Source: Vreelandella halophila (GTDB taxonomy: Bacteria > Pseudomonadota > Gammaproteobacteria > Pseudomonadales > Oleiphilaceae). From it: DNA of 64,000 bases. Both the position numbers and the translations under genes were made by a program. The notes below the pieces were generated by a model, which saw only the letters and a program-made list of their open reading frames with translations, was not told the DNA's origin and searched no databases. Of the stretch, positions 1 through 64,000 are shown one piece after another (position 1 is the first letter of the stretch; each line of letters opens with the position of its first letter). The DNA lies in assembly GCF_009856365.1 (NCBI RefSeq), contig NZ_WMEX01000005.1, forward strand, positions 62,001-126,000. Direction: 5' to 3'.

Positions 1-834
1 CGACAGCAGTCCGCTGAACACCCAGGTGGTGGCCAGCGCGCCGAAGGTCAGCCCCAGGTAATGATGCCACCGGAGCCAGCCACGGAACGGGCTTATCCCG
101 CCCCGACGTTTGTTGCGGCGCATCAGCATGAGCCCCAGAACCACGCCGCTGAGGCAGGCCAGAGTACCGATGCCGGAGAGCCAGAGGACCACCTGGCGCC
201 AGAGCCCGGACAGATCCCGCAGCTGGGTGGGATAGATCCAGTGGATGACCGGCCCGGCATAGCCCCAGACCCGTTCGTGGAAGGTGGTGCTGTGGATCAC
301 CTCGCCGGTGGGCCGGGACAGATACAGGTGCGTGCCGGCTTCATCCGACAGGGCCACTCGCCACAACGGCGCCGGTGCCCGGACGTGGCTGTTGACGGTC
401 CACTGGTCCGGGCCGTCCAGTTGCGTGATCGAGGCCACCCCGCTGCCGGAAAGGGACTCGGCCCGTTCCACCGCCTGCTCCCGGTCCAGCGGGGGCGCGG
501 GATCACCCGTGTCGGCGAAGGCACTGTGCCACTGGCCGTCGTCGTCCATCGCGTGCAGGCGCGGGCGTTCACCCGGCCGGTTGATGCGAAGCCCTTCGGG
601 ATCGTCCAGACCCAGCCGGGCAAGCGCCTGTGATGGCGCCACAGTCAGCTCACTCATCGCCAGCGGCTGCAGCCAGGCCATGCGTTCATGGTCCGGGGTC
701 CTCGGGTAACCTTCGAACATCATGACGATCCCCGAGGCGAACCACAGCAGCAGGATCAGGCTCATCCCGAGCCCGAGATAGCGGTGGAGCGGGATGAGCC
801 AGCGCAGGGTGCGTTTCTTCAGCGGCCCTGTCAT
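1..834 (-). CDS. PepSY-associated transmembrane protein, 3' end outside window
   Basis: The frame is open from the ATG at 834 to the window edge (278 codons, no stop). It begins with a basic stretch followed by a long hydrophobic segment (about residues 12-38), a soluble periplasmic-like middle part, then further hydrophobic segments near 190-225 and 250-278. This is the layout of PepSY_TM proteins, which often accompany TonB receptors and are suspected to reduce or process imported metal ligands. The start codon overlaps the receptor stop by one base (TGATG), so the two are translationally coupled and both lie under the leftward cobalamin riboswitch. A role in B12 or cobalt handling is inferred from that context only. 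Confidence 0.8.
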   Translation of the reverse strand, partial: MTGPLKKRTLRWLIPLHRYLGLGMSLILLLWFASGIVMMFEGYPRTPDHERMAWLQPLAMSELTVAPSQALARLGLDDPEGLRINRPGERPRLHAMDDDGQWHSAFADTGDPAPPLDREQAVERAESLSGSGVASITQLDGPDQWTVNSHVRAPAPLWRVALSDEAGTHLYLSRPTGEVIHSTTFHERVWGYAGPVIHWIYPTQLRDLSGLWRQVVLWLSGIGTLACLSGVVLGLMLMRRNKRRGGISPFRGWLRWHHYLGLTFGALATTWVFSGLLS

Positions 835-2768
835 CAGAAGCTCCGGCTGTATTCAAGCTGGACGTTGCGGGGCGGGCCCAGGGTCTCCAGCCGGTAGGGA
901 TCGCCCTTGGAGGGCGTGGCCTGAGCGACGCCGTTGGCATATTGCCTGTCCCTCAGGTTCTCCAGACGCAGGGTGATCCGGTGGGCGCCATCGGCTCCGA
1001 ATTGACGCCAGGCGCTGGCGCTCAACAGGGTGTGATCGCCGTAGGATTGCCTGCCGATGTCCGCCGTTGTGGTGGCGACTTCGCCGGTGTGGCGGGCGTT
1101 GAGCTGCCAGCCCTGGTCATTGCCCTGCCAGCTGAGTGTGGCGTTGGCATGCCATTCGGGGATGTCGGCGATCTGTTCATCGCTGCCCCCTTCGCGGGCA
1201 TCAGCCCAGGTGGCGTTTAAGTCCAGCTGCCAGCCGCGGTCGCCGCCCAGATTGAGCATCGCCTCAGCGCCGTGCACCCGGACCGTCCGATTACTGTTGG
1301 CGTACTGGCCATCCTGAACCGTGATGAGGTTGTCGATTTCGCGGTAAAAGCCCCCCAGGTGCCATTCGACGGGCCTGCCGATGTGTCCGGTCAGTGACAC
1401 ATTGCTGTTGATGCTTTCCTCCGGCTCCAGGTTTTCATTCCCGGCCGGGAAGTCCTCGTCAATCACGAACATCTCAAAAGCCGAAGGCAACCGGAAGTTG
1501 GTGCCGACACTGGCTTTCAGGTTGAGGTCCCGGGACAGCGGTTGCTTCAGGCTGATGTTCCAGATGCTGTGATCATCGGCGAAGTTGGAGTGGTTGTAGC
1601 GGGCGCCCAGGGCCAGGTGGGTATCGGGTGAAAAACTCAGGTGTGGCCGGTACTGGACGAAGCCTGCGGTGACAGCCTCGGTCTTGCCATCAATGCGCAG
1701 CGAGTAATCCTCGCCCTGGTAGCGCTGGTAATCCACGCCGCCCAGAAGCTGCGAGCCGTCGTCCGTCGTGTGGCGGCCGGTCAGGTTGATGCCGTAGTCA
1801 TCAAATCCCCACTCCGCGCGGTCACTGATGAGTGTGATGTTGCGATCCGCGTCCATGTTCAGGCGGGTGTAGTCGGTCCACCAGTCGTGCCAGTAGGCTT
1901 TGATGAAATAGCCGTTCTGTTCATTCACCTGGTGGTCCCACTTCAGGGAGACAATGTGCTCGTCGCGGTCGTTGACCGCCTTGAAGTTGTTGGAGGCCCG
2001 GGAGAAGTCAGCTTCAACATCGTTGCGAAGCACAAGCACATTCAGCGATTGGCCTGTGCCCGCATCCAGCTGGTAGCGACCACCGTAGGAGCTGCGGGTA
2101 AAGCCGCGTTTCTGGCGTCGGGCGCTGTCCTGAAGCGCGGTATCGCGGTAGGGCTGATAGCCGTCTGAATGGTCGTGCTCACCGAACACCAGCCAGCGCC
2201 CATAGTCATTGTGGTTGCTTACATGGCCGGCGAGGCGGCGGTCACCCAGTGACCCGATGGCACCGGTGAGGGTGCCCCCTGAATCCTTTTCAGGTTTACG
2301 CAGCACAATGTTCACAACACCGGCCACCGCCTGGGTGCCGTAGAACAGGCCCTGGCCGCCCTTAAGGATCTCAATGCGCTCCACCATATGAGTGCTGATG
2401 GAATCCAGCGGCGAGGTGCTGCCGAACAGCCGGTTATTGATGCGGACACCGTCCACCAGCCAAAGCACATCCTGGCTACGTGAGCCCTGGATGGCGATGT
2501 CGGCGTAGTCACCGCGGCCGGTCTTGGGGCTGAGGTAGATGCCGGGCACGTTTCCCTGGAGTGCCTGACCGACATCGCTGACGCCGGTCCGTTCGAGCTC
2601 CTGACCGTCGATGACTTCCAGTTCCGCGCCGTAATCGGACAGCTCCGAGGGAAGGGTTTCTTCAAGGGCAGAACCCTGGACTACCAGCTCGTCCAGTGCC
2701 ATATGGTGATCAGCCCCGAGCGCGGACACTGGGGATACAAGGGCGAGTAGTAGACAGAGTCGTTTCAT
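834..2768 (-). CDS. btuB: TonB-dependent outer-membrane receptor, BtuB-like
   Basis: 644 residues from the ATG at 2768, which begins a signal peptide (MKRLCLLLALVSPVSALGA) and has GGAG about 9 bases upstream. An upstream extension of the frame has no support. The mature protein starts with a TonB-box-like ELVVQGS stretch, then a plug domain (about 40-150) and a 22-strand-type barrel ending in an aromatic residue (YSRSF). The size and plug resemble the vitamin B12 receptor BtuB. The cobalamin riboswitch directly upstream on the same strand makes a cobalamin or corrinoid substrate likely. It is coupled to the PepSY membrane gene downstream. A cobalt or other chelate receptor is the alternative. 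Confidence 0.88.
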   Translation of the reverse strand: MKRLCLLLALVSPVSALGADHHMALDELVVQGSALEETLPSELSDYGAELEVIDGQELERTGVSDVGQALQGNVPGIYLSPKTGRGDYADIAIQGSRSQDVLWLVDGVRINNRLFGSTSPLDSISTHMVERIEILKGGQGLFYGTQAVAGVVNIVLRKPEKDSGGTLTGAIGSLGDRRLAGHVSNHNDYGRWLVFGEHDHSDGYQPYRDTALQDSARRQKRGFTRSSYGGRYQLDAGTGQSLNVLVLRNDVEADFSRASNNFKAVNDRDEHIVSLKWDHQVNEQNGYFIKAYWHDWWTDYTRLNMDADRNITLISDRAEWGFDDYGINLTGRHTTDDGSQLLGGVDYQRYQGEDYSLRIDGKTEAVTAGFVQYRPHLSFSPDTHLALGARYNHSNFADDHSIWNISLKQPLSRDLNLKASVGTNFRLPSAFEMFVIDEDFPAGNENLEPEESINSNVSLTGHIGRPVEWHLGGFYREIDNLITVQDGQYANSNRTVRVHGAEAMLNLGGDRGWQLDLNATWADAREGGSDEQIADIPEWHANATLSWQGNDQGWQLNARHTGEVATTTADIGRQSYGDHTLLSASAWRQFGADGAHRITLRLENLRDRQYANGVAQATPSKGDPYRLETLGPPRNVQLEYSRSF

Positions 2769-2775
2769 ACAAGGT

Positions 2776-2806
2776 GCTCCAGCACTGAATCCATTAGTGA
2801 TGGAGC
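2776..2806 (-). promoter_or_regulatory. SD-sequestering hairpin before the btuB-like gene
   Basis: On the minus strand GCTCCA (2806-2801) can pair with TGGAGC (2781-2776), and the second arm contains the GGAG ribosome binding site of the receptor gene. A stem of this kind between the riboswitch aptamer and the start codon is the usual way cobalamin riboswitches shut off translation in gammaproteobacteria. The pairing is read directly; its use as the expression platform is inference. Confidence 0.5.
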
Positions 2807-2914
2807 CCTCACGCGGGCAGGCCGACAGGGGGTCAGCGGTTGTAACACCGGTCCGTTGGCGGCCCGAACACCTCAATCGCGAAGGCTCGGCTTCCGGCCC
2901 TTCAGTAATGTGGA

Positions 2915-3118
2915 CCGGGCTTCGGCAGGTCTTCGGACTCAGGGGCGGGCGCCATTGCCTGGCGCTGGCCTTGGATCACGGCTTCCCATCCGGTCAGGAC
3001 AGTGCCCGGGTTACCCCCTGTGATCCTTGTTCCCCAATACCGCTGCGCGTCAGTCCCGGACTCTCACCGGGTTCCCCAGCGCTCCTCGTGGAGCGCTGAC
3101 CGAAGCGTCGGGGAGCCT
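2915..3118 (-). promoter_or_regulatory. Cobalamin riboswitch (leftward)
   Basis: Read on the minus strand this stretch has the conserved parts of the cobalamin aptamer in order: a GGGAACCCGGTGAGAGTCCG block, the ACGCGCAGCGGTA block, GGATGGGAAG-type sequence, and the B12 box region GAGTCCGAAGACCTGCC at 2921-2940. A variable peripheral hairpin (3079-3098) lies near the 5' end. It precedes the TonB receptor and PepSY genes and should repress them when adenosyl- or other cobalamin is plentiful. Boundaries are approximate. Confidence 0.92.
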
Positions 3119-3204
3119 AGGGAAGTCGCTGATGAAAGTCAAAGGCGGTTGGTGCCAGTTTGACCAGGCGGTGGCAATCCTCTAGGATTCGATCCTCTTT
3201 CGTC

Positions 3205-3402
3205 CCTGGGTGGTCAGCATTCGTTCGGATGCCTGGCTGAAACGGGAACCCGGTGAGAGTCCGGGACTGCCCCCGCAACGGTGAATGCTGGGCGCGGATC
3301 ATACCCCGCCACTGTGATGGTGCCATCATGGGAAGGCGATCCGCCCGAACCGATCAGGTTCCAGCATGAGTCCGGAGACCGGCCCAGTGGGAACAGCATC
3401 GA
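3205..3402 (+). promoter_or_regulatory. Cobalamin riboswitch (rightward)
   Basis: The plus strand shows GGGAACCCGGTGAGAGTCCG, then GCCCCCGCAACGGTGA, GCCACTGTG, a GGGAAGGCG stretch and the B12 box region GAGTCCGGAGACCGGCC around 3368-3384. This is a complete second cobalamin aptamer, 90 bases from the leftward one and pointing the other way. It precedes cbiD and so should control the corrin synthesis operon. A GC hairpin follows at once and may be its expression platform. Confidence 0.93.
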
Positions 3403-3420
3403 GCGCGCGGCGGGCGCGCT
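3402..3420 (+). promoter_or_regulatory. GC hairpin after the rightward riboswitch
   Basis: AGCGCGC (3402-3408) and GCGCGCT (3414-3420) form a 7-bp stem with a 5-base loop, 29 bases before the cbiD start. There is no U-run after it, so it is not a classical terminator. It may be part of a switch affecting translation. cbiD has no clear Shine-Dalgarno sequence. Confidence 0.4.
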
Positions 3421-3449
3421 GGTGACGCTGGCTGACCCGTAACCGACCC

Positions 3450-4543
3450 ATGCGTCCTGAAACCCCGGAACACAACGGCCCACTTCGACAGGGGCTATCC
3501 ACCGGTGCCTGTGCCACGGCCGCCTCGGTAGCTGCCGCGCGTGCGTTGCTGGCGGGTGTTGAGGAGCGATGCGTAAGTATCCGGTTGCCCCGAGGCCAGG
3601 AGCCGGCCATGACTATCGAGGACCTGGCGGTGACCGGCGTAGCCGCCACCGCCGGCGTCATCAAGGACGCCGGGGATGATCCCGACGCCACCCATGGGGC
3701 GCGGCTCTGGGTACGCCTGGAGCTGGGGAGTGAGCCGGGCGTACGCTTCCATGCCGGGGAAGGGGTGGGTACCGTGACCCGTTCCGGTCTGCCGATAGCC
3801 GTGGGCGAAGCCGCCATCAATCCGGTGCCCCGGCGCCTGATCGCCGAACACCTTGACTCCATCGCGGCAGATACCGCCTACGAAGGCGGCTTCGATGTCA
3901 CCGTCGGCATCGACGACGGCGAAGCCATTGCCCAACGCACCATGAACCCCAAGCTGGGCATCCTGGGCGGTCTTTCCGTGCTCGGCACCACCGGCATCGT
4001 GCGGCCTTTCTCCTGCTCCGCCTTTATCGCTTCCATCCATCAGTCCGTGGACGTGGCCAATGCCAATGGACTGACCCATATCGCCGGCTGCACGGGCGGT
4101 ACCAGCGAAACCTTTGCCCGGTCGTATTTCGGGCTGGAAGAGGGCGCAATCGTCGAGATGGGCGACATGTTCGGCGCCCTTCTCAAGTACCTGAAGAAAT
4201 ACCCGTTGCCCCGCGTGACCCTGGCCAGCGGCTTCGGCAAGCTCAGCAAGTTCGCCGCCGGCGAGCCGGACACTCACAGCCAACGCTGTGCCATCGATTT
4301 CGACTTCCTGGCCGACCAGGCCCTGGCTGCCGGTGCTGGGGCGGATCTGGCTGAATGGATCCGCAACGCCAACACCAGCATCGAGGCGCTGGAAGCCTGC
4401 CAGCAGGCCGGCGTCCCCCTGGGCGACCGCATGGCCGGCCTGGGTCTGGCGCGGATGCGCGACTACCTTCCCGGCGAGCATCACCTGACGGTATGCAGTG
4501 TCAGCCGCCAGGGCGAACTCACCGGGTTTGCCGAGGAGGTGGC

Positions 4544-4547
<4 letters not shown>
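3450..4547 (+). CDS. cbiD: Cobalt-precorrin-5B (C1)-methyltransferase CbiD
   Basis: 365 residues, the normal length for CbiD. The N-terminal GLSTGACATAASVAAARAL stretch and the central GILGGLSVLGTTGIVRPFS motif are characteristic. CbiD puts the SAM methyl group on C-1 of the corrin ring in the cobalt-early (anaerobic) route. It is the first gene behind the rightward cobalamin riboswitch. The ATG at 3450 lacks a clear Shine-Dalgarno sequence, but the GTG further upstream meets a stop. Its stop overlaps the ATG of the ABC ATPase (ATGA). In this set it probably does the C-1 step otherwise done by CobF. Confidence 0.95.
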
Positions 4548-5313
<766 letters not shown>

Positions 5314-5317
<4 letters not shown>

Positions 5318-6087
5318 ACGCCACCATCCTCTGGAACGCCTACCAGGGCCTGGTGATCAAACAGGTGCGGCGCTTCCTGCGCTCCTGGATCCAGAACCTG
5401 CTGCCCTCCGTGGTCACAGCCACCCTCTTCATGGTCATCTTCGGGCAGTTCGTCGGCCGCGACCTCGGTCAAGTCGGCGGCGCCAGCTACGCCGACTACC
5501 TCATGCCCGGCCTGGTGCTCTTCGCCGTGGTCACCAACGCCTACAACAACACCACGCTGGCCTTCTTCGGCGCCCGGCTGCAGCGCCACATCGAGGAAAT
5601 GCTGGTCGCTCCCATGCCCGCCTGGCTCATCGTCGCCGGCTTCGCCACCGCCGGCGTCCTGCGTGGACTCATGGCCGGGGCACTGGTGATGCTGGTGGCG
5701 CTGCCCATGACCCAGCTCGAACTCCAGCACCCGGGCATCGGCCTTCTGGTAGCGGTACTGAGCGCCCTGCTGTTCTCCTTCGCGGGCCTGCTCAACGGCA
5801 TCTTCGCCCGCAGCTTCGACGACACCTCCGTCATCGCCACCTTCCTGCTGACGCCACTGATCTACCTGGGCGGCGTCTTCTACCCCATCGACCGCCTCCC
5901 GGCCCCCTGGGACACCGTCTCCCTGGCCAACCCCATGGTCTACATCGTGGACGGCTTCCGGTACAGCCTGCTTGATGAGGGAACCACCGGCGGTGGATGG
6001 ACGTTGCTGGTACTGCCGGTGGTGACTGTGTCCACTGGAATACTCGCCTGGTGGCTCGTCGCACGAGGGGTAAGGATAAAGCCGTGA
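5314..6087 (+). CDS. ABC-2 type transporter permease (YadH-like)
   Basis: 257 residues with about six hydrophobic segments. The C-terminal region has the ABC-2 family pattern of a membrane helix, then YLGGVFYPIDRLP and a final pair of helices (LANPMVYIVDGFRYSLLD). The start overlaps the ATPase stop (ATGA), so the pair makes one exporter-type complex in the inner membrane. This family mostly exports polysaccharides, lipids or drugs. A B12-linked role would be unusual and rests only on operon position behind the cobalamin riboswitch. Confidence 0.92.
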
Positions 6088-6130
6088 GGTGGGATCAATG
6101 GGCGTGGCGATAACTATGCGGTTAAACGGA

Positions 6131-6236
6131 AGGTATCGGGGAGTGTTCTCCGGGAAGCTCTGGAGCCAGGGATGGCGGAAGAGCAGCGTACAGGGATGTA
6201 TTTACAGCGATTCCCGGAGAACACTCCCCGATGCCT
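6131..6236 (+). repeat. Structured intergenic repeat, copy A
   Basis: Two 26-base arms (6131-6156 and 6211-6236) are near-perfect inverted complements with a single G/T mismatch, enclosing a 54-base core. The core (from CTCTGGAGCCAGGGATGGCG to GTATTTACAGCG) is repeated, inverted, as copy B at 8458-8567. It fills most of the gap between the ABC-2 permease and cbiC. No transposase or target duplication is visible. The strong hairpin may also attenuate transcription into cbiC. Confidence 0.8.
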
Positions 6237-6303
6237 GACCGGCAAATGAGTTGAAAGCTGGTGACAACGTTTTCTGTACTGAACATTGATGAAGGGAATG
6301 ACC

Positions 6304-6936
6304 ATGGACGAACTCCATGACTACGAAAAGGACGGCGCCGCCATCTACCGCGCCTCCTTCGCCACCATCCGCAACGAAGCGGACCTCGCTGCCGTGCCCG
6401 CGGACCTGGAAAAAACCGCCGTCCGCCTCATCCACGCCTGCGGCATGACCGACCTCGTTGAGGCCATGAGCTGGTCCGCCGACGTTGCCGCTTCCGCGAA
6501 AGCCGCTCTGCAGGCCGGCGCCCCCATTCTCTGCGACAGCGAAATGGTCGCCCACGGTGTCACCCGCAAGCGACTGCCCGCGGACAACGCCGTCATCTGC
6601 ACCCTGCGCGACGAACGCGTGCCCGAGCACGCCGCTGCCATCGGCAACACCCGCAGCGCCGCCGCCGTGGACTTCTGGGATGAGCACCTCGAGGGCAGCG
6701 TGGTGGCCATCGGCAACGCCCCGACCGTCCTGTTCCACCTGCTCAACCGGCTGGCCAACGGCGCTCCGCGCCCGGCCGCCATACTCGGCTTTCCCGTGGG
6801 GTTCATCGGCGCCGCCGAAAGCAAGGAAGCCCTCGCGGCGACCCCGGATCTCCCCTTTATCACCGTCTACGGACGCCGCGGTGGCAGCGCCATGGCGGCG
6901 GCTGCCGTGAACGCCCTGGCCAGCGAAACGGAATGA
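6304..6936 (+). CDS. cobH: Precorrin-8X methylmutase (CobH/CbiC)
   Basis: 210 residues. It moves the C-11 methyl group to C-12, giving hydrogenobyrinic or cobyrinic acid. The family core is clear: AIYRASFATIR near the N-terminus, the catalytic-His region ACGMTD, GAPILCDSEMVAHG, and GFPVGFIGAAESK. I chose ATG 6304 because AAGGGA lies six bases upstream. In-frame TTG 6286 and ATGs at 6289 and 6298 are less well placed. Its stop overlaps the cobI start (ATGA). It lies 216 bases after the permease, with repeat copy A between. Confidence 0.95.
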   Translation: MDELHDYEKDGAAIYRASFATIRNEADLAAVPADLEKTAVRLIHACGMTDLVEAMSWSADVAASAKAALQAGAPILCDSEMVAHGVTRKRLPADNAVICTLRDERVPEHAAAIGNTRSAAAVDFWDEHLEGSVVAIGNAPTVLFHLLNRLANGAPRPAAILGFPVGFIGAAESKEALAATPDLPFITVYGRRGGSAMAAAAVNALASETE

Positions 6937-7703
6937 CCATCATGAATGATGCACTCACAATCCCACAGGACGCGGCCGGTTACGGCCATCTCTACGGCAT
7001 CAGCACGGGCCCCGGCGATCCGGAACTGATCACCCTCAAGGCTGCACGGCTCCTGTCCGAATGCCCGGTGGTGGCCTACTTCTGCAAACGCAGCGGCCCC
7101 GGGCGGGCGCGGACCTCCTGCGAGGCCCATATCACCGATGAGCACGAGGAACTGCCCCTGGTCTACCCGGTGACCAACGAGATTCCCCATGGCAGCCCGG
7201 AATACCGCCAGCAGATCGAGGATTTCTTCGAGGAATCCGCCGAGGCTGTTGCCCAGCACCTGAAAGCCGGCCGTTCTGTTGCGGTGCTCAACGAAGGGGA
7301 CGCCTTCTTCTACGGCTCCTTCATGCACATCTACCTGCGCCTCAAGGACCGGTTCGAGAGCACTGTAGTGCCGGGTGTGGGCGCCATGATGGCCGGCGGC
7401 GCGCTGCTGCCGCATCCGTTGATGATGCGCGATGACCAGCTGCGGGTGATTCCGGGCACCATGGACGAGAAAGCCCTGCGGGCCAGCATTGATCCGGAGC
7501 GGGCCACGGTGATCATGAAGGTGGGCACCAACCTGCCGCTGCTCCGCCGCATCGTGACGGACCTGGGCCTCCAGGAGCGGGCCTGGTACGTGGAGAAGGC
7601 GAGCATGCCGGAGGAGCGGGTCATGCCGCTGGTGGAGGCACCGGACGGCAAGGCGCCGTACTTCTCCATGGTGCTGATTCCCGGCCCCGGGGTGCGGGTA
7701 TGA
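6933..7703 (+). CDS. cobI: Precorrin-2 C20-methyltransferase (CobI/CbiL)
   Basis: 256 residues. SAM-dependent methylation at C-20 of precorrin-2 or its cobalt form. The N-terminal GPGDPELITLKA motif and the central NEGDAFFYGSFM motif, where most homologues have GDPFFYGS, place it in the CobI/CbiL branch of the tetrapyrrole methylase family. VVPGVGAM marks the second half. It overlaps cobH upstream and cobJ downstream by four bases each, so the three are translated as a coupled set. Confidence 0.95.
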   Translation: MTIMNDALTIPQDAAGYGHLYGISTGPGDPELITLKAARLLSECPVVAYFCKRSGPGRARTSCEAHITDEHEELPLVYPVTNEIPHGSPEYRQQIEDFFEESAEAVAQHLKAGRSVAVLNEGDAFFYGSFMHIYLRLKDRFESTVVPGVGAMMAGGALLPHPLMMRDDQLRVIPGTMDEKALRASIDPERATVIMKVGTNLPLLRRIVTDLGLQERAWYVEKASMPEERVMPLVEAPDGKAPYFSMVLIPGPGVRV

Positions 7704-8446
7704 AACGGCTGGACGTGATCGGCGTGGGCCCGGCCGGCCCTGAGTGGGTGACGCCGGAGACCCGGGAGCTGATCGAGCAGGCGACGGACCTGGTGGGCTA
7801 CGGGCCCTACCTGGACCGGCTGGCCTCGGAACGCCACCAGTGCCATCCCTCGGACAACCGGGTGGAACTGGAGCGGGCTGCCGGGGCGCTGGACCTGGCT
7901 GCGGAAGGGCGCAGTGTGGCGGTGGTGTCCGGGGGCGACCCGGGCATTTTTGCCATGGCGGCGGCTCTTTGCGAGGTGCTGGATCATCAGGCACGACCGG
8001 AGTGGGCGGACGTTGAGTTTGAGGTGCATCCGGGAGTGTCGGCGCTGCAGGCGGCGGCTGCCCGGGTGGGAGCGCCTCTGGGGCATGACTTCTGTGCCAT
8101 CTCGCTTTCGGACAATCTCAAGCCCTGGTCGGTGATCGCGAACCGGCTGCAGCTGGCGGCTCGGGCGGATTTTGCCATGGCGTTCTACAATCCGCGCTCC
8201 TCGAGCCGGCCTTGGCAGCTGGGCGAGGCGCTGTCGCTCCTGAGGGCGGAGCAGCCGGGGGAGACGCCGGTGGTGTTCGCGGCGGCGGTCGGGCGGCCGG
8301 ATGAGTGGGTTCGGATGACGACGCTGGCGGAGGCGGATCCGACCGAGGTGGATATGCGGACGGTGGTTCTGGTTGGGAATTCCCGGGGGCGGTATGTGCG
8401 TCATGGGGATCGTTGGTTTGTTTACAGTCCCCGGGATTATTTGTGA
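7700..8446 (+). CDS. cobJ: Precorrin-3B C17-methyltransferase (CobJ/CbiH)
   Basis: 248 residues. It methylates C-17 with ring contraction. The family motifs are GVGPAGPEWVTPE at the N-terminus, GYGPYLD, VVSGGDPGIFAMA, VHPGVSALQAAAARVGAP, FCAISLSD and MAFYNPRS, all typical of CobJ. It is the last gene of the cbiD-led rightward run, because cobK lies opposite it. Codons for the C-terminus end just before repeat copy B. Confidence 0.95.
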   Translation: MKRLDVIGVGPAGPEWVTPETRELIEQATDLVGYGPYLDRLASERHQCHPSDNRVELERAAGALDLAAEGRSVAVVSGGDPGIFAMAAALCEVLDHQARPEWADVEFEVHPGVSALQAAAARVGAPLGHDFCAISLSDNLKPWSVIANRLQLAARADFAMAFYNPRSSSRPWQLGEALSLLRAEQPGETPVVFAAAVGRPDEWVRMTTLAEADPTEVDMRTVVLVGNSRGRYVRHGDRWFVYSPRDYL

Positions 8447-8457
8447 CGCCTCGAATG

Positions 8458-8567
8458 ACGGGGGTTGGGGACCCCTGAACGGGAATCGCTGTGAATACGT
8501 CTGTGTACGCTGCTCTTACGCCATCCCTGGCTCCAGAGCTTCCCGTTCAGAGCTCCCCGGACCCCGT
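8458..8567 (-). repeat. Structured intergenic repeat, copy B
   Basis: Reverse complement of copy A in its core: 59 of 64 positions are the same between GGGAAGCTCTGGAG and CAGCGATTCCC. The outer arms (8458-8485 and 8540-8567) differ in sequence from those of copy A but still pair with each other, with a few mismatches including G-U types. It lies between the convergent cobJ and cobK genes and covers the last codons and stop of cobK. Confidence 0.78.
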
Positions 8568-9341
8568 CTGATACGCCTCGATAACCTTTAGCGCCTGTTC
8601 CAGCCATTGTGTGACTTCTTCCGGGGACTGGAAGGAGTGGGTGGCCGGAGGCAGGGAGGGGCGGTCGATGATGATGACCGGGATGCCGGCCTCGCGGGCG
8701 GCGTCGAGTTTGGGGTGGGCGGCCTGGCCGCCGGAGTTCTTGGTGATGAGGGCGGCGACGTTGTGGTCGCTGATGAGGCGGCGTTCGTCCTCGAGGTGGT
8801 AGGGGCCGCGGTCTTCAATCAGGGTCCAGTCCGGAAACGCGGGCTCGGGGTCCGGAGGATCGACGCAGCGCACGAGCAGGTGGCGGTCGGGGATGCCCTC
8901 AAAGGCCGGGAGGCTGGTGCGGCCGGTGGTGAGCCAGAGGGTGTCACCCGCCGCGGTCAGTCCGGTGGCTTTGCGGGCCGCTTCGTGGAGGTCGGGTACC
9001 GGGTACCAGTCGTCGCCGGACTGGGGCGCCCAGGGTTCGCGTTCGAGCCGGCCCAGAGGCAGGTCGAGCTCCTGGCAGGCAATGGCGGCGTTGTGGGACA
9101 TCTCGGCGGCGAACGGGTGGGTGGCGTCCACCACGGCGGCAATGTCGTGCTCCATGAGCCACTGCTTCAGGCCTTCAATACCGCCGAAGCCGCCCCGGCG
9201 GGTTGGCAGTGCCGGTGGCAGGGGGCGGCGGGTACGGCCCGCGAGTGAGTAGGTGGGTTCCAGCTCGGGTTTTTCCAGGAGCTGTTCCGCCAGTGTCATG
9301 GCGTCGCGGGTGCCGCCGAGGATCAGGATGCGAAAGGCCAT
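8547..9341 (-). CDS. cobK: Precorrin-6A reductase (CobK/CbiJ)
   Basis: 264 residues. NAD(P)H-dependent reduction of the precorrin-6A macrocycle. Family signs are ILILGGTRDAMTLAEQL at the N-terminus, VDATHPFAAEMSHNA in the middle, and LITKNSGGQAAHPKLDAA with VIIIDRPSLP near the C-terminus. It is read against the rest of the cluster and starts only 22 bases from cobL, head to head. Its last residues (GEL) and stop codon lie in an arm of repeat copy B, so the element may have reset the 3' end. Confidence 0.94.
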   Translation of the reverse strand: MAFRILILGGTRDAMTLAEQLLEKPELEPTYSLAGRTRRPLPPALPTRRGGFGGIEGLKQWLMEHDIAAVVDATHPFAAEMSHNAAIACQELDLPLGRLEREPWAPQSGDDWYPVPDLHEAARKATGLTAAGDTLWLTTGRTSLPAFEGIPDRHLLVRCVDPPDPEPAFPDWTLIEDRGPYHLEDERRLISDHNVAALITKNSGGQAAHPKLDAAREAGIPVIIIDRPSLPPATHSFQSPEEVTQWLEQALKVIEAYQTGSGEL

Positions 9342-9363
9342 GGTTGGTTGCCGGAGTCGGGAA

Positions 9364-10656
9364 ATGGATGAAAAACGGGATTATACAGTGAGCGCGGAGA
9401 ACACGTCTTGTGGCGAGCCGGGAACGCAACGCTGGCTGAGCGTTGTGGGGCTGTCCGAGGCTGGCTGGGACGCGCTGGGTGAGGCGGCCCGGGCGGCGGT
9501 AACCGGGGCGGAATTCGTGATCGGGGGCCAGCGCCATCTGGATCACCTGCCGGCCATTTCAGGCCAGCAGCGGGAAGCCTGGCCGTCGCCGTTCAGTGAG
9601 GGCATTGAACGGATACGCCAGTGGCAGGGGCGGCCGGTCTGTGTGCTCGCCAGTGGTGACCCGTTCTGGTACGGAGTGGGGGCGACGCTGGCGCGCACTT
9701 TCCCGCCGGAGGTGATGGCCTGCCATCCGGGGCCGTCCGCCTTTTCGCTGGCGGCCGCGCGCCTGGGGTGGCCGCTGCAGTCGGTTCACTGTCACTCGCT
9801 GGTGGCGCGGGATCCGGACCGGTTGCGGATGGCGCTTGCGCCCGATCGGCGGCTGCTGGTGCTCAGCAGTGATGAACAGAGCCCGGCGGTGGTCTGTCGG
9901 CTGCTCACGGACAGTGGTTACGGCGTCAGCCGGGTGACAGTACTCGAGGCCTTGGGTGGGCCGGAGGAACGGATACTTGAGACCACGGCGCAGCAAGGTC
10001 TGGCGCAGGCGCCTGCCCGCCTGAATACCCTGGCTATCGAATGCCGGCTCGCCGAAGGGGCAACGCCGGTCTCCAGGGTGCCGGGGCGGGCCAATGGGGC
10101 CTTCCTGCAGGACGGCCAGATCTCGCAGCCGGAGATCCGGGCGGTGGTCATGGCGCAACTGGCGCCCCAGGGCGGGGAGCATCTCTGGGATCTGGGCGCC
10201 GGTTCCGGCGCGGTGGCCGTGGAATGGCTCCTGGCGGACCCGGCCAACAGGGCGACCGCGGTTGAACGGCGCCCGGAGCGGCTGGCAAACGTTCGGGAGA
10301 ATGCGCGCCTGCATGGCGTGGGCCACCTGGAGACCCGGGAGGGAGATCTCCTTGGGGCGATGCCCGCGCTGGCGCAACCGGACGCAGTCTTCATCGGGGG
10401 CGGTGCCAGTGGGGAGGGCGTGATTGATGCCGCCTGGTCCGCTTTGGCAGCTGGGGGCCGCTGTGTGGCGACGGCGGTAACCCTTGAAGGCGAAGCCGCG
10501 CTGATGGCGGCCCGGGAGCGGTTCGGCGGGCAACTGACACGCCTCTCGGTGGACCGCACGGAGCCGCTGGGGCGGTTCAATGGCTGGCAGTCGGACCGGC
10601 CGATCACGATATGGTTCATCACCAAACCATCACAGGCAGGGGAAGGAAGAGCATGA
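9364..10656 (+). CDS. cobL: Precorrin-6Y C5,15-methyltransferase (decarboxylating), CbiE-CbiT fusion
   Basis: 430 residues from ATG 9364. The CbiE half (about 20-215) has [21 protein letters not shown] and [18 protein letters not shown]. The CbiT half (about 230-420) has the methyltransferase motif [17 protein letters not shown] and FIGGGAS. It methylates C-5 and C-15 and decarboxylates the C-12 acetate. Fusion of the two domains is standard for CobL. GGAG lies about 9 bases upstream of the chosen start. It overlaps cobM by four bases. The start is head to head with cobK, so its promoter must lie inside cobK or coincide with that of cobK. Confidence 0.95.
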
Positions 10657-11408
10657 CGGTACACTTCATCGGGGCCGGCCCGGGTGCCCCGGATCTGATC
10701 ACGCTGCGGGCAAGGGACCGCATCGCCGCCTGCCCGGTCTGCCTCTACGCGGGTTCGATCATCCCGGAGGAAGTGCTTGCCCATGCGCCGGAGGACGCAT
10801 GGCTGATCAACACAGCCTCCATGGCGCTGGATGACATCATCGGCGAAATCCAGAAAGCCCACAACGAGGGTCTGGACGTGGCCCGCCTCCACTCCGGGGA
10901 CCTGGCCATCTACTCGGCGGTGGCGGAGCAGCTGCGCCGGCTGCGGGAGCTGGCCATTCCGTACGAGCTGACCCCCGGCGTCCCCGCCTTTTCAGCGGCG
11001 GCGGCCGTACTGGGCCAGGAGCTGACCATGCCCGGTGTCGCCCAGAGCCTGGTGCTCACACGGACCCAGGGGCGCGCCTCCTCCATGCCGGAAGGCGAAA
11101 CCCTGGAGGCCTATGCGGCCACCGGTACCACCCTGGCCATTCATCTGTCGCTGCACACGCTGGATTCGGTGGTGCAACGGCTGACCCCCTTTTACGGCGC
11201 CGCCTGCCCGGCGGCGGTGGTCTTCCGCGCCAGCCGGCCGGATGAGCAGGTGCTGCGGGCGCCGCTCGGGCGGCTGGCGGAGGATCTTGAGCGCATCCCG
11301 GAGAAGCGTTCAGCGATCATCCTTGTGGGTCCGGCGCTCGGGGAGACGGATTTCTGCAACAGTGCCCTCTACGACCCGGCCCATCATCGCCTGTTCCGGG
11401 ATGCCTGA
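10653..11408 (+). CDS. cobM: Precorrin-4 C11-methyltransferase (CobM/CbiF)
   Basis: 251 residues from ATG 10653, overlapping the cobL stop (ATGA) with GGAAGGAAGA upstream. Motifs: [60 protein letters not shown] and [14 protein letters not shown]. These are all hallmarks of the C-11 methyltransferase. The last 25 bases overlap the end of the convergent cobG. Confidence 0.95.
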
Positions 11409-12733
11409 GCCACGCGTACCAGGGACTGGACCAGGGGTTCGTCACCGGGGCTGTTCAGTGCTGCTGTACTGACCAGGGCGCGCAGCGTATCCGGGACCTC
11501 CTCCGGCAGCAGGCCGCTTGCGATCCGGTGGCCTTCCTCCTCGGGCAGGGCCCGGTCGTCGAGCACCAGGTCGTAGCGCCCCTCCCGGGCGACCAGCACC
11601 ACAGGGGCCCTGCCGGGGTGGGCGCAGCCCTTGGGGCATCCGGAAACGTGGACCAGACTACGCCCGTCGAAGAGTTCCGGCACCTGTTCAGCCCAGTCCA
11701 GGGCATCCCGGCGTGTTGCGGTGCTGCCCGAGGCACAGCCCGGCATTCCGGGGCAGGCAATGGCCGAGAGTCGGGGATCGCCCGGGGTGTGGATCAGTTC
11801 CGGCGCTTCCGCAAGCCCGGGGTTGGTGACCGGGCCATGGGGCATGATCAGGCATCGCTGGGGCGTGATCCTCAGTGTGCTGTTGTGCGCTTCCAGCTGT
11901 TCCGCGATCAGCCGGGCGCTGTTGGTGCCCAGGCACCCGAGGGCGACACCCAGAACCGTGCCGGCCCTGGTCCGGCCGGGTTCCGGAGCCGGTGGATGGT
12001 CCGCCGTAACGCCACCGGGCCGGCTGAGATCACGCAGCCCCGCGAAGGGCGAACTGCCGGAGGCATCAATGAGCTGCCGCATCCGCCTTGCCGGCGTGAT
12101 CAGTCGCTGGCGCTCTTCGAGGAAGATCAGGGCCAGCTCGACCAGGACATCCACCACCTGCGATGGCTTACAGTTGCCCAGGCTTTGAGCCGTGGCGGAG
12201 GTGCCGGCCAGGCCGATGCAGTAACGGGTGCCTTCCGGCGTTGAAACCGCATCCGCTCGGATATCCCCGTCCGCATCAGCCAGATGGGTCAGCCCTCCGC
12301 CGTTGAAAACGAAGCGGAACTTGGGCGGCAACGCCCGGAAACGGTCATCGCTGATGAGCCTCTGATCGAGAGCACGGGCTTGAGGGGCAGGGTCGATCAG
12401 GGCCTGTGGATCCAGGTCCGCAGCGGCACTGCACTGGATGTTGCGGACCGCTTCGGACGCCGCTGGTTCAACCGCCAGGCCAGCATCCACCAGTGTTGCT
12501 GTCAGCTCGGCCTCGGCCTCCTCGGCGAGGCCCCGAAGCTGCAGGTTGCCCCTGCCGGTGATCTCGATCAGGCCGGATCCGTGCTCATCCGCCAGCGCCG
12601 CCACCCGCCTGAGACCTGATGGTGTCAGGCGGCCATCGATCAGCCGGATCCTCGACAGGAGCCCGTCGCCGCTGGCCATCGGGTTGCCGGCGGAAGGGCA
12701 GGCGCCACGGCGGTAGTGATCCGGAATGGGCAT
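11384..12733 (-). CDS. cobG: Precorrin-3B synthase CobG
   Basis: 449 residues from ATG 12733. An in-frame TTG at 12739 is the alternative, and neither has a clear Shine-Dalgarno sequence. It belongs to the nitrite/sulfite reductase family: two ferredoxin-like halves and a 4Fe-4S cluster motif of four cysteines near 327, 333, 366 and 370 (CPGMPGC and CPKGC). CobG is the oxygen-dependent enzyme that makes the C-20 hydroxy lactone in the aerobic cobalamin route. Its presence beside CbiD is notable. It starts about 50 bases after the terminator of the PEP-CTERM gene and converges on cobM. Confidence 0.9.
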
Positions 12734-12785
12734 GATCAAGGTGTTGGGTTGTGTACGAAGGCTCAGGATAGGCCCGAAAGGCGGT

Positions 12786-12816
12786 GAAAAGAAAGACCGC
12801 CGCAGTTGCGGCGGTC
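12786..12816 (-). terminator. Rho-independent terminator after the PEP-CTERM gene
   Basis: On the minus strand GACCGCCGC (12816-12808) pairs with GCGGCGGTC (12803-12795) across a 4-base loop and is followed by TTTCTTTTC. It lies 10 bases past the stop of the PEP-CTERM gene and separates it from cobG. Confidence 0.9.
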
Positions 12817-12826
12817 GTCCCCCGGG

Positions 12827-13495
12827 TTACTGGGCGCGCTGGCGTCGGCCCAGACCCAGGCCCAGAAGCCCCAGACCCATCAGGCCAAGCGTGGCGGGTT
12901 CCGGAACCTGCGCTACCCGGCGGGCGTACAGGCTCAGGTTGGAAAGGGCGGAGCCGCCTTCCTCTGCGGCGCTGAGATCAGGGCCATTGTTGCCGCCCTC
13001 GTTCACCCAGGGGATGAAGAAGGTGCCGCTGAGTGTGCTGGCCCCTTGGGTATCATCGAAGTAGTAGGCCGCCCAGCCTGGATTGTTCGAAGCCTTGGTG
13101 ACGACGAAGAAGCTGGCCCAGTTGCTGACGTCGCCGGAGTAGGACCAGTCACCCTGGTTCTGGTTGAGGTCCGCGCTCAGTAGGTCGGAGCCGGCATCAT
13201 CGATCTTGGCGATGAAATCCCAGTTGTCGCCGTTCCAGGCCAGTGGTGCGCTGTTCGGCAGCAGCTGGCTGGGGTTGCCCCCGTAGGCGCCAAAACAGTT
13301 TGTGGCATCGGCGTTGTTGGCGGTTACGTTGCCTGTGCTGATGATGTAGGCACCGCCACTGCTGCAGCTGTGAGCATCATTGAGACCGGTGCCGCTGTCG
13401 AAGGTGTAGGGTGCCGCCATGGCGGCTGCAGGCAGCAGCAGAAAACCCATGACAAGGGCACGTGATGAATGGGGTATGGATGTGGGCTTTTGCAT
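12827..13495 (-). CDS. PEP-CTERM sorting domain protein, secreted
   Basis: 222 residues from ATG 13495, which has GGGAG about 10 bases upstream. An N-terminal signal peptide ends near AAAMAAP. The C-terminus has the complete exosortase signal: VPEPATLG, a run of Gly/Leu (LMGLGLLGLGLG), then RRQR. The middle is a Gly/Ser/Asn/Asp-rich beta-type domain with two cysteines and no recognised enzyme motif. PEP-CTERM proteins are cleaved and anchored by an exosortase in exopolysaccharide-making bacteria; none is encoded in this window. The function of the body of the protein is unknown. Confidence 0.9.
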   Translation of the reverse strand: MQKPTSIPHSSRALVMGFLLLPAAAMAAPYTFDSGTGLNDAHSCSSGGAYIISTGNVTANNADATNCFGAYGGNPSQLLPNSAPLAWNGDNWDFIAKIDDAGSDLLSADLNQNQGDWSYSGDVSNWASFFVVTKASNNPGWAAYYFDDTQGASTLSGTFFIPWVNEGGNNGPDLSAAEEGGSALSNLSLYARRVAQVPEPATLGLMGLGLLGLGLGRRQRAQ

Positions 13496-13670
13496 GACTC
13501 TGACTCCCTGAATCCCTGCCGGGATGGCAGATCGGACAGAGAGAGGAATGCATGAAGCGTGCACAGAGGCTCTTTCATCTGCGCAATCATACAGATGGTC
13601 ATGCGCCAGCCATCTACGAGACGGCCAATGTGTAAAAAAATCTGACAGATAGGGCCAGCCGGGCTCCCGG

Positions 13671-14078
13671 CTAGAGCTTCTGGGCCGGCTCGGGCACTTC
13701 GCGGATCCGGCCATGCTCATCGATGGCCACGCTCACGAACTGCGCCTCGGTTACCTTGCGCGCATGCTGCTCGGTCTGGTCACGGGTCCATACCTCCACC
13801 CGTATCTTCATGGAGCTCCGGCCAATGTCCTCCAGGTGGGTGTAGAAGGCCACCTCGGCGCCAAGTCGCACGGGCGACAGGAACTCCATGCCTTCCATGG
13901 CGACGGTTGCGGTCCGGCCGCGCGCCAGTCGGCCGGCTGCGGTGGCGCTGGCCAGATCCATCTTGTTGACCAGCCAGCCGGCGTAGATATCGCCGTTATT
14001 GTTGGTGTCGGAGGCCATGGTGACCAGCTGCAGCGTCAGTTCACCACGGGGTTGGGGTTTGTCGGGTTGTGTTTTCAT
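13671..14078 (-). CDS. yciA: YciA-type acyl-CoA thioesterase
   Basis: 135 residues, a single hot-dog domain. NNNGDIYAGWLVNKMDLASA carries the catalytic Asp region of YciA-like thioesterases, which hydrolyse a wide range of acyl-CoAs. VAMEGMEFLSPVRLGAEV is the family's second strand region. It lies alone between the PEP-CTERM gene (175 bases downstream) and divergent phoU (157 bases upstream). Confidence 0.9.
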   Translation of the reverse strand: MKTQPDKPQPRGELTLQLVTMASDTNNNGDIYAGWLVNKMDLASATAAGRLARGRTATVAMEGMEFLSPVRLGAEVAFYTHLEDIGRSSMKIRVEVWTRDQTEQHARKVTEAQFVSVAIDEHGRIREVPEPAQKL

Positions 14079-14179
14079 GGGTGTCTGTCCGATGCTTCAG
14101 TCAGGATGCGTTGCGGGCCAGTATAGCCCCATCAGCGGCATTTGCGATGTGGCTTGAGGCGTGGCCTGATGTCATGGAA

Positions 14180-14197
14180 CTGTCACACATCTGTCTT
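14180..14197 (+). promoter_or_regulatory. Pho box upstream of phoU
   Basis: CTGTCAC-ACAT-CTGTCTT matches the PhoB direct-repeat site (7-mer, 4-base spacer, 7-mer; consensus CTGTCAT in each half). It ends 38 bases before the phoU start. This implies phosphate-starvation induction of phoU by the PhoB encoded at 22.8 kb. Confidence 0.8.
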
Positions 14198-14235
14198 ATC
14201 CTTCCCGTGGGTGACACATTGTCAGAGGCACAATA

Positions 14236-14991
14236 ATGGTAAGTGATCGAGAGAACTATTCCCGCCACATTTCCCAGCGGTTCAATGATGAGCTGAGTGA
14301 ACTCAAGAACCAGCTGCTTGAAATGGGCGGACTGGTCGAGAAACAGATTGGCGAGGCGGTTGAGGCGCTCGTCAGCAATGATGCGGATAAAGCGCAGGCC
14401 GTGCGTGACCGTGATCGCGAGGTGGACGACATGGAGCGCCGCCTTGATGAGGAGGCCATACAGGTGATCGCGCTGCGCCAGCCGGCCGCCAGTGACCTGC
14501 GCCTGGTCATGTCCGTGGTCAAGATGGTGGCGGACCTTGAGCGCATTGGCGACGAGGCCAAGAAGATCGCACGCCTGGCGCTGGAGATGTCAGATGAGAT
14601 GGATGACAGCATGAGCCAGCGCCGTTTCGTGGAGGTGCGCAATATCAGCGGCCATGTCCGGGCCATGGTGCGCAATGCCCTGGATGCCTTCGCGCGCTTT
14701 GATACCGAGAGCGCCCTGAACGTGATGCGCGAGGATGAGTCCGTGGACGAGGAATACAAGAGTTCCGCACGCGCGCTGGTCACGCACATGATGGAGGATC
14801 CGCGTGGTATCGGGCTCTGTCTCAACCAGATGTGGACGCTGCGGGCTCTGGAGCGGGTCGGTGACCACGCGGACAACCTGGCCGAGCAGGTGATCTACCT
14901 GGTCCGCGGTATGGACGTGCGCCATCGGCCGCTTTCCGAGACGGAACGGGAACTTGACGCTGACGGCAACGATTCGGGAAGCGCGGGCTGA
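14236..14991 (+). CDS. phoU: Phosphate signalling regulator PhoU
   Basis: 251 residues, two three-helix bundles. It carries the paired acidic metal-binding motifs of PhoU (MVADLERIGDEAKKIA near 100 and LRALERVGDHADNLAEQ near 200). PhoU dampens PhoR-PhoB signalling when phosphate is plentiful, acting with the Pst transporter at the inner membrane. Here it stands without pst genes, which must be elsewhere, and has its own Pho box. It converges on hinT with an 18-base gap. Confidence 0.96.
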   Translation: MVSDRENYSRHISQRFNDELSELKNQLLEMGGLVEKQIGEAVEALVSNDADKAQAVRDRDREVDDMERRLDEEAIQVIALRQPAASDLRLVMSVVKMVADLERIGDEAKKIARLALEMSDEMDDSMSQRRFVEVRNISGHVRAMVRNALDAFARFDTESALNVMREDESVDEEYKSSARALVTHMMEDPRGIGLCLNQMWTLRALERVGDHADNLAEQVIYLVRGMDVRHRPLSETERELDADGNDSGSAG

Positions 14992-15009
14992 CCACCCGCG
15001 CCATGTGCC

Positions 15010-15363
15010 TCAGCCGTTGGGGAAGGGGGGCCAGCCCAGTGCCTTGCCACCGATCAGGTGCAGGTGGATGTGGTACACGGACTGGCCGCCGTGTTCGTTG
15101 CAGTTCATGACCGTACGGAAACCGTCCCCGTCGATGCCTTCCTCCTTGGCAATCCGGGCGGCGACGGTATAGAGGTGCCCGACCGTCTTCTCATCCTCTT
15201 CGGTGATGTCGTTGACCGTTGGGATGGCCTTTTTCGGGATGATCAGGATGTGTACCGGCGCCTGCGGGTTGATGTCCCGGAAGGCCAGGCACTGGTCGTC
15301 CTCGTGCACGATATCGGCGGGGATTTCACGGTTGATGATGCGGCTGAAGATGCTTTCGGACAT
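15010..15363 (-). CDS. hinT: HIT-family purine nucleoside phosphoramidase (HinT)
   Basis: 117 residues. The active-site motif [11 protein letters not shown] fits the H-x-H-x-H-x-x HIT pattern, and [18 protein letters not shown] is the typical N-terminus. It hydrolyses purine nucleoside phosphoramidates and AMP-lysine adducts. It lies 18 bases after the ubiquinone hydroxylase gene and is probably cotranscribed with it. Confidence 0.95.
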
Positions 15364-15381
15364 GGGTTCCTCGCTTGGTTG

Positions 15382-16662
15382 TCAGGCCAGTCGTTTCAGC
15401 AGTGATTCAATGGGCGCGGGCAGCTGCTCGTCAATCCCCATGGCATAGCGGGTGACCCGTTCGCGCGCGAATGGCACCCGGCCCGCCAGCCCCAGGCCCA
15501 GGGTGCGCGCCAGATGCAGTGGCGGGGTGGTGTTGCTGAACAGATGGTAGAACAGGTCCATAGCGTCCATCATCAGGCGGTTGCGGGGGCGGCGCTCCGC
15601 CTCGTAGGCGGCCAGCACTCGCGCCTTCCCGGGGTCACTCTGAGCGCCCGCCGTGCCCAGGCTGCGCGCCAGCGCGGCTGCGTCCTGGAAGCCGAGATTG
15701 ACGCCCTGCCCGGCCAGTGGGTTGATGGTGTGGGCGGCGTCCCCGACCAGCACAACACGCCCATGGGCGTATTGGTGGGCATGTTCGCGTGCGATGGGAA
15801 AACGGCCCCGCGCCGGAGCGGCCTCGGGGTCCGGCAGCTCCAGTGGAAAGGTTCTGCGTATGGCGGCCAGGAGTCGGTCTTCCTCCATGGCCATCAGTTC
15901 ATCCAGGGTTTCCGGCTGGTCGTACCAGACCAGTGAGCCCCAGGCGCTGCCATCCGCTTCGGGCAACGGCAGGTAGGCTTTGGGTCCCTGGGGGGTGAAC
16001 ATCTGCCAGGTGATGGTCTGGGCCGGCGGTGCATGGCGGATGTTGATGACCATGGCCTGCTGGCGGTACTGCGTGCGGCTGGTCCCGATGCCGGCCAGGC
16101 GCCGTGTTACGGAACTGGCCCCGTCCGCACCCACGACCAGAGCCACACGCAGCGTCTCACCGCCTTCCAGTGTGAGCGTGACGCCGTCTTCTGTCTGCTC
16201 CAGCGCCTGGAGTGATGCCGGGCAGAACCGGGTAATGCCGGTCTGCTGGCCCATCCGTTCCCAAAGGGCCCAGCGGGTTACGCGGTTCTCGACGATATGG
16301 CCCAGATGGTCGCGTCCGAGCCGGGCGGCGTTGAACTCGGTGCGTGCCTGCTGGGCCAGCAGCCGGCCGCCGGGCATGCTGGCGAGCGGTCCCGAGGCGG
16401 CCTCCCAGACCGCCAGCCGCTGGAAGGGCGCCATGCGCATTTCCTCCATGGCGGGCCATACGCCCAGCCCGCGCAGCCAGGCTTCGCTGCCGGCGCTCAG
16501 GGCGGAGACGCGCAGGTCGGGGTCGCTGTCGCTGGCGGGCGCTTCCGGGGCACTGGGTTCGATGACGGCCACGCGCCAGCCGCCGGCTGCGCAGGCCAGT
16601 GCCAGGGCGGCGCCAACCATGCCGGCGCCGATCACGGCGATGTCGTGCTCGTGTTCACTCAT
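15382..16662 (-). CDS. FAD-dependent ubiquinone biosynthesis hydroxylase (UbiF/UbiH/UbiI family)
   Basis: 426 residues. The FAD dinucleotide-binding motif is AVIGAGMVGAALALA at the N-terminus, followed by the family motif VVGADGASSVTRR (about 175) and the second FAD motif VVLVGDAAHTINPLAGQGVNLGFQDA (about 300). The C-terminal MDLFYHLFSNTTPPLHLARTLGL segment looks most like UbiF, which hydroxylates C-6 of the quinone ring, but UbiI or UbiM cannot be ruled out by eye. It acts at the inner membrane in ubiquinone synthesis. ubiC and ubiA lie at 24 kb. Confidence 0.88.
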   Translation of the reverse strand: MSEHEHDIAVIGAGMVGAALALACAAGGWRVAVIEPSAPEAPASDSDPDLRVSALSAGSEAWLRGLGVWPAMEEMRMAPFQRLAVWEAASGPLASMPGGRLLAQQARTEFNAARLGRDHLGHIVENRVTRWALWERMGQQTGITRFCPASLQALEQTEDGVTLTLEGGETLRVALVVGADGASSVTRRLAGIGTSRTQYRQQAMVINIRHAPPAQTITWQMFTPQGPKAYLPLPEADGSAWGSLVWYDQPETLDELMAMEEDRLLAAIRRTFPLELPDPEAAPARGRFPIAREHAHQYAHGRVVLVGDAAHTINPLAGQGVNLGFQDAAALARSLGTAGAQSDPGKARVLAAYEAERRPRNRLMMDAMDLFYHLFSNTTPPLHLARTLGLGLAGRVPFARERVTRYAMGIDEQLPAPIESLLKRLA

Positions 16663-16702
16663 GAGCGCAGTCTACGCCAGAGTGAACGACGGCAACAGGG
16701 GC

Positions 16703-17230
16703 TCAGCCGGCCTTGCGCGAGCGTCCGGGCCTGCCGGCGAGCCAGGCGGGACGACGGGCACCGGGCCGCAGGAAGCCCTGGCTGATGACCACCGGCTGGG
16801 CCAGTGCCAGGTAATCCCTTGTGGCGATCTGCATGGCCTCGGTATGGCTGCCCGCGGCGAAGGTGATTTCCGGCTGTTCCGCAAGGGTTTCGCTGCAGTA
16901 GGCCGTCATCCCGAAGAGGTTGCCGAAGGGGGGCATGGCACCGACTTCGCAGTCCGGGAAGCGGTCCGTGAAGTCCGCTTCATCCGCCAGTTCCACGAAG
17001 TCCGTATAGAGTACCTCCATCATCCGGTCCCAGCGGATCCGGAAGCTGGCTGGCATCACCAGCATGGCCATGCGTCCGTCCAGCTCGATGATGACCGTCT
17101 TGGCAACCTGGTCACCGGGCACGTTGCAGTGATGGGCAAGGGACTGGGCAGTGAAACCGGGGGGATGGCTCAGGCACTGGTACTCGGCACCGTGGGCCTT
17201 CAGGTGTTCAATCAGGGTCTGTACGGGCAT
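16703..17230 (-). CDS. YbaK/ProX-type aminoacyl-tRNA deacylase domain protein
   Basis: 175 residues from ATG 17230, which has a very strong AGGAGGT 6 bases upstream. The YbaK/EbsC fold is seen in VPGDQVAKTVIIELDGRMAMLVMPA, with the conserved Lys, and in GAMPPFGNLFGMTAYCSETL. Such free-standing editing domains remove wrong amino acids from tRNA. The substrate here cannot be told. The last 20 residues are Arg/Pro/Gly-rich and extra to the fold. Confidence 0.85.
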   Translation of the reverse strand: MPVQTLIEHLKAHGAEYQCLSHPPGFTAQSLAHHCNVPGDQVAKTVIIELDGRMAMLVMPASFRIRWDRMMEVLYTDFVELADEADFTDRFPDCEVGAMPPFGNLFGMTAYCSETLAEQPEITFAAGSHTEAMQIATRDYLALAQPVVISQGFLRPGARRPAWLAGRPGRSRKAG

Positions 17231-17338
17231 GGCAACACCTCCTGGCATGGGGCTGTGACCCATGGATCCGGGGATCCTGATCTCAGGCTAGACCAACCCC
17301 GCCGGAGGTGTCCCGCAAAAAGGTTACATTTTGTACAA

Positions 17339-18175
17339 TCAGCCCGCAGACTGGTAGTGGTGCACATCCCGCTGCGGATAGGGAATGGTGATGCCGTTCT
17401 GGTCGAAGGCCACCTTGATCTGTTCAAGCATGTGCCAGTAGCAGAACCAGAGGTCATCCCCATTGGCCCAGATGCGGACCTTGAGATCCACTGAGCTGTC
17501 ACCGAGATCGCCCACCACGATCATCGGTTCCGGATCACGCAGGATGCGCTCATCCGTTGCCAGGGTCTTCTGGATAACCTCGCGGGCCTTCTGGATGTCA
17601 TCGGTGTAGCTGATACCGATGGTCATATCCACACGGCGGTTCGGGTAGGCGCTGTAATTGGTCAGACTGGCGTTGGAGAGCGACGCATTGGGCATCACCA
17701 CCTGGCGGTTGTCGAAAGTGTCCACCACGGTGTACAGGATCTGGATTTCCTTGACCGTGCCCAGAAAGCCCTGGGCCTCGATGACGTCGCCAACCTTGAA
17801 TGGCTTGAAGATGAGGATGAGGACACCGCCGGCGAAGTTCGCGAGACTGCCCTGGAGGGCCAGACCGACGGCCAGGCCGGCGGCACCAAGGACGGCAATG
17901 AAGGAGGTCGTCGCGATACCGACCATGGATGCGACGGAGATCAACAGGATGATCTTGAACAGGATGGAAACCAGACCGGTCACAAAACGCCCGAGGGTTG
18001 GATCCTTGGCGGTCAGTTTCCTGTCGAGGGCGGTGACGAACCGGTTGATCAGCCACAGGCCGACGACCAGCGTGATGACGGCCAGCAACAGCTGCGGCAG
18101 GTAATTCATGGCCATGCCTGCGGCCATGGATGTCAGCTCCTGGAGCTGTTCCGTATCCGGGATCATGCTTTCCAT
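17339..18175 (-). CDS. mscS: Small-conductance mechanosensitive channel MscS
   Basis: 278 residues. Three membrane helices are seen: about 20-45, 65-90, and the pore-lining TM3 with its Gly/Ala pattern (VLGAAGLAVGLALQGSLANFAGG, about 95-117). Then come the beta domain (FKVGDVIEAQGFLGTV) and an alpha-beta C-terminal part. It gates under membrane tension to release solutes on hypo-osmotic shock. Its ATG follows the mnmH stop without a gap (TGAATG), so it is coupled to that gene. Confidence 0.95.
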   Translation of the reverse strand: MESMIPDTEQLQELTSMAAGMAMNYLPQLLLAVITLVVGLWLINRFVTALDRKLTAKDPTLGRFVTGLVSILFKIILLISVASMVGIATTSFIAVLGAAGLAVGLALQGSLANFAGGVLILIFKPFKVGDVIEAQGFLGTVKEIQILYTVVDTFDNRQVVMPNASLSNASLTNYSAYPNRRVDMTIGISYTDDIQKAREVIQKTLATDERILRDPEPMIVVGDLGDSSVDLKVRIWANGDDLWFCYWHMLEQIKVAFDQNGITIPYPQRDVHHYQSAG

Positions 18176-19315
18176 TCAGGCGCTCCTTATGGATTCTTGT
18201 TCTGTCAGCGGTTGCGTGTTGGCGTCCACCGCCCACTCAACCAGTTCGTCGAATCCGCCCTGTTTCAGAACACGGCCATCGCGCTGGTTGAGCTGGTAAT
18301 CGTACATTGGATCGTAATAGTCCGTCAGCAGCGTCCGGATCCAGTCACGGTGGCGGTCCAGGTCGCCGGACTGCCACTGTTGCGACAGGGCCTCCTGCAT
18401 TACCGCTTCCAGCTGCTGGTGGCGCAGTCCGCCCAGGCGCTTGCGGATACGGCCGAGTGCATCCAACAGAAAACCACGGAAGGCTTCAAAGCCAGTCTCC
18501 ATTCCGTCGCGTTCCATGAAGGCTCTAGTCATGTCGATGACGTAGTCCTCCAGAATGTTCTCGACACGCGTTGCCAATGGCTGTTCGAGCACCATCCGGG
18601 GGGATTCGCCCAGACGCTTCTGCAGAGGTACGGGCAGTACGCGCCGGCCGATCAGTCGCCCCTCATCCTCCACATGGATGGGGCCGCCACGGGCGTGGGC
18701 CTGGTAGAGTGCCGTGGCCAAGGCGTTCTCGAAGCTGGCCTGGGTGGGCTGGGGGGTGAGCGTGCGCCCGAAGCTGGAGCCGCGGTGTGCGGCCAGTCCT
18801 TCCAGGTCCACGGGGTTGGGAAGCTGATGGAGCAGCCGCGTCTTGCCGGTACCGGTGCGTCCAGCGACCACCATCAGGGGCAGCCCGGGGATCCGGTTTT
18901 CGATCAGCTCATCCAGCACGAAGCGCCGCAGTGACTTGTAGCCCCCTTCAACCCGGGGGATGGTGACGCCGGCCTCATGCAGCCACTGCTGCACGATACG
19001 GGAACGCAGGCCACCCCTGGAGCAGTACAGTCGAGCCTCCGGGTGACGGTTCGCGAAGTCCACCCACTTGGCAATCCTGGCCTCGCGCACCTGGCCTCCG
19101 ACCAGTTCATGGCCGAGCTCGATGGCCGCATTCTGACCGGCTTCCTTGTAGCGGATGCCCACCTGCTGGCGCTCGGAGTCGGTCATGAGAGGCAGGTTGT
19201 GCGCGTTGGGCAGCGTGCTCTCGGCGAACTCTACAGGCGCGCGTACGTCCAGGAACGGGCGCCCCTCGCGCAGCAGTTCGGCATAGTCGTTGGTAAGCGG
19301 GAGTTCGGAGGCCAC
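18176..19315 (-). CDS. mnmH: tRNA 2-selenouridine synthase
   Basis: 379 residues. An N-terminal rhodanese domain has its catalytic Cys at 98 (YCSRGGLRS). A P-loop domain has GRTGTGKT at 152-159. This is the full SelU/MnmH layout. It replaces sulfur with selenium in the wobble 2-thiouridine of tRNAs for Lys, Glu and Gln, using selenophosphate, so selD should exist elsewhere. It is divergent from the methyltransferase gene at 19406 and coupled to mscS downstream. Confidence 0.95.
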   Translation of the reverse strand: MASELPLTNDYAELLREGRPFLDVRAPVEFAESTLPNAHNLPLMTDSERQQVGIRYKEAGQNAAIELGHELVGGQVREARIAKWVDFANRHPEARLYCSRGGLRSRIVQQWLHEAGVTIPRVEGGYKSLRRFVLDELIENRIPGLPLMVVAGRTGTGKTRLLHQLPNPVDLEGLAAHRGSSFGRTLTPQPTQASFENALATALYQAHARGGPIHVEDEGRLIGRRVLPVPLQKRLGESPRMVLEQPLATRVENILEDYVIDMTRAFMERDGMETGFEAFRGFLLDALGRIRKRLGGLRHQQLEAVMQEALSQQWQSGDLDRHRDWIRTLLTDYYDPMYDYQLNQRDGRVLKQGGFDELVEWAVDANTQPLTEQESIRSA

Positions 19316-19405
19316 GGTGATGATTCCGTTGTTGCAGTGAGTGCACAGTCTAACCCAGCTCCCGGCGCTTTACGCTACCCGGCGGGCCGGCTAGTATGCG
19401 CTGCC

Positions 19406-20077
19406 ATGGAAAAGATCCCCCTCGATGCCCTGTTGCAGCGCAGCCTGCCACGTGCCCGGACCTGCTGGAGCCGGCCCGCCGGTTGCCCGGGGATCGAACT
19501 CTGTCTGTTTGATCCCGACTGCCTGGAGGGCCCGCTCAGCCACGAGGAGGCGCAGCTGGTTGTGGCCGAACCGGCCTATTGGTCGTTCTGCTGGGCCAGT
19601 GGCCAGGTGATGGCCCAGTGGCTGCTGGACAATCCGGAGCGCGTCGCCGGGCGGCGGGTGCTTGATTTCGGGTGTGGTTGCGGGATTGTGGCCATTGCCG
19701 CTGCCATGGCGGGCGCCCGGGAGGTCATTGCGGCGGACATTGATCCGGACGCGCTCGCGGCCACTGACATCAATGCCCGCCGCAACGGCGTGACGGTGAC
19801 ACTGGCCGGAGACTGGCGCGATGAGGCTCGCCCCGAGGTGCTTCTGGCCGCTGACGTACTCTATGATCCGGAGAATCGCCCCATGCTGTGGGATTTCCAG
19901 GCCGGTGCGGATGCGGTTCTGATGGCGGACTCGCGGCTTCGGCATCTTGGCAATGAGGATTACCGGCTGATCACCACGGTGGAAGGGCGGACCTGGCCGG
20001 ACCTCAACGAGTTTGAGGAGTTCAACCGGGTAAGGCTGTATTGGGCTCCGGGGGGCGGGCTGGACGGCGCTGCATAA
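19406..20077 (+). CDS. METTL20-like (ETFB lysine) SAM-dependent methyltransferase
   Basis: 223 residues from ATG 19406. The frame stays open far upstream inside mnmH but has no support there. Motif I is LDFGCGCGIVAIAAAMAGA, followed by VIAADIDPDALAA and a LLAADVLYD motif matching the D-V/L-x-Y pattern of this protein-lysine methyltransferase group. The EPAYWSFCWASGQVMAQWLL stretch is also characteristic. The likely target is the beta subunit of electron transfer flavoprotein. The stop codon lies in the U-tract of the convergent regulatory RNA terminator. Confidence 0.82.
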   Translation: MEKIPLDALLQRSLPRARTCWSRPAGCPGIELCLFDPDCLEGPLSHEEAQLVVAEPAYWSFCWASGQVMAQWLLDNPERVAGRRVLDFGCGCGIVAIAAAMAGAREVIAADIDPDALAATDINARRNGVTVTLAGDWRDEARPEVLLAADVLYDPENRPMLWDFQAGADAVLMADSRLRHLGNEDYRLITTVEGRTWPDLNEFEEFNRVRLYWAPGGGLDGAA

Positions 20078-20102
20078 AAAAGGGATGGCCGTGGCCATCC
20101 CT
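20075..20102 (-). terminator. Rho-independent terminator of the CsrB-like RNA
   Basis: On the minus strand AGGGATGGCC pairs with GGCCATCCCT and is followed by six T residues (20081-20076). On the plus strand no T-run follows, so it works leftward. It overlaps the stop codon of the convergent methyltransferase gene. Confidence 0.88.
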
Positions 20103-20410
20103 CAAACTGGCGAAACGCTTTCCGACGAAAGCGGTGGGCGTCCTGCCCGTTTACCACCTCCTGTGAATCCATCTACGGCCTTCCCTGGCCAGCCGGCATC
20201 CGAGCCGGCCTTCTGGTTCAGCGTCCCTCAAGCATTACATCCCTTTATTCCATGCTTCCCCTCAGCTCCTCTGAGGAAACCATCCCTGTAACGTCCTTTC
20301 CCTGTCGTCCGCTGACAGTTGAAACAATACCAACTCAGGGACGGTTGTTGAGTGGGTCAATACCGACGGGCTGTCCGCTTCCAGTCACCCGGCTCATTAA
20401 AGCCTTTCAT
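20075..20410 (-). ncRNA. CsrB/RsmZ-type CsrA-sequestering small RNA
   Basis: No protein gene fits this gap. Read on the minus strand, the roughly 335 bases contain about 18 GGA triplets, many in AGGGA, AGGA or GAGGGA context (for example near 20339, 20318, 20297, 20284, 20268, 20242, 20225, 20184 and 20162). It ends in a textbook terminator. This density, the length and the terminator match the CsrB/RsmZ class, which titrates the translational regulator CsrA/RsmA. The 5' end is estimated from a TATGAT at 20423-20418. A perfect GacA-type box lies about 85 bases further upstream. The RNA class is inferred from sequence style, not from a covariance search. Confidence 0.82.
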
Positions 20411-20445
20411 AATCAGTATCATACGAAGTTAAATCAGGTGAAATA

Positions 20446-20472
20446 GGTTGTTTCCGACGTGACAGAACAACC
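20446..20472. promoter_or_regulatory. Inverted repeat between the GacA box and the sRNA promoter
   Basis: GGTTGTT (20446-20452) and AACAACC (20466-20472) form a perfect 7-base inverted repeat with a 13-base spacer. It lies between the GacA-type box and the proposed -10 of the small RNA, where other regulators bind in Pseudomonas rsm promoters. The repeat is observed; the function is not known. Confidence 0.4.
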
Positions 20473-20486
20473 ATTTCCTACATCAG

Positions 20487-20504
20487 TGTAAGAAATCTCT
20501 TACA
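20487..20504. promoter_or_regulatory. GacA-type upstream activating sequence
   Basis: TGTAAG-AAATCT-CTTACA is an exact match to the palindromic TGTAAG-N6-CTTACA element bound by GacA/UvrY upstream of rsm/csr RNA genes. It supports activation of the leftward small RNA by a GacS-GacA type two-component system, which is not encoded in this window. Confidence 0.85.
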
Positions 20505-20606
20505 CGCCTAATGGCAGAATGCTGACATCGGCAGAGCCACGGGCAGCAGCCGGCATTCAGGTCTATAGTGAGGGTATTCCCGCAAACCGATGTCGGATTA
20601 CCCGCA

Positions 20607-21476
20607 ATGAGCAAACTGAAGGCCCTGGTGGTGGACGATGCCAGCTTCGTAAGGGACCTGGTCAGGCGAACCATGCGTTCCCAGTTTCCCTCCATTGAAC
20701 TCCATGAGGCGGCGGACGGACGCAAGGCCCAGACGCTGATGGGGCGTGAACGCTTTGATCTGATCCTGTGCGACTGGGAGATGCCCGAGATCTCGGGCCT
20801 GGAGCTTCTCCAGTGGGCACGGGGCCACAGTCACTATGGTGAGACGCCCTTTGTGATGGTGACCAGCCGTGGCGACAAGGAGCATGTGGTTGAGGCCATC
20901 CGCGAGGGGGTTTCCGATTATCTCGGCAAGCCCTTCAGCCCGGAATCCCTGGGGAAGAAGGTACGCAAGGTGCTGGGCAGTCAGCTCGGCGATGACGGTC
21001 AGAAGGCATCAGCCTCCAGTGATGCCTTCCGCCAGTCGGCGGATCTTCTGACCGGTGGTGGCCGGTCCCAGAAAAAGGAAACCCCGCCACCGGCCGGGGA
21101 GTCCCCGGTTGAGAGCGGTAACGCCCCACAGCCCCAGACCGGTAAGCCGGCCGGCGGGGCCCGGGGCAGGGAGGCCACCATGGTTGATCTGCGCTTCTCG
21201 CAGGCAACGCTGAGAGGGGTGCTGCGGGCGGTTACCCTGAACGACGTCCGGGTCAGCGCCAGGCGCGATGACGCCATGCCGCAGATTCTGGAGCAGGCGG
21301 TGGTGGACGTGGATCTGGGAGACAGGATGGCGCGGCTGAACGGCTACGTCTATCAGCTCCAGGCCCAGGAAAAGGACCCGGATACGAAGTTTGTCCAGGT
21401 GGTGGTGCGGTTCGTGGATGATGACCCCCAGAAGCTGGAGGATCTGAGCCATTTCATTGCCCGTTTTCAGGGATGA
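20607..21476 (+). CDS. CheY-like response regulator with unassigned C-terminal domain
   Basis: 289 residues from ATG 20607. Residues 4-125 are a CheY-like receiver (VVDDASFVRD, phosphoacceptor Asp56 in LCDWEMPE, GKPFSP lysine). A Pro/Ser/Gly-rich linker (about 130-190) leads to an about 100-residue C-terminal domain that resembles PilZ only weakly, with no clear RxxxR and DxSxxG pair. An output through protein contact or cyclic-di-GMP is possible but unproven. It lies divergent to the CsrB-like RNA with the GacA-type box between, and its 3' end overlaps phoR by 23 bases. Confidence 0.75.
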   Translation: MSKLKALVVDDASFVRDLVRRTMRSQFPSIELHEAADGRKAQTLMGRERFDLILCDWEMPEISGLELLQWARGHSHYGETPFVMVTSRGDKEHVVEAIREGVSDYLGKPFSPESLGKKVRKVLGSQLGDDGQKASASSDAFRQSADLLTGGGRSQKKETPPPAGESPVESGNAPQPQTGKPAGGARGREATMVDLRFSQATLRGVLRAVTLNDVRVSARRDDAMPQILEQAVVDVDLGDRMARLNGYVYQLQAQEKDPDTKFVQVVVRFVDDDPQKLEDLSHFIARFQG

Positions 21477-22761
21477 TGCGGTTGGCGGGCAGGTGGCAGC
21501 GGAAGGTGCTGCCGCTGTTGGGGGTACTGTCGATGCTCAGGTACCCGTCGTGGTTGTAGAGAATGTGCTTGACGATGGCGAGGCCAAGCCCGGTCCCGCC
21601 TGTTTCCTTGCTGCGGCTGGGGTCGGCACGGTAGAAGCGTTCCGTGAGCCGCGGGATGTGTTCCGGGTCAATGCCCGGCCCGTCATCCGTAACGCTGACT
21701 GAAATGCCTTCGGAACCGGCGCTGTAATCAATGCGGATATGGCCGCCTCCAGGGGTGTATTTCACCGCGTTGAAAATGATGTTGGAGAAGGCACTGCGCA
21801 GCTGTTCCGCGTCCCCTCGGATGCGGCGGTTGTCACCGATGCGCAGCTCGATCTCGTGTTCCTGGTCGCCGCTCAGGGCCATGGCGTCCTGCTGGATCTG
21901 GCGCAGCAGATCCGCCGGTCTGCATTCCGCGTCGCCGGTGTTGCGGTCGCTGGTCTCCAGCCGGGAGAGCAGTAGCAGATCCGTGATCAGCGCCTCCATG
22001 CGGTTGGCCTGGTGGCGCATGGCGTCCATCGGGCGCTGCCAGCCGGAAGGCATGCGGTCGGTCTGCTCGGCGAGCGTTTCCAGGTAGCCGCTCAGCACCG
22101 TCAGGGGCGTACGCATCTCGTGGGAGACGTTGCTGACGAAGTCCCGCCGCATCTTCTCCAGCTGGTAGAGCCGCGTTACATCCTTGATGGTGATGAGCCG
22201 GTCGTCCTCGCCGAAAAGGTTGATCTCGATCTGCAGCCGTGTGCGCGGACGGGCCGGGGATTCGATCTCCAGCGGCTCCGCATACGCCTTGGCCTCGAAA
22301 TAGCTGCGGAACTCCGGGGTGCGGATCAGGTTGTGGATGTATTCACCCTGGTCCTGGGTACTGTTGAACCCGCACAGGTTTTCCGCTGCCCGGTTCCACC
22401 ATTCCATGGCGCCGGCGGCATCGGTCATCACAACGCCGTCACGCAGGGCGTTGGTGGATTCCCGGATCCGGTTGATCATGCTCTGGAGTCGGTCGCGGGC
22501 CCGCAGGTGGCGTTTCTGGAGGCGGTAGATGTCGTCCAGGACCTCGCCCCAGAGTCCGGGGGCTTCAGGGGGCTCCGCCTCCTGGTTGCTGCGTTCGAGC
22601 CAACGGTGAAGGCGGTTCAACTGATGCAGCATCCAGCCGGCATAGACGGCCAGTGCCAGCGCAAGCACCAGGGCGGGGTGGCCAAGCAGCCAACCCACCA
22701 GCAGGGGTGCTGTCAGCAGCAGAGTCAGCCGGCGCAGGTGCTTTTTAAGGCCTGTACTCAT
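21454..22761 (-). CDS. phoR: Phosphate regulon sensor histidine kinase PhoR
   Basis: 435 residues from ATG 22761, which has AGGGA upstream. A GTG at 22782 overlapping the phoB stop is the alternative start. Order: two short hydrophobic helices (about 12-45), a PAS domain (about 95-200), the H-box FVSNVSHEMRTPLT, then an HATPase with DDGPGIDPEHIPRLTERFYR and GTGLGLAIVKHI. It phosphorylates PhoB under low phosphate. No large periplasmic domain is present, as expected for PhoR, which takes its signal through PhoU/Pst. Confidence 0.95.
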   Translation of the reverse strand: MSTGLKKHLRRLTLLLTAPLLVGWLLGHPALVLALALAVYAGWMLHQLNRLHRWLERSNQEAEPPEAPGLWGEVLDDIYRLQKRHLRARDRLQSMINRIRESTNALRDGVVMTDAAGAMEWWNRAAENLCGFNSTQDQGEYIHNLIRTPEFRSYFEAKAYAEPLEIESPARPRTRLQIEINLFGEDDRLITIKDVTRLYQLEKMRRDFVSNVSHEMRTPLTVLSGYLETLAEQTDRMPSGWQRPMDAMRHQANRMEALITDLLLLSRLETSDRNTGDAECRPADLLRQIQQDAMALSGDQEHEIELRIGDNRRIRGDAEQLRSAFSNIIFNAVKYTPGGGHIRIDYSAGSEGISVSVTDDGPGIDPEHIPRLTERFYRADPSRSKETGGTGLGLAIVKHILYNHDGYLSIDSTPNSGSTFRCHLPANRIIPENGQ

Positions 22762-22778
22762 TGGATCCCTGGTGGCAC

Positions 22779-23471
22779 TCACTGTTGGCGTGTGGAAAAC
22801 CGGTAGCCGGCACCCCGGACCGTCTGCACGAGTTTTCCGTGGGCTTCACCCAGGACCTTGCGCAGGCGGCGTATGTGCACGTCCACCGTGCGTTCCTCCA
22901 CGTAGATCCCGGCGCCCCAGACCTGGTCGAGCAGCTGTTCCCGGGTGTAGACCCGGTCCGGGTGGGTCATGAAGAACTGCAGCAGGCGGTACTCGGTGGG
23001 GCCGATATTGACAGATTCGCCGTCGATGGTCACCCAGTGGCCAATCGGGTCCAGGTGGATGCCGCCGATCTCCACAGGGGTATCCATGCCGGGCGGTGTG
23101 GAGCGCCGCAGCACCGCCTTGAGCCGGGCCACCATTTCCCTGGGCGAGAAGGGCTTGGTGATGTAGTCATCCGCGCCCACTTCCAGCCCCTGCACCCGGT
23201 TGTCCTCCTCGGTTCTGGCCGTGAGCATGATGATGGGGATCTCGGCGGTGCCTTCGTCGCGCTTCAGGCGCCGGGCCAGGTCAATACCGGAGGTGCCGGG
23301 CAGCATCCAGTCGAGGATGATCAGGTCCGGGCGCTCGTCCACGATCAGGCTGTGCGCCTGGCGGGCATCGCCGGCCTCAATATAGTGATAGCCCGCCATC
23401 TCCAGTGCCACCGCGATCATCTCGCGGATGGAGGGTTCATCATCAACAATCAGGACGGTTTTTTCGGCCAT
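22779..23471 (-). CDS. phoB: Phosphate regulon response regulator PhoB
   Basis: 230 residues: a receiver with DDEPSIRE and phosphoacceptor Asp54 (IILDWMLPG), then a winged-helix OmpR-type DNA-binding domain (GPTEYRLLQFFMTHPDRVYTREQLLDQVWG and RTVDVHIRRLRKVL). It is the typical PhoB length and is followed at once by phoR. It is autoregulated: a Pho box lies 52 bases upstream. It should also act on the Pho box before phoU. Confidence 0.97.
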   Translation of the reverse strand: MAEKTVLIVDDEPSIREMIAVALEMAGYHYIEAGDARQAHSLIVDERPDLIILDWMLPGTSGIDLARRLKRDEGTAEIPIIMLTARTEEDNRVQGLEVGADDYITKPFSPREMVARLKAVLRRSTPPGMDTPVEIGGIHLDPIGHWVTIDGESVNIGPTEYRLLQFFMTHPDRVYTREQLLDQVWGAGIYVEERTVDVHIRRLRKVLGEAHGKLVQTVRGAGYRFSTRQQ

Positions 23472-23522
23472 GGATGTTACATCTCTGTCGGCTCAGTTAC
23501 CGCGCTATTACACAGCCTTATT

Positions 23523-23540
23523 ATGACAGAATCATGACAG
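23523..23540 (-). promoter_or_regulatory. Pho box upstream of phoB
   Basis: On the minus strand CTGTCAT-GATT-CTGTCAT has two perfect half sites with a 4-base spacer, the PhoB consensus arrangement. A TAATAG near 23510-23505 lies at about -10 distance. The site overlaps the last codons and stop of ubiA. Confidence 0.9.
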
Positions 23541-24428
23541 CGCCAGATCCAGTGCCAGCCCCAGGAACATTGCGAACCCGGCCCAGTTGTTGTTCAGGAA
23601 GGCGCGGAAGCAGCTGTCCCGATCCCGGCTCTGGATGAGCCACTGCTGGTAGCCGAAAAGTCCGCCCATGGTGAGTACCCCCAGCACAAAGAGCGCCCCC
23701 AGTTGGGCCTGGAAGCCGACCAGCAGCAGGGTGAGCAGGGTCGTGGCCTGGAGGACGCCCACGGCGGCGCGGTCCATGTCTCCGAAGAGCACGGCCGTGG
23801 ACTTGATGCCGATCCTGAGGTCGTCATCCCGGTCCACCATGGCGTACAGGGTGTCATAGGCCACCGTCCAGACCAGGTTGGCGATGTAGAGCAGCCAGGC
23901 AATGCGGGTGACCTCGCCGGCCTCCGCCGCCCACGCCATGGGGATGGCCCAGGAGAAAGCCGCCCCGAGCACGATCTGGGGAAGGTGCGTGTAACGCTTC
24001 ATGAACGGATAGATGAAGGCCAGGGCCACGCCGCCGAAGGACAGCCAGAGCGTGAGACGGTTGGTGAAGAACACCACCATCAGGAAGGACACCAGGCAGA
24101 GGCCCAGAAACAGGGCGATGGCCTCGCCAGGGCGCACACGGCCGGTGGCGAGGGGGCGTTCGCGGGTACGTTTGACGTGACCGTCGAGGTTGCGGTCGGC
24201 GAAGTCGTTGATGACGCAGCCGGCGGCGCGCATGAAGAAGACCCCGAGGGTGAAGATCACCAGGTTGGCCAGGCTCGGGAGGCCGTCGGCGGCCAGCCAC
24301 AGTGCCCACCAGGTGGGCCAGAGCAGGAGCAGGCTGCCGATGGGCCGGTTGATCCGCATCAGCTGTATGAAATCCGGCAGGCGCTCACGCGCCCGGTCCA
24401 GTGCCGGCTGAAGGCGTGTCGTCGTCAT
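23532..24428 (-). CDS. ubiA: 4-hydroxybenzoate octaprenyltransferase UbiA
   Basis: 298 residues from ATG 24428, with AGGGA upstream. It is a polytopic membrane protein with about eight helices and both Asp-rich prenyl diphosphate motifs: NDFADRNLDGHVKRT near 70 and YDTLYAMVDRDDDLRIGIKS near 195. It attaches the polyprenyl tail to 4-hydroxybenzoate in ubiquinone synthesis, using the product of ubiC just upstream (26-base gap, same strand). Confidence 0.97.
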   Translation of the reverse strand: MTTTRLQPALDRARERLPDFIQLMRINRPIGSLLLLWPTWWALWLAADGLPSLANLVIFTLGVFFMRAAGCVINDFADRNLDGHVKRTRERPLATGRVRPGEAIALFLGLCLVSFLMVVFFTNRLTLWLSFGGVALAFIYPFMKRYTHLPQIVLGAAFSWAIPMAWAAEAGEVTRIAWLLYIANLVWTVAYDTLYAMVDRDDDLRIGIKSTAVLFGDMDRAAVGVLQATTLLTLLLVGFQAQLGALFVLGVLTMGGLFGYQQWLIQSRDRDSCFRAFLNNNWAGFAMFLGLALDLALS

Positions 24429-24454
24429 GGTTCCCTGTCCGTTGCGGCCCGTGA

Positions 24455-25000
24455 CTAGAGTGGTCGGAGGCTGTCCCCGTGGGTCGGGTGACGGCGCACG
24501 GCCTGATCCCTGATGTCGTCCCACAGAGGGGGCAGGAAGCACTCCGTGACCAGCAGGGTACCTTGGCCGCGGCGGAAACGCGAGCGTCGCGCCGGGTACT
24601 GGGTGGCATGCCCGAGCGGGTGTGCCTGGCCGCAGGTGAATGCCTCACGGGACCAGGGATGGCGGCCGAAAAGCGCGGAGCCCAATGGGCGGTTACCCAG
24701 GTGGCGAAGGCGACGGTTGGGGCCTTCCAGACAGTGGAGCGGGATGACCGTGCGCGCCTGTACCCATGGGGTGTCGTCGCCAATCAATTGCACGTCCCGA
24801 ATCCACGCCTTCTGGCGGGCTGGAAGGCCAAGTTCCCTGGCTTCGTCCGCTTTCGGAAGGCGATAACCCTCGCGCAGGACGCGCACCCGGAAACGGTGGC
24901 GGGTCAAACCACGCAGCAGCCGTGTCAGGGAACCACGATGCCGGACCACCCGGCGCTGGTATCGGGGTAGCCAGTGCCAGGGGCGCGGGCGAAACCCCAT
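24455..25000 (-). CDS. ubiC: Chorismate pyruvate-lyase UbiC
   Basis: 181 residues from ATG 25000. GGAGGGAACC lies just before it and overlaps a second in-frame ATG at 25015, which I take as part of the ribosome site. Family signs are WVQARTVIPL, RPLGSALFGRHPW and the C-terminal ARRSRFRRGQGTLLVTECFLP. It forms 4-hydroxybenzoate from chorismate, the first committed step of ubiquinone synthesis. It is followed by ubiA. Confidence 0.93.
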   Translation of the reverse strand: MGFRPRPWHWLPRYQRRVVRHRGSLTRLLRGLTRHRFRVRVLREGYRLPKADEARELGLPARQKAWIRDVQLIGDDTPWVQARTVIPLHCLEGPNRRLRHLGNRPLGSALFGRHPWSREAFTCGQAHPLGHATQYPARRSRFRRGQGTLLVTECFLPPLWDDIRDQAVRRHPTHGDSLRPL

Positions 25001-25019
25001 GGTGGTTCCCTCCATTGGC

Positions 25020-25577
25020 CTACAGGCCCCGGACCGCGTAGATGCCCGGTGCGTTGCGCCAGTAGCCCTGGTAGTCCATGCCGTAGCCGAACAGGTAACG
25101 GTCTGGGGTCTGCAGGCCGATGAAGTCCGCCTCGAAGCCCGGCTGGCTCTTGCGGTCGTGATGTTTCTCCACCAGTGCCAGTGTCCAGACCCGTTCTGCG
25201 CCTTCAGTCTGGCAGGCCTCGGTCAGTGCGGCCAGGGTGTCGCCCTCGTCGAGGATGTCGTCAACGATCAGCACCGTGCGTCCGCTCAGCCGGGTCTGCG
25301 GGTGAACCTTCCACTCCAGCTCCCCGCCGGTGGTGTTGCCCCGGTAACGGGAGAGCTGGGCGTAGTCCAGCTGCAATGGAAAGGCTAGACGGGGCAGAAG
25401 CTGGCCCGCAACCACCAGACCCCCGTTCATGATGCAGAGGATGAGCGGGTCCTGATCGCCGATGGTGGCGGTTATTTCACCGGCCAGTCGATCCATGGCC
25501 TCACTGACCTGGCCTTCCGTGTAGATGCAGTCGGCCTCGTCGAAAACCTGTTGCATTTCAGCTGTGTTCCGGGACAT
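25020..25577 (-). CDS. hpt: Hypoxanthine-guanine phosphoribosyltransferase
   Basis: 185 residues. The PRPP-binding motif VLIVDDILDEGDTL is near 100, with LCIMNGGLVVAGQL near 50 and the purine-side region GFEADFIGLQTPDRYLFGYGMDYQGYWRN at the end. It salvages hypoxanthine and guanine into nucleotides. It lies upstream of ubiC on the same strand and is divergent from rubredoxin. Confidence 0.93.
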   Translation of the reverse strand: MSRNTAEMQQVFDEADCIYTEGQVSEAMDRLAGEITATIGDQDPLILCIMNGGLVVAGQLLPRLAFPLQLDYAQLSRYRGNTTGGELEWKVHPQTRLSGRTVLIVDDILDEGDTLAALTEACQTEGAERVWTLALVEKHHDRKSQPGFEADFIGLQTPDRYLFGYGMDYQGYWRNAPGIYAVRGL

Positions 25578-25734
25578 GGCTGGACGCGCTCTCCGCGGTC
25601 AGGGGTGGATTTGAAAGGCGCGAGTATAACGCCGCGGTGCCCGATTGTCCCGATTCTGACACTGTCGGGTGTAATCCGGGGGTAGTGTTTGGTTAGAATG
25701 CGCTCCATATTTGTCATTCGTTAAGGAGTAGGCC

Positions 25735-25902
25735 ATGAAAAAGTGGCAGTGCGTAGTCTGTGGATTCATCTACGATGAGGCGGAAGGCTGGCCCGAGGAT
25801 GGCATTGAGCCGGGCACCCGTTGGGAGGACGTGCCCGAGGACTGGACCTGCCCGGACTGTGGTGTGGGCAAGGAAGACTTCGAGATGGTCGAGATCGACT
25901 GA
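25735..25902 (+). CDS. rubA: Rubredoxin
   Basis: 55 residues. Two iron-binding CxxCG knuckles, CVVCG and CPDCG, surround the single Fe site. The sequence [20 protein letters not shown] is typical. AAGGAG lies 8 bases before the ATG. It carries electrons at low potential, as partner of the reductase encoded 8 bases downstream. Alkane hydroxylase or oxidative-stress reductases are the usual clients, and none is in this window. Confidence 0.97.
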
Positions 25903-25910
25903 GCCCGCCC

Positions 25911-27074
25911 ATGAGCCATAATCAGACCCTGCCCATCGTCATCATTGGAACCGGACTGTCCGGCTACACCCTGGCCCGGGAGCTGCGCAAGCTCGATACG
26001 GAAACGCCGCTGGTGCTGATCACGGCCGACGATGGGCGCAGCTATTCCAAGCCCATGCTCTCCAACGGCTTTGCCAAGGGCAAGACCGCGGACGAACTGG
26101 CCCAGGCGGACGCGGATACCCAGGCTCAGGCGCTCAATGCACGCATCATGACCCATACCCGGGTTGAGGGCATTGATCCGGAGGCTGGCCGGATTACAAC
26201 GGACGCCGGAACACTCGACTATGGCCGTCTGATCCTGGCCTGGGGCGCGAACCCCATCCGTATCCCACTTGAAGGCGATGGCATGGACGCCCTCTATCAG
26301 GTGAATGACCTTACGGACTATGGCCACTTCCGTGAGGGTGTGGCCGGGGCGCGCCGGGTTGTGATCCTGGGGGCTGGTCTGATCGGCTGTGAGTTCGCCA
26401 ATGACCTGATCAACGGTGGCTTCGAGGTGGAGGTGGTCGCGCCGGATCCGCGGGTTCTTCCGGCGCTGCTTCCGGAAGCCGCATCGGAGGCGGTACGGGC
26501 CGGGCTGGAAGAGGCCGGGGTCCGGTTCCACCTGCAACACAGTGCCAGCGCGGTACATCGAACCAGTGAGGGTGTCATTGTCACCCTGGATGACGGGCGC
26601 ATGATTGAGGCGGATCTGGGGGTGGCGGCCGTGGGCCTGCAACCGCGGACGGAGCTGGCGGACGCTGCTGGCATCGAGTGTGGTCGGGGCATCCGGGTGA
26701 ACCAGTATCTGGAGACCAGCGCCCCGGGTGTCTATGCCCTGGGGGACTGCGCCGAGGTCTGCGGGCACGTGCTGCCCTACGTCATGCCTCTGATGGCAGC
26801 GGCGCGAGCGCTGGCAAAGAGCCTTACCGGCGAGCGCACCCCGGTGCACTACGGCAGCATGCCGGTGACGGTGAAGACGCCTGCCTGCCCCGTGGCCGTG
26901 TGCCCGCCCCCGGCGGACGCGGACGGCGAATGGCACGTCGAGGGCGAGGGCCGCAGCCTGCGTGTCCTGTTCCGGTCGGAAAACGGCGATCTGCTCGGCT
27001 TCGCGGTCACCGGTGACTGTGCGGGCGAGAAGCAGTCGCTGTCGAAGGAAGTGCCGGCCATTCTGCCGGCCTGA
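25911..27074 (+). CDS. rubB: Rubredoxin-NAD(+) reductase
   Basis: 387 residues from ATG 25911. FAD motif IVIIGTGLSGYTLARELR at the N-terminus, NAD motif RRVVILGAGLIGCEFANDL near 145, and the second FAD motif GVYALGDCAEV near 275. It passes electrons from NADH to the rubredoxin encoded just upstream. The open frame runs further 5' inside rubA but the gene starts after its stop. Confidence 0.93.
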   Translation: MSHNQTLPIVIIGTGLSGYTLARELRKLDTETPLVLITADDGRSYSKPMLSNGFAKGKTADELAQADADTQAQALNARIMTHTRVEGIDPEAGRITTDAGTLDYGRLILAWGANPIRIPLEGDGMDALYQVNDLTDYGHFREGVAGARRVVILGAGLIGCEFANDLINGGFEVEVVAPDPRVLPALLPEAASEAVRAGLEEAGVRFHLQHSASAVHRTSEGVIVTLDDGRMIEADLGVAAVGLQPRTELADAAGIECGRGIRVNQYLETSAPGVYALGDCAEVCGHVLPYVMPLMAAARALAKSLTGERTPVHYGSMPVTVKTPACPVAVCPPPADADGEWHVEGEGRSLRVLFRSENGDLLGFAVTGDCAGEKQSLSKEVPAILPA

Positions 27075-27103
27075 GAATCAGGTTGATAACGGGAACCGGT
27101 GGT

Positions 27104-27964
27104 ATGGAAGAGGTAACGCGCAAGCTTGTTGGGCTGCTGGATGTCGCGCCGCTCGGCGACGACCATTTCAGTGGTGAAAGCGATGATCTCGGCTTTCCCA
27201 ATGTGTTCGGCGGCCAGGTGCTCGGCCAGGGCCTGATGGCCACCAGCCGTACCGTGGAGGGGCGCCTGGCGCATTCCATGCACGCCTATTTCCTGCGTCC
27301 GGGCAACCCGCATCGTGGCATCGATTATGAGGTCCAGCGCGTACGTGATGGCGGAACCTTCAGTGTGCGCAGGGTGATCGCCCGCCAGGATGAGCGTGAG
27401 ATCCTCACTGCCATGGTCTCCTTCCAGATCGAAGAGGAAGGTTTTGAGCATCAGTTTGATGCGCCCACTGCACCGGATCCGGAAACGCTGACTTCCGAGC
27501 AGGCGCTGCGGGAACAGGTGCGTGACCTGATCCCGGAGGAACGGCGCGAGCAGATGATGAAAGAGCGCGCCATCGACATCCGCCCGGTCGAGCCCGAGGA
27601 TCCGCTCAGGCCGGAACCCGCGGATCCCGCGCGCCAGAGCTGGTTCCGGGCGCGTGGTCCGCTTCCGGACGATCCGGTCCTGCACCGGGCGATCCTCGCC
27701 TATGCCTCGGACTTCGGATTGCTCGCCACCTCCATGCGACCCCACGGGGCCGGGTTCTCAACGCCGGGCATGCAGGTGGCAAGCCTGGATCACGCGCTCT
27801 GGTTCCACCGGTCCCTGCGCCTGGATGACTGGCTGCTCTACGACATGGACAGCCCCAGTGCTTCTTCCGGGCGGGGCATGAACCGGGGCACGCTCTTCAA
27901 CCGCAGGGGTGAGCTTGTGGCCTCCGTGGCACAGGAGGCGCTGATTCGACAGCGTAAGGGGTAA
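27104..27964 (+). CDS. tesB: Acyl-CoA thioesterase II (TesB)
   Basis: 286 residues from ATG 27104. A TTG at 27083 is possible but less likely. It is a double hot-dog protein: FGGQVLGQGLMATSRTV and SMHAYFLRPGN in the first half, and a second-half catalytic triad region with YASDFGLLATSMRPHG, SLDHALWFHRSLRLDDWLLYD and GRGMNRG. It cleaves medium- and long-chain acyl-CoA. It is on the same strand as rubB, 29 bases after it. Confidence 0.95.
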   Translation: MEEVTRKLVGLLDVAPLGDDHFSGESDDLGFPNVFGGQVLGQGLMATSRTVEGRLAHSMHAYFLRPGNPHRGIDYEVQRVRDGGTFSVRRVIARQDEREILTAMVSFQIEEEGFEHQFDAPTAPDPETLTSEQALREQVRDLIPEERREQMMKERAIDIRPVEPEDPLRPEPADPARQSWFRARGPLPDDPVLHRAILAYASDFGLLATSMRPHGAGFSTPGMQVASLDHALWFHRSLRLDDWLLYDMDSPSASSGRGMNRGTLFNRRGELVASVAQEALIRQRKG

Positions 27965-28067
27965 GGCGCCACCGTCTTCAGAGCGTGACGGAGGTTTCAT
28001 TTCTGTGACAGGCTCCATTATAGTGCGCGTGCGAACAACCATTCGACGTGCCCAGTGGTGACGACTC

Positions 28068-29642
28068 ATGACCCAGCCAGCCGTTCCTGACTCCGCTGCC
28101 GATTACCTTGCCTCCGATGCCTCCGCCGCCCGTCTTTTCCGTCTGGGCGTGGGGAGCCTGTTCCTGCTCCTGATATGGGCCTTCATGCATTTCGGCGGGC
28201 TGACCGTTCCCGGTTCCCCGCTCTTGCTGGTCGCCGCGCTTTTCGGCGGCTACATGGCCATGAACATCGGGGCCAACGACGTAGCCAACAATGTTGGGCC
28301 CTCGGTGGGCTCCGGGGCCCTGACCATGACCGGGGCCGTCATCATCGCCGCCATCTTCGAGGCTGCTGGCGCGCTGATTGCTGGTGGCGAGGTGATCAGC
28401 ACCATCAAGGGCGGCATCATCAACCCGGAGATGGTGGGCGACCCCCGTAACTTCATCTGGCTGATGACCGGGGCGGTGCTGGCCGGTGCCATGTGGCTCA
28501 ATCTGGCAACGATACTGGGGGCGCCGGTCTCCACCACGCACTCGATCGTGGGTGGCGTGCTCGGGGCCGGGCTGGCCGCCGGAGGGCTGGCCATTGCGAA
28601 CTGGGGCGTGATGGGCAGCATCGTTGCGTCCTGGGTTATCTCGCCGATGCTGGGTGGCCTGATTTCCGCGGCTTTCCTTTATCTGATCAAGCTGACTGTG
28701 CTTTACAAACAGGATCGGGTGATGGCGGCCCGGCGGGTCGTGCCCTGGCTGATCGCGGTCATGGCCTGGGCTTTCGCCACCTATCTGGTCATCAAGGCGC
28801 TGCCTGAGATCTGGGACGCCAGCTTCCTGGAGGCCGCAGGCGTGGGCCTGGTGATCGCAGCCATTGCCTTCCAGGTGGTGCGGGCCGGCATTGTGCGCCA
28901 GGCGGCGACCATGGCCAACAGTATTGAGGGTGTGAACGGCCTGTTCACCATCCCGCTGGTCTTCGCGGCGGCGCTGCTTTCCTTTGCCCATGGCGCCAAT
29001 GACGTGGCCAATGCCATCGGCCCGGTGGCGGCCATCAACGAGGCCATCACCAGCGGTGACATTGCTGGCCAGGCTCCCATCCCGCTGTGGGTTATGCTGC
29101 TGGGGGCCGTGGGGCTGGCCGTGGGGCTGGCGCTCTACGGGCCTCGTCTGATCAAAACTGTCGGCAGCGAGATCACGGAACTGGACAAGACCCGCGCCTA
29201 CTGCATTGCACTGGCAGCGGCCATTACCGTGATCATCGCCTCCCAGCTGGGGCTGCCGGTGAGCTCCACCCACATTGCGCTGGGCGCCGTCTTCGGCGTC
29301 GGCTTCCTGCGCGAGTTCCTCAAGACCAACTACGCCAGCCGTCTTCATGGCATCCTGGAGCATCACCAGGGGAACGACCGGGAACAGCTTCAGGCGTTTC
29401 TGGATGATTTCCGCCGGGCGTCCGTTGAGGAGATGGAGGCCATGATCCGCCAGGCGAAGGAGAAGCAGACGGAAGTGCGCCTGAAGAAGAAAGAGCGCAA
29501 GCGCCTGAAGAAGATCTACCAGGAGGAGATGGTCAAGCGCCACCTGATGCTCAAGATCGTGGCCGCCTGGGTGATCACGGTGCCGGCCTCCGGGCTTCTG
29601 GCCGCCATGTTCTATTTCACGCTGCGCGGCATTTTCGTCTGA
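28068..29642 (+). CDS. pitA: Inorganic phosphate transporter, PiT family
   Basis: 524 residues with about 11 hydrophobic segments. The duplicated PiT signature is clear: GANDVANNVGPSVGSGALT (about 68) and GANDVANAIGPVAAINEAI (about 310), each followed by a PVSTTHSI / PVSSTHIAL motif. A charged cytoplasmic loop (about 440-490, rich in Lys/Glu/Arg) precedes the last helix. It imports phosphate or metal-phosphate with protons. No Pho box is seen upstream. Confidence 0.95.
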   Translation: MTQPAVPDSAADYLASDASAARLFRLGVGSLFLLLIWAFMHFGGLTVPGSPLLLVAALFGGYMAMNIGANDVANNVGPSVGSGALTMTGAVIIAAIFEAAGALIAGGEVISTIKGGIINPEMVGDPRNFIWLMTGAVLAGAMWLNLATILGAPVSTTHSIVGGVLGAGLAAGGLAIANWGVMGSIVASWVISPMLGGLISAAFLYLIKLTVLYKQDRVMAARRVVPWLIAVMAWAFATYLVIKALPEIWDASFLEAAGVGLVIAAIAFQVVRAGIVRQAATMANSIEGVNGLFTIPLVFAAALLSFAHGANDVANAIGPVAAINEAITSGDIAGQAPIPLWVMLLGAVGLAVGLALYGPRLIKTVGSEITELDKTRAYCIALAAAITVIIASQLGLPVSSTHIALGAVFGVGFLREFLKTNYASRLHGILEHHQGNDREQLQAFLDDFRRASVEEMEAMIRQAKEKQTEVRLKKKERKRLKKIYQEEMVKRHLMLKIVAAWVITVPASGLLAAMFYFTLRGIFV

Positions 29643-29703
29643 TGCATTGCTATACTGGGGCGGATGAATCCATCCAGTAACCGCCCCAAGCCAGGAGAGA
29701 TTG

Positions 29704-29970
29704 ATGACAACGCCGACTGAAAGCCGCCAGCAGAAGGTCATTGATGAACTCAGGGGCTTCATCCGCAAGGTTCTGAGCGAACCCACAGTGGCTGCGCGCT
29801 GCATGGAGATCGCCCGTGAGCATCGCCAGGAGCGCGACGCCCGGGAACGGATCGCCAGGGAGATCAGCGCCGAGACCATTGTGCGGATTCCAGAGGCCCA
29901 CAGTGAGGCGGATGAGATCTTCCTGGACGTGATCGAGGATGTACTGGAAGAGGAGCAGGCGCTCTACTGA
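29704..29970 (+). CDS. Small protein of unknown function
   Basis: 88 residues from ATG 29704, with CAGGAGAG just before it. It is strongly charged and helical, with a basic N-terminal half (ELRGFIRKVLSE, REHRQERDARERIAREI) and a very acidic end (EADEIFLDVIEDVLEEEQ). No domain, signal peptide or membrane segment is seen. It lies 61 bases after pitA and could be cotranscribed. The last 7 bases overlap the convergent decarboxylase gene. Confidence 0.7.
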   Translation: MTTPTESRQQKVIDELRGFIRKVLSEPTVAARCMEIAREHRQERDARERIAREISAETIVRIPEAHSEADEIFLDVIEDVLEEEQALY

Positions 29971-31634
29971 GCCGCCTGTTCCGTGCCTTCCAGAACCGAC
30001 GCCACGGCGGACTCCAGCGCCCGGCGCTCCCCGGCAATACGCTCTTCGCGCGCGATGCCCGACTGCTCCTCCAGCATGTCACTGAGGATGTCGTGTGTGG
30101 TCAGCGGATTGGCCAGAACGACCCGGAATACCACGCAGGGATAGTGGTTGTGCTGGGCCGGCTCCAGCTGGGTCCGTGAGACAAAGGACTTGCCGCGCTC
30201 CCGTTGGGTTTTCTGGATGAATCGGGTGATGCGGTTGAGGCTGGCGTTGATGCGTTCCGCCGCAGCCCCGTCTGCCCGCGCCAGTGCTTCCTGGGTGCGG
30301 GCCGGGCAGTAGCGGTAGGTGAGGATGTTGAGCTCGGGTTCGGTGATCAGCTCGAAATCATCGTGCTCGCGGATCATGGCTGCAAAGGACCGGGCCTTCT
30401 CAATGCCCTGGTCGACCAGGATCTCGTAGCCTTCCCGTCCGATGATGCGCAGCCCGGAATGGATCAGCATGGCCATGCCGGGGCGTGAGCCTTCCAGGGT
30501 GGTGCTGCCCAGGTCCTTGGATCCCTTGCGGATGATGTACTGGGCGTGATGCTCGATCACACTCACCGATGCCGGATTGCGGAACAGCACCATGCCCGCG
30601 CCCTGGGGCGTGTAAAGCTGCTTGTGGGCATCAATGGTGACGGAGTCCGCCTTCTCGATGCCCTTGAGCCGGTGCCGGTGCTGGCGGGAGAACAGCGTGG
30701 GCCCGCCCCAGGCCGCATCCACATGGAAGTGGGCCCGGAATTCCTGGGCGATATCCGCCAGGGTCTCCAGTGGGTCCACGTGCCCGGTTTCCGTGGTGCC
30801 GGCAATGCCCACAATCGACAGGACCTTGATCTTCTGGCGCTGGAGCTCCAGGCAACGGTCGCGCAGTGCGTCCGGGTCGATGCGATTGTTGGCATCGGTG
30901 GCCACGGGGATGAGATTGTCCCGGCCGATCCCGAGCACATTGGCTGCCTTGGTGAGCGAGTAGTGCCCCCTTGAGGAAACGAGCACCGCAGCCCCTTCAT
31001 GGCCGTAGAAGCGCAGCGCGCGGAAAAGCCCCTCTCGATGAACGCCCCGGAACCCGCCCTCAGGCGGAAAAGCCTGGTTGCGTGCGACCCACAGCGCCGT
31101 GAGGTTGGCAATGGTGCCGCCTGAACACATGGCGCCGAGGGCGTGATGCGGGTCATGCATCCACTGCCGGTACCAGGCGTCCTCGCAGCCATAGACCAGA
31201 TGATGAAGCATGCCCAGGACCTGGCGCTCCAGCGGAGTGAAGGCCTTGGAGGTCTCGGTCTTCACCAGATTCTGGTTGAGGGCGATCATGATCTTGGACA
31301 GCGGCAGCATGAAGTACGGCAGGGCTGAGGTCATATGCCCCACAAAGCTGGGTGACGCCGTGTGCACGGACTGGGAGACCAGCTTGTCCAGAAGGAACTG
31401 GGCCTGTTCGGAAACGAAGATGGGTTTCTCCGGAACGCGGGGGTCCTGGAAGTCCTTCTCCATTTCGCCCATTTCGCGCTCCAGGGCCACGATGTGGTCC
31501 TGCAGGAAGCCGGTCAGGTTCCGGGATATGTCCTGGTCCAGACGGCTGAGCGTCGAGTCCGGAGCCTCCGGAATGGTGAAGATCCGGTACATTGCCTCCA
31601 GACTGGCTTGTGCGGTTTTTCTCTGGCCGCTCAT
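29964..31634 (-). CDS. panP: Pyridoxal-dependent aspartate 1-decarboxylase-like protein (PanP type)
   Basis: 556 residues from ATG 31634. Group II PLP decarboxylase fold: SGGTIANLTALWVARN (phosphate cup), AGTTETGHVDPL, FHVDAAWGGP (Asp to the pyridine N) and the PLP lysine in SVTIDAHKQLYTPQG. The length and the N-terminal region of about 100 residues match PanP, which makes beta-alanine for coenzyme A in bacteria lacking PanD. A glutamate or sulfinoalanine decarboxylase is the alternative. coaD and coaBC, also of CoA synthesis, lie elsewhere in this window. Confidence 0.82.
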   Translation of the reverse strand: MSGQRKTAQASLEAMYRIFTIPEAPDSTLSRLDQDISRNLTGFLQDHIVALEREMGEMEKDFQDPRVPEKPIFVSEQAQFLLDKLVSQSVHTASPSFVGHMTSALPYFMLPLSKIMIALNQNLVKTETSKAFTPLERQVLGMLHHLVYGCEDAWYRQWMHDPHHALGAMCSGGTIANLTALWVARNQAFPPEGGFRGVHREGLFRALRFYGHEGAAVLVSSRGHYSLTKAANVLGIGRDNLIPVATDANNRIDPDALRDRCLELQRQKIKVLSIVGIAGTTETGHVDPLETLADIAQEFRAHFHVDAAWGGPTLFSRQHRHRLKGIEKADSVTIDAHKQLYTPQGAGMVLFRNPASVSVIEHHAQYIIRKGSKDLGSTTLEGSRPGMAMLIHSGLRIIGREGYEILVDQGIEKARSFAAMIREHDDFELITEPELNILTYRYCPARTQEALARADGAAAERINASLNRITRFIQKTQRERGKSFVSRTQLEPAQHNHYPCVVFRVVLANPLTTHDILSDMLEEQSGIAREERIAGERRALESAVASVLEGTEQAAQ

Positions 31635-31775
31635 GACTGCTTGGGCTCCAGTATGGTTGCAGGGCGTTCGTCTCAGGTGCCCAAACCAGAAAGTATAAGG
31701 ACTGAGCTTACGCCAGACCAGCACCCGTCGCCTCTGGCGCTGTGCTCGGGTATGTGTCGAATTGCAACCGATGGA

Positions 31776-31803
31776 TTGCGAATCGCGCTGGACAAGCTAT
31801 CTT
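31776..31803 (+). promoter_or_regulatory. Candidate sigma-70 promoter of the tubulin-like gene
   Basis: TTGCGA (31776-31781) and TATCTT (31798-31803) are separated by 16 bases. Just after them a hairpin (ATGGAGGG 31805-31812 with CCCTCCAT 31831-31838) would start the leader of the transcript. The gene begins at 31869. Confidence 0.45.
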
Positions 31804-31868
31804 GATGGAGGGTGAAAATCCAGTAATCTGCCCTCCATTCAGCGCGGCACAGAGACAGGTATCAGGTC

Positions 31869-34097
31869 ATGAGCGAGTCGAACACGACGACCGGGGAAGA
31901 TCATACGGAGCAGTCGGCCGGGGAGCCGACCGGCGACCAGAAGACCGGCCGTGCCAGCCAGGCCAAATCCAGCGGCAAAGGCAAGTCGGGCGGGACGCGC
32001 CGCCGTTCAGGCACTGGTGGCCAGAGCAGTACGTCACCGGAGCCCTATATGTACTTCACCGAGAAGGATCTTGACCAGATCCTGTCGAACCTGGATGAGC
32101 TCCGGGCCAATGTGTTCCCCAATACCATTACCGGTGCGGCGCCGGACAAGACCGGGCGCAATGACCAGGTTTTCCCGTCCGTATGCCTGATCGGGCTGGG
32201 CCGGTGCGGCTCCAACATCGCGCTGGACGTTGCCGCGCTGGTGCACAGTGCCCGCACCTATTACCTGCAGGAGCTGAACAGCGAGGAGCGGCGCAGCCGT
32301 GAGAAGGAAGTGGGCCCGATGCGCTGGATCCGCAACAGCCTCAACCTGCCCACGCCGAACTCGGTGAAGCCGGTATTCCTGATCGAGCCCATGGTGATGC
32401 TCGGTGATCTGGACAAGGACATTGAGGGCCGCATCCAGCTGACCCATAACAAGGAGGACGACAACTACCTCCTGGACGACTACAACAAGCTCAAGATCAT
32501 GGATCTTTCCGAGGTTCACGCCGGTGGTGCGGGTAACGCGCCCATCCTCGGCCAGTACCTGGCCAAGATCATCCTCAACAAGGATACCCAGCAGTTCAGC
32601 AACGAGGACTGGAAGTTCATCCACTCCTATCTGATCGACTCCTGCGGTATCAAGGCGAACCAGTCACGCCTGTATTTCTACATCTTCTCCGCTGGTGGCG
32701 GCACCGGTTCCGGCATGGCCTCAGAGTTCGGGCTGGCGCAGCAGTACGCCTACATGCGCAAGACCTTTGATCCCAAGCTGGAGGACACTGGCATCCAGAA
32801 TCAGGATCACGCCTTCATCTTCGAGCCCATCTTCACCAGTGGCATCTGCATCCTGCCGAACATCCAGGACAACCAGGTGGAGATGTCCGAGGCGCTGCAC
32901 ATCAACGCCGGTCGCCTGCTGTGCAAGTATCTCTCCGAGGAGTGGGACTTCTCCTACAACTTCGACACGGAGGAGACCAGCGATGAGAACATGATGAACC
33001 GCATCCGGCCCTGGAACGCCATGATGCTGATCTCCAACGACATCATGCGCTACGCGGAGCAGACGGATGACGGCAACATCCAGTACGTGGATGTGAACGC
33101 GATGGAGAAGTACGCCAACCAGTACATCTCCCAGCAGATCTTCAACATCCTCACGGCCCAGGCGGTGACTACCGACTACGACGAGGACTACTTCCGCCGT
33201 GCCGGCGTGGACATCGGCGAGACCATCCGCCTGGACGCCAACGACCTGTTCATGAGCCTGGCCGGGCCGGTGGCCGTGGCCTATGCGGAGTCCGTGGTAC
33301 CGACCACGCCCCATGATGTCAGCGACCGTAAGCGCTTTGATGAGGAGTCGCGTCTGGACATCGATGACCTCTTCTACCGCTCCATCGACCTGCCGCATTT
33401 CAACAAGGTAACCCAGGCCATCGAGGGCGTGAGCCTGCTGCCGATCGAGTCGGAGCGTTACCGTGAGCGGCTCAAGCGTTTCCGGGACTCCGGCTACAAC
33501 GCCGAGACCCTGAGTGACCTGCATTTCTTCCAGAACTGTTCGTCCATTGTCTCGATCGTGTCACTGCCCAAGGACTACAAGCTCTCCTATGTGGACCTGA
33601 ACCGGCTCAAGACACACCTCAACGCGCTCTTCCCGAACACCACGCTCAAGCGCTACGCACTGGTGATCGGGGCTTCGGCGAACCTCTCGCTGACCACCCT
33701 GGTGGTCAAGAGCCCGTGCCTGAGCGACGACTTCCTGACCCTGATCACGGCCTACATCAAGCGCTGCTTCGCCAACGAGAGCTCGCGCTTCGATGACACC
33801 CTGGATCGCAGCATGCTCCAGTTCATCAAGAACGAGGAGTTTGATGAAGAGCTGGTGGATCAGATGCTCAACGAGTTCGAGAACCCGGCCAAGATCCTTG
33901 ATACCAACTGGTACGCCATCAAGCCGATGTATGAGAAGAAGTACCGGGAGATGTGCCACGACCGGAGCAACTTCGTCTCGATCAACGACATCCGGCTGAA
34001 CCGGGACAACATCAAGAAGGCGATCAAGTACCTGCGCGAAATCTACAGGCACAAGATCAGCAAGACCCAGATGATCTCACTGAACGACGATCTGTGA
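31869..34097 (+). CDS. Tubulin/FtsZ-like GTPase of unknown function
   Basis: 742 residues. Residues 1-57 are a low-complexity Ser/Thr/Gly/Lys tail. A Rossmann-type start follows (VCLIGLGRCGSNIA, 105-118), then the tubulin signature loop AGGGTGSG (275-282) in a YIFSAGGGTGSGMASEFGLA context. A later SYVDLNRLK segment could be the T7 catalytic loop. The protein is about twice the length of FtsZ, with large insertions, and has no FtsA/ZipA-binding tail. It resembles the FtsZ-like or Tubulin_2 side families more than cell-division FtsZ. No signal peptide or membrane segment. Its neighbours do not reveal a role; a small acidic lipoprotein follows. Confidence 0.82.
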   Translation: MSESNTTTGEDHTEQSAGEPTGDQKTGRASQAKSSGKGKSGGTRRRSGTGGQSSTSPEPYMYFTEKDLDQILSNLDELRANVFPNTITGAAPDKTGRNDQVFPSVCLIGLGRCGSNIALDVAALVHSARTYYLQELNSEERRSREKEVGPMRWIRNSLNLPTPNSVKPVFLIEPMVMLGDLDKDIEGRIQLTHNKEDDNYLLDDYNKLKIMDLSEVHAGGAGNAPILGQYLAKIILNKDTQQFSNEDWKFIHSYLIDSCGIKANQSRLYFYIFSAGGGTGSGMASEFGLAQQYAYMRKTFDPKLEDTGIQNQDHAFIFEPIFTSGICILPNIQDNQVEMSEALHINAGRLLCKYLSEEWDFSYNFDTEETSDENMMNRIRPWNAMMLISNDIMRYAEQTDDGNIQYVDVNAMEKYANQYISQQIFNILTAQAVTTDYDEDYFRRAGVDIGETIRLDANDLFMSLAGPVAVAYAESVVPTTPHDVSDRKRFDEESRLDIDDLFYRSIDLPHFNKVTQAIEGVSLLPIESERYRERLKRFRDSGYNAETLSDLHFFQNCSSIVSIVSLPKDYKLSYVDLNRLKTHLNALFPNTTLKRYALVIGASANLSLTTLVVKSPCLSDDFLTLITAYIKRCFANESSRFDDTLDRSMLQFIKNEEFDEELVDQMLNEFENPAKILDTNWYAIKPMYEKKYREMCHDRSNFVSINDIRLNRDNIKKAIKYLREIYRHKISKTQMISLNDDL

Positions 34098-34241
34098 GGC
34101 ATGGCGCCCGGCTGCAAGTCGGGTGATTCTGGGTAACGCCCTGAACAAGCTGAATTAATGGTAATAGGGCGGTTATTGCCGCCGTGCGTAAACAAATGTA
34201 AAAGTCTGCGGCACATTCCAAGTCAGAAGGAAAGTGTCGTT

Positions 34242-34514
34242 ATGAAACGCGAATGGATTATTGGCCTAACACTCGTGGCTGCACTGGGTCTCGCCGGTTG
34301 TGGTGATGATTCCTCAATGGAGGAAGCCGGTGAAGAGATGGAAGAAATGGCGGAAGATACCGCTGACAGTGCGGAGGAAACCACCGAGGATATGACTGGC
34401 ACCCAGGAAAACGCCATGGAGCAGGCTGAAGAGACTGCCGAGGAAACCGGGGAAGAAATGGGTGAGGCAGCCGAGGAAGCCGGAGACGGTATCGAGGAGA
34501 GTACCGACGAGTAA
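34242..34514 (+). CDS. Small, very acidic lipoprotein
   Basis: 90 residues from ATG 34242, with AGAAGGA upstream. A lipoprotein signal peptide ends in LAGC, and Gly-Asp-Asp follows the Cys. The mature part is almost entirely Glu, Ala, Asp, Thr and Met in repeats of the type EEAGEEMEEMAEDT, predicted as a long amphipathic or disordered helix. Glu-rich lipoproteins of this type are common in halophilic gammaproteobacteria with no known role. It lies 144 bases after the tubulin-like gene and may be cotranscribed. Confidence 0.8.
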   Translation: MKREWIIGLTLVAALGLAGCGDDSSMEEAGEEMEEMAEDTADSAEETTEDMTGTQENAMEQAEETAEETGEEMGEAAEEAGDGIEESTDE

Positions 34515-34552
34515 CGGCGCTACCGTTCCTCGCGCAGGCGAAGCTGGTTGCC

Positions 34553-34843
34553 TCAGTCGATCTCGACCTGGGTGTCGAGGATGGGGGCATCAATCCGCGC
34601 AAGGATGGCTTTTTCGACTTCCTGCAGGCGATACTGGAGCAGTCGGGGATCCGGGCCGGTGGTGACCACGCTCCAGGTGGCCAGGCCGGGGTCGTCCTGG
34701 TCGGCGATCTCGGCCACGGCCAGATCCGGTTCCCTGCCCCAGATCCGGCGCATGGCCGAGAAGACGCGTTTCTTGTCCCGCACGGTTTCGCAGCCGTAGA
34801 CCTGGAAATGCAGGGTCATGACGCCCAGGTGCGGGTGCTCCAT
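34553..34843 (-). CDS. DUF503 family protein
   Basis: 96 residues, a DUF503/YlxP-like single domain (HPHLGVMTLHFQV-type start; conserved KKRVFSAMRRI and a C-terminal helix with EVEKAILARID). The function is unknown. It starts with a one-base overlap on the stop of the acyl-CoA dehydrogenase (TGATG), so it is the last gene of the TetR-dehydrogenase-DUF503 operon. Confidence 0.78.
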   Translation of the reverse strand: MEHPHLGVMTLHFQVYGCETVRDKKRVFSAMRRIWGREPDLAVAEIADQDDPGLATWSVVTTGPDPRLLQYRLQEVEKAILARIDAPILDTQVEID

Positions 34844-36528
34844 CAGTCCTCCACGCTGGGCGTCGCGCGCTCGATGATGGCCGCGCAGTCGACGTCGTCC
34901 GGCAGGTTGCCGAACTGGAAGTGGTCGCGATGGCGGAGTCGGCCGGCACAGAAGCCTTCGGCGACCGTCGTGTTCTCGCCGCGCAGCAGCAGTGACGCCT
35001 GGATCGCCAGCGCCATGCGGTCCGTGAGGTTGCGGGCGCGGTATTCCAGGTTGTCGTTGTTGCGGAACTCATCCTCGAGTTCGCTGGTGAACGCGTCAAA
35101 GTCCGCGTTCATGCCCCGAGCCCGGTTCACTTCCGCGAAGAAGCTGTCGAGCACGCCGGGTTCACGGTTCATGGCCCGCAGAACATCCAGGCACTGGACG
35201 TTGCCGCTGCCTTCCCAGATGGCATTGACCGGCGATTCGCGCAGCAGGCGTGGCATGATGCAGTCCTCCATCAGGCCGCTGCCGCCGATGCACTCCATGG
35301 CCTCGTAGGCGTGCTGGGGCGTGCGCTTGCAGATCCAATACTTGCCCACCGCCGTGACCAGGCGGACCAGGTTGCGTTCCTCCGGGTCATCCTGGTTGTC
35401 CATCGCGCGAGCCATGCGCATGGTCAGTGCCACCGAGCCTTCGCTTTCCAGAGCCAGGTCTGCGAGCACATTCTGCATCAGCGGCTGCTGGTTGAGCCGG
35501 CCACCAAAGGCGTCCCGGTAGGCGCAGTGGTGCAGCGCCTGGGCCGCGGCCTGGCGCTGGCCGGCGGCGGAGCCGATCATGCAGTCGTAGCGGGTCATGG
35601 CGACCATCTCGATGATGGTGGCCACGCCCCGGCCCTCATCGCCCACCATCCAGGCGTGGGCGCCACGCAGCTCCGCCTCGCTGGAAGCGTTGGCGACGTT
35701 GCCCATCTTGTTCTTCAGGCGCTGGATCTGCATCGCGTTCTTTGTACCGTCCGGGCGCCAGCGCGGCATCAGGAAGCAGCTCAATCCGCCCGCGGCCTGG
35801 GCCAGAACCAGGAAGGCATCGCACATGGGCGCTGATACGAACCACTTGTGTCCTACCAGCTGGTACGCCTTCCCCGGGCCCTCCTCCGCCAGCGGGTAAG
35901 CCCTGGTGGTGTTGGCGCGTACGTCGGAACCACCCTGTTTCTCGGTCATGGCCATGCCGATGGTGACCGCCTGTTTTTCCGAATCCGGCACATTGCGGGG
36001 GTCGTAGTGGCGGCTGAGGATCTTGGGCAGCCAGTACTCCGCCAGCTCGGGCTGTTTCCGGAGCGCCGGTACGCAGGCAAAGGTCATGGTGATGGGGCAG
36101 CAATGGGCTGCTTCCACCTGGCTGTGCATGTAGTAGCGCGCGGCACGAACCACGTGGGCGCCCTCGCCGGGGTCGGTCCAGGGGGCGCTTTGCAGGCCGC
36201 CTTCCAGCGCCATGGTCATGAGCTCATGATAGGCGGGGTGGAAGCGCACTTCGTCGATGCGGTGGCCAAAGCGGTCGTGGGTATGGAGTTCTGGCTTGTT
36301 GGCGTTGGCGCTGTGGCCCAGATCAATGACATCCGAGCGGCCGGTGATGGCGCCGTAGACGTCCAGTTCGCTCTCTGCCCGCGCGGCGCCTTCGCGCCGG
36401 ATGGCTTCCTGGAGGGCCAGGTCCTCGCGGTAGAGGTTGTAATCCTCAAGTGCGGGGGGCTGATTGAAGACTTCGTGGGTGTCCGCCAGGAAGGTGCTGT
36501 CCTGGTTGGTCTCAAGGGGGGCGTTCAT
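34843..36528 (-). CDS. AidB-like acyl-CoA dehydrogenase
   Basis: 561 residues, the longer AidB-type form. Conserved parts are MAMTEKQGGSDVRANTTRA (FAD and substrate loop), GHKWFVSAPMCDAFLVLAQA, TRYDCMIGSAAGQRQA and ECIGGSGLMEDCIMPRLLRESPVNAIWEGSGNVQ with the catalytic-Glu region. E. coli AidB is induced by alkylating agents and shows weak isovaleryl-CoA dehydrogenase activity. The start overlaps the stop of the tetR gene upstream by four bases, so the two are one operon. Confidence 0.92.
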   Translation of the reverse strand: MNAPLETNQDSTFLADTHEVFNQPPALEDYNLYREDLALQEAIRREGAARAESELDVYGAITGRSDVIDLGHSANANKPELHTHDRFGHRIDEVRFHPAYHELMTMALEGGLQSAPWTDPGEGAHVVRAARYYMHSQVEAAHCCPITMTFACVPALRKQPELAEYWLPKILSRHYDPRNVPDSEKQAVTIGMAMTEKQGGSDVRANTTRAYPLAEEGPGKAYQLVGHKWFVSAPMCDAFLVLAQAAGGLSCFLMPRWRPDGTKNAMQIQRLKNKMGNVANASSEAELRGAHAWMVGDEGRGVATIIEMVAMTRYDCMIGSAAGQRQAAAQALHHCAYRDAFGGRLNQQPLMQNVLADLALESEGSVALTMRMARAMDNQDDPEERNLVRLVTAVGKYWICKRTPQHAYEAMECIGGSGLMEDCIMPRLLRESPVNAIWEGSGNVQCLDVLRAMNREPGVLDSFFAEVNRARGMNADFDAFTSELEDEFRNNDNLEYRARNLTDRMALAIQASLLLRGENTTVAEGFCAGRLRHRDHFQFGNLPDDVDCAAIIERATPSVED

Positions 36529-37157
36529 TGTTGTTGTCCTCCGGGTGCTCGTACGGCCTGCAGGCAGAGCCTTACGACGTCATGGATCAGCTGGTCGGCC
36601 TTTTCCCTGTCGAGCCCGTCGGCGGCGGGTGACAGGGGACCGACCAGTGCTTCGGCAATGGCACCGACCGTGGCGGCACTGCTGAGTTTCGGGTTCTGAT
36701 CCGGGCGGAAGCATCCCTCGCGTATGCCCCGGACCAGGGTCTGTTCAAAAAGTTCCGCATAGGCCTGGCGGTAACGCAGGCGTTCCTCGTCGACCAGGGG
36801 GTCAACCGGCTCGGCAATCAGTGCCCATGCCATGGTGGGCGAGCGGATGGCTCTTCTGGCAAAGACTTCCAGCGCTTTGGCCAGTGCCTCATCAGCAGGG
36901 CCTGTGGTGTTCAGCGCTTCACCGACACGCTTGACCTCCACTTCGGTTGCATGCCGGAAAACCTCCGCAAAAAGGTCACTCTTGGACTCAAAATGGCGGT
37001 AGACAGAACCAATGGCGACACCGGATTCCTCGGCAACCCGCGCTACGGAGGCGGCCCCGAAGCCACCTGAAGCGACCAGACTCTGGGTGGTATCGAGGAT
37101 GCGCTGGCGTGTGGCTTCCTTGCGGGCCCGCATGCGTGGCGTTTCGCGATAGGCCAT
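36525..37157 (-). CDS. TetR family regulator
   Basis: 210 residues. The N-terminal helix-turn-helix (about 15-60) reads RQRILDTTQSLVASGGFGAASVARVAEESGVAIGSVYRHFESKSDLFAEVF. The C-terminal ligand domain is unassigned. It is cotranscribed with the acyl-CoA dehydrogenase and probably represses its own operon. A palindromic site lies 35 bases upstream. The likely ligand is an acyl-CoA, by context only. Confidence 0.93.
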   Translation of the reverse strand: MAYRETPRMRARKEATRQRILDTTQSLVASGGFGAASVARVAEESGVAIGSVYRHFESKSDLFAEVFRHATEVEVKRVGEALNTTGPADEALAKALEVFARRAIRSPTMAWALIAEPVDPLVDEERLRYRQAYAELFEQTLVRGIREGCFRPDQNPKLSSAATVGAIAEALVGPLSPAADGLDREKADQLIHDVVRLCLQAVRAPGGQQQ

Positions 37158-37191
37158 GGATGCTCCTGAATCCGGGGCAATCTACAATGAT

Positions 37192-37205
37192 TGAATAACA
37201 ATTCA
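37192..37205. promoter_or_regulatory. Candidate TetR operator
   Basis: TGAAT-AACA-ATTCA is a short perfect inverted repeat 35 bases upstream of the tetR start, where an autoregulatory site is expected. It is AT-rich in a GC-rich genome, so a chance match is possible. Confidence 0.4.
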
Positions 37206-37245
37206 GTTCTTACGTCAAGCTCTGTCGGAGATAAGAGGAATCCGT

Positions 37246-38483
<1,238 letters not shown>

Positions 38484-38492
38484 GGACGCATC

Positions 38493-40595
38493 ATGAACCA
38501 GGCGGTAACCGACACCAGTAGCCTGCAGCTGCCGGACCTCAAGGCGCCGGAGAACTATTTCAATCGCGAGATCAGCCACCTGCAGTTCAACTACCGGGTG
38601 CTGCGTCAGGCCTGTGATGAAAGCCATCCGCTGCTGGAACGGCTCATGTTCTGCTGCATCTTCAGCAGCAATATGGACGAGTTCTTTGAGATCCGGGCCG
38701 CCGGTCTGCGCCAGCAGCTCAAGTACGGTCGGGAAGTGCCCGGCCCGGATGGGCGGGCGCCGCAGCAGACTTTGAGCGAGATCGCCGATGTTGCCCACCG
38801 TTATGTGGAGGAACAGTACCGGATCCTGAACGAACGGATCATTCCGGAACTTCGCGAGGAAGACATCCACTTCGTGCGTCGGCGGGACTGGACCCGGGCC
38901 CAGGCGGACTGGGTGGCACGCTATTTCCGGGATGAGATCATGCCGGTGGTTAACCCCATCGGGCTGGATCCATCCCATCCGCTGCCGCGGCTGGTGAACA
39001 AGAGCCTGAACTTCATCGTGGAACTGGACGGTAAGGACGCCTTCGGCCGGGAGACCGGCATGGCGATCGTGCCTGCGCCGCGTTCGCTGCCCAGGCTGGT
39101 GCGGCTGCCGGACGAGGTGTGCACCAGTGGCGACAATCTGGTGTTCCTGTCCTCCATGATCCACGCGCACGCCAACCTGCTGTTTCCCGGTATGCGCATC
39201 AAGGGCTGCTACCAGTTCCGCCTCACGCGCAACGCGGACCTGGAACTGGAGGATGATCTGGAGGATCTGGCCTCCGCCCTGCGGGGTGAGCTTCTGAGCC
39301 GGCGCTTTGGCGATGCGGTACGCCTGGAGGTGGCGGACAACTGCCCCCGCCACCTGGCGGATTTCCTGCTGCGCCAGTTCGGCCTGACGGAGCGCGAACT
39401 CTACTGGGCCAACGGTCCCGTGAACCTGGCGCGCCTGACCGCCGTCAGCGATCTGGTGGACCGCCCGGACCTGCAGCATCCCCCCATGACGCCGGGTCTG
39501 CCCAAAACCCTCAAGGGCCGTGAGAGTACCCTGGATGCCGTGCGTCAGCAGGACATACTGCTGCTGCATCCCTACGAAAGTTACTCGCCCGTGGTGGATT
39601 TCCTGCGCCAGGCCGCTCGGGATCCGCAGGTGCTGGCCATCCGTCAGACCCTGTATCGCACCGGCGCTGACTCCGAGATGGTGGAGGCCCTGGCCGAGGC
39701 GGCACGACGGGGTAAGGAAGTGACGGCGGTCATCGAGTTGCGGGCCCGTTTCGATGAGGCGGAAAACCTGGAGCTGGCGAGTCGGCTCCAGGAGGCCGGT
39801 GTGATCGTGGTCTACGGCGTGGTGGGCTACAAGACCCACGCCAAGATGATCCTGATCGTGCGCCGGGAGAACGGGCGCCTGAAGCGCTATGTGCATCTGG
39901 GGACCGGCAACTACCATGCCGGCAACGCGCGGCTCTATACCGACTACAGTTTCATGAGCTGCGACGACGCCCTGGGCGACGACGTCAACAAGATCTTCCA
40001 GCAGCTGACCGGCATGGGCAAGACCCTGCGCATCCAGAAGCTGCTGCACGCGCCCTTTACCCTGCACAAGCGGGTGCTGGAGATGATTGAGCGTGAGACC
40101 TCCAATGCGCTGGCCGGCAAACGCGCGCGCATCATCGTCAAGGTCAACGGCCTGACCGAGGCGGAGGTGATCCGGGCGCTCTACCGGGCCTCCTGCGCCG
40201 GGGTCCAGGTGGATCTGATCGTGCGTGGCATCTGCTGCCTGCGCCCCGGGGTCGAGGGGCTCTCCGACAACATCCGTGTGGTTTCCATCATCGGGCGCTT
40301 CCTGGAGCACAGCCGCGTCTACTGGTTCGCCAATGCCGGGGAACCGGAGGTCTACTGCTCCAGCGCCGACTGGATGGAGCGCAACCTGATCAGCCGGGTG
40401 GAAACCTGCTTCCCGATTGAGGACCGGCGGCTGGCGCGGCGGCTGCGCCGGGATCTGGAGGTGTACCTGAGGGACAACGCCCAGAGCTGGGAACTTCAGC
40501 CCGACGGCAATTACATTCAGCGCCAGCCGGCTGCCGGGGAGAAACGTGTGGCCAGTCAGCAGGCGTTGATGCAGCGGCTCACGGGGTCCAGCTGA
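38493..40595 (+). CDS. ppk: Polyphosphate kinase Ppk1
   Basis: 700 residues, the usual length. It starts with NYFNREISHLQFNYRVL, contains the two phospholipase-D-like catalytic histidine regions (YKTHAKMILIVRRE with the phosphorylated His, and the GRFLEHSRVYWF region), and YVHLGTGNYH. It reversibly makes polyphosphate from ATP. It follows hemB closely and precedes the DUF945 gene by three bases, so the three form one operon. No Pho box was found. Confidence 0.97.
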   Translation: MNQAVTDTSSLQLPDLKAPENYFNREISHLQFNYRVLRQACDESHPLLERLMFCCIFSSNMDEFFEIRAAGLRQQLKYGREVPGPDGRAPQQTLSEIADVAHRYVEEQYRILNERIIPELREEDIHFVRRRDWTRAQADWVARYFRDEIMPVVNPIGLDPSHPLPRLVNKSLNFIVELDGKDAFGRETGMAIVPAPRSLPRLVRLPDEVCTSGDNLVFLSSMIHAHANLLFPGMRIKGCYQFRLTRNADLELEDDLEDLASALRGELLSRRFGDAVRLEVADNCPRHLADFLLRQFGLTERELYWANGPVNLARLTAVSDLVDRPDLQHPPMTPGLPKTLKGRESTLDAVRQQDILLLHPYESYSPVVDFLRQAARDPQVLAIRQTLYRTGADSEMVEALAEAARRGKEVTAVIELRARFDEAENLELASRLQEAGVIVVYGVVGYKTHAKMILIVRRENGRLKRYVHLGTGNYHAGNARLYTDYSFMSCDDALGDDVNKIFQQLTGMGKTLRIQKLLHAPFTLHKRVLEMIERETSNALAGKRARIIVKVNGLTEAEVIRALYRASCAGVQVDLIVRGICCLRPGVEGLSDNIRVVSIIGRFLEHSRVYWFANAGEPEVYCSSADWMERNLISRVETCFPIEDRRLARRLRRDLEVYLRDNAQSWELQPDGNYIQRQPAAGEKRVASQQALMQRLTGSS

Positions 40596-40598
40596 ACC

Positions 40599-41897
40599 AT
40601 GCGCTGGCTGCCCCTGATCGCGCTTGCGTTGCTGGTCGCTATTGCCGGGGGTGCTCCCTATGGTCTGGGGGCGCTCACGGAATCCGGGTTCCGTTCGGTT
40701 GTGCGTGATTTCGACCGGGAGAGCCGTGACTGGCGGCTGACCAACCTGGATTACGAGCGCGGCTATCTCAACGCGGTTGCCCGGTATGAGCTGCGCTGGC
40801 GCTCGGGCGATGGCCGGGAGCAGGTGCTTCCGCTGGTGACGCGCTTCAACCATGGGCTGACGGATGTGCGGGCGGTAACGCGCCTGACGGACGACGCTCT
40901 TGAATCGCTTTCCCCGCTGATGCCCGAGGGGCAGGAGCCAAGGCTCCGGGTCGAGGTTGGCGTCGGTGGTGGCACTGATATCCGCATGCGTATTCCCCGG
41001 CTTGAATGGGGGCCGGACACGCCGGTCCCCGAGCTGGCAGGGTCCAGCGGCGAGGTCGCCCCGGTGGATCTGACCGGGGAATGGTCGCGGGGGAATCACC
41101 ACCGGCTGAGTATGCAGTGGGCGGGGCTTTCCATGGATCTGGGCGACGCCCGCATCGAGGTGGACAGCGTTAACCTCGATCACCGGCTGGGCCCTCTGGG
41201 TGAGCGTCTCTGGCAGGGCGAAAGCCGGCTTGATGTGGCTTCGCTGACGGTGGACCCGGTTCTGGACGATCCGATCGTGGCCGAGGATGTCCGTTTCCGG
41301 CTCCGGGCCGGAGACGAGGAAGGCTATCTGGATGCCAGCCTGGAGGCTGTGATCGGGGAGCTGCGTAACGCGGGGCGTTCCTTCGGTCGTCAGGCGCTGT
41401 TGCTGAAGGCGGAGGATCTTCATACAACCAGTCTCAACAACGCTGTGGACAGTTTCATGGAACTGCGCTCGGCCGAGGCGGATGCCGGGGACGGCACTGG
41501 GCTGCAGGGCCAGGAACTCATGGACCGGTACACCCGTCTTTCCCGGAACCTGCAGACGCTGTCCGCGCGTGGTGGGCGCCTGAGCCTGGAGGAACTGCTT
41601 CTGACGCTGCCGGATGGCACTGTGGAAGGGGAGGGCTTCCTGGCTTACCCGCGCCGGCCCGAGTCGGAGTGGGAGCAGCCGGTGAGTCTGCTCCGGCATG
41701 CCAGGGCCGAGGGTGTCCTGTATGTGGACCGCGGCATGGTCTGGGCCCTGCCGCGGGTCGCGCGACGCCTACTCGGCCGGCTCGAGCGGGAGAACGTGGT
41801 CACGCCCCGGGACGGGCGCTATCACCTGGACCTGCGTCTGGAATCGATGCAGCTCCGGGTCAACGACGCCCGCTTCGAGGTGCCCCCCTTACTCTGA
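40599..41897 (+). CDS. DUF945 (YdgA-like) protein
   Basis: 432 residues. An N-terminal hydrophobic signal or anchor (LPLIALALLVAIAGGAPYGLGAL) is followed by a long beta-rich region with the DUF945 opening pattern (a GYLNAVARYELRW strand after NLDYERG). The function of the family is unknown; members are inner-membrane-anchored periplasmic proteins. It lies three bases after ppk. The last 9 bases overlap the convergent ggt gene. Confidence 0.8.
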   Translation: MRWLPLIALALLVAIAGGAPYGLGALTESGFRSVVRDFDRESRDWRLTNLDYERGYLNAVARYELRWRSGDGREQVLPLVTRFNHGLTDVRAVTRLTDDALESLSPLMPEGQEPRLRVEVGVGGGTDIRMRIPRLEWGPDTPVPELAGSSGEVAPVDLTGEWSRGNHHRLSMQWAGLSMDLGDARIEVDSVNLDHRLGPLGERLWQGESRLDVASLTVDPVLDDPIVAEDVRFRLRAGDEEGYLDASLEAVIGELRNAGRSFGRQALLLKAEDLHTTSLNNAVDSFMELRSAEADAGDGTGLQGQELMDRYTRLSRNLQTLSARGGRLSLEELLLTLPDGTVEGEGFLAYPRRPESEWEQPVSLLRHARAEGVLYVDRGMVWALPRVARRLLGRLERENVVTPRDGRYHLDLRLESMQLRVNDARFEVPPLL

Positions 41898-43586
41898 GTC
41901 CGCCGGCAGGTGGATGAGGCCAGCGCTGCCGATGCCGCGCGGGTCGGCGGCGCCCCGGATGAGCCCCGAGCTCCTGTCCCGCTGGATCAACTGCATGTTG
42001 CCGTAGGTGCGGTCCACGTCGTGCAGTTCATGACCCATGGCCCGCAGTGCCTGTTTCTCGGCCTGTGAGAAGGTCTGCGGCTCATGCTCGATCCGGTCCG
42101 GCTCATACTGGTGGTGGAAGCGCGTACGGCTGACCACCGTTTCAGGGGGCCTGCCATCGAGCACATCCAGTGCGGCCAGGAAGTTCATGGTGATGATCCG
42201 GCTGCCGCCCGGGGCGCCCAGCGCCGTGATCCTTTTCGGGCTGCGGATGATCAGCGGGCTCATGCTGGAAAGCGGGCGCTTGCCGGCTTCCACCTGATTC
42301 GCCTTACCGCCGACCAGCCCCCACGCATTGGCATGCCCGGGGCGGATGCTGAAGTCATCCATCTCGTTGTTCAGTACAACGCCGGTGTCCTCGGAGGTGA
42401 CCCCGGAGCCGAACGGATAGTTGATGCTCAGGGTGGCGGATACGATGTTGCCCTCGGCGTCCATGACCGACAGATGGGTGGTGTGGTGGCCGTCGGTGCC
42501 GGGGCCACCCAGATCGGCGCTGGGCGTTGCGCGCTGGGGGTTGATGCTGCTCGCGAGGGTTCGCAGGTAGGCCGGATCGCGCAGCCGTTCCCGGGGGATA
42601 TCGGTGTAGGCGGGGTCGCCCATGTGCACGGCGCGATCCCGGTAGGCCCGGCGCATCATTTCGGCCAGCCAGTGTACGCGGGTTACCCGGTCTGCGTCCT
42701 CGGGAACCGGCCGCTGCTCCAGCATGCCGAACAGCTGGGCCAGTGCCATGCCGCCCGAAGAGGGTGCCGGGGCGGTCAGCAGGGTGGCATTGCCGTAATC
42801 GATGCGTACAGGATCGCGCTCGATCAGTTCATAGCCGGCCAGGTCTTCCATGGTCCAGATGCCGCCGGCCTCGCGGGCATCCTCAACCAGCTGTTCCGCG
42901 ACCGGTCCCTGGTAGAACCCCGCGCGTCCTTCATCGGCCAGGGTTTCCAGTGTCCGTGCCAGTGCCGGTTGACGGATTTCATGGCCTTTATCCGGGACTC
43001 TGCCGTCCTCCAGGAAAAGGTCACGGGTGCCGGGGTACTCCCGCATGACCTCCAGGCGGAAGTTGGCGAGATTGCGGTAACGCTCATCCACGGGGAAGCC
43101 TTCACGGGCAAGGCGGATGGCCGGGGCCAGGCTGCGGGTGAGCGGCAGCTGACCGTATTCCGAGGCCATGTGGTCAAAAGCCGCGGGCTGGCCGGGAATG
43201 CCTGCGGCCAGGGCGCCGTTCAGCGAGGGCTTGCCTTCCCGGACGTCGCCTTTTTCATTGAGGTAGAGTTCGGGGTGGGCGTCACCAGGCGCTTCTTCCC
43301 GGGCATCGATGACGGTAGTCTCGCCGTCGGCCTGCCGGATAACCCAGAAGCCGCCACCGCCAATGCCCGAGCTGTAGGGTTCCACTACGCCCAGGGCGGC
43401 AGCGGTGGCGACGGCCGCATCCACGGCATTGCCGCCGTTCTCAAGGACCTTGAGTCCGGCCTCGGTGGCCATGGGGTGGGCCGAGGCAACGCCGGCGTTG
43501 GGCTCGGGCTGCCCGCCGCTCAGGGCACATCCGGTCATGAGCAGCGCGGCGAGCGCTGCGGTGAACAGGCTGCCGATGCGTTTCAT
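41889..43586 (-). CDS. ggt: Gamma-glutamyltransferase, lipoprotein form
   Basis: 565 residues. The signal peptide ends in a lipobox (LMTGC), so the enzyme is a membrane-anchored periplasmic lipoprotein. The large/small subunit cleavage site has the nucleophile Thr in HHTTHLSVMD. Other signatures are GGNAVDAAVATAAALGVVEPYSSGIGGGGF and PLSSMSPLI. It hydrolyses or transfers the gamma-glutamyl group of glutathione. coaD lies 11 bases upstream on the same strand. Confidence 0.95.
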   Translation of the reverse strand: MKRIGSLFTAALAALLMTGCALSGGQPEPNAGVASAHPMATEAGLKVLENGGNAVDAAVATAAALGVVEPYSSGIGGGGFWVIRQADGETTVIDAREEAPGDAHPELYLNEKGDVREGKPSLNGALAAGIPGQPAAFDHMASEYGQLPLTRSLAPAIRLAREGFPVDERYRNLANFRLEVMREYPGTRDLFLEDGRVPDKGHEIRQPALARTLETLADEGRAGFYQGPVAEQLVEDAREAGGIWTMEDLAGYELIERDPVRIDYGNATLLTAPAPSSGGMALAQLFGMLEQRPVPEDADRVTRVHWLAEMMRRAYRDRAVHMGDPAYTDIPRERLRDPAYLRTLASSINPQRATPSADLGGPGTDGHHTTHLSVMDAEGNIVSATLSINYPFGSGVTSEDTGVVLNNEMDDFSIRPGHANAWGLVGGKANQVEAGKRPLSSMSPLIIRSPKRITALGAPGGSRIITMNFLAALDVLDGRPPETVVSRTRFHHQYEPDRIEHEPQTFSQAEKQALRAMGHELHDVDRTYGNMQLIQRDRSSGLIRGAADPRGIGSAGLIHLPADSE

Positions 43587-43597
43587 GGCGTGTCTCC

Positions 43598-44104
<507 letters not shown>

Positions 44105-45703
44105 TTATGCGTTGCTCTGGAGTCGCCCAGCCAGCCTGTGGCTGTTGCGTGCCGCCAGAGCATACACGGTCAGCTGCGGATTCGCACCCAGACTGGTGGG
44201 GAAGATCGACGCATCGTGCACGGAGAGATTGCTCAGGTGATGGTGCTCGCCCCAGCTGTTGACCACGCTGCGGGCCGGATCATCGCCCATGGCGCAGCCA
44301 CCCATCTGGTGGGCCGTGAACAGGCGGGCCCGGAGTTCCGCCAGGGGCAGCTCCCGGATGCCCTGTTCGGCTTCCTTCCAGCTGTGCCAGTAGGGCGCAT
44401 CCATGTGTACCGGGCGCACCGCTTCGGCGCCGGCGGCGAACTGGATCTCGGCCATGCGCAGCCAGGCATGCCGGAAGGCGGACCACAGCGAGTCACTGAT
44501 GGGATAATGCAGCTGCGGGCTGTTGTCGTCGCGCAGGGTGACGGTACCGCCCTCGCTGTCGCTGTTGAAGCCGTCACGCAGCAGCGCAATGATGGATTGG
44601 GTCTGCGGGAAGTGGCGCGCCTGTTCGACCATGGCCTCGCCGTGGTCCGGCAGCACGGCAGCCGCCATGACCGGGTGCAGCGGCGGCACCTCCAGCTTGT
44701 AGCCGGGGCTGCCGGTGACGCCGTTGCGCCAGAGGAATTCGTCCGAGTAGATGGACTGGGGCGCGCCGTAGTAGGGCTCCACGGTCTCCGGCATGCGCGC
44801 CACTGTGGCGTTGACCGGGTGCAGGAAGGTGCGGCGGCCGATGCGGTCATAGGGGTCGGGAACCTCTGAGCGCAGCAGAATACCGGGAGAGCCGATGGCA
44901 CTGCCGGCGACCACGAAGTGCCGGGCCCGGATGCGCATCCGGCGGCCGGTGACGGTGACGCCGTCGCTGCCGAGGGCCGTGCCCCGGAGTTCGCGCACCC
45001 GATCCCCCTGGTGATTGAGCCGGTCCACGCGCAGCGAGTGGATCAGCGTGGCGCCATCACCCAGGGCTGAGGGCACGCTGGTCACGAGTGTGCCCTGCTT
45101 GGCGTTGGTGGGGCAGCCCATGCCGCAATAGCCCAGGTTCCAGCAGTTGCGCACATTGCGGGGAATCGTCTTCCAGTCCCAGCCCATGCGCTCACAGCCG
45201 TCGCGCAGGATGTCGTTGTTGCGGTTGGGATCCACGTTCCAGGTCTGGATGTTCAGGGCCTGTTCCCGGTTGGCGAACCAGGGGGCCAGGGTTTCCGGAT
45301 CGCAGTCCTGCACGCCGTGGGTGTTCTGCCAGTGGTGGAGGGTCTGTTCCGGTGTCCGGAAGCTGGACGTCCAGTTGACGGTGGTGGACCCTCCCACGCA
45401 CCGGCCCTGGAGGATGGCGATGCTGGCGTCGGCTGTGGCGCGGGTCATGCCTTCCTGATAGAGCCGGCTGTAGGCCTTGTGTTCGTCCATGGTGAAGTCC
45501 GGGTCGTGATACAGGCGGCCCTCTTCCACCATGATCACCTTCAGGCCGGCGCGCGCGAGCACTTCGGCGGTGGTGCCGCCACCTGCTCCGGTTCCGATAA
45601 TGGCCACATCCGCCTCAAGTGTGCGGTCTTCTTCCAGCAGGGCCGCGTCGACCACGTCCCAGCCGTCATTTATGCCTTTGCCATACAGATTGAAATTGGC
45701 CAT
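44105..45703 (-). CDS. GMC-family FAD alcohol oxidoreductase
   Basis: 532 residues. N-terminal FAD motif VAIIGTGAGGGTTAEVLARAG, then GRCVGGSTTVNW (GMC signature) and HFVVAGSAIGSPGILLRS. The C-terminal catalytic His-Asn region lies in SVHDASIFPTSLGANPQLTVYALAARNSHRLA. A Cys-rich NCWNLGYCGMGCPTN segment is like that of long-chain alcohol and glucose/gluconate-type dehydrogenases. No signal peptide is present, so it may be carried out by the Tat-signal partner encoded 32 bases upstream. It probably oxidises an alcohol to the aldehyde used by the neighbouring dehydrogenase; the substrate is unknown. Confidence 0.9.
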   Translation of the reverse strand: MANFNLYGKGINDGWDVVDAALLEEDRTLEADVAIIGTGAGGGTTAEVLARAGLKVIMVEEGRLYHDPDFTMDEHKAYSRLYQEGMTRATADASIAILQGRCVGGSTTVNWTSSFRTPEQTLHHWQNTHGVQDCDPETLAPWFANREQALNIQTWNVDPNRNNDILRDGCERMGWDWKTIPRNVRNCWNLGYCGMGCPTNAKQGTLVTSVPSALGDGATLIHSLRVDRLNHQGDRVRELRGTALGSDGVTVTGRRMRIRARHFVVAGSAIGSPGILLRSEVPDPYDRIGRRTFLHPVNATVARMPETVEPYYGAPQSIYSDEFLWRNGVTGSPGYKLEVPPLHPVMAAAVLPDHGEAMVEQARHFPQTQSIIALLRDGFNSDSEGGTVTLRDDNSPQLHYPISDSLWSAFRHAWLRMAEIQFAAGAEAVRPVHMDAPYWHSWKEAEQGIRELPLAELRARLFTAHQMGGCAMGDDPARSVVNSWGEHHHLSNLSVHDASIFPTSLGANPQLTVYALAARNSHRLAGRLQSNA

Positions 45704-45735
45704 CGGGGCTCCGTGTCCGTCATGTCGGGGTCAGT

Positions 45736-46353
45736 TCAGGCGGATGCCTTCTGCATCTGGGGCAGTGCGTCATAGGTGTAGGCGGGCGGTCCGGGGTAGC
45801 CCATCTGTTCCCAGTGTGCCGGCTGACCGTACCAGGCTGCATTGCTCACCTGGATCAGCCCCAGGTAGGCCTGGTTGAAGATGTTGAACATGCTGCCGCG
45901 CCAGCGCTGGAGAAAGGCCTCGGCCTGCTCCCCGGAGACATTGGGCCAGTAGGAGGAAACGCGGGCCAGGGTCAGCCGGGTGATGGAGGATTCCAGCAGG
46001 TCGAACAGCTGGCGGAACTGGCGCTGGTTGGGCGGCCCCATGGCGTGGAAGGCTTCGTCCATGGCGACCAGGGTCTCCGACAGGGCGCTGTTCCTCGCCT
46101 CCGCCTCCCGCGGCATGCCGGGGCCCACAATGGCGGGCAGCAATGCCGCCATGACCACCCGATCCTCCTCGGTCATGAAGCGCCAATGCCGGTCTGGGTC
46201 GGCGGTGGTGGCCGGGATCATCGGGTCGTGGGTGGGTCGGGCGGAACAGCCGGAGAGTCCGGCCAGAACCAGAGCGCCGCCGGCCGCCACCCCGCCCTGA
46301 AAGCCAAGGCGGAGGAACTGGCGGCGATCCGGGTCGGGGGAAGATGAATCCAT
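45736..46353 (-). CDS. Tat-exported lipoprotein, gluconate 2-dehydrogenase subunit 3-like
   Basis: 205 residues. The twin-arginine signal RRQFLRLGFQGG is followed by a hydrophobic stretch ending in a lipobox (LSGC). The mature part is helical and fits the small (gamma) subunit of FAD-linked sugar or alcohol dehydrogenases, which carries the large subunit through the Tat pathway. It sits directly upstream of the GMC gene, as that model needs. No cytochrome subunit is present in the cluster. Confidence 0.8.
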   Translation of the reverse strand: MDSSSPDPDRRQFLRLGFQGGVAAGGALVLAGLSGCSARPTHDPMIPATTADPDRHWRFMTEEDRVVMAALLPAIVGPGMPREAEARNSALSETLVAMDEAFHAMGPPNQRQFRQLFDLLESSITRLTLARVSSYWPNVSGEQAEAFLQRWRGSMFNIFNQAYLGLIQVSNAAWYGQPAHWEQMGYPGPPAYTYDALPQMQKASA

Positions 46354-46367
46354 GGGCCAGGCTCCTG

Positions 46368-47813
46368 TCAGCGGATGAACAGTTTGTAGATCACCCTGTG
46401 CAACAGTGTGCCGTGAGGTGCGTGTATGGCCTTGCCGCTGTTGAGCCGCTGCTTGCTCATGACGCCCCGCGCATTGCTGAAGGTGACGAAGCCCTCGCGG
46501 CCGTGGTAGGCGCCCATGCCGGAATGGCCGACGCCCCCGAACGGCAGGTCATCCTGCCCCACATGAACCAGCGTGTCGTTGATGCACATGCCGCCGGAAT
46601 GGGTCTGTTCCCGCACCCGGCGCTGCTCGCTGCGGTCATAGCCGAAGTAGTACAGGGCCAGCGGGTTCGGGCCGCTGTTCACGTAATCAAGCGCATCCTC
46701 GAGCTGGTCATAGGCCACGATCGGCAGCAGCGGCCCAAAGACCTCGTCCTGCAGCACCTGCATGTCCTGCGTGGCACCCAGGACCAGGTGCGGCGGCAGC
46801 TTGCGGGTGTCCTCGCCAAAGTACTCGTTCCCCGGGTTGATCTGGATGATATCGGCACCCTTCCCGCGGGCGTCATCCAGCACGCCCGTCAGGCGTTCGT
46901 GCTGGCGTTCGTTGATGATGCTGGTGTAGTCCGGGTTGTCCTTGATCGTGGGGTACATGCGGGCCACCGCACTCCGGAAGCTGTCTACGAAGCTGTTCAC
47001 CCGGTCACGGGGGCACAGGATGTAGTCCGGTGCCACACAGGTCTGGCCGGCATTGATGCACTTGCCGAAGGCGATGCGTTCGGCCGCATCCTTCATGGGC
47101 ACTTCCCGGGAGATAATCGCGGGCGACTTGCCGCCCAGCTCCAGGGTTACCGGCGTGAGGTTCTCGGCGGCCGCCTTCATCACCATGCGCCCGATGGGGG
47201 TGGAGCCGGTGAACAGCAGGTGGTCGAACGGCTGTGAGGAGAAGGCCTGGGCCACGTCCGCCTCACCGTTGATGACAGTGACCAGGTCGGACGGGAAGGT
47301 CTCGTGCAGCAGCCGTTCGAGCAGGGCCGAGGTGGCCGGTGTGAACTCGGAGAGCTTGAGCATCACCCGGTTGCCGGCGGCCAGCGCCGCGGTCAGGGGC
47401 CCGGCGGCCAGGAACAGCGGGTAGTTCCACGGCACCATGATGCCGACCACGCCCAGGGGTTCGTAGTGCACCTCGTTGCGGGCCGGCTGGAAGAGCACGT
47501 GCACCTTGCGCTTCTCGGGCTTCATCCAGCTGCTGAGGTGGCTCAGGCTGTAGTTGATGTTCTGGATCGAGGGCATGATCTCGGCGAGCAGGGTTTCGTC
47601 CCGGGAGCGGCCGCCGAAGTCCTCGCTGATGGCGTCGCACAGCGCATCCTGGTTGGCCAGAAGCACGCGCTTGAGACGCTTGAGATGCTCCCGGCGCTCG
47701 GTGCCGCTGGGCATGGGCTGGGCCCTGAAGGCCTCCCGCTGGGCGCTGAACGCACGGCTGATCTGTTGGATCTGCTTACGGTTATCCGTCAGCTGAACAA
47801 CGTTGGCGACCAT
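46368..47813 (-). CDS. Coniferyl-aldehyde-dehydrogenase-like NAD(P) aldehyde dehydrogenase
   Basis: 481 residues. Catalytic Cys in INAGQTCVAPDYILCP, catalytic Glu in TLELGGKSPAII, NAD site FTGSTPIGRMV and FGPLLPIV. The short C-terminal anchor-like end (HRVIYKLFIR) and overall length fit the CalB / long-chain aldehyde dehydrogenase branch. It probably oxidises the aldehyde made by the GMC enzyme downstream. It is divergent from a TetR gene, with two palindromic operators in the gap. Confidence 0.92.
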   Translation of the reverse strand: MVANVVQLTDNRKQIQQISRAFSAQREAFRAQPMPSGTERREHLKRLKRVLLANQDALCDAISEDFGGRSRDETLLAEIMPSIQNINYSLSHLSSWMKPEKRKVHVLFQPARNEVHYEPLGVVGIMVPWNYPLFLAAGPLTAALAAGNRVMLKLSEFTPATSALLERLLHETFPSDLVTVINGEADVAQAFSSQPFDHLLFTGSTPIGRMVMKAAAENLTPVTLELGGKSPAIISREVPMKDAAERIAFGKCINAGQTCVAPDYILCPRDRVNSFVDSFRSAVARMYPTIKDNPDYTSIINERQHERLTGVLDDARGKGADIIQINPGNEYFGEDTRKLPPHLVLGATQDMQVLQDEVFGPLLPIVAYDQLEDALDYVNSGPNPLALYYFGYDRSEQRRVREQTHSGGMCINDTLVHVGQDDLPFGGVGHSGMGAYHGREGFVTFSNARGVMSKQRLNSGKAIHAPHGTLLHRVIYKLFIR

Positions 47814-47883
47814 GGCTGGTTCTCCTGTATTGTCCCGGAGTTCTGCCGCTGATCCTTTAGTGGCGGATCCGTTGCTGGCAGAT

Positions 47884-47901
47884 CTAGAGTATGTACTCTA
47901 G
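47884..47901. promoter_or_regulatory. Palindromic operator 1
   Basis: CTAGAGTA-TG-TACTCTAG is a perfect 8-base inverted repeat with a 2-base centre. It lies between the divergent aldehyde dehydrogenase and TetR genes and shares its core with operator 2. Confidence 0.75.
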
Positions 47902-47910
47902 GATCAATAT

Positions 47911-47926
47911 TAGAGCATGTGCTCTA
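47911..47926. promoter_or_regulatory. Palindromic operator 2
   Basis: TAGAGCA-TG-TGCTCTA is a perfect 7-base inverted repeat with the same TG centre as operator 1. The centres are about 26 bases apart. The pair probably binds two dimers of the adjacent TetR protein and controls both divergent genes. Confidence 0.75.
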
Positions 47927-47978
47927 GCAGTCAATACACCAGCGCCGATGGAATGCGTCTCCAGGGCCGAGGATTGCC

Positions 47979-48671
47979 ATGAAAACCCGTGACAGGATTC
48001 TCAAAGCCAGCCTCCAGCTGTTCAACGAACAGGGTGAACGCAATGTGACCACCAACCACATCGCCGCGCACCTGGGCATTTCGCCGGGCAACCTCTATTA
48101 CCACTTCCGCAACAAGGCGGACATCATCTATTCGCTGTTCCTGCAGTATCGGGGGCTGGTGGACCGGTATCTCAAGGTGCCGCGCAACCGCACGCTCACG
48201 GTGGAAGACAAGATGTTCTATCTGGAATCCGTTTTCGACGGCCTGTGGCACTACCGTTTCTTCCACCGCGATCTGGAGTACCTGCTGACCATGGATGAGC
48301 GGCTGCGCCACGACTACCGGGAGTTCACCTTCCACTGTCTGGGAGAGATCCGGGCTGTCCTGAAAGGGCTTCAGGAAGCGGGCATTCTCCGCCCCCACTC
48401 CGAGCAGGAGCATGAGGCCATGGCCCTGAATGTGTGGCTGGTGGTGACCAACTGGATGGCGTTCCTGAAGACAGCGAGTGCCGACGGCGGCAGCGACGGC
48501 AATACCCAGCGGGAGCTCAAGCAGGGCATCTACCAGGTGCTCACCCTGGAAATGCCGTATCTGACGGAGGCGTATTACGAGCGTGTGACGGCGATCCGGG
48601 AGCAGTACCGGCCGGATCTCAGTGTCATGGAGGGGGGCTCCCGGGCGGAGGAGCCCGATCTGTCAGTCTGA
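47979..48671 (+). CDS. TetR family regulator of the alcohol/aldehyde cluster
   Basis: 230 residues. The helix-turn-helix (about 5-50) is RILKASLQLFNEQGERNVTTNHIAAHLGISPGNLYYHFRNKADII, with the GNLYYHF recognition-helix end. A C-terminal ligand domain follows. It is divergent from the aldehyde dehydrogenase gene and is preceded by two matching palindromes. The ligand is probably an aldehyde or fatty acyl compound, by context. Confidence 0.93.
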   Translation: MKTRDRILKASLQLFNEQGERNVTTNHIAAHLGISPGNLYYHFRNKADIIYSLFLQYRGLVDRYLKVPRNRTLTVEDKMFYLESVFDGLWHYRFFHRDLEYLLTMDERLRHDYREFTFHCLGEIRAVLKGLQEAGILRPHSEQEHEAMALNVWLVVTNWMAFLKTASADGGSDGNTQRELKQGIYQVLTLEMPYLTEAYYERVTAIREQYRPDLSVMEGGSRAEEPDLSV

Positions 48672-49313
48672 CGCCGGTTCCACGCCGAGCAGCCAGTCGC
48701 TGAGGTGGTTGCGGGCCGGTTCCACGCCCTGCCCCTTGAGGGCTGAGAATGGCTGGATGTGGTGAATGCACTCAATGCCTTCGAGGTCCCGCCGGACGCT
48801 CTCAATCTGTCGCCGCGCCGGGTTGCTCTTGAGCTTGTCGGCCTTGGTCAGAAGCAGCATCATTGGCAGCCCGTGATGCTCGCACCACTCGATCAGCATG
48901 GCGTCGAACTCCGACAGTGGGTGGCGCAGATCCATGATCAGGGTCATGCTCACCAGCGACTGCCGGTGGGCCAGGTAGTCGCCCAGGTGTTTCTCCCACT
49001 GCTTCTGGGTATTGCGCGAGACGCGCGCGAAACCGTAGCCGGGCAGATCCACCAGCCGGGTTCCGGGCGTACTGAGTGAGAAGAAATTGATCAGCTGGGT
49101 GCGGCCCGGTGTCTTGCTGGTGCGAGCCAGGCTTCCGATCCGGGTTATGGCATTGATGGCGCTGGATTTGCCCGAATTGGAGCGCCCGGCAAAGGCCACC
49201 TCGCGCCCGGTGTCTTCGGGGCACTGGTCGAGCCGTGCGGCGCTGGTCAGAAAACGGGCACTGTTGAAAGCGATACGGGTCGTATGTCCGGTCACGGCGC
49301 GGCCTGCGTCCAT
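48663..49313 (-). CDS. engB: Ribosome biogenesis GTPase YihA/EngB
   Basis: 216 residues from ATG 49313; ATG 49337 is the alternative. P-loop GRSNSGKSSAIN, switch region TSKTPGRTQLINFF, DLPGYGFA, and the guanine motif TKADKL. It assists large-subunit assembly. I preferred the later start because a leftward -10 (TATTAT, 49345-49340) would place the transcript start below 49337. It is divergent from cytochrome c4. Confidence 0.95.
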   Translation of the reverse strand: MDAGRAVTGHTTRIAFNSARFLTSAARLDQCPEDTGREVAFAGRSNSGKSSAINAITRIGSLARTSKTPGRTQLINFFSLSTPGTRLVDLPGYGFARVSRNTQKQWEKHLGDYLAHRQSLVSMTLIMDLRHPLSEFDAMLIEWCEHHGLPMMLLLTKADKLKSNPARRQIESVRRDLEGIECIHHIQPFSALKGQGVEPARNHLSDWLLGVEPASD

Positions 49314-49316
49314 TGA

Positions 49317-49344
49317 TTTCAGTCGGTGGCGAAACATGTATAAT
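49317..49344 (+). promoter_or_regulatory. Candidate promoter of cytochrome c4 overlapping the engB promoter
   Basis: A perfect TATAAT at 49339-49344 with a poor -35 (TTTCAG, 49317-49322, 16-base spacer) reads rightward. On the other strand TATTAT (49345-49340) covers nearly the same bases and could serve engB. Confidence 0.5.
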
Positions 49345-49420
49345 ACCACACCAGTTTGCGGGGCCGGCGCCTTTGAAGGAGCCGGCCGAACGGACAATGT
49401 GTAATCCGAGTGGTGTCACG

Positions 49421-50029
49421 ATGAGAAAACTGCTGACCGGTCTTGTACTGACAGTGGGCCTGGCCGGACTGGCTCAGGCGGCCGACCCGAGCGCCGGGGG
49501 AGAAATCGCCCAGAACCAGTGCGTTTCCTGCCATGGGCAGAATGGCGTTGAGCCGCTGCAGCCGAATTACGCACGGCTGGCCGGACTGGGTGAGGACTAC
49601 CTGTTCAAACAGCTGAGCGCGATCAAGAGCGGCGATCGCAATGTGCCGGAGATGATGGGCATTGTGAGGGGGCTGGATGAGCAGGACATGCGCAATCTGG
49701 CGGCCTACTACAACCAGCAGGAGATGCCCCGTGGCGAGGCGAACCCGGAGAAGGTGGACGCCGGCGAATCCCTCTACCGCGGTGGTGACCTGTCGCGCGA
49801 TGTGGCGGCCTGCATTGCCTGTCATGGCCCGAAAGGGCTGGGCAATGAGCCTGCCGGTTATCCGCGGCTGAGCGGCCAGTCCGCGGAGTATGTGGTCAAG
49901 TCCCTGAAGGACTACCGCTCCGGTGAGCGCGTCTATAATGCGCAGAGCCAGATCATGGGCGACATCGCCAGTAAGCTCAACGATGATGAGATCTCGGCGG
50001 TGGCCGAGTACATCGAAGGGCTCTACTGA
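49421..50029 (+). CDS. Cytochrome c4, diheme, periplasmic
   Basis: 202 residues from ATG 49421. A signal peptide ends near LAQAADPS. Two heme-binding CxxCH motifs, CVSCH and CIACH, each sit in a similar half, followed by Met ligand regions (PEMMGIV and QIMGDIA). It carries electrons to terminal oxidases at the membrane. dsbA follows on the same strand. Confidence 0.95.
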   Translation: MRKLLTGLVLTVGLAGLAQAADPSAGGEIAQNQCVSCHGQNGVEPLQPNYARLAGLGEDYLFKQLSAIKSGDRNVPEMMGIVRGLDEQDMRNLAAYYNQQEMPRGEANPEKVDAGESLYRGGDLSRDVAACIACHGPKGLGNEPAGYPRLSGQSAEYVVKSLKDYRSGERVYNAQSQIMGDIASKLNDDEISAVAEYIEGLY

Positions 50030-50120
50030 GAGCTTTCCGCGGAACCGCTACTTGCCGACTCCTGCAAAGTTCGCTTCAATAGGAGGCGCTTTTCACTTTC
50101 AGTGACCGCAGGAGAACGGC

Positions 50121-50750
50121 ATGCTTTACCGCAGCCTGATCGCACTTACCGCCTTCCTCGCCATGGTCCCGGCCGCAATGGCTGCGGAATGGGAGGAAGG
50201 CACCCATTACAGGACCCTTTCCGAACCTGTTGAGACCCGATCCGGGGACCAGCTCGAACTGGCTGAGGTCTTCTGGTACGGCTGTCCTTCCTGCTACAGC
50301 ATGCAGCCCGTCATCGAGGAGTGGAAGGAGACCAAGCCCGATGATGTGAACCTGCGTCATGTACCGGCATCGCTGAGGCGTGACTGGGCACCCCACGCGA
50401 AAGCGTTCTACGCCGCGCGTCAGCTGGGTGTTGTGGACGGGATCCATTCCGAGCTGTTTGATGCGCTGGCTGGCGAACGGCGTGACCTGAATGATGTCGA
50501 TGCCATTGCTGCTTTCTTCGAGGAGCAGGGAGTGGCGGAAGCCTCGGAGGTCCGGGATGCCTGGGGCAGTTTTGCGGTTGACACCGCCATGCGCCGTGGC
50601 CGCCAGTTCCAGCAGGGGGCCAAGGTGACCGGCACCCCGACCCTGGTCGTTGAGGGTAAGTATGTCATCTCCGTCAGGGCGGCCGGCAGCTACGAGAATA
50701 TGCTGGCCATTGCCGATCACCTGCTGGAAAAGGAACGCTCCGGCGACTGA
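50121..50750 (+). CDS. dsbA: Thiol:disulfide interchange protein DsbA
   Basis: 209 residues. The signal peptide ends at AMAAEW. The thioredoxin-fold active site is FWYGCPSC with the cis-proline loop VTGTPTLVV. DsbA forms disulfides in exported proteins. The dipeptide between the cysteines is Pro-Ser, where most gammaproteobacterial DsbA have Pro-His, which may lower its oxidising power. CAGGAGAA lies before the start. It sits between cytochrome c4 and the EEP gene, an order I recall in Pseudomonas. Confidence 0.93.
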   Translation: MLYRSLIALTAFLAMVPAAMAAEWEEGTHYRTLSEPVETRSGDQLELAEVFWYGCPSCYSMQPVIEEWKETKPDDVNLRHVPASLRRDWAPHAKAFYAARQLGVVDGIHSELFDALAGERRDLNDVDAIAAFFEEQGVAEASEVRDAWGSFAVDTAMRRGRQFQQGAKVTGTPTLVVEGKYVISVRAAGSYENMLAIADHLLEKERSGD

Positions 50751-50752
50751 CT

Positions 50753-51601
50753 GTGTATCCGAAGCTGCGTGACCAGGTCCGGCGTCTGGCCGCCCCCGGC
50801 CGCCCCCGGGGAGCGGCTTCAACCTCCAACAGCGCCCCCTCCCTGGCCGAGACGGGCCGGATACGGCTGCTCACCTTCAATATTCAGGTGGGCATTGCCA
50901 CTGAAGCCTATCACCACTATTTCACCCGGAGCTGGCAGCATCTGCTGCCCCATTCCCAGCGCCGGGACAACCTGGACCGCATTGCGGAACTGTTGCGGGA
51001 CTACGATGTGGTGGCTCTTCAGGAATGCGATGGTGGCTCGCTGCGCAGTGGTTTCGTCAACCAGGTCCAGTACCTGGCAAGCCAGGGCGGCTTCCCCTAC
51101 TGGCGCCAGCAGCTCAACCGCAATCTCGGGCGTATCGCCCAGCACAGCAACGGTATCCTCAGCCGTTACCAGCCCCTGAGGGTGGAGGAGCACCGCCTGC
51201 CGGCGCTGATTCCGGGGCGTGGTGCCATGATGGCGTTCTACGGCAACCCGGAGGATCCGCTCGTTCTGGTGCTGATGCACCTGTCCCTGAGCAAGGGGGC
51301 GCAGAATCGCCAGCTGGGTTACATCCGGGAACTGATCGCCCCTTACCGGCATGTGGTGCTCATGGGCGATATGAATGCCCATGCTGAGCAGCTTCTGACC
51401 CATTCCCCGCTGCGCTCGGCAGAGCTGATTCCGCTTCCGGATTCGGCGATGAGCTTTCCCAGCTGGCGCCCGGAAAAGGCGCTGGATCACATCCTGGTGA
51501 GCCCGACACTGGATGTGCACGACACCCGGGTTGTGGACTATCCGGTGTCGGATCACCTGCCGGTCAGTATGGAGATCGAGATTCCTGGGGTTACCGGGTA
51601 G
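50753..51601 (+). CDS. Endonuclease/exonuclease/phosphatase family protein
   Basis: 282 residues from GTG 50753, two bases after dsbA. EEP-fold motifs: LLTFNIQVG (Asn), VVALQECDGG (metal Glu), VVLMGDMNAHAE (Asp and Asn) and VVDYPVSDHLPVSMEI (catalytic Asp-His). The substrate is not known; the group includes nucleases, phospholipases and phosphatases. No signal peptide. Confidence 0.88.
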   Translation: MYPKLRDQVRRLAAPGRPRGAASTSNSAPSLAETGRIRLLTFNIQVGIATEAYHHYFTRSWQHLLPHSQRRDNLDRIAELLRDYDVVALQECDGGSLRSGFVNQVQYLASQGGFPYWRQQLNRNLGRIAQHSNGILSRYQPLRVEEHRLPALIPGRGAMMAFYGNPEDPLVLVLMHLSLSKGAQNRQLGYIRELIAPYRHVVLMGDMNAHAEQLLTHSPLRSAELIPLPDSAMSFPSWRPEKALDHILVSPTLDVHDTRVVDYPVSDHLPVSMEIEIPGVTG

Positions 51602-51696
51602 ACGGGGCCACTCCCGGTGTCGGCCCTGCTGGGCAGGATCACCTTATGGGCTATACTCGGAGAGAACGGCGATTCTTTCCGGCCCCGGGGCTGACC

Positions 51697-52362
51697 ATGG
51701 CGGAATTCGATGAGGAGCGTAATCAGCTCCAGATCAAACTGGTCTACTATGGGCCAGCCCTCAGTGGCAAGACCACGAACCTTGCCGCTCTCCATGATCT
51801 GCTTCAGCCGGATCTCAAGGGCGATATGATGGTGCTTGAGACCCAGAACGACCGCACCCTTTTCTTTGATCTGTTCCCTCTCGGCTTTCAGCTGCCTTCC
51901 GGACTGACCGTGACCCTCAAACTGTATACCGTGCCCGGCCAGGTCCAGCATGACAGCACACGCAAGGCGGTCCTTTCTCGTGCGGACGGTGTGGCTTTCG
52001 TAGCCGATTCCCAGCGTAACCAGGAACAGAACAACCTGGAATCCTTCCGGAACCTGAGCGAGAACGCCAGCCGTGTTGGGCTGGATTTCGGGGCGCTGCC
52101 GCTGGCCGTCCAGTTCAACAAGCGGGATCTCGGGGACGTGGTATCGAAGCCGGATCTGGTTGCCCGGTGGCAGAGCAGCCCCTGGTGGCCGATCAAGCTG
52201 GCGACTGCCCTGGAGAACAAGGGGGTTCTGGAGACGTTCCAACTGCTTCTGGAGCGGACCTGGGGTGCGCTTGACCGTGACTACGCACTGGGGGAACAGC
52301 ATGGCCTGGATCGCGTGACATTTGTACAGAACGTGTTGGGGCAGAGTGATGCCGTCTGTTGA
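51697..52362 (+). CDS. MglA-like small Ras-type GTPase
   Basis: 221 residues from ATG 51697. P-loop YYGPALSGKTTNL, switch II region YTVPGQVQHDSTRKAVLSRADGVAFVADSQ, and guanine motif VQFNKRDL. These match MglA of Myxococcus closely in style; MglA sets cell polarity and places type IV pili. No MglB (roadblock) partner gene is seen in the window. It overlaps the next kinase gene by 14 bases, so it belongs to an operon with the kinase and the receiver-ATPase. Confidence 0.88.
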   Translation: MAEFDEERNQLQIKLVYYGPALSGKTTNLAALHDLLQPDLKGDMMVLETQNDRTLFFDLFPLGFQLPSGLTVTLKLYTVPGQVQHDSTRKAVLSRADGVAFVADSQRNQEQNNLESFRNLSENASRVGLDFGALPLAVQFNKRDLGDVVSKPDLVARWQSSPWWPIKLATALENKGVLETFQLLLERTWGALDRDYALGEQHGLDRVTFVQNVLGQSDAVC

Positions 52363-53572
52363 GCCCGGGATTGGGGACTTCGGTGAGCTGGAAGCGAGGC
52401 TGGAGCAGCTCGGCTGGAATGATCTGATGAGCGAGCGCGAAACGGCGCTGCTGGAGAAGTCGCTGACGCAGGTTGCCGGGGCGCCGGTTGCCATCGTCAT
52501 GGCCGCCGGAGAACAGCCGGCTGCTCCCATTCGCCATCAGCTTCAGGCCGTGGCCTGGGTCAGTGCGGATCTTGAAACCGGCCTGCTCCAGGGGCTTGCC
52601 CGTACGGCGGAACGGGTGCTGTACCAGGCCTCCCGCTATTACCTGGCGGCCAATCTGCATCTGGATGTGGTCCAGCGCAATTACCAGGAGCTCCAGCAGC
52701 AGCACGCCCAGCTACAGGCATCGGAGGCCCGGTACCGGGAGCTTTCAGAGCAGCTGGAGGAGCGCGTTCAGGCTCAGGTGGCACAGATCGAGGATCGTCA
52801 ACGGCGTCTGTACGCGTCGGAAAAACTCAATGCGGTGGGGCGCCTGGGGGCCGGGGTTGCCCATGAGATCAATAACCCCATTGGCTTCATACGCTCCAAC
52901 CTGAACTCGGCGCGGGATTACCTGGGGACTTTCTCCGAACTGTCGAAGCGGCTGCGCACCCTGCCGGGGGGCGAAGAGCTGGCCCGCGAGCTGGACCTGG
53001 ATTTCGTGGTCCCTGATTTCCAGGACCTGATTGATGAATCCATTGATGGTTCCGCCCGTGTTGCGGCGATTGTGAGTGCACTGCGTCGCTTTGCCGGCAC
53101 GGATGAAAGTGGTGTCTCCTCCGTCTGTATCAATGAGTTATTGCAGGGCGTCTGGGCGGTGGCGGAAGGAAGCCTTGGGGATATGACGGTCAACTGGGCG
53201 CTGGATGAATCCATTCCAACGGTTGAAGTGGATCGGGCAGGGATCAGTCAGGCCTTCTACAATCTTATGGAGAATGCCTCACTGGCGGCGGAACGCCCGG
53301 TAGGGCTGGCTGTTGCAACCGAGGGCCATGAGCAGGGTGTGCGCGTGCGGATCCGGGATGATGGTGACGGGATGGCTCCAGAGGTGTTGGCCAGGGCCTT
53401 TGATCCCTTCTATACGACAAGGTCTGTAGGGGCTGGCACTGGTCTTGGGCTGAGTGTGTGCCGTGACACCATCCGGGCCCACGGCGGAGGCATTGAGATC
53501 AGCAGTGAGCCTGGTTCCGGAACCGACGTGTCAGTATGGCTTCCCGGGAACCCATCTGCTGGTGACAGCTGA
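52349..53572 (+). CDS. Soluble sensor histidine kinase
   Basis: 407 residues from ATG 52349. There are no membrane segments. Residues 1-110 form an unassigned (perhaps GAF-like) domain, then a coiled coil (about 110-160), the H-box GVAHEINNPIGFIRSN, and an HATPase with FYNLMENASLAA, IRDDGDGM and GTGLGLSVCRD. It is closely similar in layout and H-box to the kinase at 57.7 kb. It is coupled to the MglA-like gene and probably phosphorylates the receiver of the next protein. Confidence 0.92.
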   Translation: MPSVEPGIGDFGELEARLEQLGWNDLMSERETALLEKSLTQVAGAPVAIVMAAGEQPAAPIRHQLQAVAWVSADLETGLLQGLARTAERVLYQASRYYLAANLHLDVVQRNYQELQQQHAQLQASEARYRELSEQLEERVQAQVAQIEDRQRRLYASEKLNAVGRLGAGVAHEINNPIGFIRSNLNSARDYLGTFSELSKRLRTLPGGEELARELDLDFVVPDFQDLIDESIDGSARVAAIVSALRRFAGTDESGVSSVCINELLQGVWAVAEGSLGDMTVNWALDESIPTVEVDRAGISQAFYNLMENASLAAERPVGLAVATEGHEQGVRVRIRDDGDGMAPEVLARAFDPFYTTRSVGAGTGLGLSVCRDTIRAHGGGIEISSEPGSGTDVSVWLPGNPSAGDS

Positions 53573-53586
53573 ACCAGGCGTGTTGC

Positions 53587-55833
53587 ATGTCCGAATTTGA
53601 CCAGTACTTTCTGTCCAGCAGCAAACAGTCCGGAGAGTCTGAGCCAGACTCTCCGCAAACAGGCCAGTATCGTCTGTTGTTTGTGGACGATGAACCCAAT
53701 GTGCTGAGTTCCCTGCGTCGGACCTTTCACCGTGAGAACTATGGGATCCAGTGTGCGGCCAGTGCTGAGGAGGCTCTGGCCCTGGTGCGTTCCGAACGTT
53801 TCCATCTGATGATTACCGATTTCAAGATGCCCGGTATGAATGGTGCGGACCTGCTGCGGGAAGTCAGGGAGATCTCGCCGGACACCATGCGCATCATGCT
53901 GACCGGGCATGCGGATACCCAGGCGGTGATGACCGCCATCAATGAAGGGGCGGTCTATCGCTTCATCCTCAAGCCCTGGAACGATGACGACCTGCGCGTG
54001 ACGGTGGCCCTGGCGCTGGAGCAATACGAGCTGCGGGAGAAGAACCGCAGCCTGGAAAAGACAACCAGTCGCCAGGAAAAGGACCTGGATGTCTTCCGCA
54101 AGATGAATCAGCAGCAGCGCAGCCAGCTGGCGCTGATGCTGCACAAGCATGGACTCATCAACCGCCAGCAGGTCCAGGAGGTCTACAAGATCCAGCAGGC
54201 GCGCAAGGTGGCGACCATCCGGCTGCTGCTTGAGAAGGAATGGGTCTCCCGGGAAAAGCTCTACAGCCTCCTGCGCGACGAGCTGCTCTTTGATGAGGTC
54301 GCGCTGGCGGAATTCGCCGTTGATCCGGAAGCCCTGGACCTGATCCCCGCGGATGTCTGCCAGGGCCAGCTTCTGCTGCCCCTGCGGGTCAGGGGGCGCC
54401 GTCTGGTGCTTGCCATGGCGGATCCGCTCAACCAGCCGCTCATCGAGGAACTTTCCTTCGCCATTGGGCTGAAGATTGAGCCGGTGCTGGTGCGGGTGGA
54501 TGAGCTGGAGGAGCGGCTGGGTCAGTTGTTCGGCGATCCCAGGGAAGGCATGGAGGAGCTCGAGTCCGTCTTCGATGCCAATGATCCTGGTGACACCATC
54601 GAGCTGGTCATCGAGGACGATGACTCCGATGTGGACCTGGAAGGGTTGCTGTCGGATACCCAGCAGCCCTCGGCGGTGCGTGTGGTCAATGCCGTCATCA
54701 TGGAGGGACTGCGGCTGGGGGCAAGCGATATCCACATCCAGCCACGTACCAATGTGGTGGTGGTCCGCTACCGGATTGACGGGGTTCTGCAGGACAAGAT
54801 CCGTATTCCGAGCACCATGCAGATGAGCATTGTCTCGCGGATCAAGGTGATGTCGGAGCTGGACATCACCGAAAGGCGCAGGCCCCAGGATGGCCGCCTG
54901 ACCGTGAAGACACCCATGAAGATTGTGGACCTGCGGCTGTCGACCCTGCCGACGCTCAATGGTGAGAAGGTGGTCATGCGGGTGCTGGATCGCAATTCCA
55001 GCATCAAGAACATCGATCAGCTGGCGCTTTCGGATCTCAACCGGCAACGGCTGCTCAACGTCATAACCCGGCCCCAGGGCATCATCCTGGCCACCGGACC
55101 CACCGGCAGCGGTAAGACCACAACCCTCTATGCCATGCTCCAGCATCAGGCCACGCCGGAGAAGAACTACGTCACCATTGAGGATCCGGTGGAGTTCTAC
55201 ATGGACATGGCGGGCCAGGTGCCGGTCCGGGAAAAGGTAGGGCTGGATTTCGCCTCGGTGCTCAGGGCCATCCTGCGCCAGGACCCGGATGTCATACTGC
55301 TGGGTGAGATCCGCGACCGGGAAACTGCGGAGGTGGCGTTCCATGCCGCGATGACCGGTCATATGGTCTACTCAACGCTGCACACGAATTCGGCCATTGC
55401 CTCCGTCGCCCGTCTCCTGGACCTGGGCCTGAAACCCTATGTGGTGGCCTATGGGCTGGAATGCGTGATCTCCCAGCGGCTGGTGCGCCGGCTGTGCCCG
55501 CACTGCCGTGAACCCAGCACGCCGGATCCAGAGGTCCAGAAACTGCTGGGGCCAGCCTTCGCGAGCCCCGGTCTCTACGATCATGTTTCCAGGGGCTGTG
55601 ACCGGTGCCACCATCAGGGATTCAAGGGCCGGGTCGCGCTGCACGAAGTTCTGAGCGTGACCGAGTCCATGCGCCACGTGATCGCCTCAGGCGGAGCGGT
55701 GCGCGAGATGGTGGAGCAGGCGGAGAGCGACGGGCTGGTCACGCTGGCCGCGGATGCCCGCTACCGCGTTGAGGCGGGCGAGACGAATCTGGCGGAGATC
55801 CTGCGGGTGCTGGGCAGTCAGATCGACATCTGA
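53587..55833 (+). CDS. Receiver domain fused to a GspE/PilB-type secretion or pilus ATPase
   Basis: 748 residues. Receiver at 28-145 (FVDDEPN, phosphoacceptor Asp78 in MITDFKMPG, ILKPWN), coiled coil about 145-180, MshE/GspE N-terminal domain about 180-315 (DLIPADVCQGQLLLPL, LVLAMADPLNQPLIEEL), then a full ATPase: LGASDIHIQP, Walker A GPTGSGKTT (504-512), STLHTNSA, and zinc-finger cysteine pairs CPHC and CDRC. GspE/PilB ATPases drive pseudopilus or pilus assembly, and the MshEN domain often binds cyclic-di-GMP. An N-terminal receiver is unusual and suggests direct phosphorylation control. No platform (PilC/GspF) gene is adjacent. Confidence 0.93.
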   Translation: MSEFDQYFLSSSKQSGESEPDSPQTGQYRLLFVDDEPNVLSSLRRTFHRENYGIQCAASAEEALALVRSERFHLMITDFKMPGMNGADLLREVREISPDTMRIMLTGHADTQAVMTAINEGAVYRFILKPWNDDDLRVTVALALEQYELREKNRSLEKTTSRQEKDLDVFRKMNQQQRSQLALMLHKHGLINRQQVQEVYKIQQARKVATIRLLLEKEWVSREKLYSLLRDELLFDEVALAEFAVDPEALDLIPADVCQGQLLLPLRVRGRRLVLAMADPLNQPLIEELSFAIGLKIEPVLVRVDELEERLGQLFGDPREGMEELESVFDANDPGDTIELVIEDDDSDVDLEGLLSDTQQPSAVRVVNAVIMEGLRLGASDIHIQPRTNVVVVRYRIDGVLQDKIRIPSTMQMSIVSRIKVMSELDITERRRPQDGRLTVKTPMKIVDLRLSTLPTLNGEKVVMRVLDRNSSIKNIDQLALSDLNRQRLLNVITRPQGIILATGPTGSGKTTTLYAMLQHQATPEKNYVTIEDPVEFYMDMAGQVPVREKVGLDFASVLRAILRQDPDVILLGEIRDRETAEVAFHAAMTGHMVYSTLHTNSAIASVARLLDLGLKPYVVAYGLECVISQRLVRRLCPHCREPSTPDPEVQKLLGPAFASPGLYDHVSRGCDRCHHQGFKGRVALHEVLSVTESMRHVIASGGAVREMVEQAESDGLVTLAADARYRVEAGETNLAEILRVLGSQIDI

Positions 55834-55839
55834 GGTCGT

Positions 55840-56382
55840 TTAATCCTCGTCTGACAGCGTGATGAACCCGTCCTGGTCCCGCTCGACCCGCGTTATCCCC
55901 GGTGCTTCCGACTCCAGGCGTTCCAGTTCCTTCTTCTGGGTTTCCAGTTCGCGCTGCTGGCGCCGAACCTTTTCCGCCAGCCGCTGGTTCTCCAGCGCCA
56001 TCTCCTTGTAGCGCAGGGCATTGTCGAGCGTGACCAGCAAGTCCTCGTTGGACCACGGCTTCAGGATGAAGCGATACACTTCCGAGTCGTTCACGGCGTT
56101 CACCACACCTTCAAGGTCCGCCTGACCGCTGAGCACGATCCGCAGTGCGTCAGGATGGGACTGCTTGAACTGGTTGAGCAGGGTGACGCCGTCCGTGCCG
56201 GGCATGCGGTAGTCGGAGATGATCAGATCCAGCCGATGGTGTCTGAGTTCAGCGTGGGCGCTGCGGGCGTCCTTGCAGGTAAGGGTGATCCAGTTCCGGT
56301 GACGGAAAAGGCGCACCAGAGCGCTCAGAATCTCCGGCTCGTCGTCGATCAGTGCAATGACGGGCTTCTGTTCCTCCGACAT
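55840..56382 (-). CDS. Receiver-domain protein with C-terminal coiled coil
   Basis: 180 residues. Receiver 8-125 (LIDDEPEILS, phosphoacceptor in LIISDYRMPGTDG, FILKPWS), then a Lys/Glu/Arg-rich coiled coil (about 130-160) and a short acidic tail. There is no output domain. It could pass a signal by contact or act as a phosphate sink. It converges on the receiver-ATPase gene with a six-base gap and lies four bases after the receiver-HD gene. Confidence 0.92.
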   Translation of the reverse strand: MSEEQKPVIALIDDEPEILSALVRLFRHRNWITLTCKDARSAHAELRHHRLDLIISDYRMPGTDGVTLLNQFKQSHPDALRIVLSGQADLEGVVNAVNDSEVYRFILKPWSNEDLLVTLDNALRYKEMALENQRLAEKVRRQQRELETQKKELERLESEAPGITRVERDQDGFITLSDED

Positions 56383-56386
56383 GGGC

Positions 56387-57715
56387 TCACTCCTCGTTGG
56401 TGTGGACGTCCCTGGCCGGTACCGTCACGGACACCTTGAGGTGTCGGCGGTCCTCCCAGCTCATCCGGGTAAGGCGTTTGATGGCGCTGTCGTTGAGCAC
56501 CGTTCCCTTGACCATCAGCAGGATCCCGTTGGCGCTGACGATGTCGCGTGTCAGCTCCATACCCGGGCGCAGCTCCGAGATGGGCAGCATCCTTCCGGTT
56601 TCATCGTCCTGGGGCTCCAGCGTGAACTGATTGACGATGGGCTCAAGCGCAGCCAACACTTCCGGGTCATAGAACCGGCCGGAGCGCTCCTTCATGCTCT
56701 CAAAGGCCTCCGCTGGAGAGACAGGTGGGTCCCGGAGCAGAGGCGTCTGCTGGCCCACGAAGTCCCTTGCCACCCGGATGATGCGCGCTCCCTGGGGAAT
56801 GGCCTCTCCGGCCAGCTCGTCGGGGTAGCCCGTGCCGTCCATATTCTCCATATGGGCGCGGATCAGCTCGGCGCAGGGGCGCAGGGCCTTGATCGGCATC
56901 AGTGCCATTTCACCCAGTGTGGGGTATTGGCGGTACTCGGCCAGGTCCCGGTAGGTCAGCTGGGTTTCCGAGCGTCCCAGGACATCATCGTTCAGGCTCA
57001 GCTTGCCCACCTCGTGCAGCAGGGCTGCGTAGTAGACGTAGCGGAGCCGGGCCGTGTCCAGTTCCAGCCGCTGGGCAATGCGCCGGGCAAGGTCCGCAAC
57101 CTCCCGGGAGCGGCCTTTCACGAGATGGGGGCGGCTGGCAATGACGGATGAGAACACGCGCACAAAGGAGTCGTAACTGTTCTCGAGCTGGCGGAAAGCT
57201 TTCTGCAGGTCGGCCGTACGGGATTCCAGTGCGCGTGTGCGGTCATGTACCCGCTGTTCAAGATCCCTGTTCAGGTCCTGGAGTTCCCGGTTCTGTTCCC
57301 GGGTCTGGTCGATCAACCGCTTTTTCTGGCGCTCCAGCTTGCGGATGCGCAGGCCCTCTTCGATGGCCTCGATCAGAGCCTCGTCATCCCAGGGCTTGGA
57401 GACGTAGCGGTTGATGCCGCCCTGATTGAGCGCATCAATGGTGGCACTCATGTCCGCATACCCGGTCATCAGAAAGCGCACGCTGAATGGCCAGCGCTTT
57501 CTGACCTCGCTCAGGAACTGCGCACCGTCCATTTCCGGCATACGCATGTCGGAGATGACCAGGTCGATCGGGTTCTGTTCCAGGATCGCCAGTCCTTCCC
57601 TGCCGCTGGTCGCGAACCAGCAGTCGTAGTCGTGGCGGCGCATGAGACGCCGGAGGGCGCTCAGTATGGGTTCCTCATCATCAACGAACAGGATGCGGAA
57701 ACGGTAATCGCTCAT
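56387..57715 (-). CDS. Receiver with degenerate HD-GYP domain
   Basis: 442 residues. Receiver 7-122 (phosphoacceptor Asp56 in VISDMRMPEMDG, VSKPWD), coiled coil about 125-180, then an HD-GYP-like domain (about 180-330) and a C-terminal PilZ- or beta-type part. The GYP stretch MDGTGYPDEL is kept, but the HD is His-Glu (H234-E235), the next expected His is Tyr264, and HHE is His-Met-Glu (288-290). Several metal ligands of the cyclic-di-GMP phosphodiesterase are therefore changed. It may bind rather than cut the nucleotide. It is coupled to the kinase upstream (ATGA overlap). Confidence 0.9.
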   Translation of the reverse strand: MSDYRFRILFVDDEEPILSALRRLMRRHDYDCWFATSGREGLAILEQNPIDLVISDMRMPEMDGAQFLSEVRKRWPFSVRFLMTGYADMSATIDALNQGGINRYVSKPWDDEALIEAIEEGLRIRKLERQKKRLIDQTREQNRELQDLNRDLEQRVHDRTRALESRTADLQKAFRQLENSYDSFVRVFSSVIASRPHLVKGRSREVADLARRIAQRLELDTARLRYVYYAALLHEVGKLSLNDDVLGRSETQLTYRDLAEYRQYPTLGEMALMPIKALRPCAELIRAHMENMDGTGYPDELAGEAIPQGARIIRVARDFVGQQTPLLRDPPVSPAEAFESMKERSGRFYDPEVLAALEPIVNQFTLEPQDDETGRMLPISELRPGMELTRDIVSANGILLMVKGTVLNDSAIKRLTRMSWEDRRHLKVSVTVPARDVHTNEE

Positions 57716-59034
57716 TCCACAGCCTCACTCGATGTCTGCCTGATGGGCAGGACAACGCGGAAGGTCGTGCCTTCACCGGGAGTGCTGGCAACGCTCAGCT
57801 CGCCCTGGTGACTCTGTACGATGCCATAGGAAAGCGACAGGCCGAGGCCGGTGCCCTTACCAACGGGCTTGGTTGTGAAGAATGGCTCGAAGAGCCGGTC
57901 CAGGTTGTGAGGGTCTATGCCTTTGCCGGTGTCGGCGATCCGTACTTCAACGTGATCCGCATCATGATGCTCCGTGGAAATGGTGATGAGGCCCTGTTCC
58001 TCAATCGCCTGGGCCGCATTCACCAGCAGGTTCAGGAAGACCTGGCCCAGCTGGGAGTCCACGCCCGTGATCGTTGGCAGCTCCGCAAAGTCGGTTTCAA
58101 CCGTGGCCCTGTACTTGATTTCATTCCGGGCCACTGCCAGCGCCTTGTTCAGGCACTGATGGATGTCCAGTGATTCCATTTCGCCGGTATCCGTGCGGGA
58201 GAAGTCCCGGAGGGAACGGATGATCTTTTCCACCCGCTCGATGCCGTCCCGGGACTCGTCCAGGAGGGAGGGCAGATCCTCCCGGATGAATTCGAGATCA
58301 TGGCTGCGACACAGGGACTGGAGTTCCGGAGACTGGAATTTTTCCCCCAGCGCCTCGGCAAACGCATCATTCAGGGCCAGGAGGGATTCGGTGTATTCGC
58401 GCAGTGAGGACAGGTTGGAGCGCACATAGCCGATGGGGTTGTTGATCTCATGCGCGACACCGGCCGCCAGCTGCCCGATGCTTGCCATCTTTTCGGACTG
58501 CATCAGCTGGTCGCGGGCCTGTTTGAGCTCGCGAATCAACTCATCCTGTTCGTTCTGGCGCTGGCGCAGCGCAGCGTTGCTCGATGCGAGCTCATCGAGG
58601 AGGGTGTTTTTGTCCATAGCACTCATGGCCTCCTGTATCAGCCGGTTCGCGTTGAGTTCATCCTCGCGCGTGAAGGGCTCGCTGCCGGCATTGCGGATCA
58701 GTACGAGTGTCAGAGTAAGCTGTTCGCCCTGGCGGTAGGGGGCAGCCATAAGGGGGAGGGATTCTTCTCCCGCAGGGCAGTGACAACTCCAGGGGGCATC
58801 CGGAGTCAGGAGGCCGTAGCCCTGTTCCTCCCATTCGAGTATCTTCTCCAGCGTCAGGTCCCGGCTGATCCAGGAAACGCAGTGGCTGGGGTCCAGCGCG
58901 ATACCTCCGGCGTGACCTTCACACAGCAGGCTCGCCCGGGTCAGAAGCTCACGGTGGAATTCGGGCTGTTCCCGGTGGACATGCCTGAGCCATTCATGGA
59001 TCTCGGACCAGAGATAGTGCTGGTACTTACTCAT
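57712..59034 (-). CDS. Soluble sensor histidine kinase with GAF-like N-terminus
   Basis: 440 residues, without membrane segments. Residues 20-140 are GAF-like, followed by a coiled coil (about 145-180). The H-box is GVAHEINNPIGYVRSN, and the HATPase has VFLNLLVNAAQAI, IADTGKGID and GTGLGLSLSYGIV. It heads the leftward operon with the receiver-HD-GYP and receiver proteins, which are its likely targets. Its H-box is nearly the same as that of the kinase at 52.3 kb. Confidence 0.92.
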   Translation of the reverse strand: MSKYQHYLWSEIHEWLRHVHREQPEFHRELLTRASLLCEGHAGGIALDPSHCVSWISRDLTLEKILEWEEQGYGLLTPDAPWSCHCPAGEESLPLMAAPYRQGEQLTLTLVLIRNAGSEPFTREDELNANRLIQEAMSAMDKNTLLDELASSNAALRQRQNEQDELIRELKQARDQLMQSEKMASIGQLAAGVAHEINNPIGYVRSNLSSLREYTESLLALNDAFAEALGEKFQSPELQSLCRSHDLEFIREDLPSLLDESRDGIERVEKIIRSLRDFSRTDTGEMESLDIHQCLNKALAVARNEIKYRATVETDFAELPTITGVDSQLGQVFLNLLVNAAQAIEEQGLITISTEHHDADHVEVRIADTGKGIDPHNLDRLFEPFFTTKPVGKGTGLGLSLSYGIVQSHQGELSVASTPGEGTTFRVVLPIRQTSSEAVE

Positions 59035-59213
59035 GGGGCTGTATCCGGCCGCTGATCATGTGTTCTTACAGGCAGTCTATATGCTTTTGTGCATTCTGCC
59101 CGGCGTGGGTGTAAATGGTCTGTTTCTGCGCGTGATGTTTTGCAGTCACAGGCATGAACGGCTGTGCGTGGCTACACTGGTGGTAATGGAAATGGAGACA
59201 GCGCCCGCACGCC

Positions 59214-61727
59214 ATGAAACACGCCGCTTCGTTCCCCCGTCTGCTGCTCTGGGGCCTTGAAGGCCCTGAAGCCGATCGCCTTGCCAGAGCCTGTGCGCGA
59301 GCCGGTTTTCCCGGTGCAGAGATGACGTCAGCGCTGAGCGGGGAGTCGCTGATAGGGCTTCTCGATGATGGGGGGGTTGATCTTGTGGTCCTGGGGGGGA
59401 ATGGGGATGACCCGGCAGAATCTCCCCGTATCCTGACGGACGAGCTGGTTGCGGAAAACCAGGCAACCGCCTTCCTGATTCTGGGCGCCAGTGCGCTGCC
59501 GGAAAGTCTGGAGGAGCGCTTTAATCTGAGGTGCCTTCCGGAGCCCGGCGGGGATGATGGGCTCCTGCGCCGGGTGCTGGGGCAGCTGCTCAATGAGATC
59601 CGGCTGTGGCAGCATTCAACCCTGTTTCAGGCCTGCGTTGAAGCCAGCGCCAACGGCATCGTTATTGTGGATGCTCGCGCCGATGACATGCCCATCGTTC
59701 ATGTCAACCAGGCCTTTTCCCGGATTACCGGGTATGAGCCGGAGGAAGTCCACGGCTGTAACTGCCGTTTTCTTCAGGGCAGTGATCGCAAGCAGCCCGG
59801 GGTGGACCAGGTGAGGATGGCCATTCGGGCCGGCAAACCGGCGCTTGTGCAGATGCGCAACTACCGCAGGGATGGCTCACGCTTCTCAAACGAGCTCCAG
59901 GTTTCACCGGTGCGTGAGAATGGCGGTCACATCACCCATTATATCGGGGTCATCAATGATGTGTCCGCGCGCATGGATGCGGAATCGGCACTGGCCTATC
60001 GCACCAGTTATGACGGCCTGACCGGGCTTCCCAATTTTGAGCAGTTCAGGAACCGTGTCGGCCAGGCATGCGAGGAGTCGGGGCATCACCGGCACGCCGT
60101 GGCACTGACGCTGTTCAATATTGATAACTTCAAGGCGATTAACGCCACTTTCGGAGCCGGGGCTGCTGATCAGCTGCTCAAGGCTGTGGTGGACCGGGTA
60201 ACGCCACTGCTTGGGCGCAGTGATCTGCTGGCGCGTCTGAGTGCGGATGAATTCGCCATTCTCCAGACCGAGGTTCTGGGTAGCCATGATGTGAGTTCGC
60301 TGGTGGATTCCGTGGTGTCGGTGCTGTCCATTCCCTTCCGGCTGGAAGGGCAGGAGCTTTTTGTGACCGCCAGTGCCGGTATCGCGTGGACTGGCGAGAA
60401 TGTCGCGGGCGCCGATGAACTGATGAGCCATGCGAGTCTGGCATTGAGGAATGCCAAGCAGTGTGGCGGTGGTAGCTACCGGTGGTACAGTATTCTGCTC
60501 GCTGAAGAGGTGGAATGGACCCTCAAGCTTCACAATCAGCTGCAGCACGCTTTGAGCGAGCAGCAGTTTGAGCTCTATTATCAGCCGGTTGTGGAGGCGC
60601 GAAGCCAGGAGGTCGTCGGCATCGAGGCTTTGCTGCGCTGGCACCACCCGGAGCAGGGCATGCTGTCTCCGGCTGACTTTCTTCAGGCGATCGAAACCAG
60701 CGGCCTCATGGTTGAGGTCACGGACTGGGTGCTCAGGCGGGCCTGCACGGATCTCAATCGGCTCATGGAAGAAACCGGCCGGATGCTGTGGGTTTCCGTG
60801 AACATCTCACCCAACCATTTTGTGCGTGGCGATGTGGTCTCATCGGTGAAAAGCGTATTGGAAAGCACCGGCCTTGAACCCGCCTGCCTGAACCTGGAGC
60901 TGGTTGAATCCACCTTCCTGTCGTTTGACGAACCGGTGCGCAGGGCCCTTGATGAGATCCGTACCCTGGGAATTGGCCTGATGATCGACGACTTCGGTGC
61001 CGGCTTCTCGAGCCTGAACTACCTCAAGCAGGTTCCCGCCTCGAGGATCAAAATCGACCGCTCCTTCGTCCGCGATATTGTCTCGGACAGTGCCGATGCC
61101 GCGATCACGCGGGGCGTCATCGCGCTAGCCCACAAGCTGAACCTGCAGGTTGTGGGGGAGGGGGTTGAGGATCGCTATCAGCTGGCATTCCTGCTTCGCA
61201 ATCACTGCGATCTGGTGCAGGGCTTTCTGCCGGGGCCGCCCATGCCATTTGAACAGTTACGAACCCATGAGCTGAGCGCGGAGACCCGGGAGGCGCTAGC
61301 CGAGGTGAACGGGCGTGAGCCAGGCGATCAGGCCAGCCGGCGATTGTTGATCCTTGATGATGAGCCCAATATCCTCAGATCGCTCAAGCGGCTCCTCAGG
61401 CGGGATGGGTATGAGATCCACACGGTTACGTCGGCGCAGGAGGCGTTGAACCTGCTTGCCCTGTATGAATTCCAGGTGGTTCTGTCGGATCAGCGCATGC
61501 CGGAGATGACGGGGACTGATTTCCTGAGTCGCGTCAAGGAGCTCTATCCGGACACCATCCGCATTGTCCTTTCAGGCTATACCGACCTGGATTCCGTGAC
61601 CGACGCGGTCAATCGAGGGGCGATCTACAAGTTCCTGACCAAACCCTGGGATGATGAACAGTTGCGGAGCCAGATACGACAGGCATTCCTGCATCATGCC
61701 GCGGCTCTGGAGGATATGGAGAACTAG
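59214..61727 (+). CDS. LOV-like PAS / GGDEF / EAL / receiver protein
   Basis: 837 residues. 1-130: pseudo-receiver-like domain. 135-255: PAS domain with the LOV signature GCNCRFLQ (flavin-adduct Cys184) and the Asn residues of NYRRDG (216) and FSNEL (226), but Ile247 where LOV domains have Gln. 260-425: GGDEF domain with SADEF at 343-347, so cyclase activity is unlikely. 440-685: EAL domain with EALLRW (471), NISPNHF, IDDFGAGFSSL (591-600), RIKID and GEGVED, so phosphodiesterase activity is likely. 708-830: C-terminal receiver (Asp759, LTKPWD). A blue-light-responsive cyclic-di-GMP phosphodiesterase is the best guess. Confidence 0.92.
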   Translation: MKHAASFPRLLLWGLEGPEADRLARACARAGFPGAEMTSALSGESLIGLLDDGGVDLVVLGGNGDDPAESPRILTDELVAENQATAFLILGASALPESLEERFNLRCLPEPGGDDGLLRRVLGQLLNEIRLWQHSTLFQACVEASANGIVIVDARADDMPIVHVNQAFSRITGYEPEEVHGCNCRFLQGSDRKQPGVDQVRMAIRAGKPALVQMRNYRRDGSRFSNELQVSPVRENGGHITHYIGVINDVSARMDAESALAYRTSYDGLTGLPNFEQFRNRVGQACEESGHHRHAVALTLFNIDNFKAINATFGAGAADQLLKAVVDRVTPLLGRSDLLARLSADEFAILQTEVLGSHDVSSLVDSVVSVLSIPFRLEGQELFVTASAGIAWTGENVAGADELMSHASLALRNAKQCGGGSYRWYSILLAEEVEWTLKLHNQLQHALSEQQFELYYQPVVEARSQEVVGIEALLRWHHPEQGMLSPADFLQAIETSGLMVEVTDWVLRRACTDLNRLMEETGRMLWVSVNISPNHFVRGDVVSSVKSVLESTGLEPACLNLELVESTFLSFDEPVRRALDEIRTLGIGLMIDDFGAGFSSLNYLKQVPASRIKIDRSFVRDIVSDSADAAITRGVIALAHKLNLQVVGEGVEDRYQLAFLLRNHCDLVQGFLPGPPMPFEQLRTHELSAETREALAEVNGREPGDQASRRLLILDDEPNILRSLKRLLRRDGYEIHTVTSAQEALNLLALYEFQVVLSDQRMPEMTGTDFLSRVKELYPDTIRIVLSGYTDLDSVTDAVNRGAIYKFLTKPWDDEQLRSQIRQAFLHHAAALEDMEN

Positions 61728-61734
61728 AAAGGAG

Positions 61735-61755
61735 TGCCCCACCGGTAGTGGGGCA
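61735..61755. terminator. Bidirectional hairpin between the EAL gene and rpmG
   Basis: TGCCCCA (61735-61741) pairs with TGGGGCA (61749-61755) across a 7-base loop. It lies between the convergent LOV-EAL and rpmG genes. Leftward it is followed by CTCCTTTC, a weak T-rich tract, so it is likely the rpmBG terminator and perhaps serves both genes. Confidence 0.6.
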
Positions 61756-61768
61756 GTCGGAAACCCGC

Positions 61769-61924
61769 TTACTTCAGCTTGGTTTCCTTGTACGGAACGT
61801 GCTTACGGACAACCGGATCGTACTTTTTGATCTCGATCTTGTCCGGGGTGTTCCGCTTGTTCTTGGTCGTGGTGTAGAAATGACCTGTGCCGGCACTGGA
61901 AGCCAGTTTGATCTTCTCGCGCAT
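61769..61924 (-). CDS. rpmG: 50S ribosomal protein L33
   Basis: 51 residues from ATG 61924. [36 protein letters not shown]-type sequence, all basic, no Cys pairs (the zinc-free form). It is cotranscribed with rpmB, 10 bases upstream. Confidence 0.98.
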
Positions 61925-61934
61925 GATGTTCTCC

Positions 61935-62171
61935 TCAGACCTTCTCGCCGCGGGCACGCAGGTCTTGCAGGACCGTTTCGATACCCTTCTTGTCGATGGT
62001 GCGCAGACCCTTGGTGGAGACGCGCAGCTTCACGAAGCGCTTCTCGCTTTCCACCCAGAAACGGTGGGTCTGCAGATTGGGCAGGAACCGCCGCTTGCGA
62101 TGGTTCATGGCGTGTGAAACGTTGTTACCGGTGGCCGTGCGCTTACCGGTCACCTGACAGACTCTGGACAT
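61935..62171 (-). CDS. rpmB: 50S ribosomal protein L28
   Basis: 78 residues. [21 protein letters not shown] is the conserved start, followed by [14 protein letters not shown] and the [15 protein letters not shown] end. First gene of the rpmB-rpmG operon, with a strong promoter about 120 bases upstream. Confidence 0.98.
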
Positions 62172-62293
62172 ATTCGGCCTCCAACTGAGCGTTGGTCATA
62201 ATGATTGAAATCGAATCCCGCGCCCGGTGGTGCCCCGCAGCCTTCGTTGCACCCGCTGACGGCTCGCGCCTGACGCTCCCGGAAAAGGCCGGT

Positions 62294-62322
62294 TTTATAC
62301 CAGAAAAGGCCGGTTGACGCAA
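62294..62322 (-). promoter_or_regulatory. Sigma-70 promoter of rpmB-rpmG
   Basis: On the minus strand TTGCGT (62322-62317), a 17-base spacer and TATAAA (62299-62294). It lies just past the end of radC and about 120 bases before rpmB. A direct repeat (GAAAAGGCCGGTT) brackets the -10. Confidence 0.7.
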
Positions 62323-62334
62323 AGATTTTCGTTC

Positions 62335-63009
62335 TCAGAGGTGGCCCGTTTCCGCCATCGAGGTGACCTCATTATGCCCCACAATCATGTGATCCAGAAC
62401 CCGCACATCGATCAGGCCCAGCGCGGAACGCAGGCGTTCCGTGAGGTTCACGTCCGCACTGCTGGGCTCGGCCACGCCGGAGGGGTGATTGTGCGCCAGT
62501 ATCACCGCGGCGGCGTTGGTCTCCAGTGCCCGCCGCACCACCTCCCGGGGGTAGACAGCCGCGCCGTCGATGGTGCCGTTGAACAGCTCCTCGTAGCGGA
62601 TCACCCGGTGGCGGGTATCCAGGAACAGGCAGGCGAACACCTCATGGTGGCGGGTCACCAGTTTCGACTTCAGGTAGCTCCGGGTGGCGGCCGGTGAGGT
62701 GAGGGGCTCGCCGTTTGTGACGGGGGATTCCATGACCCGCTGGGCCATAGCCAGCGCGGCCTGCAGCTGGGCGAACTTGGCGGTGCCCAGGCCCGGCGTC
62801 TGGCAGAAGCGCTCCGCCGAGGCGCCGGTGAGCGCGCGCAGGCTGCCGAAATCGCTGATCAGCTCGCGGGCGAGGGTCATGACCGGGCGGCCGGCGCTGC
62901 CCGTGCGCAGGAAAATGGCCAGCAGTTCCGCATCCGTGAGGCTGTCCGGGCCCAGGTGCAGCAGCTTTTCCCGCGGGCGTTCGGTAACAGGGAGGTCTTT
63001 CAGTGACAT
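62335..63009 (-). CDS. radC: RadC family JAB-domain protein
   Basis: 224 residues. N-terminal helix-hairpin-helix region (about 1-90, with [14 protein letters not shown]) and a C-terminal JAMM metalloprotease-like domain with [14 protein letters not shown]. Despite the name its role in repair is unproven. It is divergent from coaBC (145-base gap), an arrangement common in gammaproteobacteria. Confidence 0.95.
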
Positions 63010-63154
63010 GGCGGCTCCTTCGCTGATGGTTCCTGATCCTTCAGGGCACCGCCCTCCAGGCGGTCAGCCTTGAGTCTAGCGTCACCACTTCCCGCTGCCA
63101 ATACCGCCTCGGGATCTGGTATCTTTGACGACAAAACAGCACCCAGAGGCGACA

Positions 63155-64000
63155 GTGGGCAAACGGATTCTTCTAGGCGTAACCGGTGGCATCGCCGCCT
63201 ACAAGAGCGCAGAGCTGGTACGTGAGCTGCGCCGCCAGGGGCATGAGGTGCAGGTGGTGATGACCGGCGGCGCGCGAGCCTTCGTGCAGCCGCTCACCTT
63301 CCAGGCCCTGAGCGGCAACCCGGTGCGCGAGAACCTGCTGGATCCGGATGCGGAAGCCGGCATGGGCCACATCGAGCTGGCGAAGTGGGCGGAGCTGGTG
63401 CTGGTGGCGCCCGCCTCGGCGGACATCATGGCGAAACTGGCCTGCGGGTTGGCGGATGATCTGCTCACGACCGTCTGCCTCGCTACTGAGGCCCAGATCG
63501 CGCTGGCTCCGGCCATGAACCAGGCGATGTGGCGCAATGCCCGTACCCAGCGCAACCGGAGCCTGCTTGCGGCGGATCCCCAGTTCCGGCTCTGGGGCCC
63601 GGAAGCCGGGGATCAGGCCTGTGGCGACACCGGACCGGGGCGGATGCTGGAGCCGGCGGTGCTGGTGCAGGAGGTGGCTGCCCTGCAGGAGCAGCCGCTG
63701 GCGGGGCTGAGGGTTGTGATTACCGCCGGCCCCACGCGCGAGGCGCTGGATCCGGTCCGCTATATCTCCAACCACAGTTCCGGCCGCATGGGCTTTGCCC
63801 TGGCGGAGGCAGCTGCTCAACAGGGGGCGGACGTGACCCTGGTTGCCGGCCCGGTTGAGCAGTCCACGCCGATGGGCGTCACGCGTCTCGATGTGACCTC
63901 CGCACAGGAAATGAAGACGGCGGTGGATCAGACGGTTGCGGCCGGCACGGACTGGTTCATCGCCACGGCCGCTGTGGCGGATTACCGGCCTGTGGCGGTG
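63155..64000 (+). CDS. coaBC: Bifunctional phosphopantothenoylcysteine decarboxylase/synthetase, 3' end outside window
   Basis: 282 codons from GTG 63155 to the window edge, with AGAGGCG before the start. The CoaC flavoprotein half has [59 protein letters not shown] and the PAMNQAMW motif. The CoaB half begins at [34 protein letters not shown]. It makes 4'-phosphopantetheine in CoA synthesis. The remaining CoaB part lies beyond base 64000. Confidence 0.96.

Follow-up and report, generated by a model that had tools for sequence, protein, structure and literature searches.

A receiver-PilB motor fusion, usually encoded with an MglA-type GTPase and a histidine kinase, suggests a compact control unit for type IV pilus extension

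Results

Within the window, the 64,000-nucleotide stretch of Vreelandella halophila DNA analysed here, we find a PilB/GspE-type motor gene fused to a receiver domain, hereafter REC-PilB, lying behind genes for an MglA-type GTPase and a histidine kinase, HK1, and followed by further signalling genes (Table 1). HK1 overlaps the GTPase gene by 14 bases, and the motor gene begins 14 bases past HK1.

Table 1. Features at the REC-PilB locus (positions in the window)
Feature	Position	Strand	Remarks
MglA-type Ras-like small GTPase	51646..52362	+	238 aa from first ATG; phmmer to solved MglA
Histidine kinase HK1, HEINNP His box	52349..53572	+	HATPase_c 4.9e-23
REC-helix-MshEN-T2SSE motor gene (REC-PilB)	53587..55833	+	ATG start, 748 aa, no internal stop
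Receiver, residues 31-140, phosphoacceptor D78	53677..54006	+	Pfam Response_reg 2.5e-25
Unbroken helix, residues 133-175, coiled coil presumed	53983..54111	+	AlphaFold model
Residues 180-320, MshEN-type, with degenerate c-di-GMP motif	54124..54546	+	Pfam, model, motif counts
PilB/GspE-type ATPase domain, residues 362-740	54670..55806	+	Pfam T2SSE 5.3e-123, motif conservation
Single-domain receiver	55840..56382	-	Pfam; convergent with motor gene in window
REC-HD_5 response regulator, NosR family	56387..57715	-	NF053512 510.6 bits, cut-off 400
Second histidine kinase HK2	57712..59034	-	Pfam; linked in relatives
PAS-GGDEF-EAL-REC protein, looser cluster member	59214..61727	+	Pfam

The original prediction that one chain joins a receiver, a helical linker, an MshEN-type fold and a complete motor was borne out by Pfam and by an AlphaFold model. 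All three Pfam domains of REC-PilB score far above cut-off, with T2SSE (PF00437) at 410.8 bits against a gathering threshold of 24.9, which places the protein in that superfamily, and MshEN at residues 238-320 (2.5e-19). The model of residues 1-345, built from 59 sequences (mean pLDDT 80.1), has a (beta-alpha)5 receiver fold at residues 29-139 and, from residue 181 to 231, four helices followed by an alpha/beta region to about residue 315; the structure alignments took in 70 of 72 (A2) and 59 of 65 (A3) prepared rows. In a Foldseek search the receiver part resembled solved receivers and receiver-linker structures, those of DctD, NtrC1 and HupR among them.

The fusion is real and widely conserved. 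Full-length REC-PilB was found in six of 194 genomes of an order-level sample, the window genome included, and the five relatives belong to one sister genus and all encode HK2, a single-domain receiver, MglA, HK1 and REC-PilB consecutively in one orientation, three of them with REC-HD as well. A seventh match in this sample (G186) was rejected as a family member, being the motor part alone, with no receiver, and placed elsewhere in the tree described below. Public loci were taken from a contig scan as the best 80 of 568 relatives, picked by two receiver peptides, and they therefore give no estimate of prevalence. The same domain order, sought in other genomes as the original prediction had proposed, was found in 68 of these best 80 of 568, where a pattern test places receiver and Walker A within one uninterrupted frame, so that the fusion is not a chance one. 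Taxa among the best 80 of 568 include Marinobacter, Stutzerimonas, Pseudomonas indica, Rhodocyclales, Sulfuricella, Geobacteraceae, Desulfatitalea, Nitrospira and others, which we take to span Gamma- and Betaproteobacteria, Desulfobacterota and Nitrospirota; the culturable genera with REC-PilB in this set include Marinobacter, Stutzerimonas, Azonexus and Geomonas, and the closest relative among the 80 is that of Halovibrio salipaludis, whose protein is 99% identical.

The gene linkage, which like the GTPase had no place in the original prediction, is equally plain. Among the best 80 of 568 loci, MglA and HK1 matches stand contiguous, co-oriented and directly upstream of the motor, often overlapping, in 70, or in 70 of 76 once two non-fusions and two loci in which the motor locus begins at a contig edge (L058, L084) are removed; in one of the 70 (L113) the kinase match is a fragment. 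The exceptions comprise two loci with the kinase alone upstream of the fused motor (L096, L100), one with MglA and kinase about 4.6 kb downstream of it (L099), and three with a fused motor and neither gene nearby (L098, L101, L102). A sample unselected for linkage gave the same picture. Across 369 class genomes, we found the REC-MshEN half in 7 and MglA at E 1e-10 or better in 12, each count including the window genome, and fusions may be under-counted here because the scan scored five candidates per genome. With the window genome left out, MglA was present in 6/6 fusion genomes vs. 11/368 overall (p 1.4e-10), and in those 6 it lies about 1.3 kb upstream of the fusion on the same strand, a gap into which HK1 would fit. 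Five of the MglA-bearing class genomes had no fusion that we could find, and three of the five hold distant MglA relatives at 27-30% identity. In G526 (L162:6543-7233), MglA survives in pieces in two frames, next to it stands a motor remnant of only the final 90 residues, and the interval shows no HK1 match, a clear case of joint decay of MglA and motor. G228 (L161:6514-6969) retains MglA in one frame with about 27 residues missing and neither HK1 nor motor found beside it, which is suggestive of the same decay.

Shared inheritance alone could keep the three genes together while MglA and HK1 act on other targets, which would be in keeping with the presence of MglA in other settings, one of which, beside pilB-pilT-pilC with roadblock genes, is described below; nevertheless, a gene order kept over several phyla, the co-occurrence in all six fusion genomes and the case of joint decay leave this explanation very improbable.

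The acidic pair, the Asp acceptor, the Thr/Ser and the Lys of receivers have well-known roles in phosphorylation. In REC-PilB this PF00072 set is complete (acidic pair D34/D35, acceptor D78, T106 and K129), and the catalytic set of the motor, including Walker A, Walker B, the box histidines and the tetracysteine, is present. The window protein and its five close relatives share, without any change, the five receiver residues, both Walker motifs, two box histidines and four cysteines. We extended the counts to 79 sequences, namely the window and 78 of the best 80 of 568 loci, with Methylomonas L105 and L112 left out and with gaps that reflect incomplete genes or the alignment: D34, D35 and D78 were each kept in 78/79 (1 gap), T106 and K129 in 79/79, K510 in 73/79 (6 gaps), E574 in 72/79 (7 gaps) and C671 in 72/79 (S in one, 6 gaps), the loosest motor residue being D533 (67/79, E in 5, 7 gaps). 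Retention of the receiver residues makes it plausible that phosphorylation controls the motor.

The same cannot be said of direct c-di-GMP control of the motor, a further element of the original prediction. MshEN domains bind c-di-GMP through two RLGxx...G...LxxxLxxQ motifs, according to sections of PMC5013675 which add that perfect conservation may not be required. REC-PilB has Q-L-A in place of R-L-G in motif I, and A, T, I, E and E in place of R, L, G, G and Q in motif II, so that motif I is partly and motif II largely lost. In the 79 sequences (from the best 80 of 568), the motif I Arg is retained in 15 and Gly-3 of motif II in 4, and the first Arg and last Gln of motif II fall outside the seven commonest states. 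With the published binding motif degenerate across the family, we rejected direct c-di-GMP control. A version in which c-di-GMP acting on the MshEN region would be the main switch, with the receiver secondary, can draw on the MshEN fold seen by Pfam and in the model, on c-di-GMP enzyme domains close by and on the tolerance for an imperfect motif in PMC5013675, but the motif losses just listed make it highly improbable.

Turning to the upstream partners, MglA may actually begin at its second Met (51697), close to the start of its relatives. The best solved-MglA match is T. thermophilus MglA 3t12 (phmmer, E 3.1e-40), and the MglA motifs are nearly invariant in 72 sequences (P-loop GKT and Arg finger R70, 72/72; TVPGQ, T 72/72 and Q 71/72; NKxD, N 72/72, K 71/72 and D 72/72), homology and motifs together marking the protein as MglA-type. 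This is the sole MglA found in the window genome, and Roadblock/MglB (PF03259) gave 0 matches there, its positive control matching in 3/14 genomes; the GTPase cycle is thus without a known regulator. HK1 is apparently soluble, with a maximum KD19 of 1.22 vs. 3.05 for PilC and no strongly hydrophobic stretch. Its N-terminal segment of about 110 aa is modelled as an alpha-beta3-alpha domain (pLDDT 91.5) which has no PDB match at E 0.001 or better and, over 70 members, no convincing Pfam match. Roadblock, GAF and PAS identities were rejected on these grounds; the KdpD GAF domain was among the weak top structure matches (E 0.3).

The remaining genes of the cluster are linked more loosely. In the window, HK2, REC-HD and the single-domain receiver lie inverted downstream of the motor (55840-59034). 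In the five close relatives HK2 and the receiver, joined in three of them by REC-HD, precede MglA in its own orientation, the receiver standing just upstream of MglA, as it does in 31/71 MglA loci from the best 80 of 568. In the same 71 loci from the best 80 of 568, a REC-HD match over 300 aa occurs in 51, a PAS-GGDEF-EAL match over 500 aa in 35, and HK2-like matches outside the HK1 gene in 56, of which 48 lie upstream of MglA on the MglA strand. By the count of 56/71, HK2 is linked too, if less strictly; HK1, encoded upstream, is probably the more important kinase, and HK2 and the other receivers of the cluster could cross-talk. HD-GYP phosphodiesterases usually carry HD and HH at positions where the REC-HD_5 protein (56387-57715) reads HEVGK and HMENMDGTGYP, so it may be inactive here. 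The PAS-GGDEF-EAL protein (59214-61727) has a C-terminal receiver and a relative (L027:15188-18040) two receiver matches, a layout reminiscent of FimX.

To place the motor among known ones, we compared it with family models and built a likelihood tree from 56 motor cores, comprising the receiver-motor of the window, those of 24 hand-picked loci and 31 other motors. The 25 receiver-motors form one clade (support 100/98) apart from PilB, GspE, MshE and TfpB, the copies of the window genome itself included. The best NCBIfam match of REC-PilB is PilB (TIGR02538) at 530.0 bits, below the cut-off of 675.65; GspE (TIGR02533), also among the best family models, reaches 500.7 bits (cut-off 630.25) and TfpB (NF053534) 424.6 bits (cut-off 850). 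PilB is further defined by being encoded beside pilC, and no T2SSF gene lies at the window locus. By its sequence, then, we assign REC-PilB to a distinct family inside the PilB/GspE superfamily. Two other motors deserve mention. The TfpB of the window genome (L024:7928-9691, C13) scores 917 bits vs. 850 with no receiver pattern found, has no adjoining platform gene and lies, by eye, near CheA-like, receptor-like and CheR-like genes. In Methylomonas (L105:9998-12331, L112:10001-12383) each TfpB-type motor gene has a gene for a single-domain receiver immediately ahead of it, in the same orientation; being separate genes, these were rejected as fusions and are possibly a second, unfused receiver-motor pairing.

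As for the machine served, the best 80 of 568 loci, whose flanks on each side of the motor reach at least 5 kb in 55/80 and about 10 kb in 45/80, yielded no T2SSF platform, second motor or pilin-like gene, and the same scan matched at the T4aP, T2SS and MSHA loci of the window genome as positive controls. An adjacent pilus or secretion system was accordingly rejected, and at the window locus the earlier observation that no platform gene adjoins the motor holds. Platform genes were present in 38/38 genomes searched (those of 31 of the best 80 of 568 loci plus 7 others, hand-chosen for spread), 37 of them with the fusion, L105 being the non-fusion, and most hold more than one. With no platform or pilin gene nearby, yet platform genes in 37/37 fusion genomes, the motor probably plugs into a system encoded elsewhere, as had been predicted.

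Which system this may be is best approached through individual genomes. The window genome encodes a platform protein next to each of pilB, gspE and mshE, three in all. In G421, 99% complete and carrying the cassette, the sole platform gene is pilC, directly after pilB and 57% identical in product to the window-genome PilC, so that the motor there uses PilC or no platform. A second PilB-type motor of G421 (C9) also has no adjoining platform gene; lone motors are therefore not special to the REC-PilB family. In a Zixibacteria genome (G586, L165:2834-6549) the order is Roadblock, MglA, Roadblock, pilB, then pilT and pilC by best match, which is an independent link of the MglA family to type IVa pili. 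REC-PilB might instead drive type II secretion or an MSHA-type pilus, since platform proteins of the window genome also stand beside gspE and mshE and GspE is among the best family models; set against G421, with its cassette and pilC as only platform gene, and against a clade apart from GspE and MshE, this proposal seems to us improbable.

Discussion

We propose that REC-PilB is a kinase- and GTPase-controlled accessory extension motor of type IVa pili and the output of a three-protein unit, a reading to which we give about an even chance (roughly 0.5). HK1 would phosphorylate D78 of REC-PilB, a phosphotransfer that we infer because the two genes adjoin and the residues are intact. The receiver, acting via the long helix on the N-terminal domain of the motor, would then alter motor assembly or engagement with PilC. 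Receivers control NtrC-type ATPases in like manner, and because the receiver-helix-ATPase order recalls the NtrC1/DctD arrangement, the step controlled is, by analogy, most likely hexamer assembly or platform docking. MglA-GTP may add a second input, probably a spatial (polar) one, a role that we surmise because M. xanthus MglA activates polar pili through SgmX (sections of PMC7668184). At the pilus, REC-PilB would act as an accessory extension ATPase beside PilB and TfpB, the window genome thus offering three candidates for one PilC; in A. baylyi, two extension motors serve one pilus (sections of PMC8213720). More tentatively, the N-terminal domain of HK1 might read or regulate MglA-GTP in place of MglB, such that cell polarity gates the kinase and the kinase licenses a dedicated type IVa motor at a single pole, an elaboration that we consider rather unlikely as it stands.

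A different explanation is that REC-PilB is a signalling ATPase and not a pilus motor, its turnover or hexamer state reporting to kinases, the GTPase and c-di-GMP enzymes. The lack of any pilus structural gene found beside the motor in the best 80 of 568 loci is compatible with such a role, as are the kinases, receivers and HD_5/GGDEF/EAL genes all around it, and PMC5544727 describes M. xanthus PilB as an intermediary in EPS regulation. However, the motor residues, including the tetracysteine site, are retained, and platform genes accompany the fusion in all 37 fusion genomes searched; on balance we judge this role unlikely.

The timing and pole choice of bacterial pilus extension are only partly understood, and known routes to PilB run via separate proteins such as FimX, SgmX and CpiA. 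What the present locus suggests is a compact, little-noticed control unit for type IV pilus extension, with the phospho-switch built into a motor that is usually encoded, as part of one cassette, together with a kinase and a GTPase of MglA type; it is this cassette that makes the motor of more interest than the receiver fusion alone. Direct phospho-control of a pilus motor becomes testable with three purified proteins, as does the link of an MglA-type GTPase to a pilus motor outside myxobacteria. We found no description of a receiver-PilB fusion with MglA in the literature searched, including sections of PMC3441718, PMC2864759 and PMC10333796. A GTPase survey (PMC4316618) gives, in the sections consulted, kinases, roadblock proteins and PATAN as neighbours and refers to PilB a single time, in connection with SofG. 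Sections of PMC5013675 state that MshEN occurs with REC domains, so the bare association of the two is already known, and REC-MshEN-motor proteins may be listed in its supplementary table.

Comparison with known systems brings out what is shared and what differs. 1) TfpB of Acinetobacter baylyi is likewise an additional extension-type motor alongside canonical PilB (sections of PMC8213720). 2) The M. xanthus MglA/SgmX system ties an MglA GTPase to type IV pilus extension (sections of PMC7668184), but the GTPase of the window is encoded with a kinase and a receiver-motor, and no Roadblock/MglB was found in the genome. 3) In the actinobacterial conservons (CvnA kinase, CvnB, CvnC and CvnD GTPase), an MglA-family GTPase also adjoins a histidine kinase; according to sections of PMC4316618, those include a roadblock protein but lack a response regulator, whereas the output here is a receiver-motor fusion. 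4) PilB shares with REC-PilB the MshEN-type and T2SSE layout, the catalytic motifs and the tetracysteine, from which REC-PilB departs by its extra receiver and helix, the absence of a pilC neighbour and its separate clade. 5) NtrC1 and DctD likewise combine a receiver, a long linker helix and a hexameric ATPase, and their receiver structures match that of REC-PilB; their output is an AAA+ transcription activator, whereas that of REC-PilB is a PilB/GspE-type motor.
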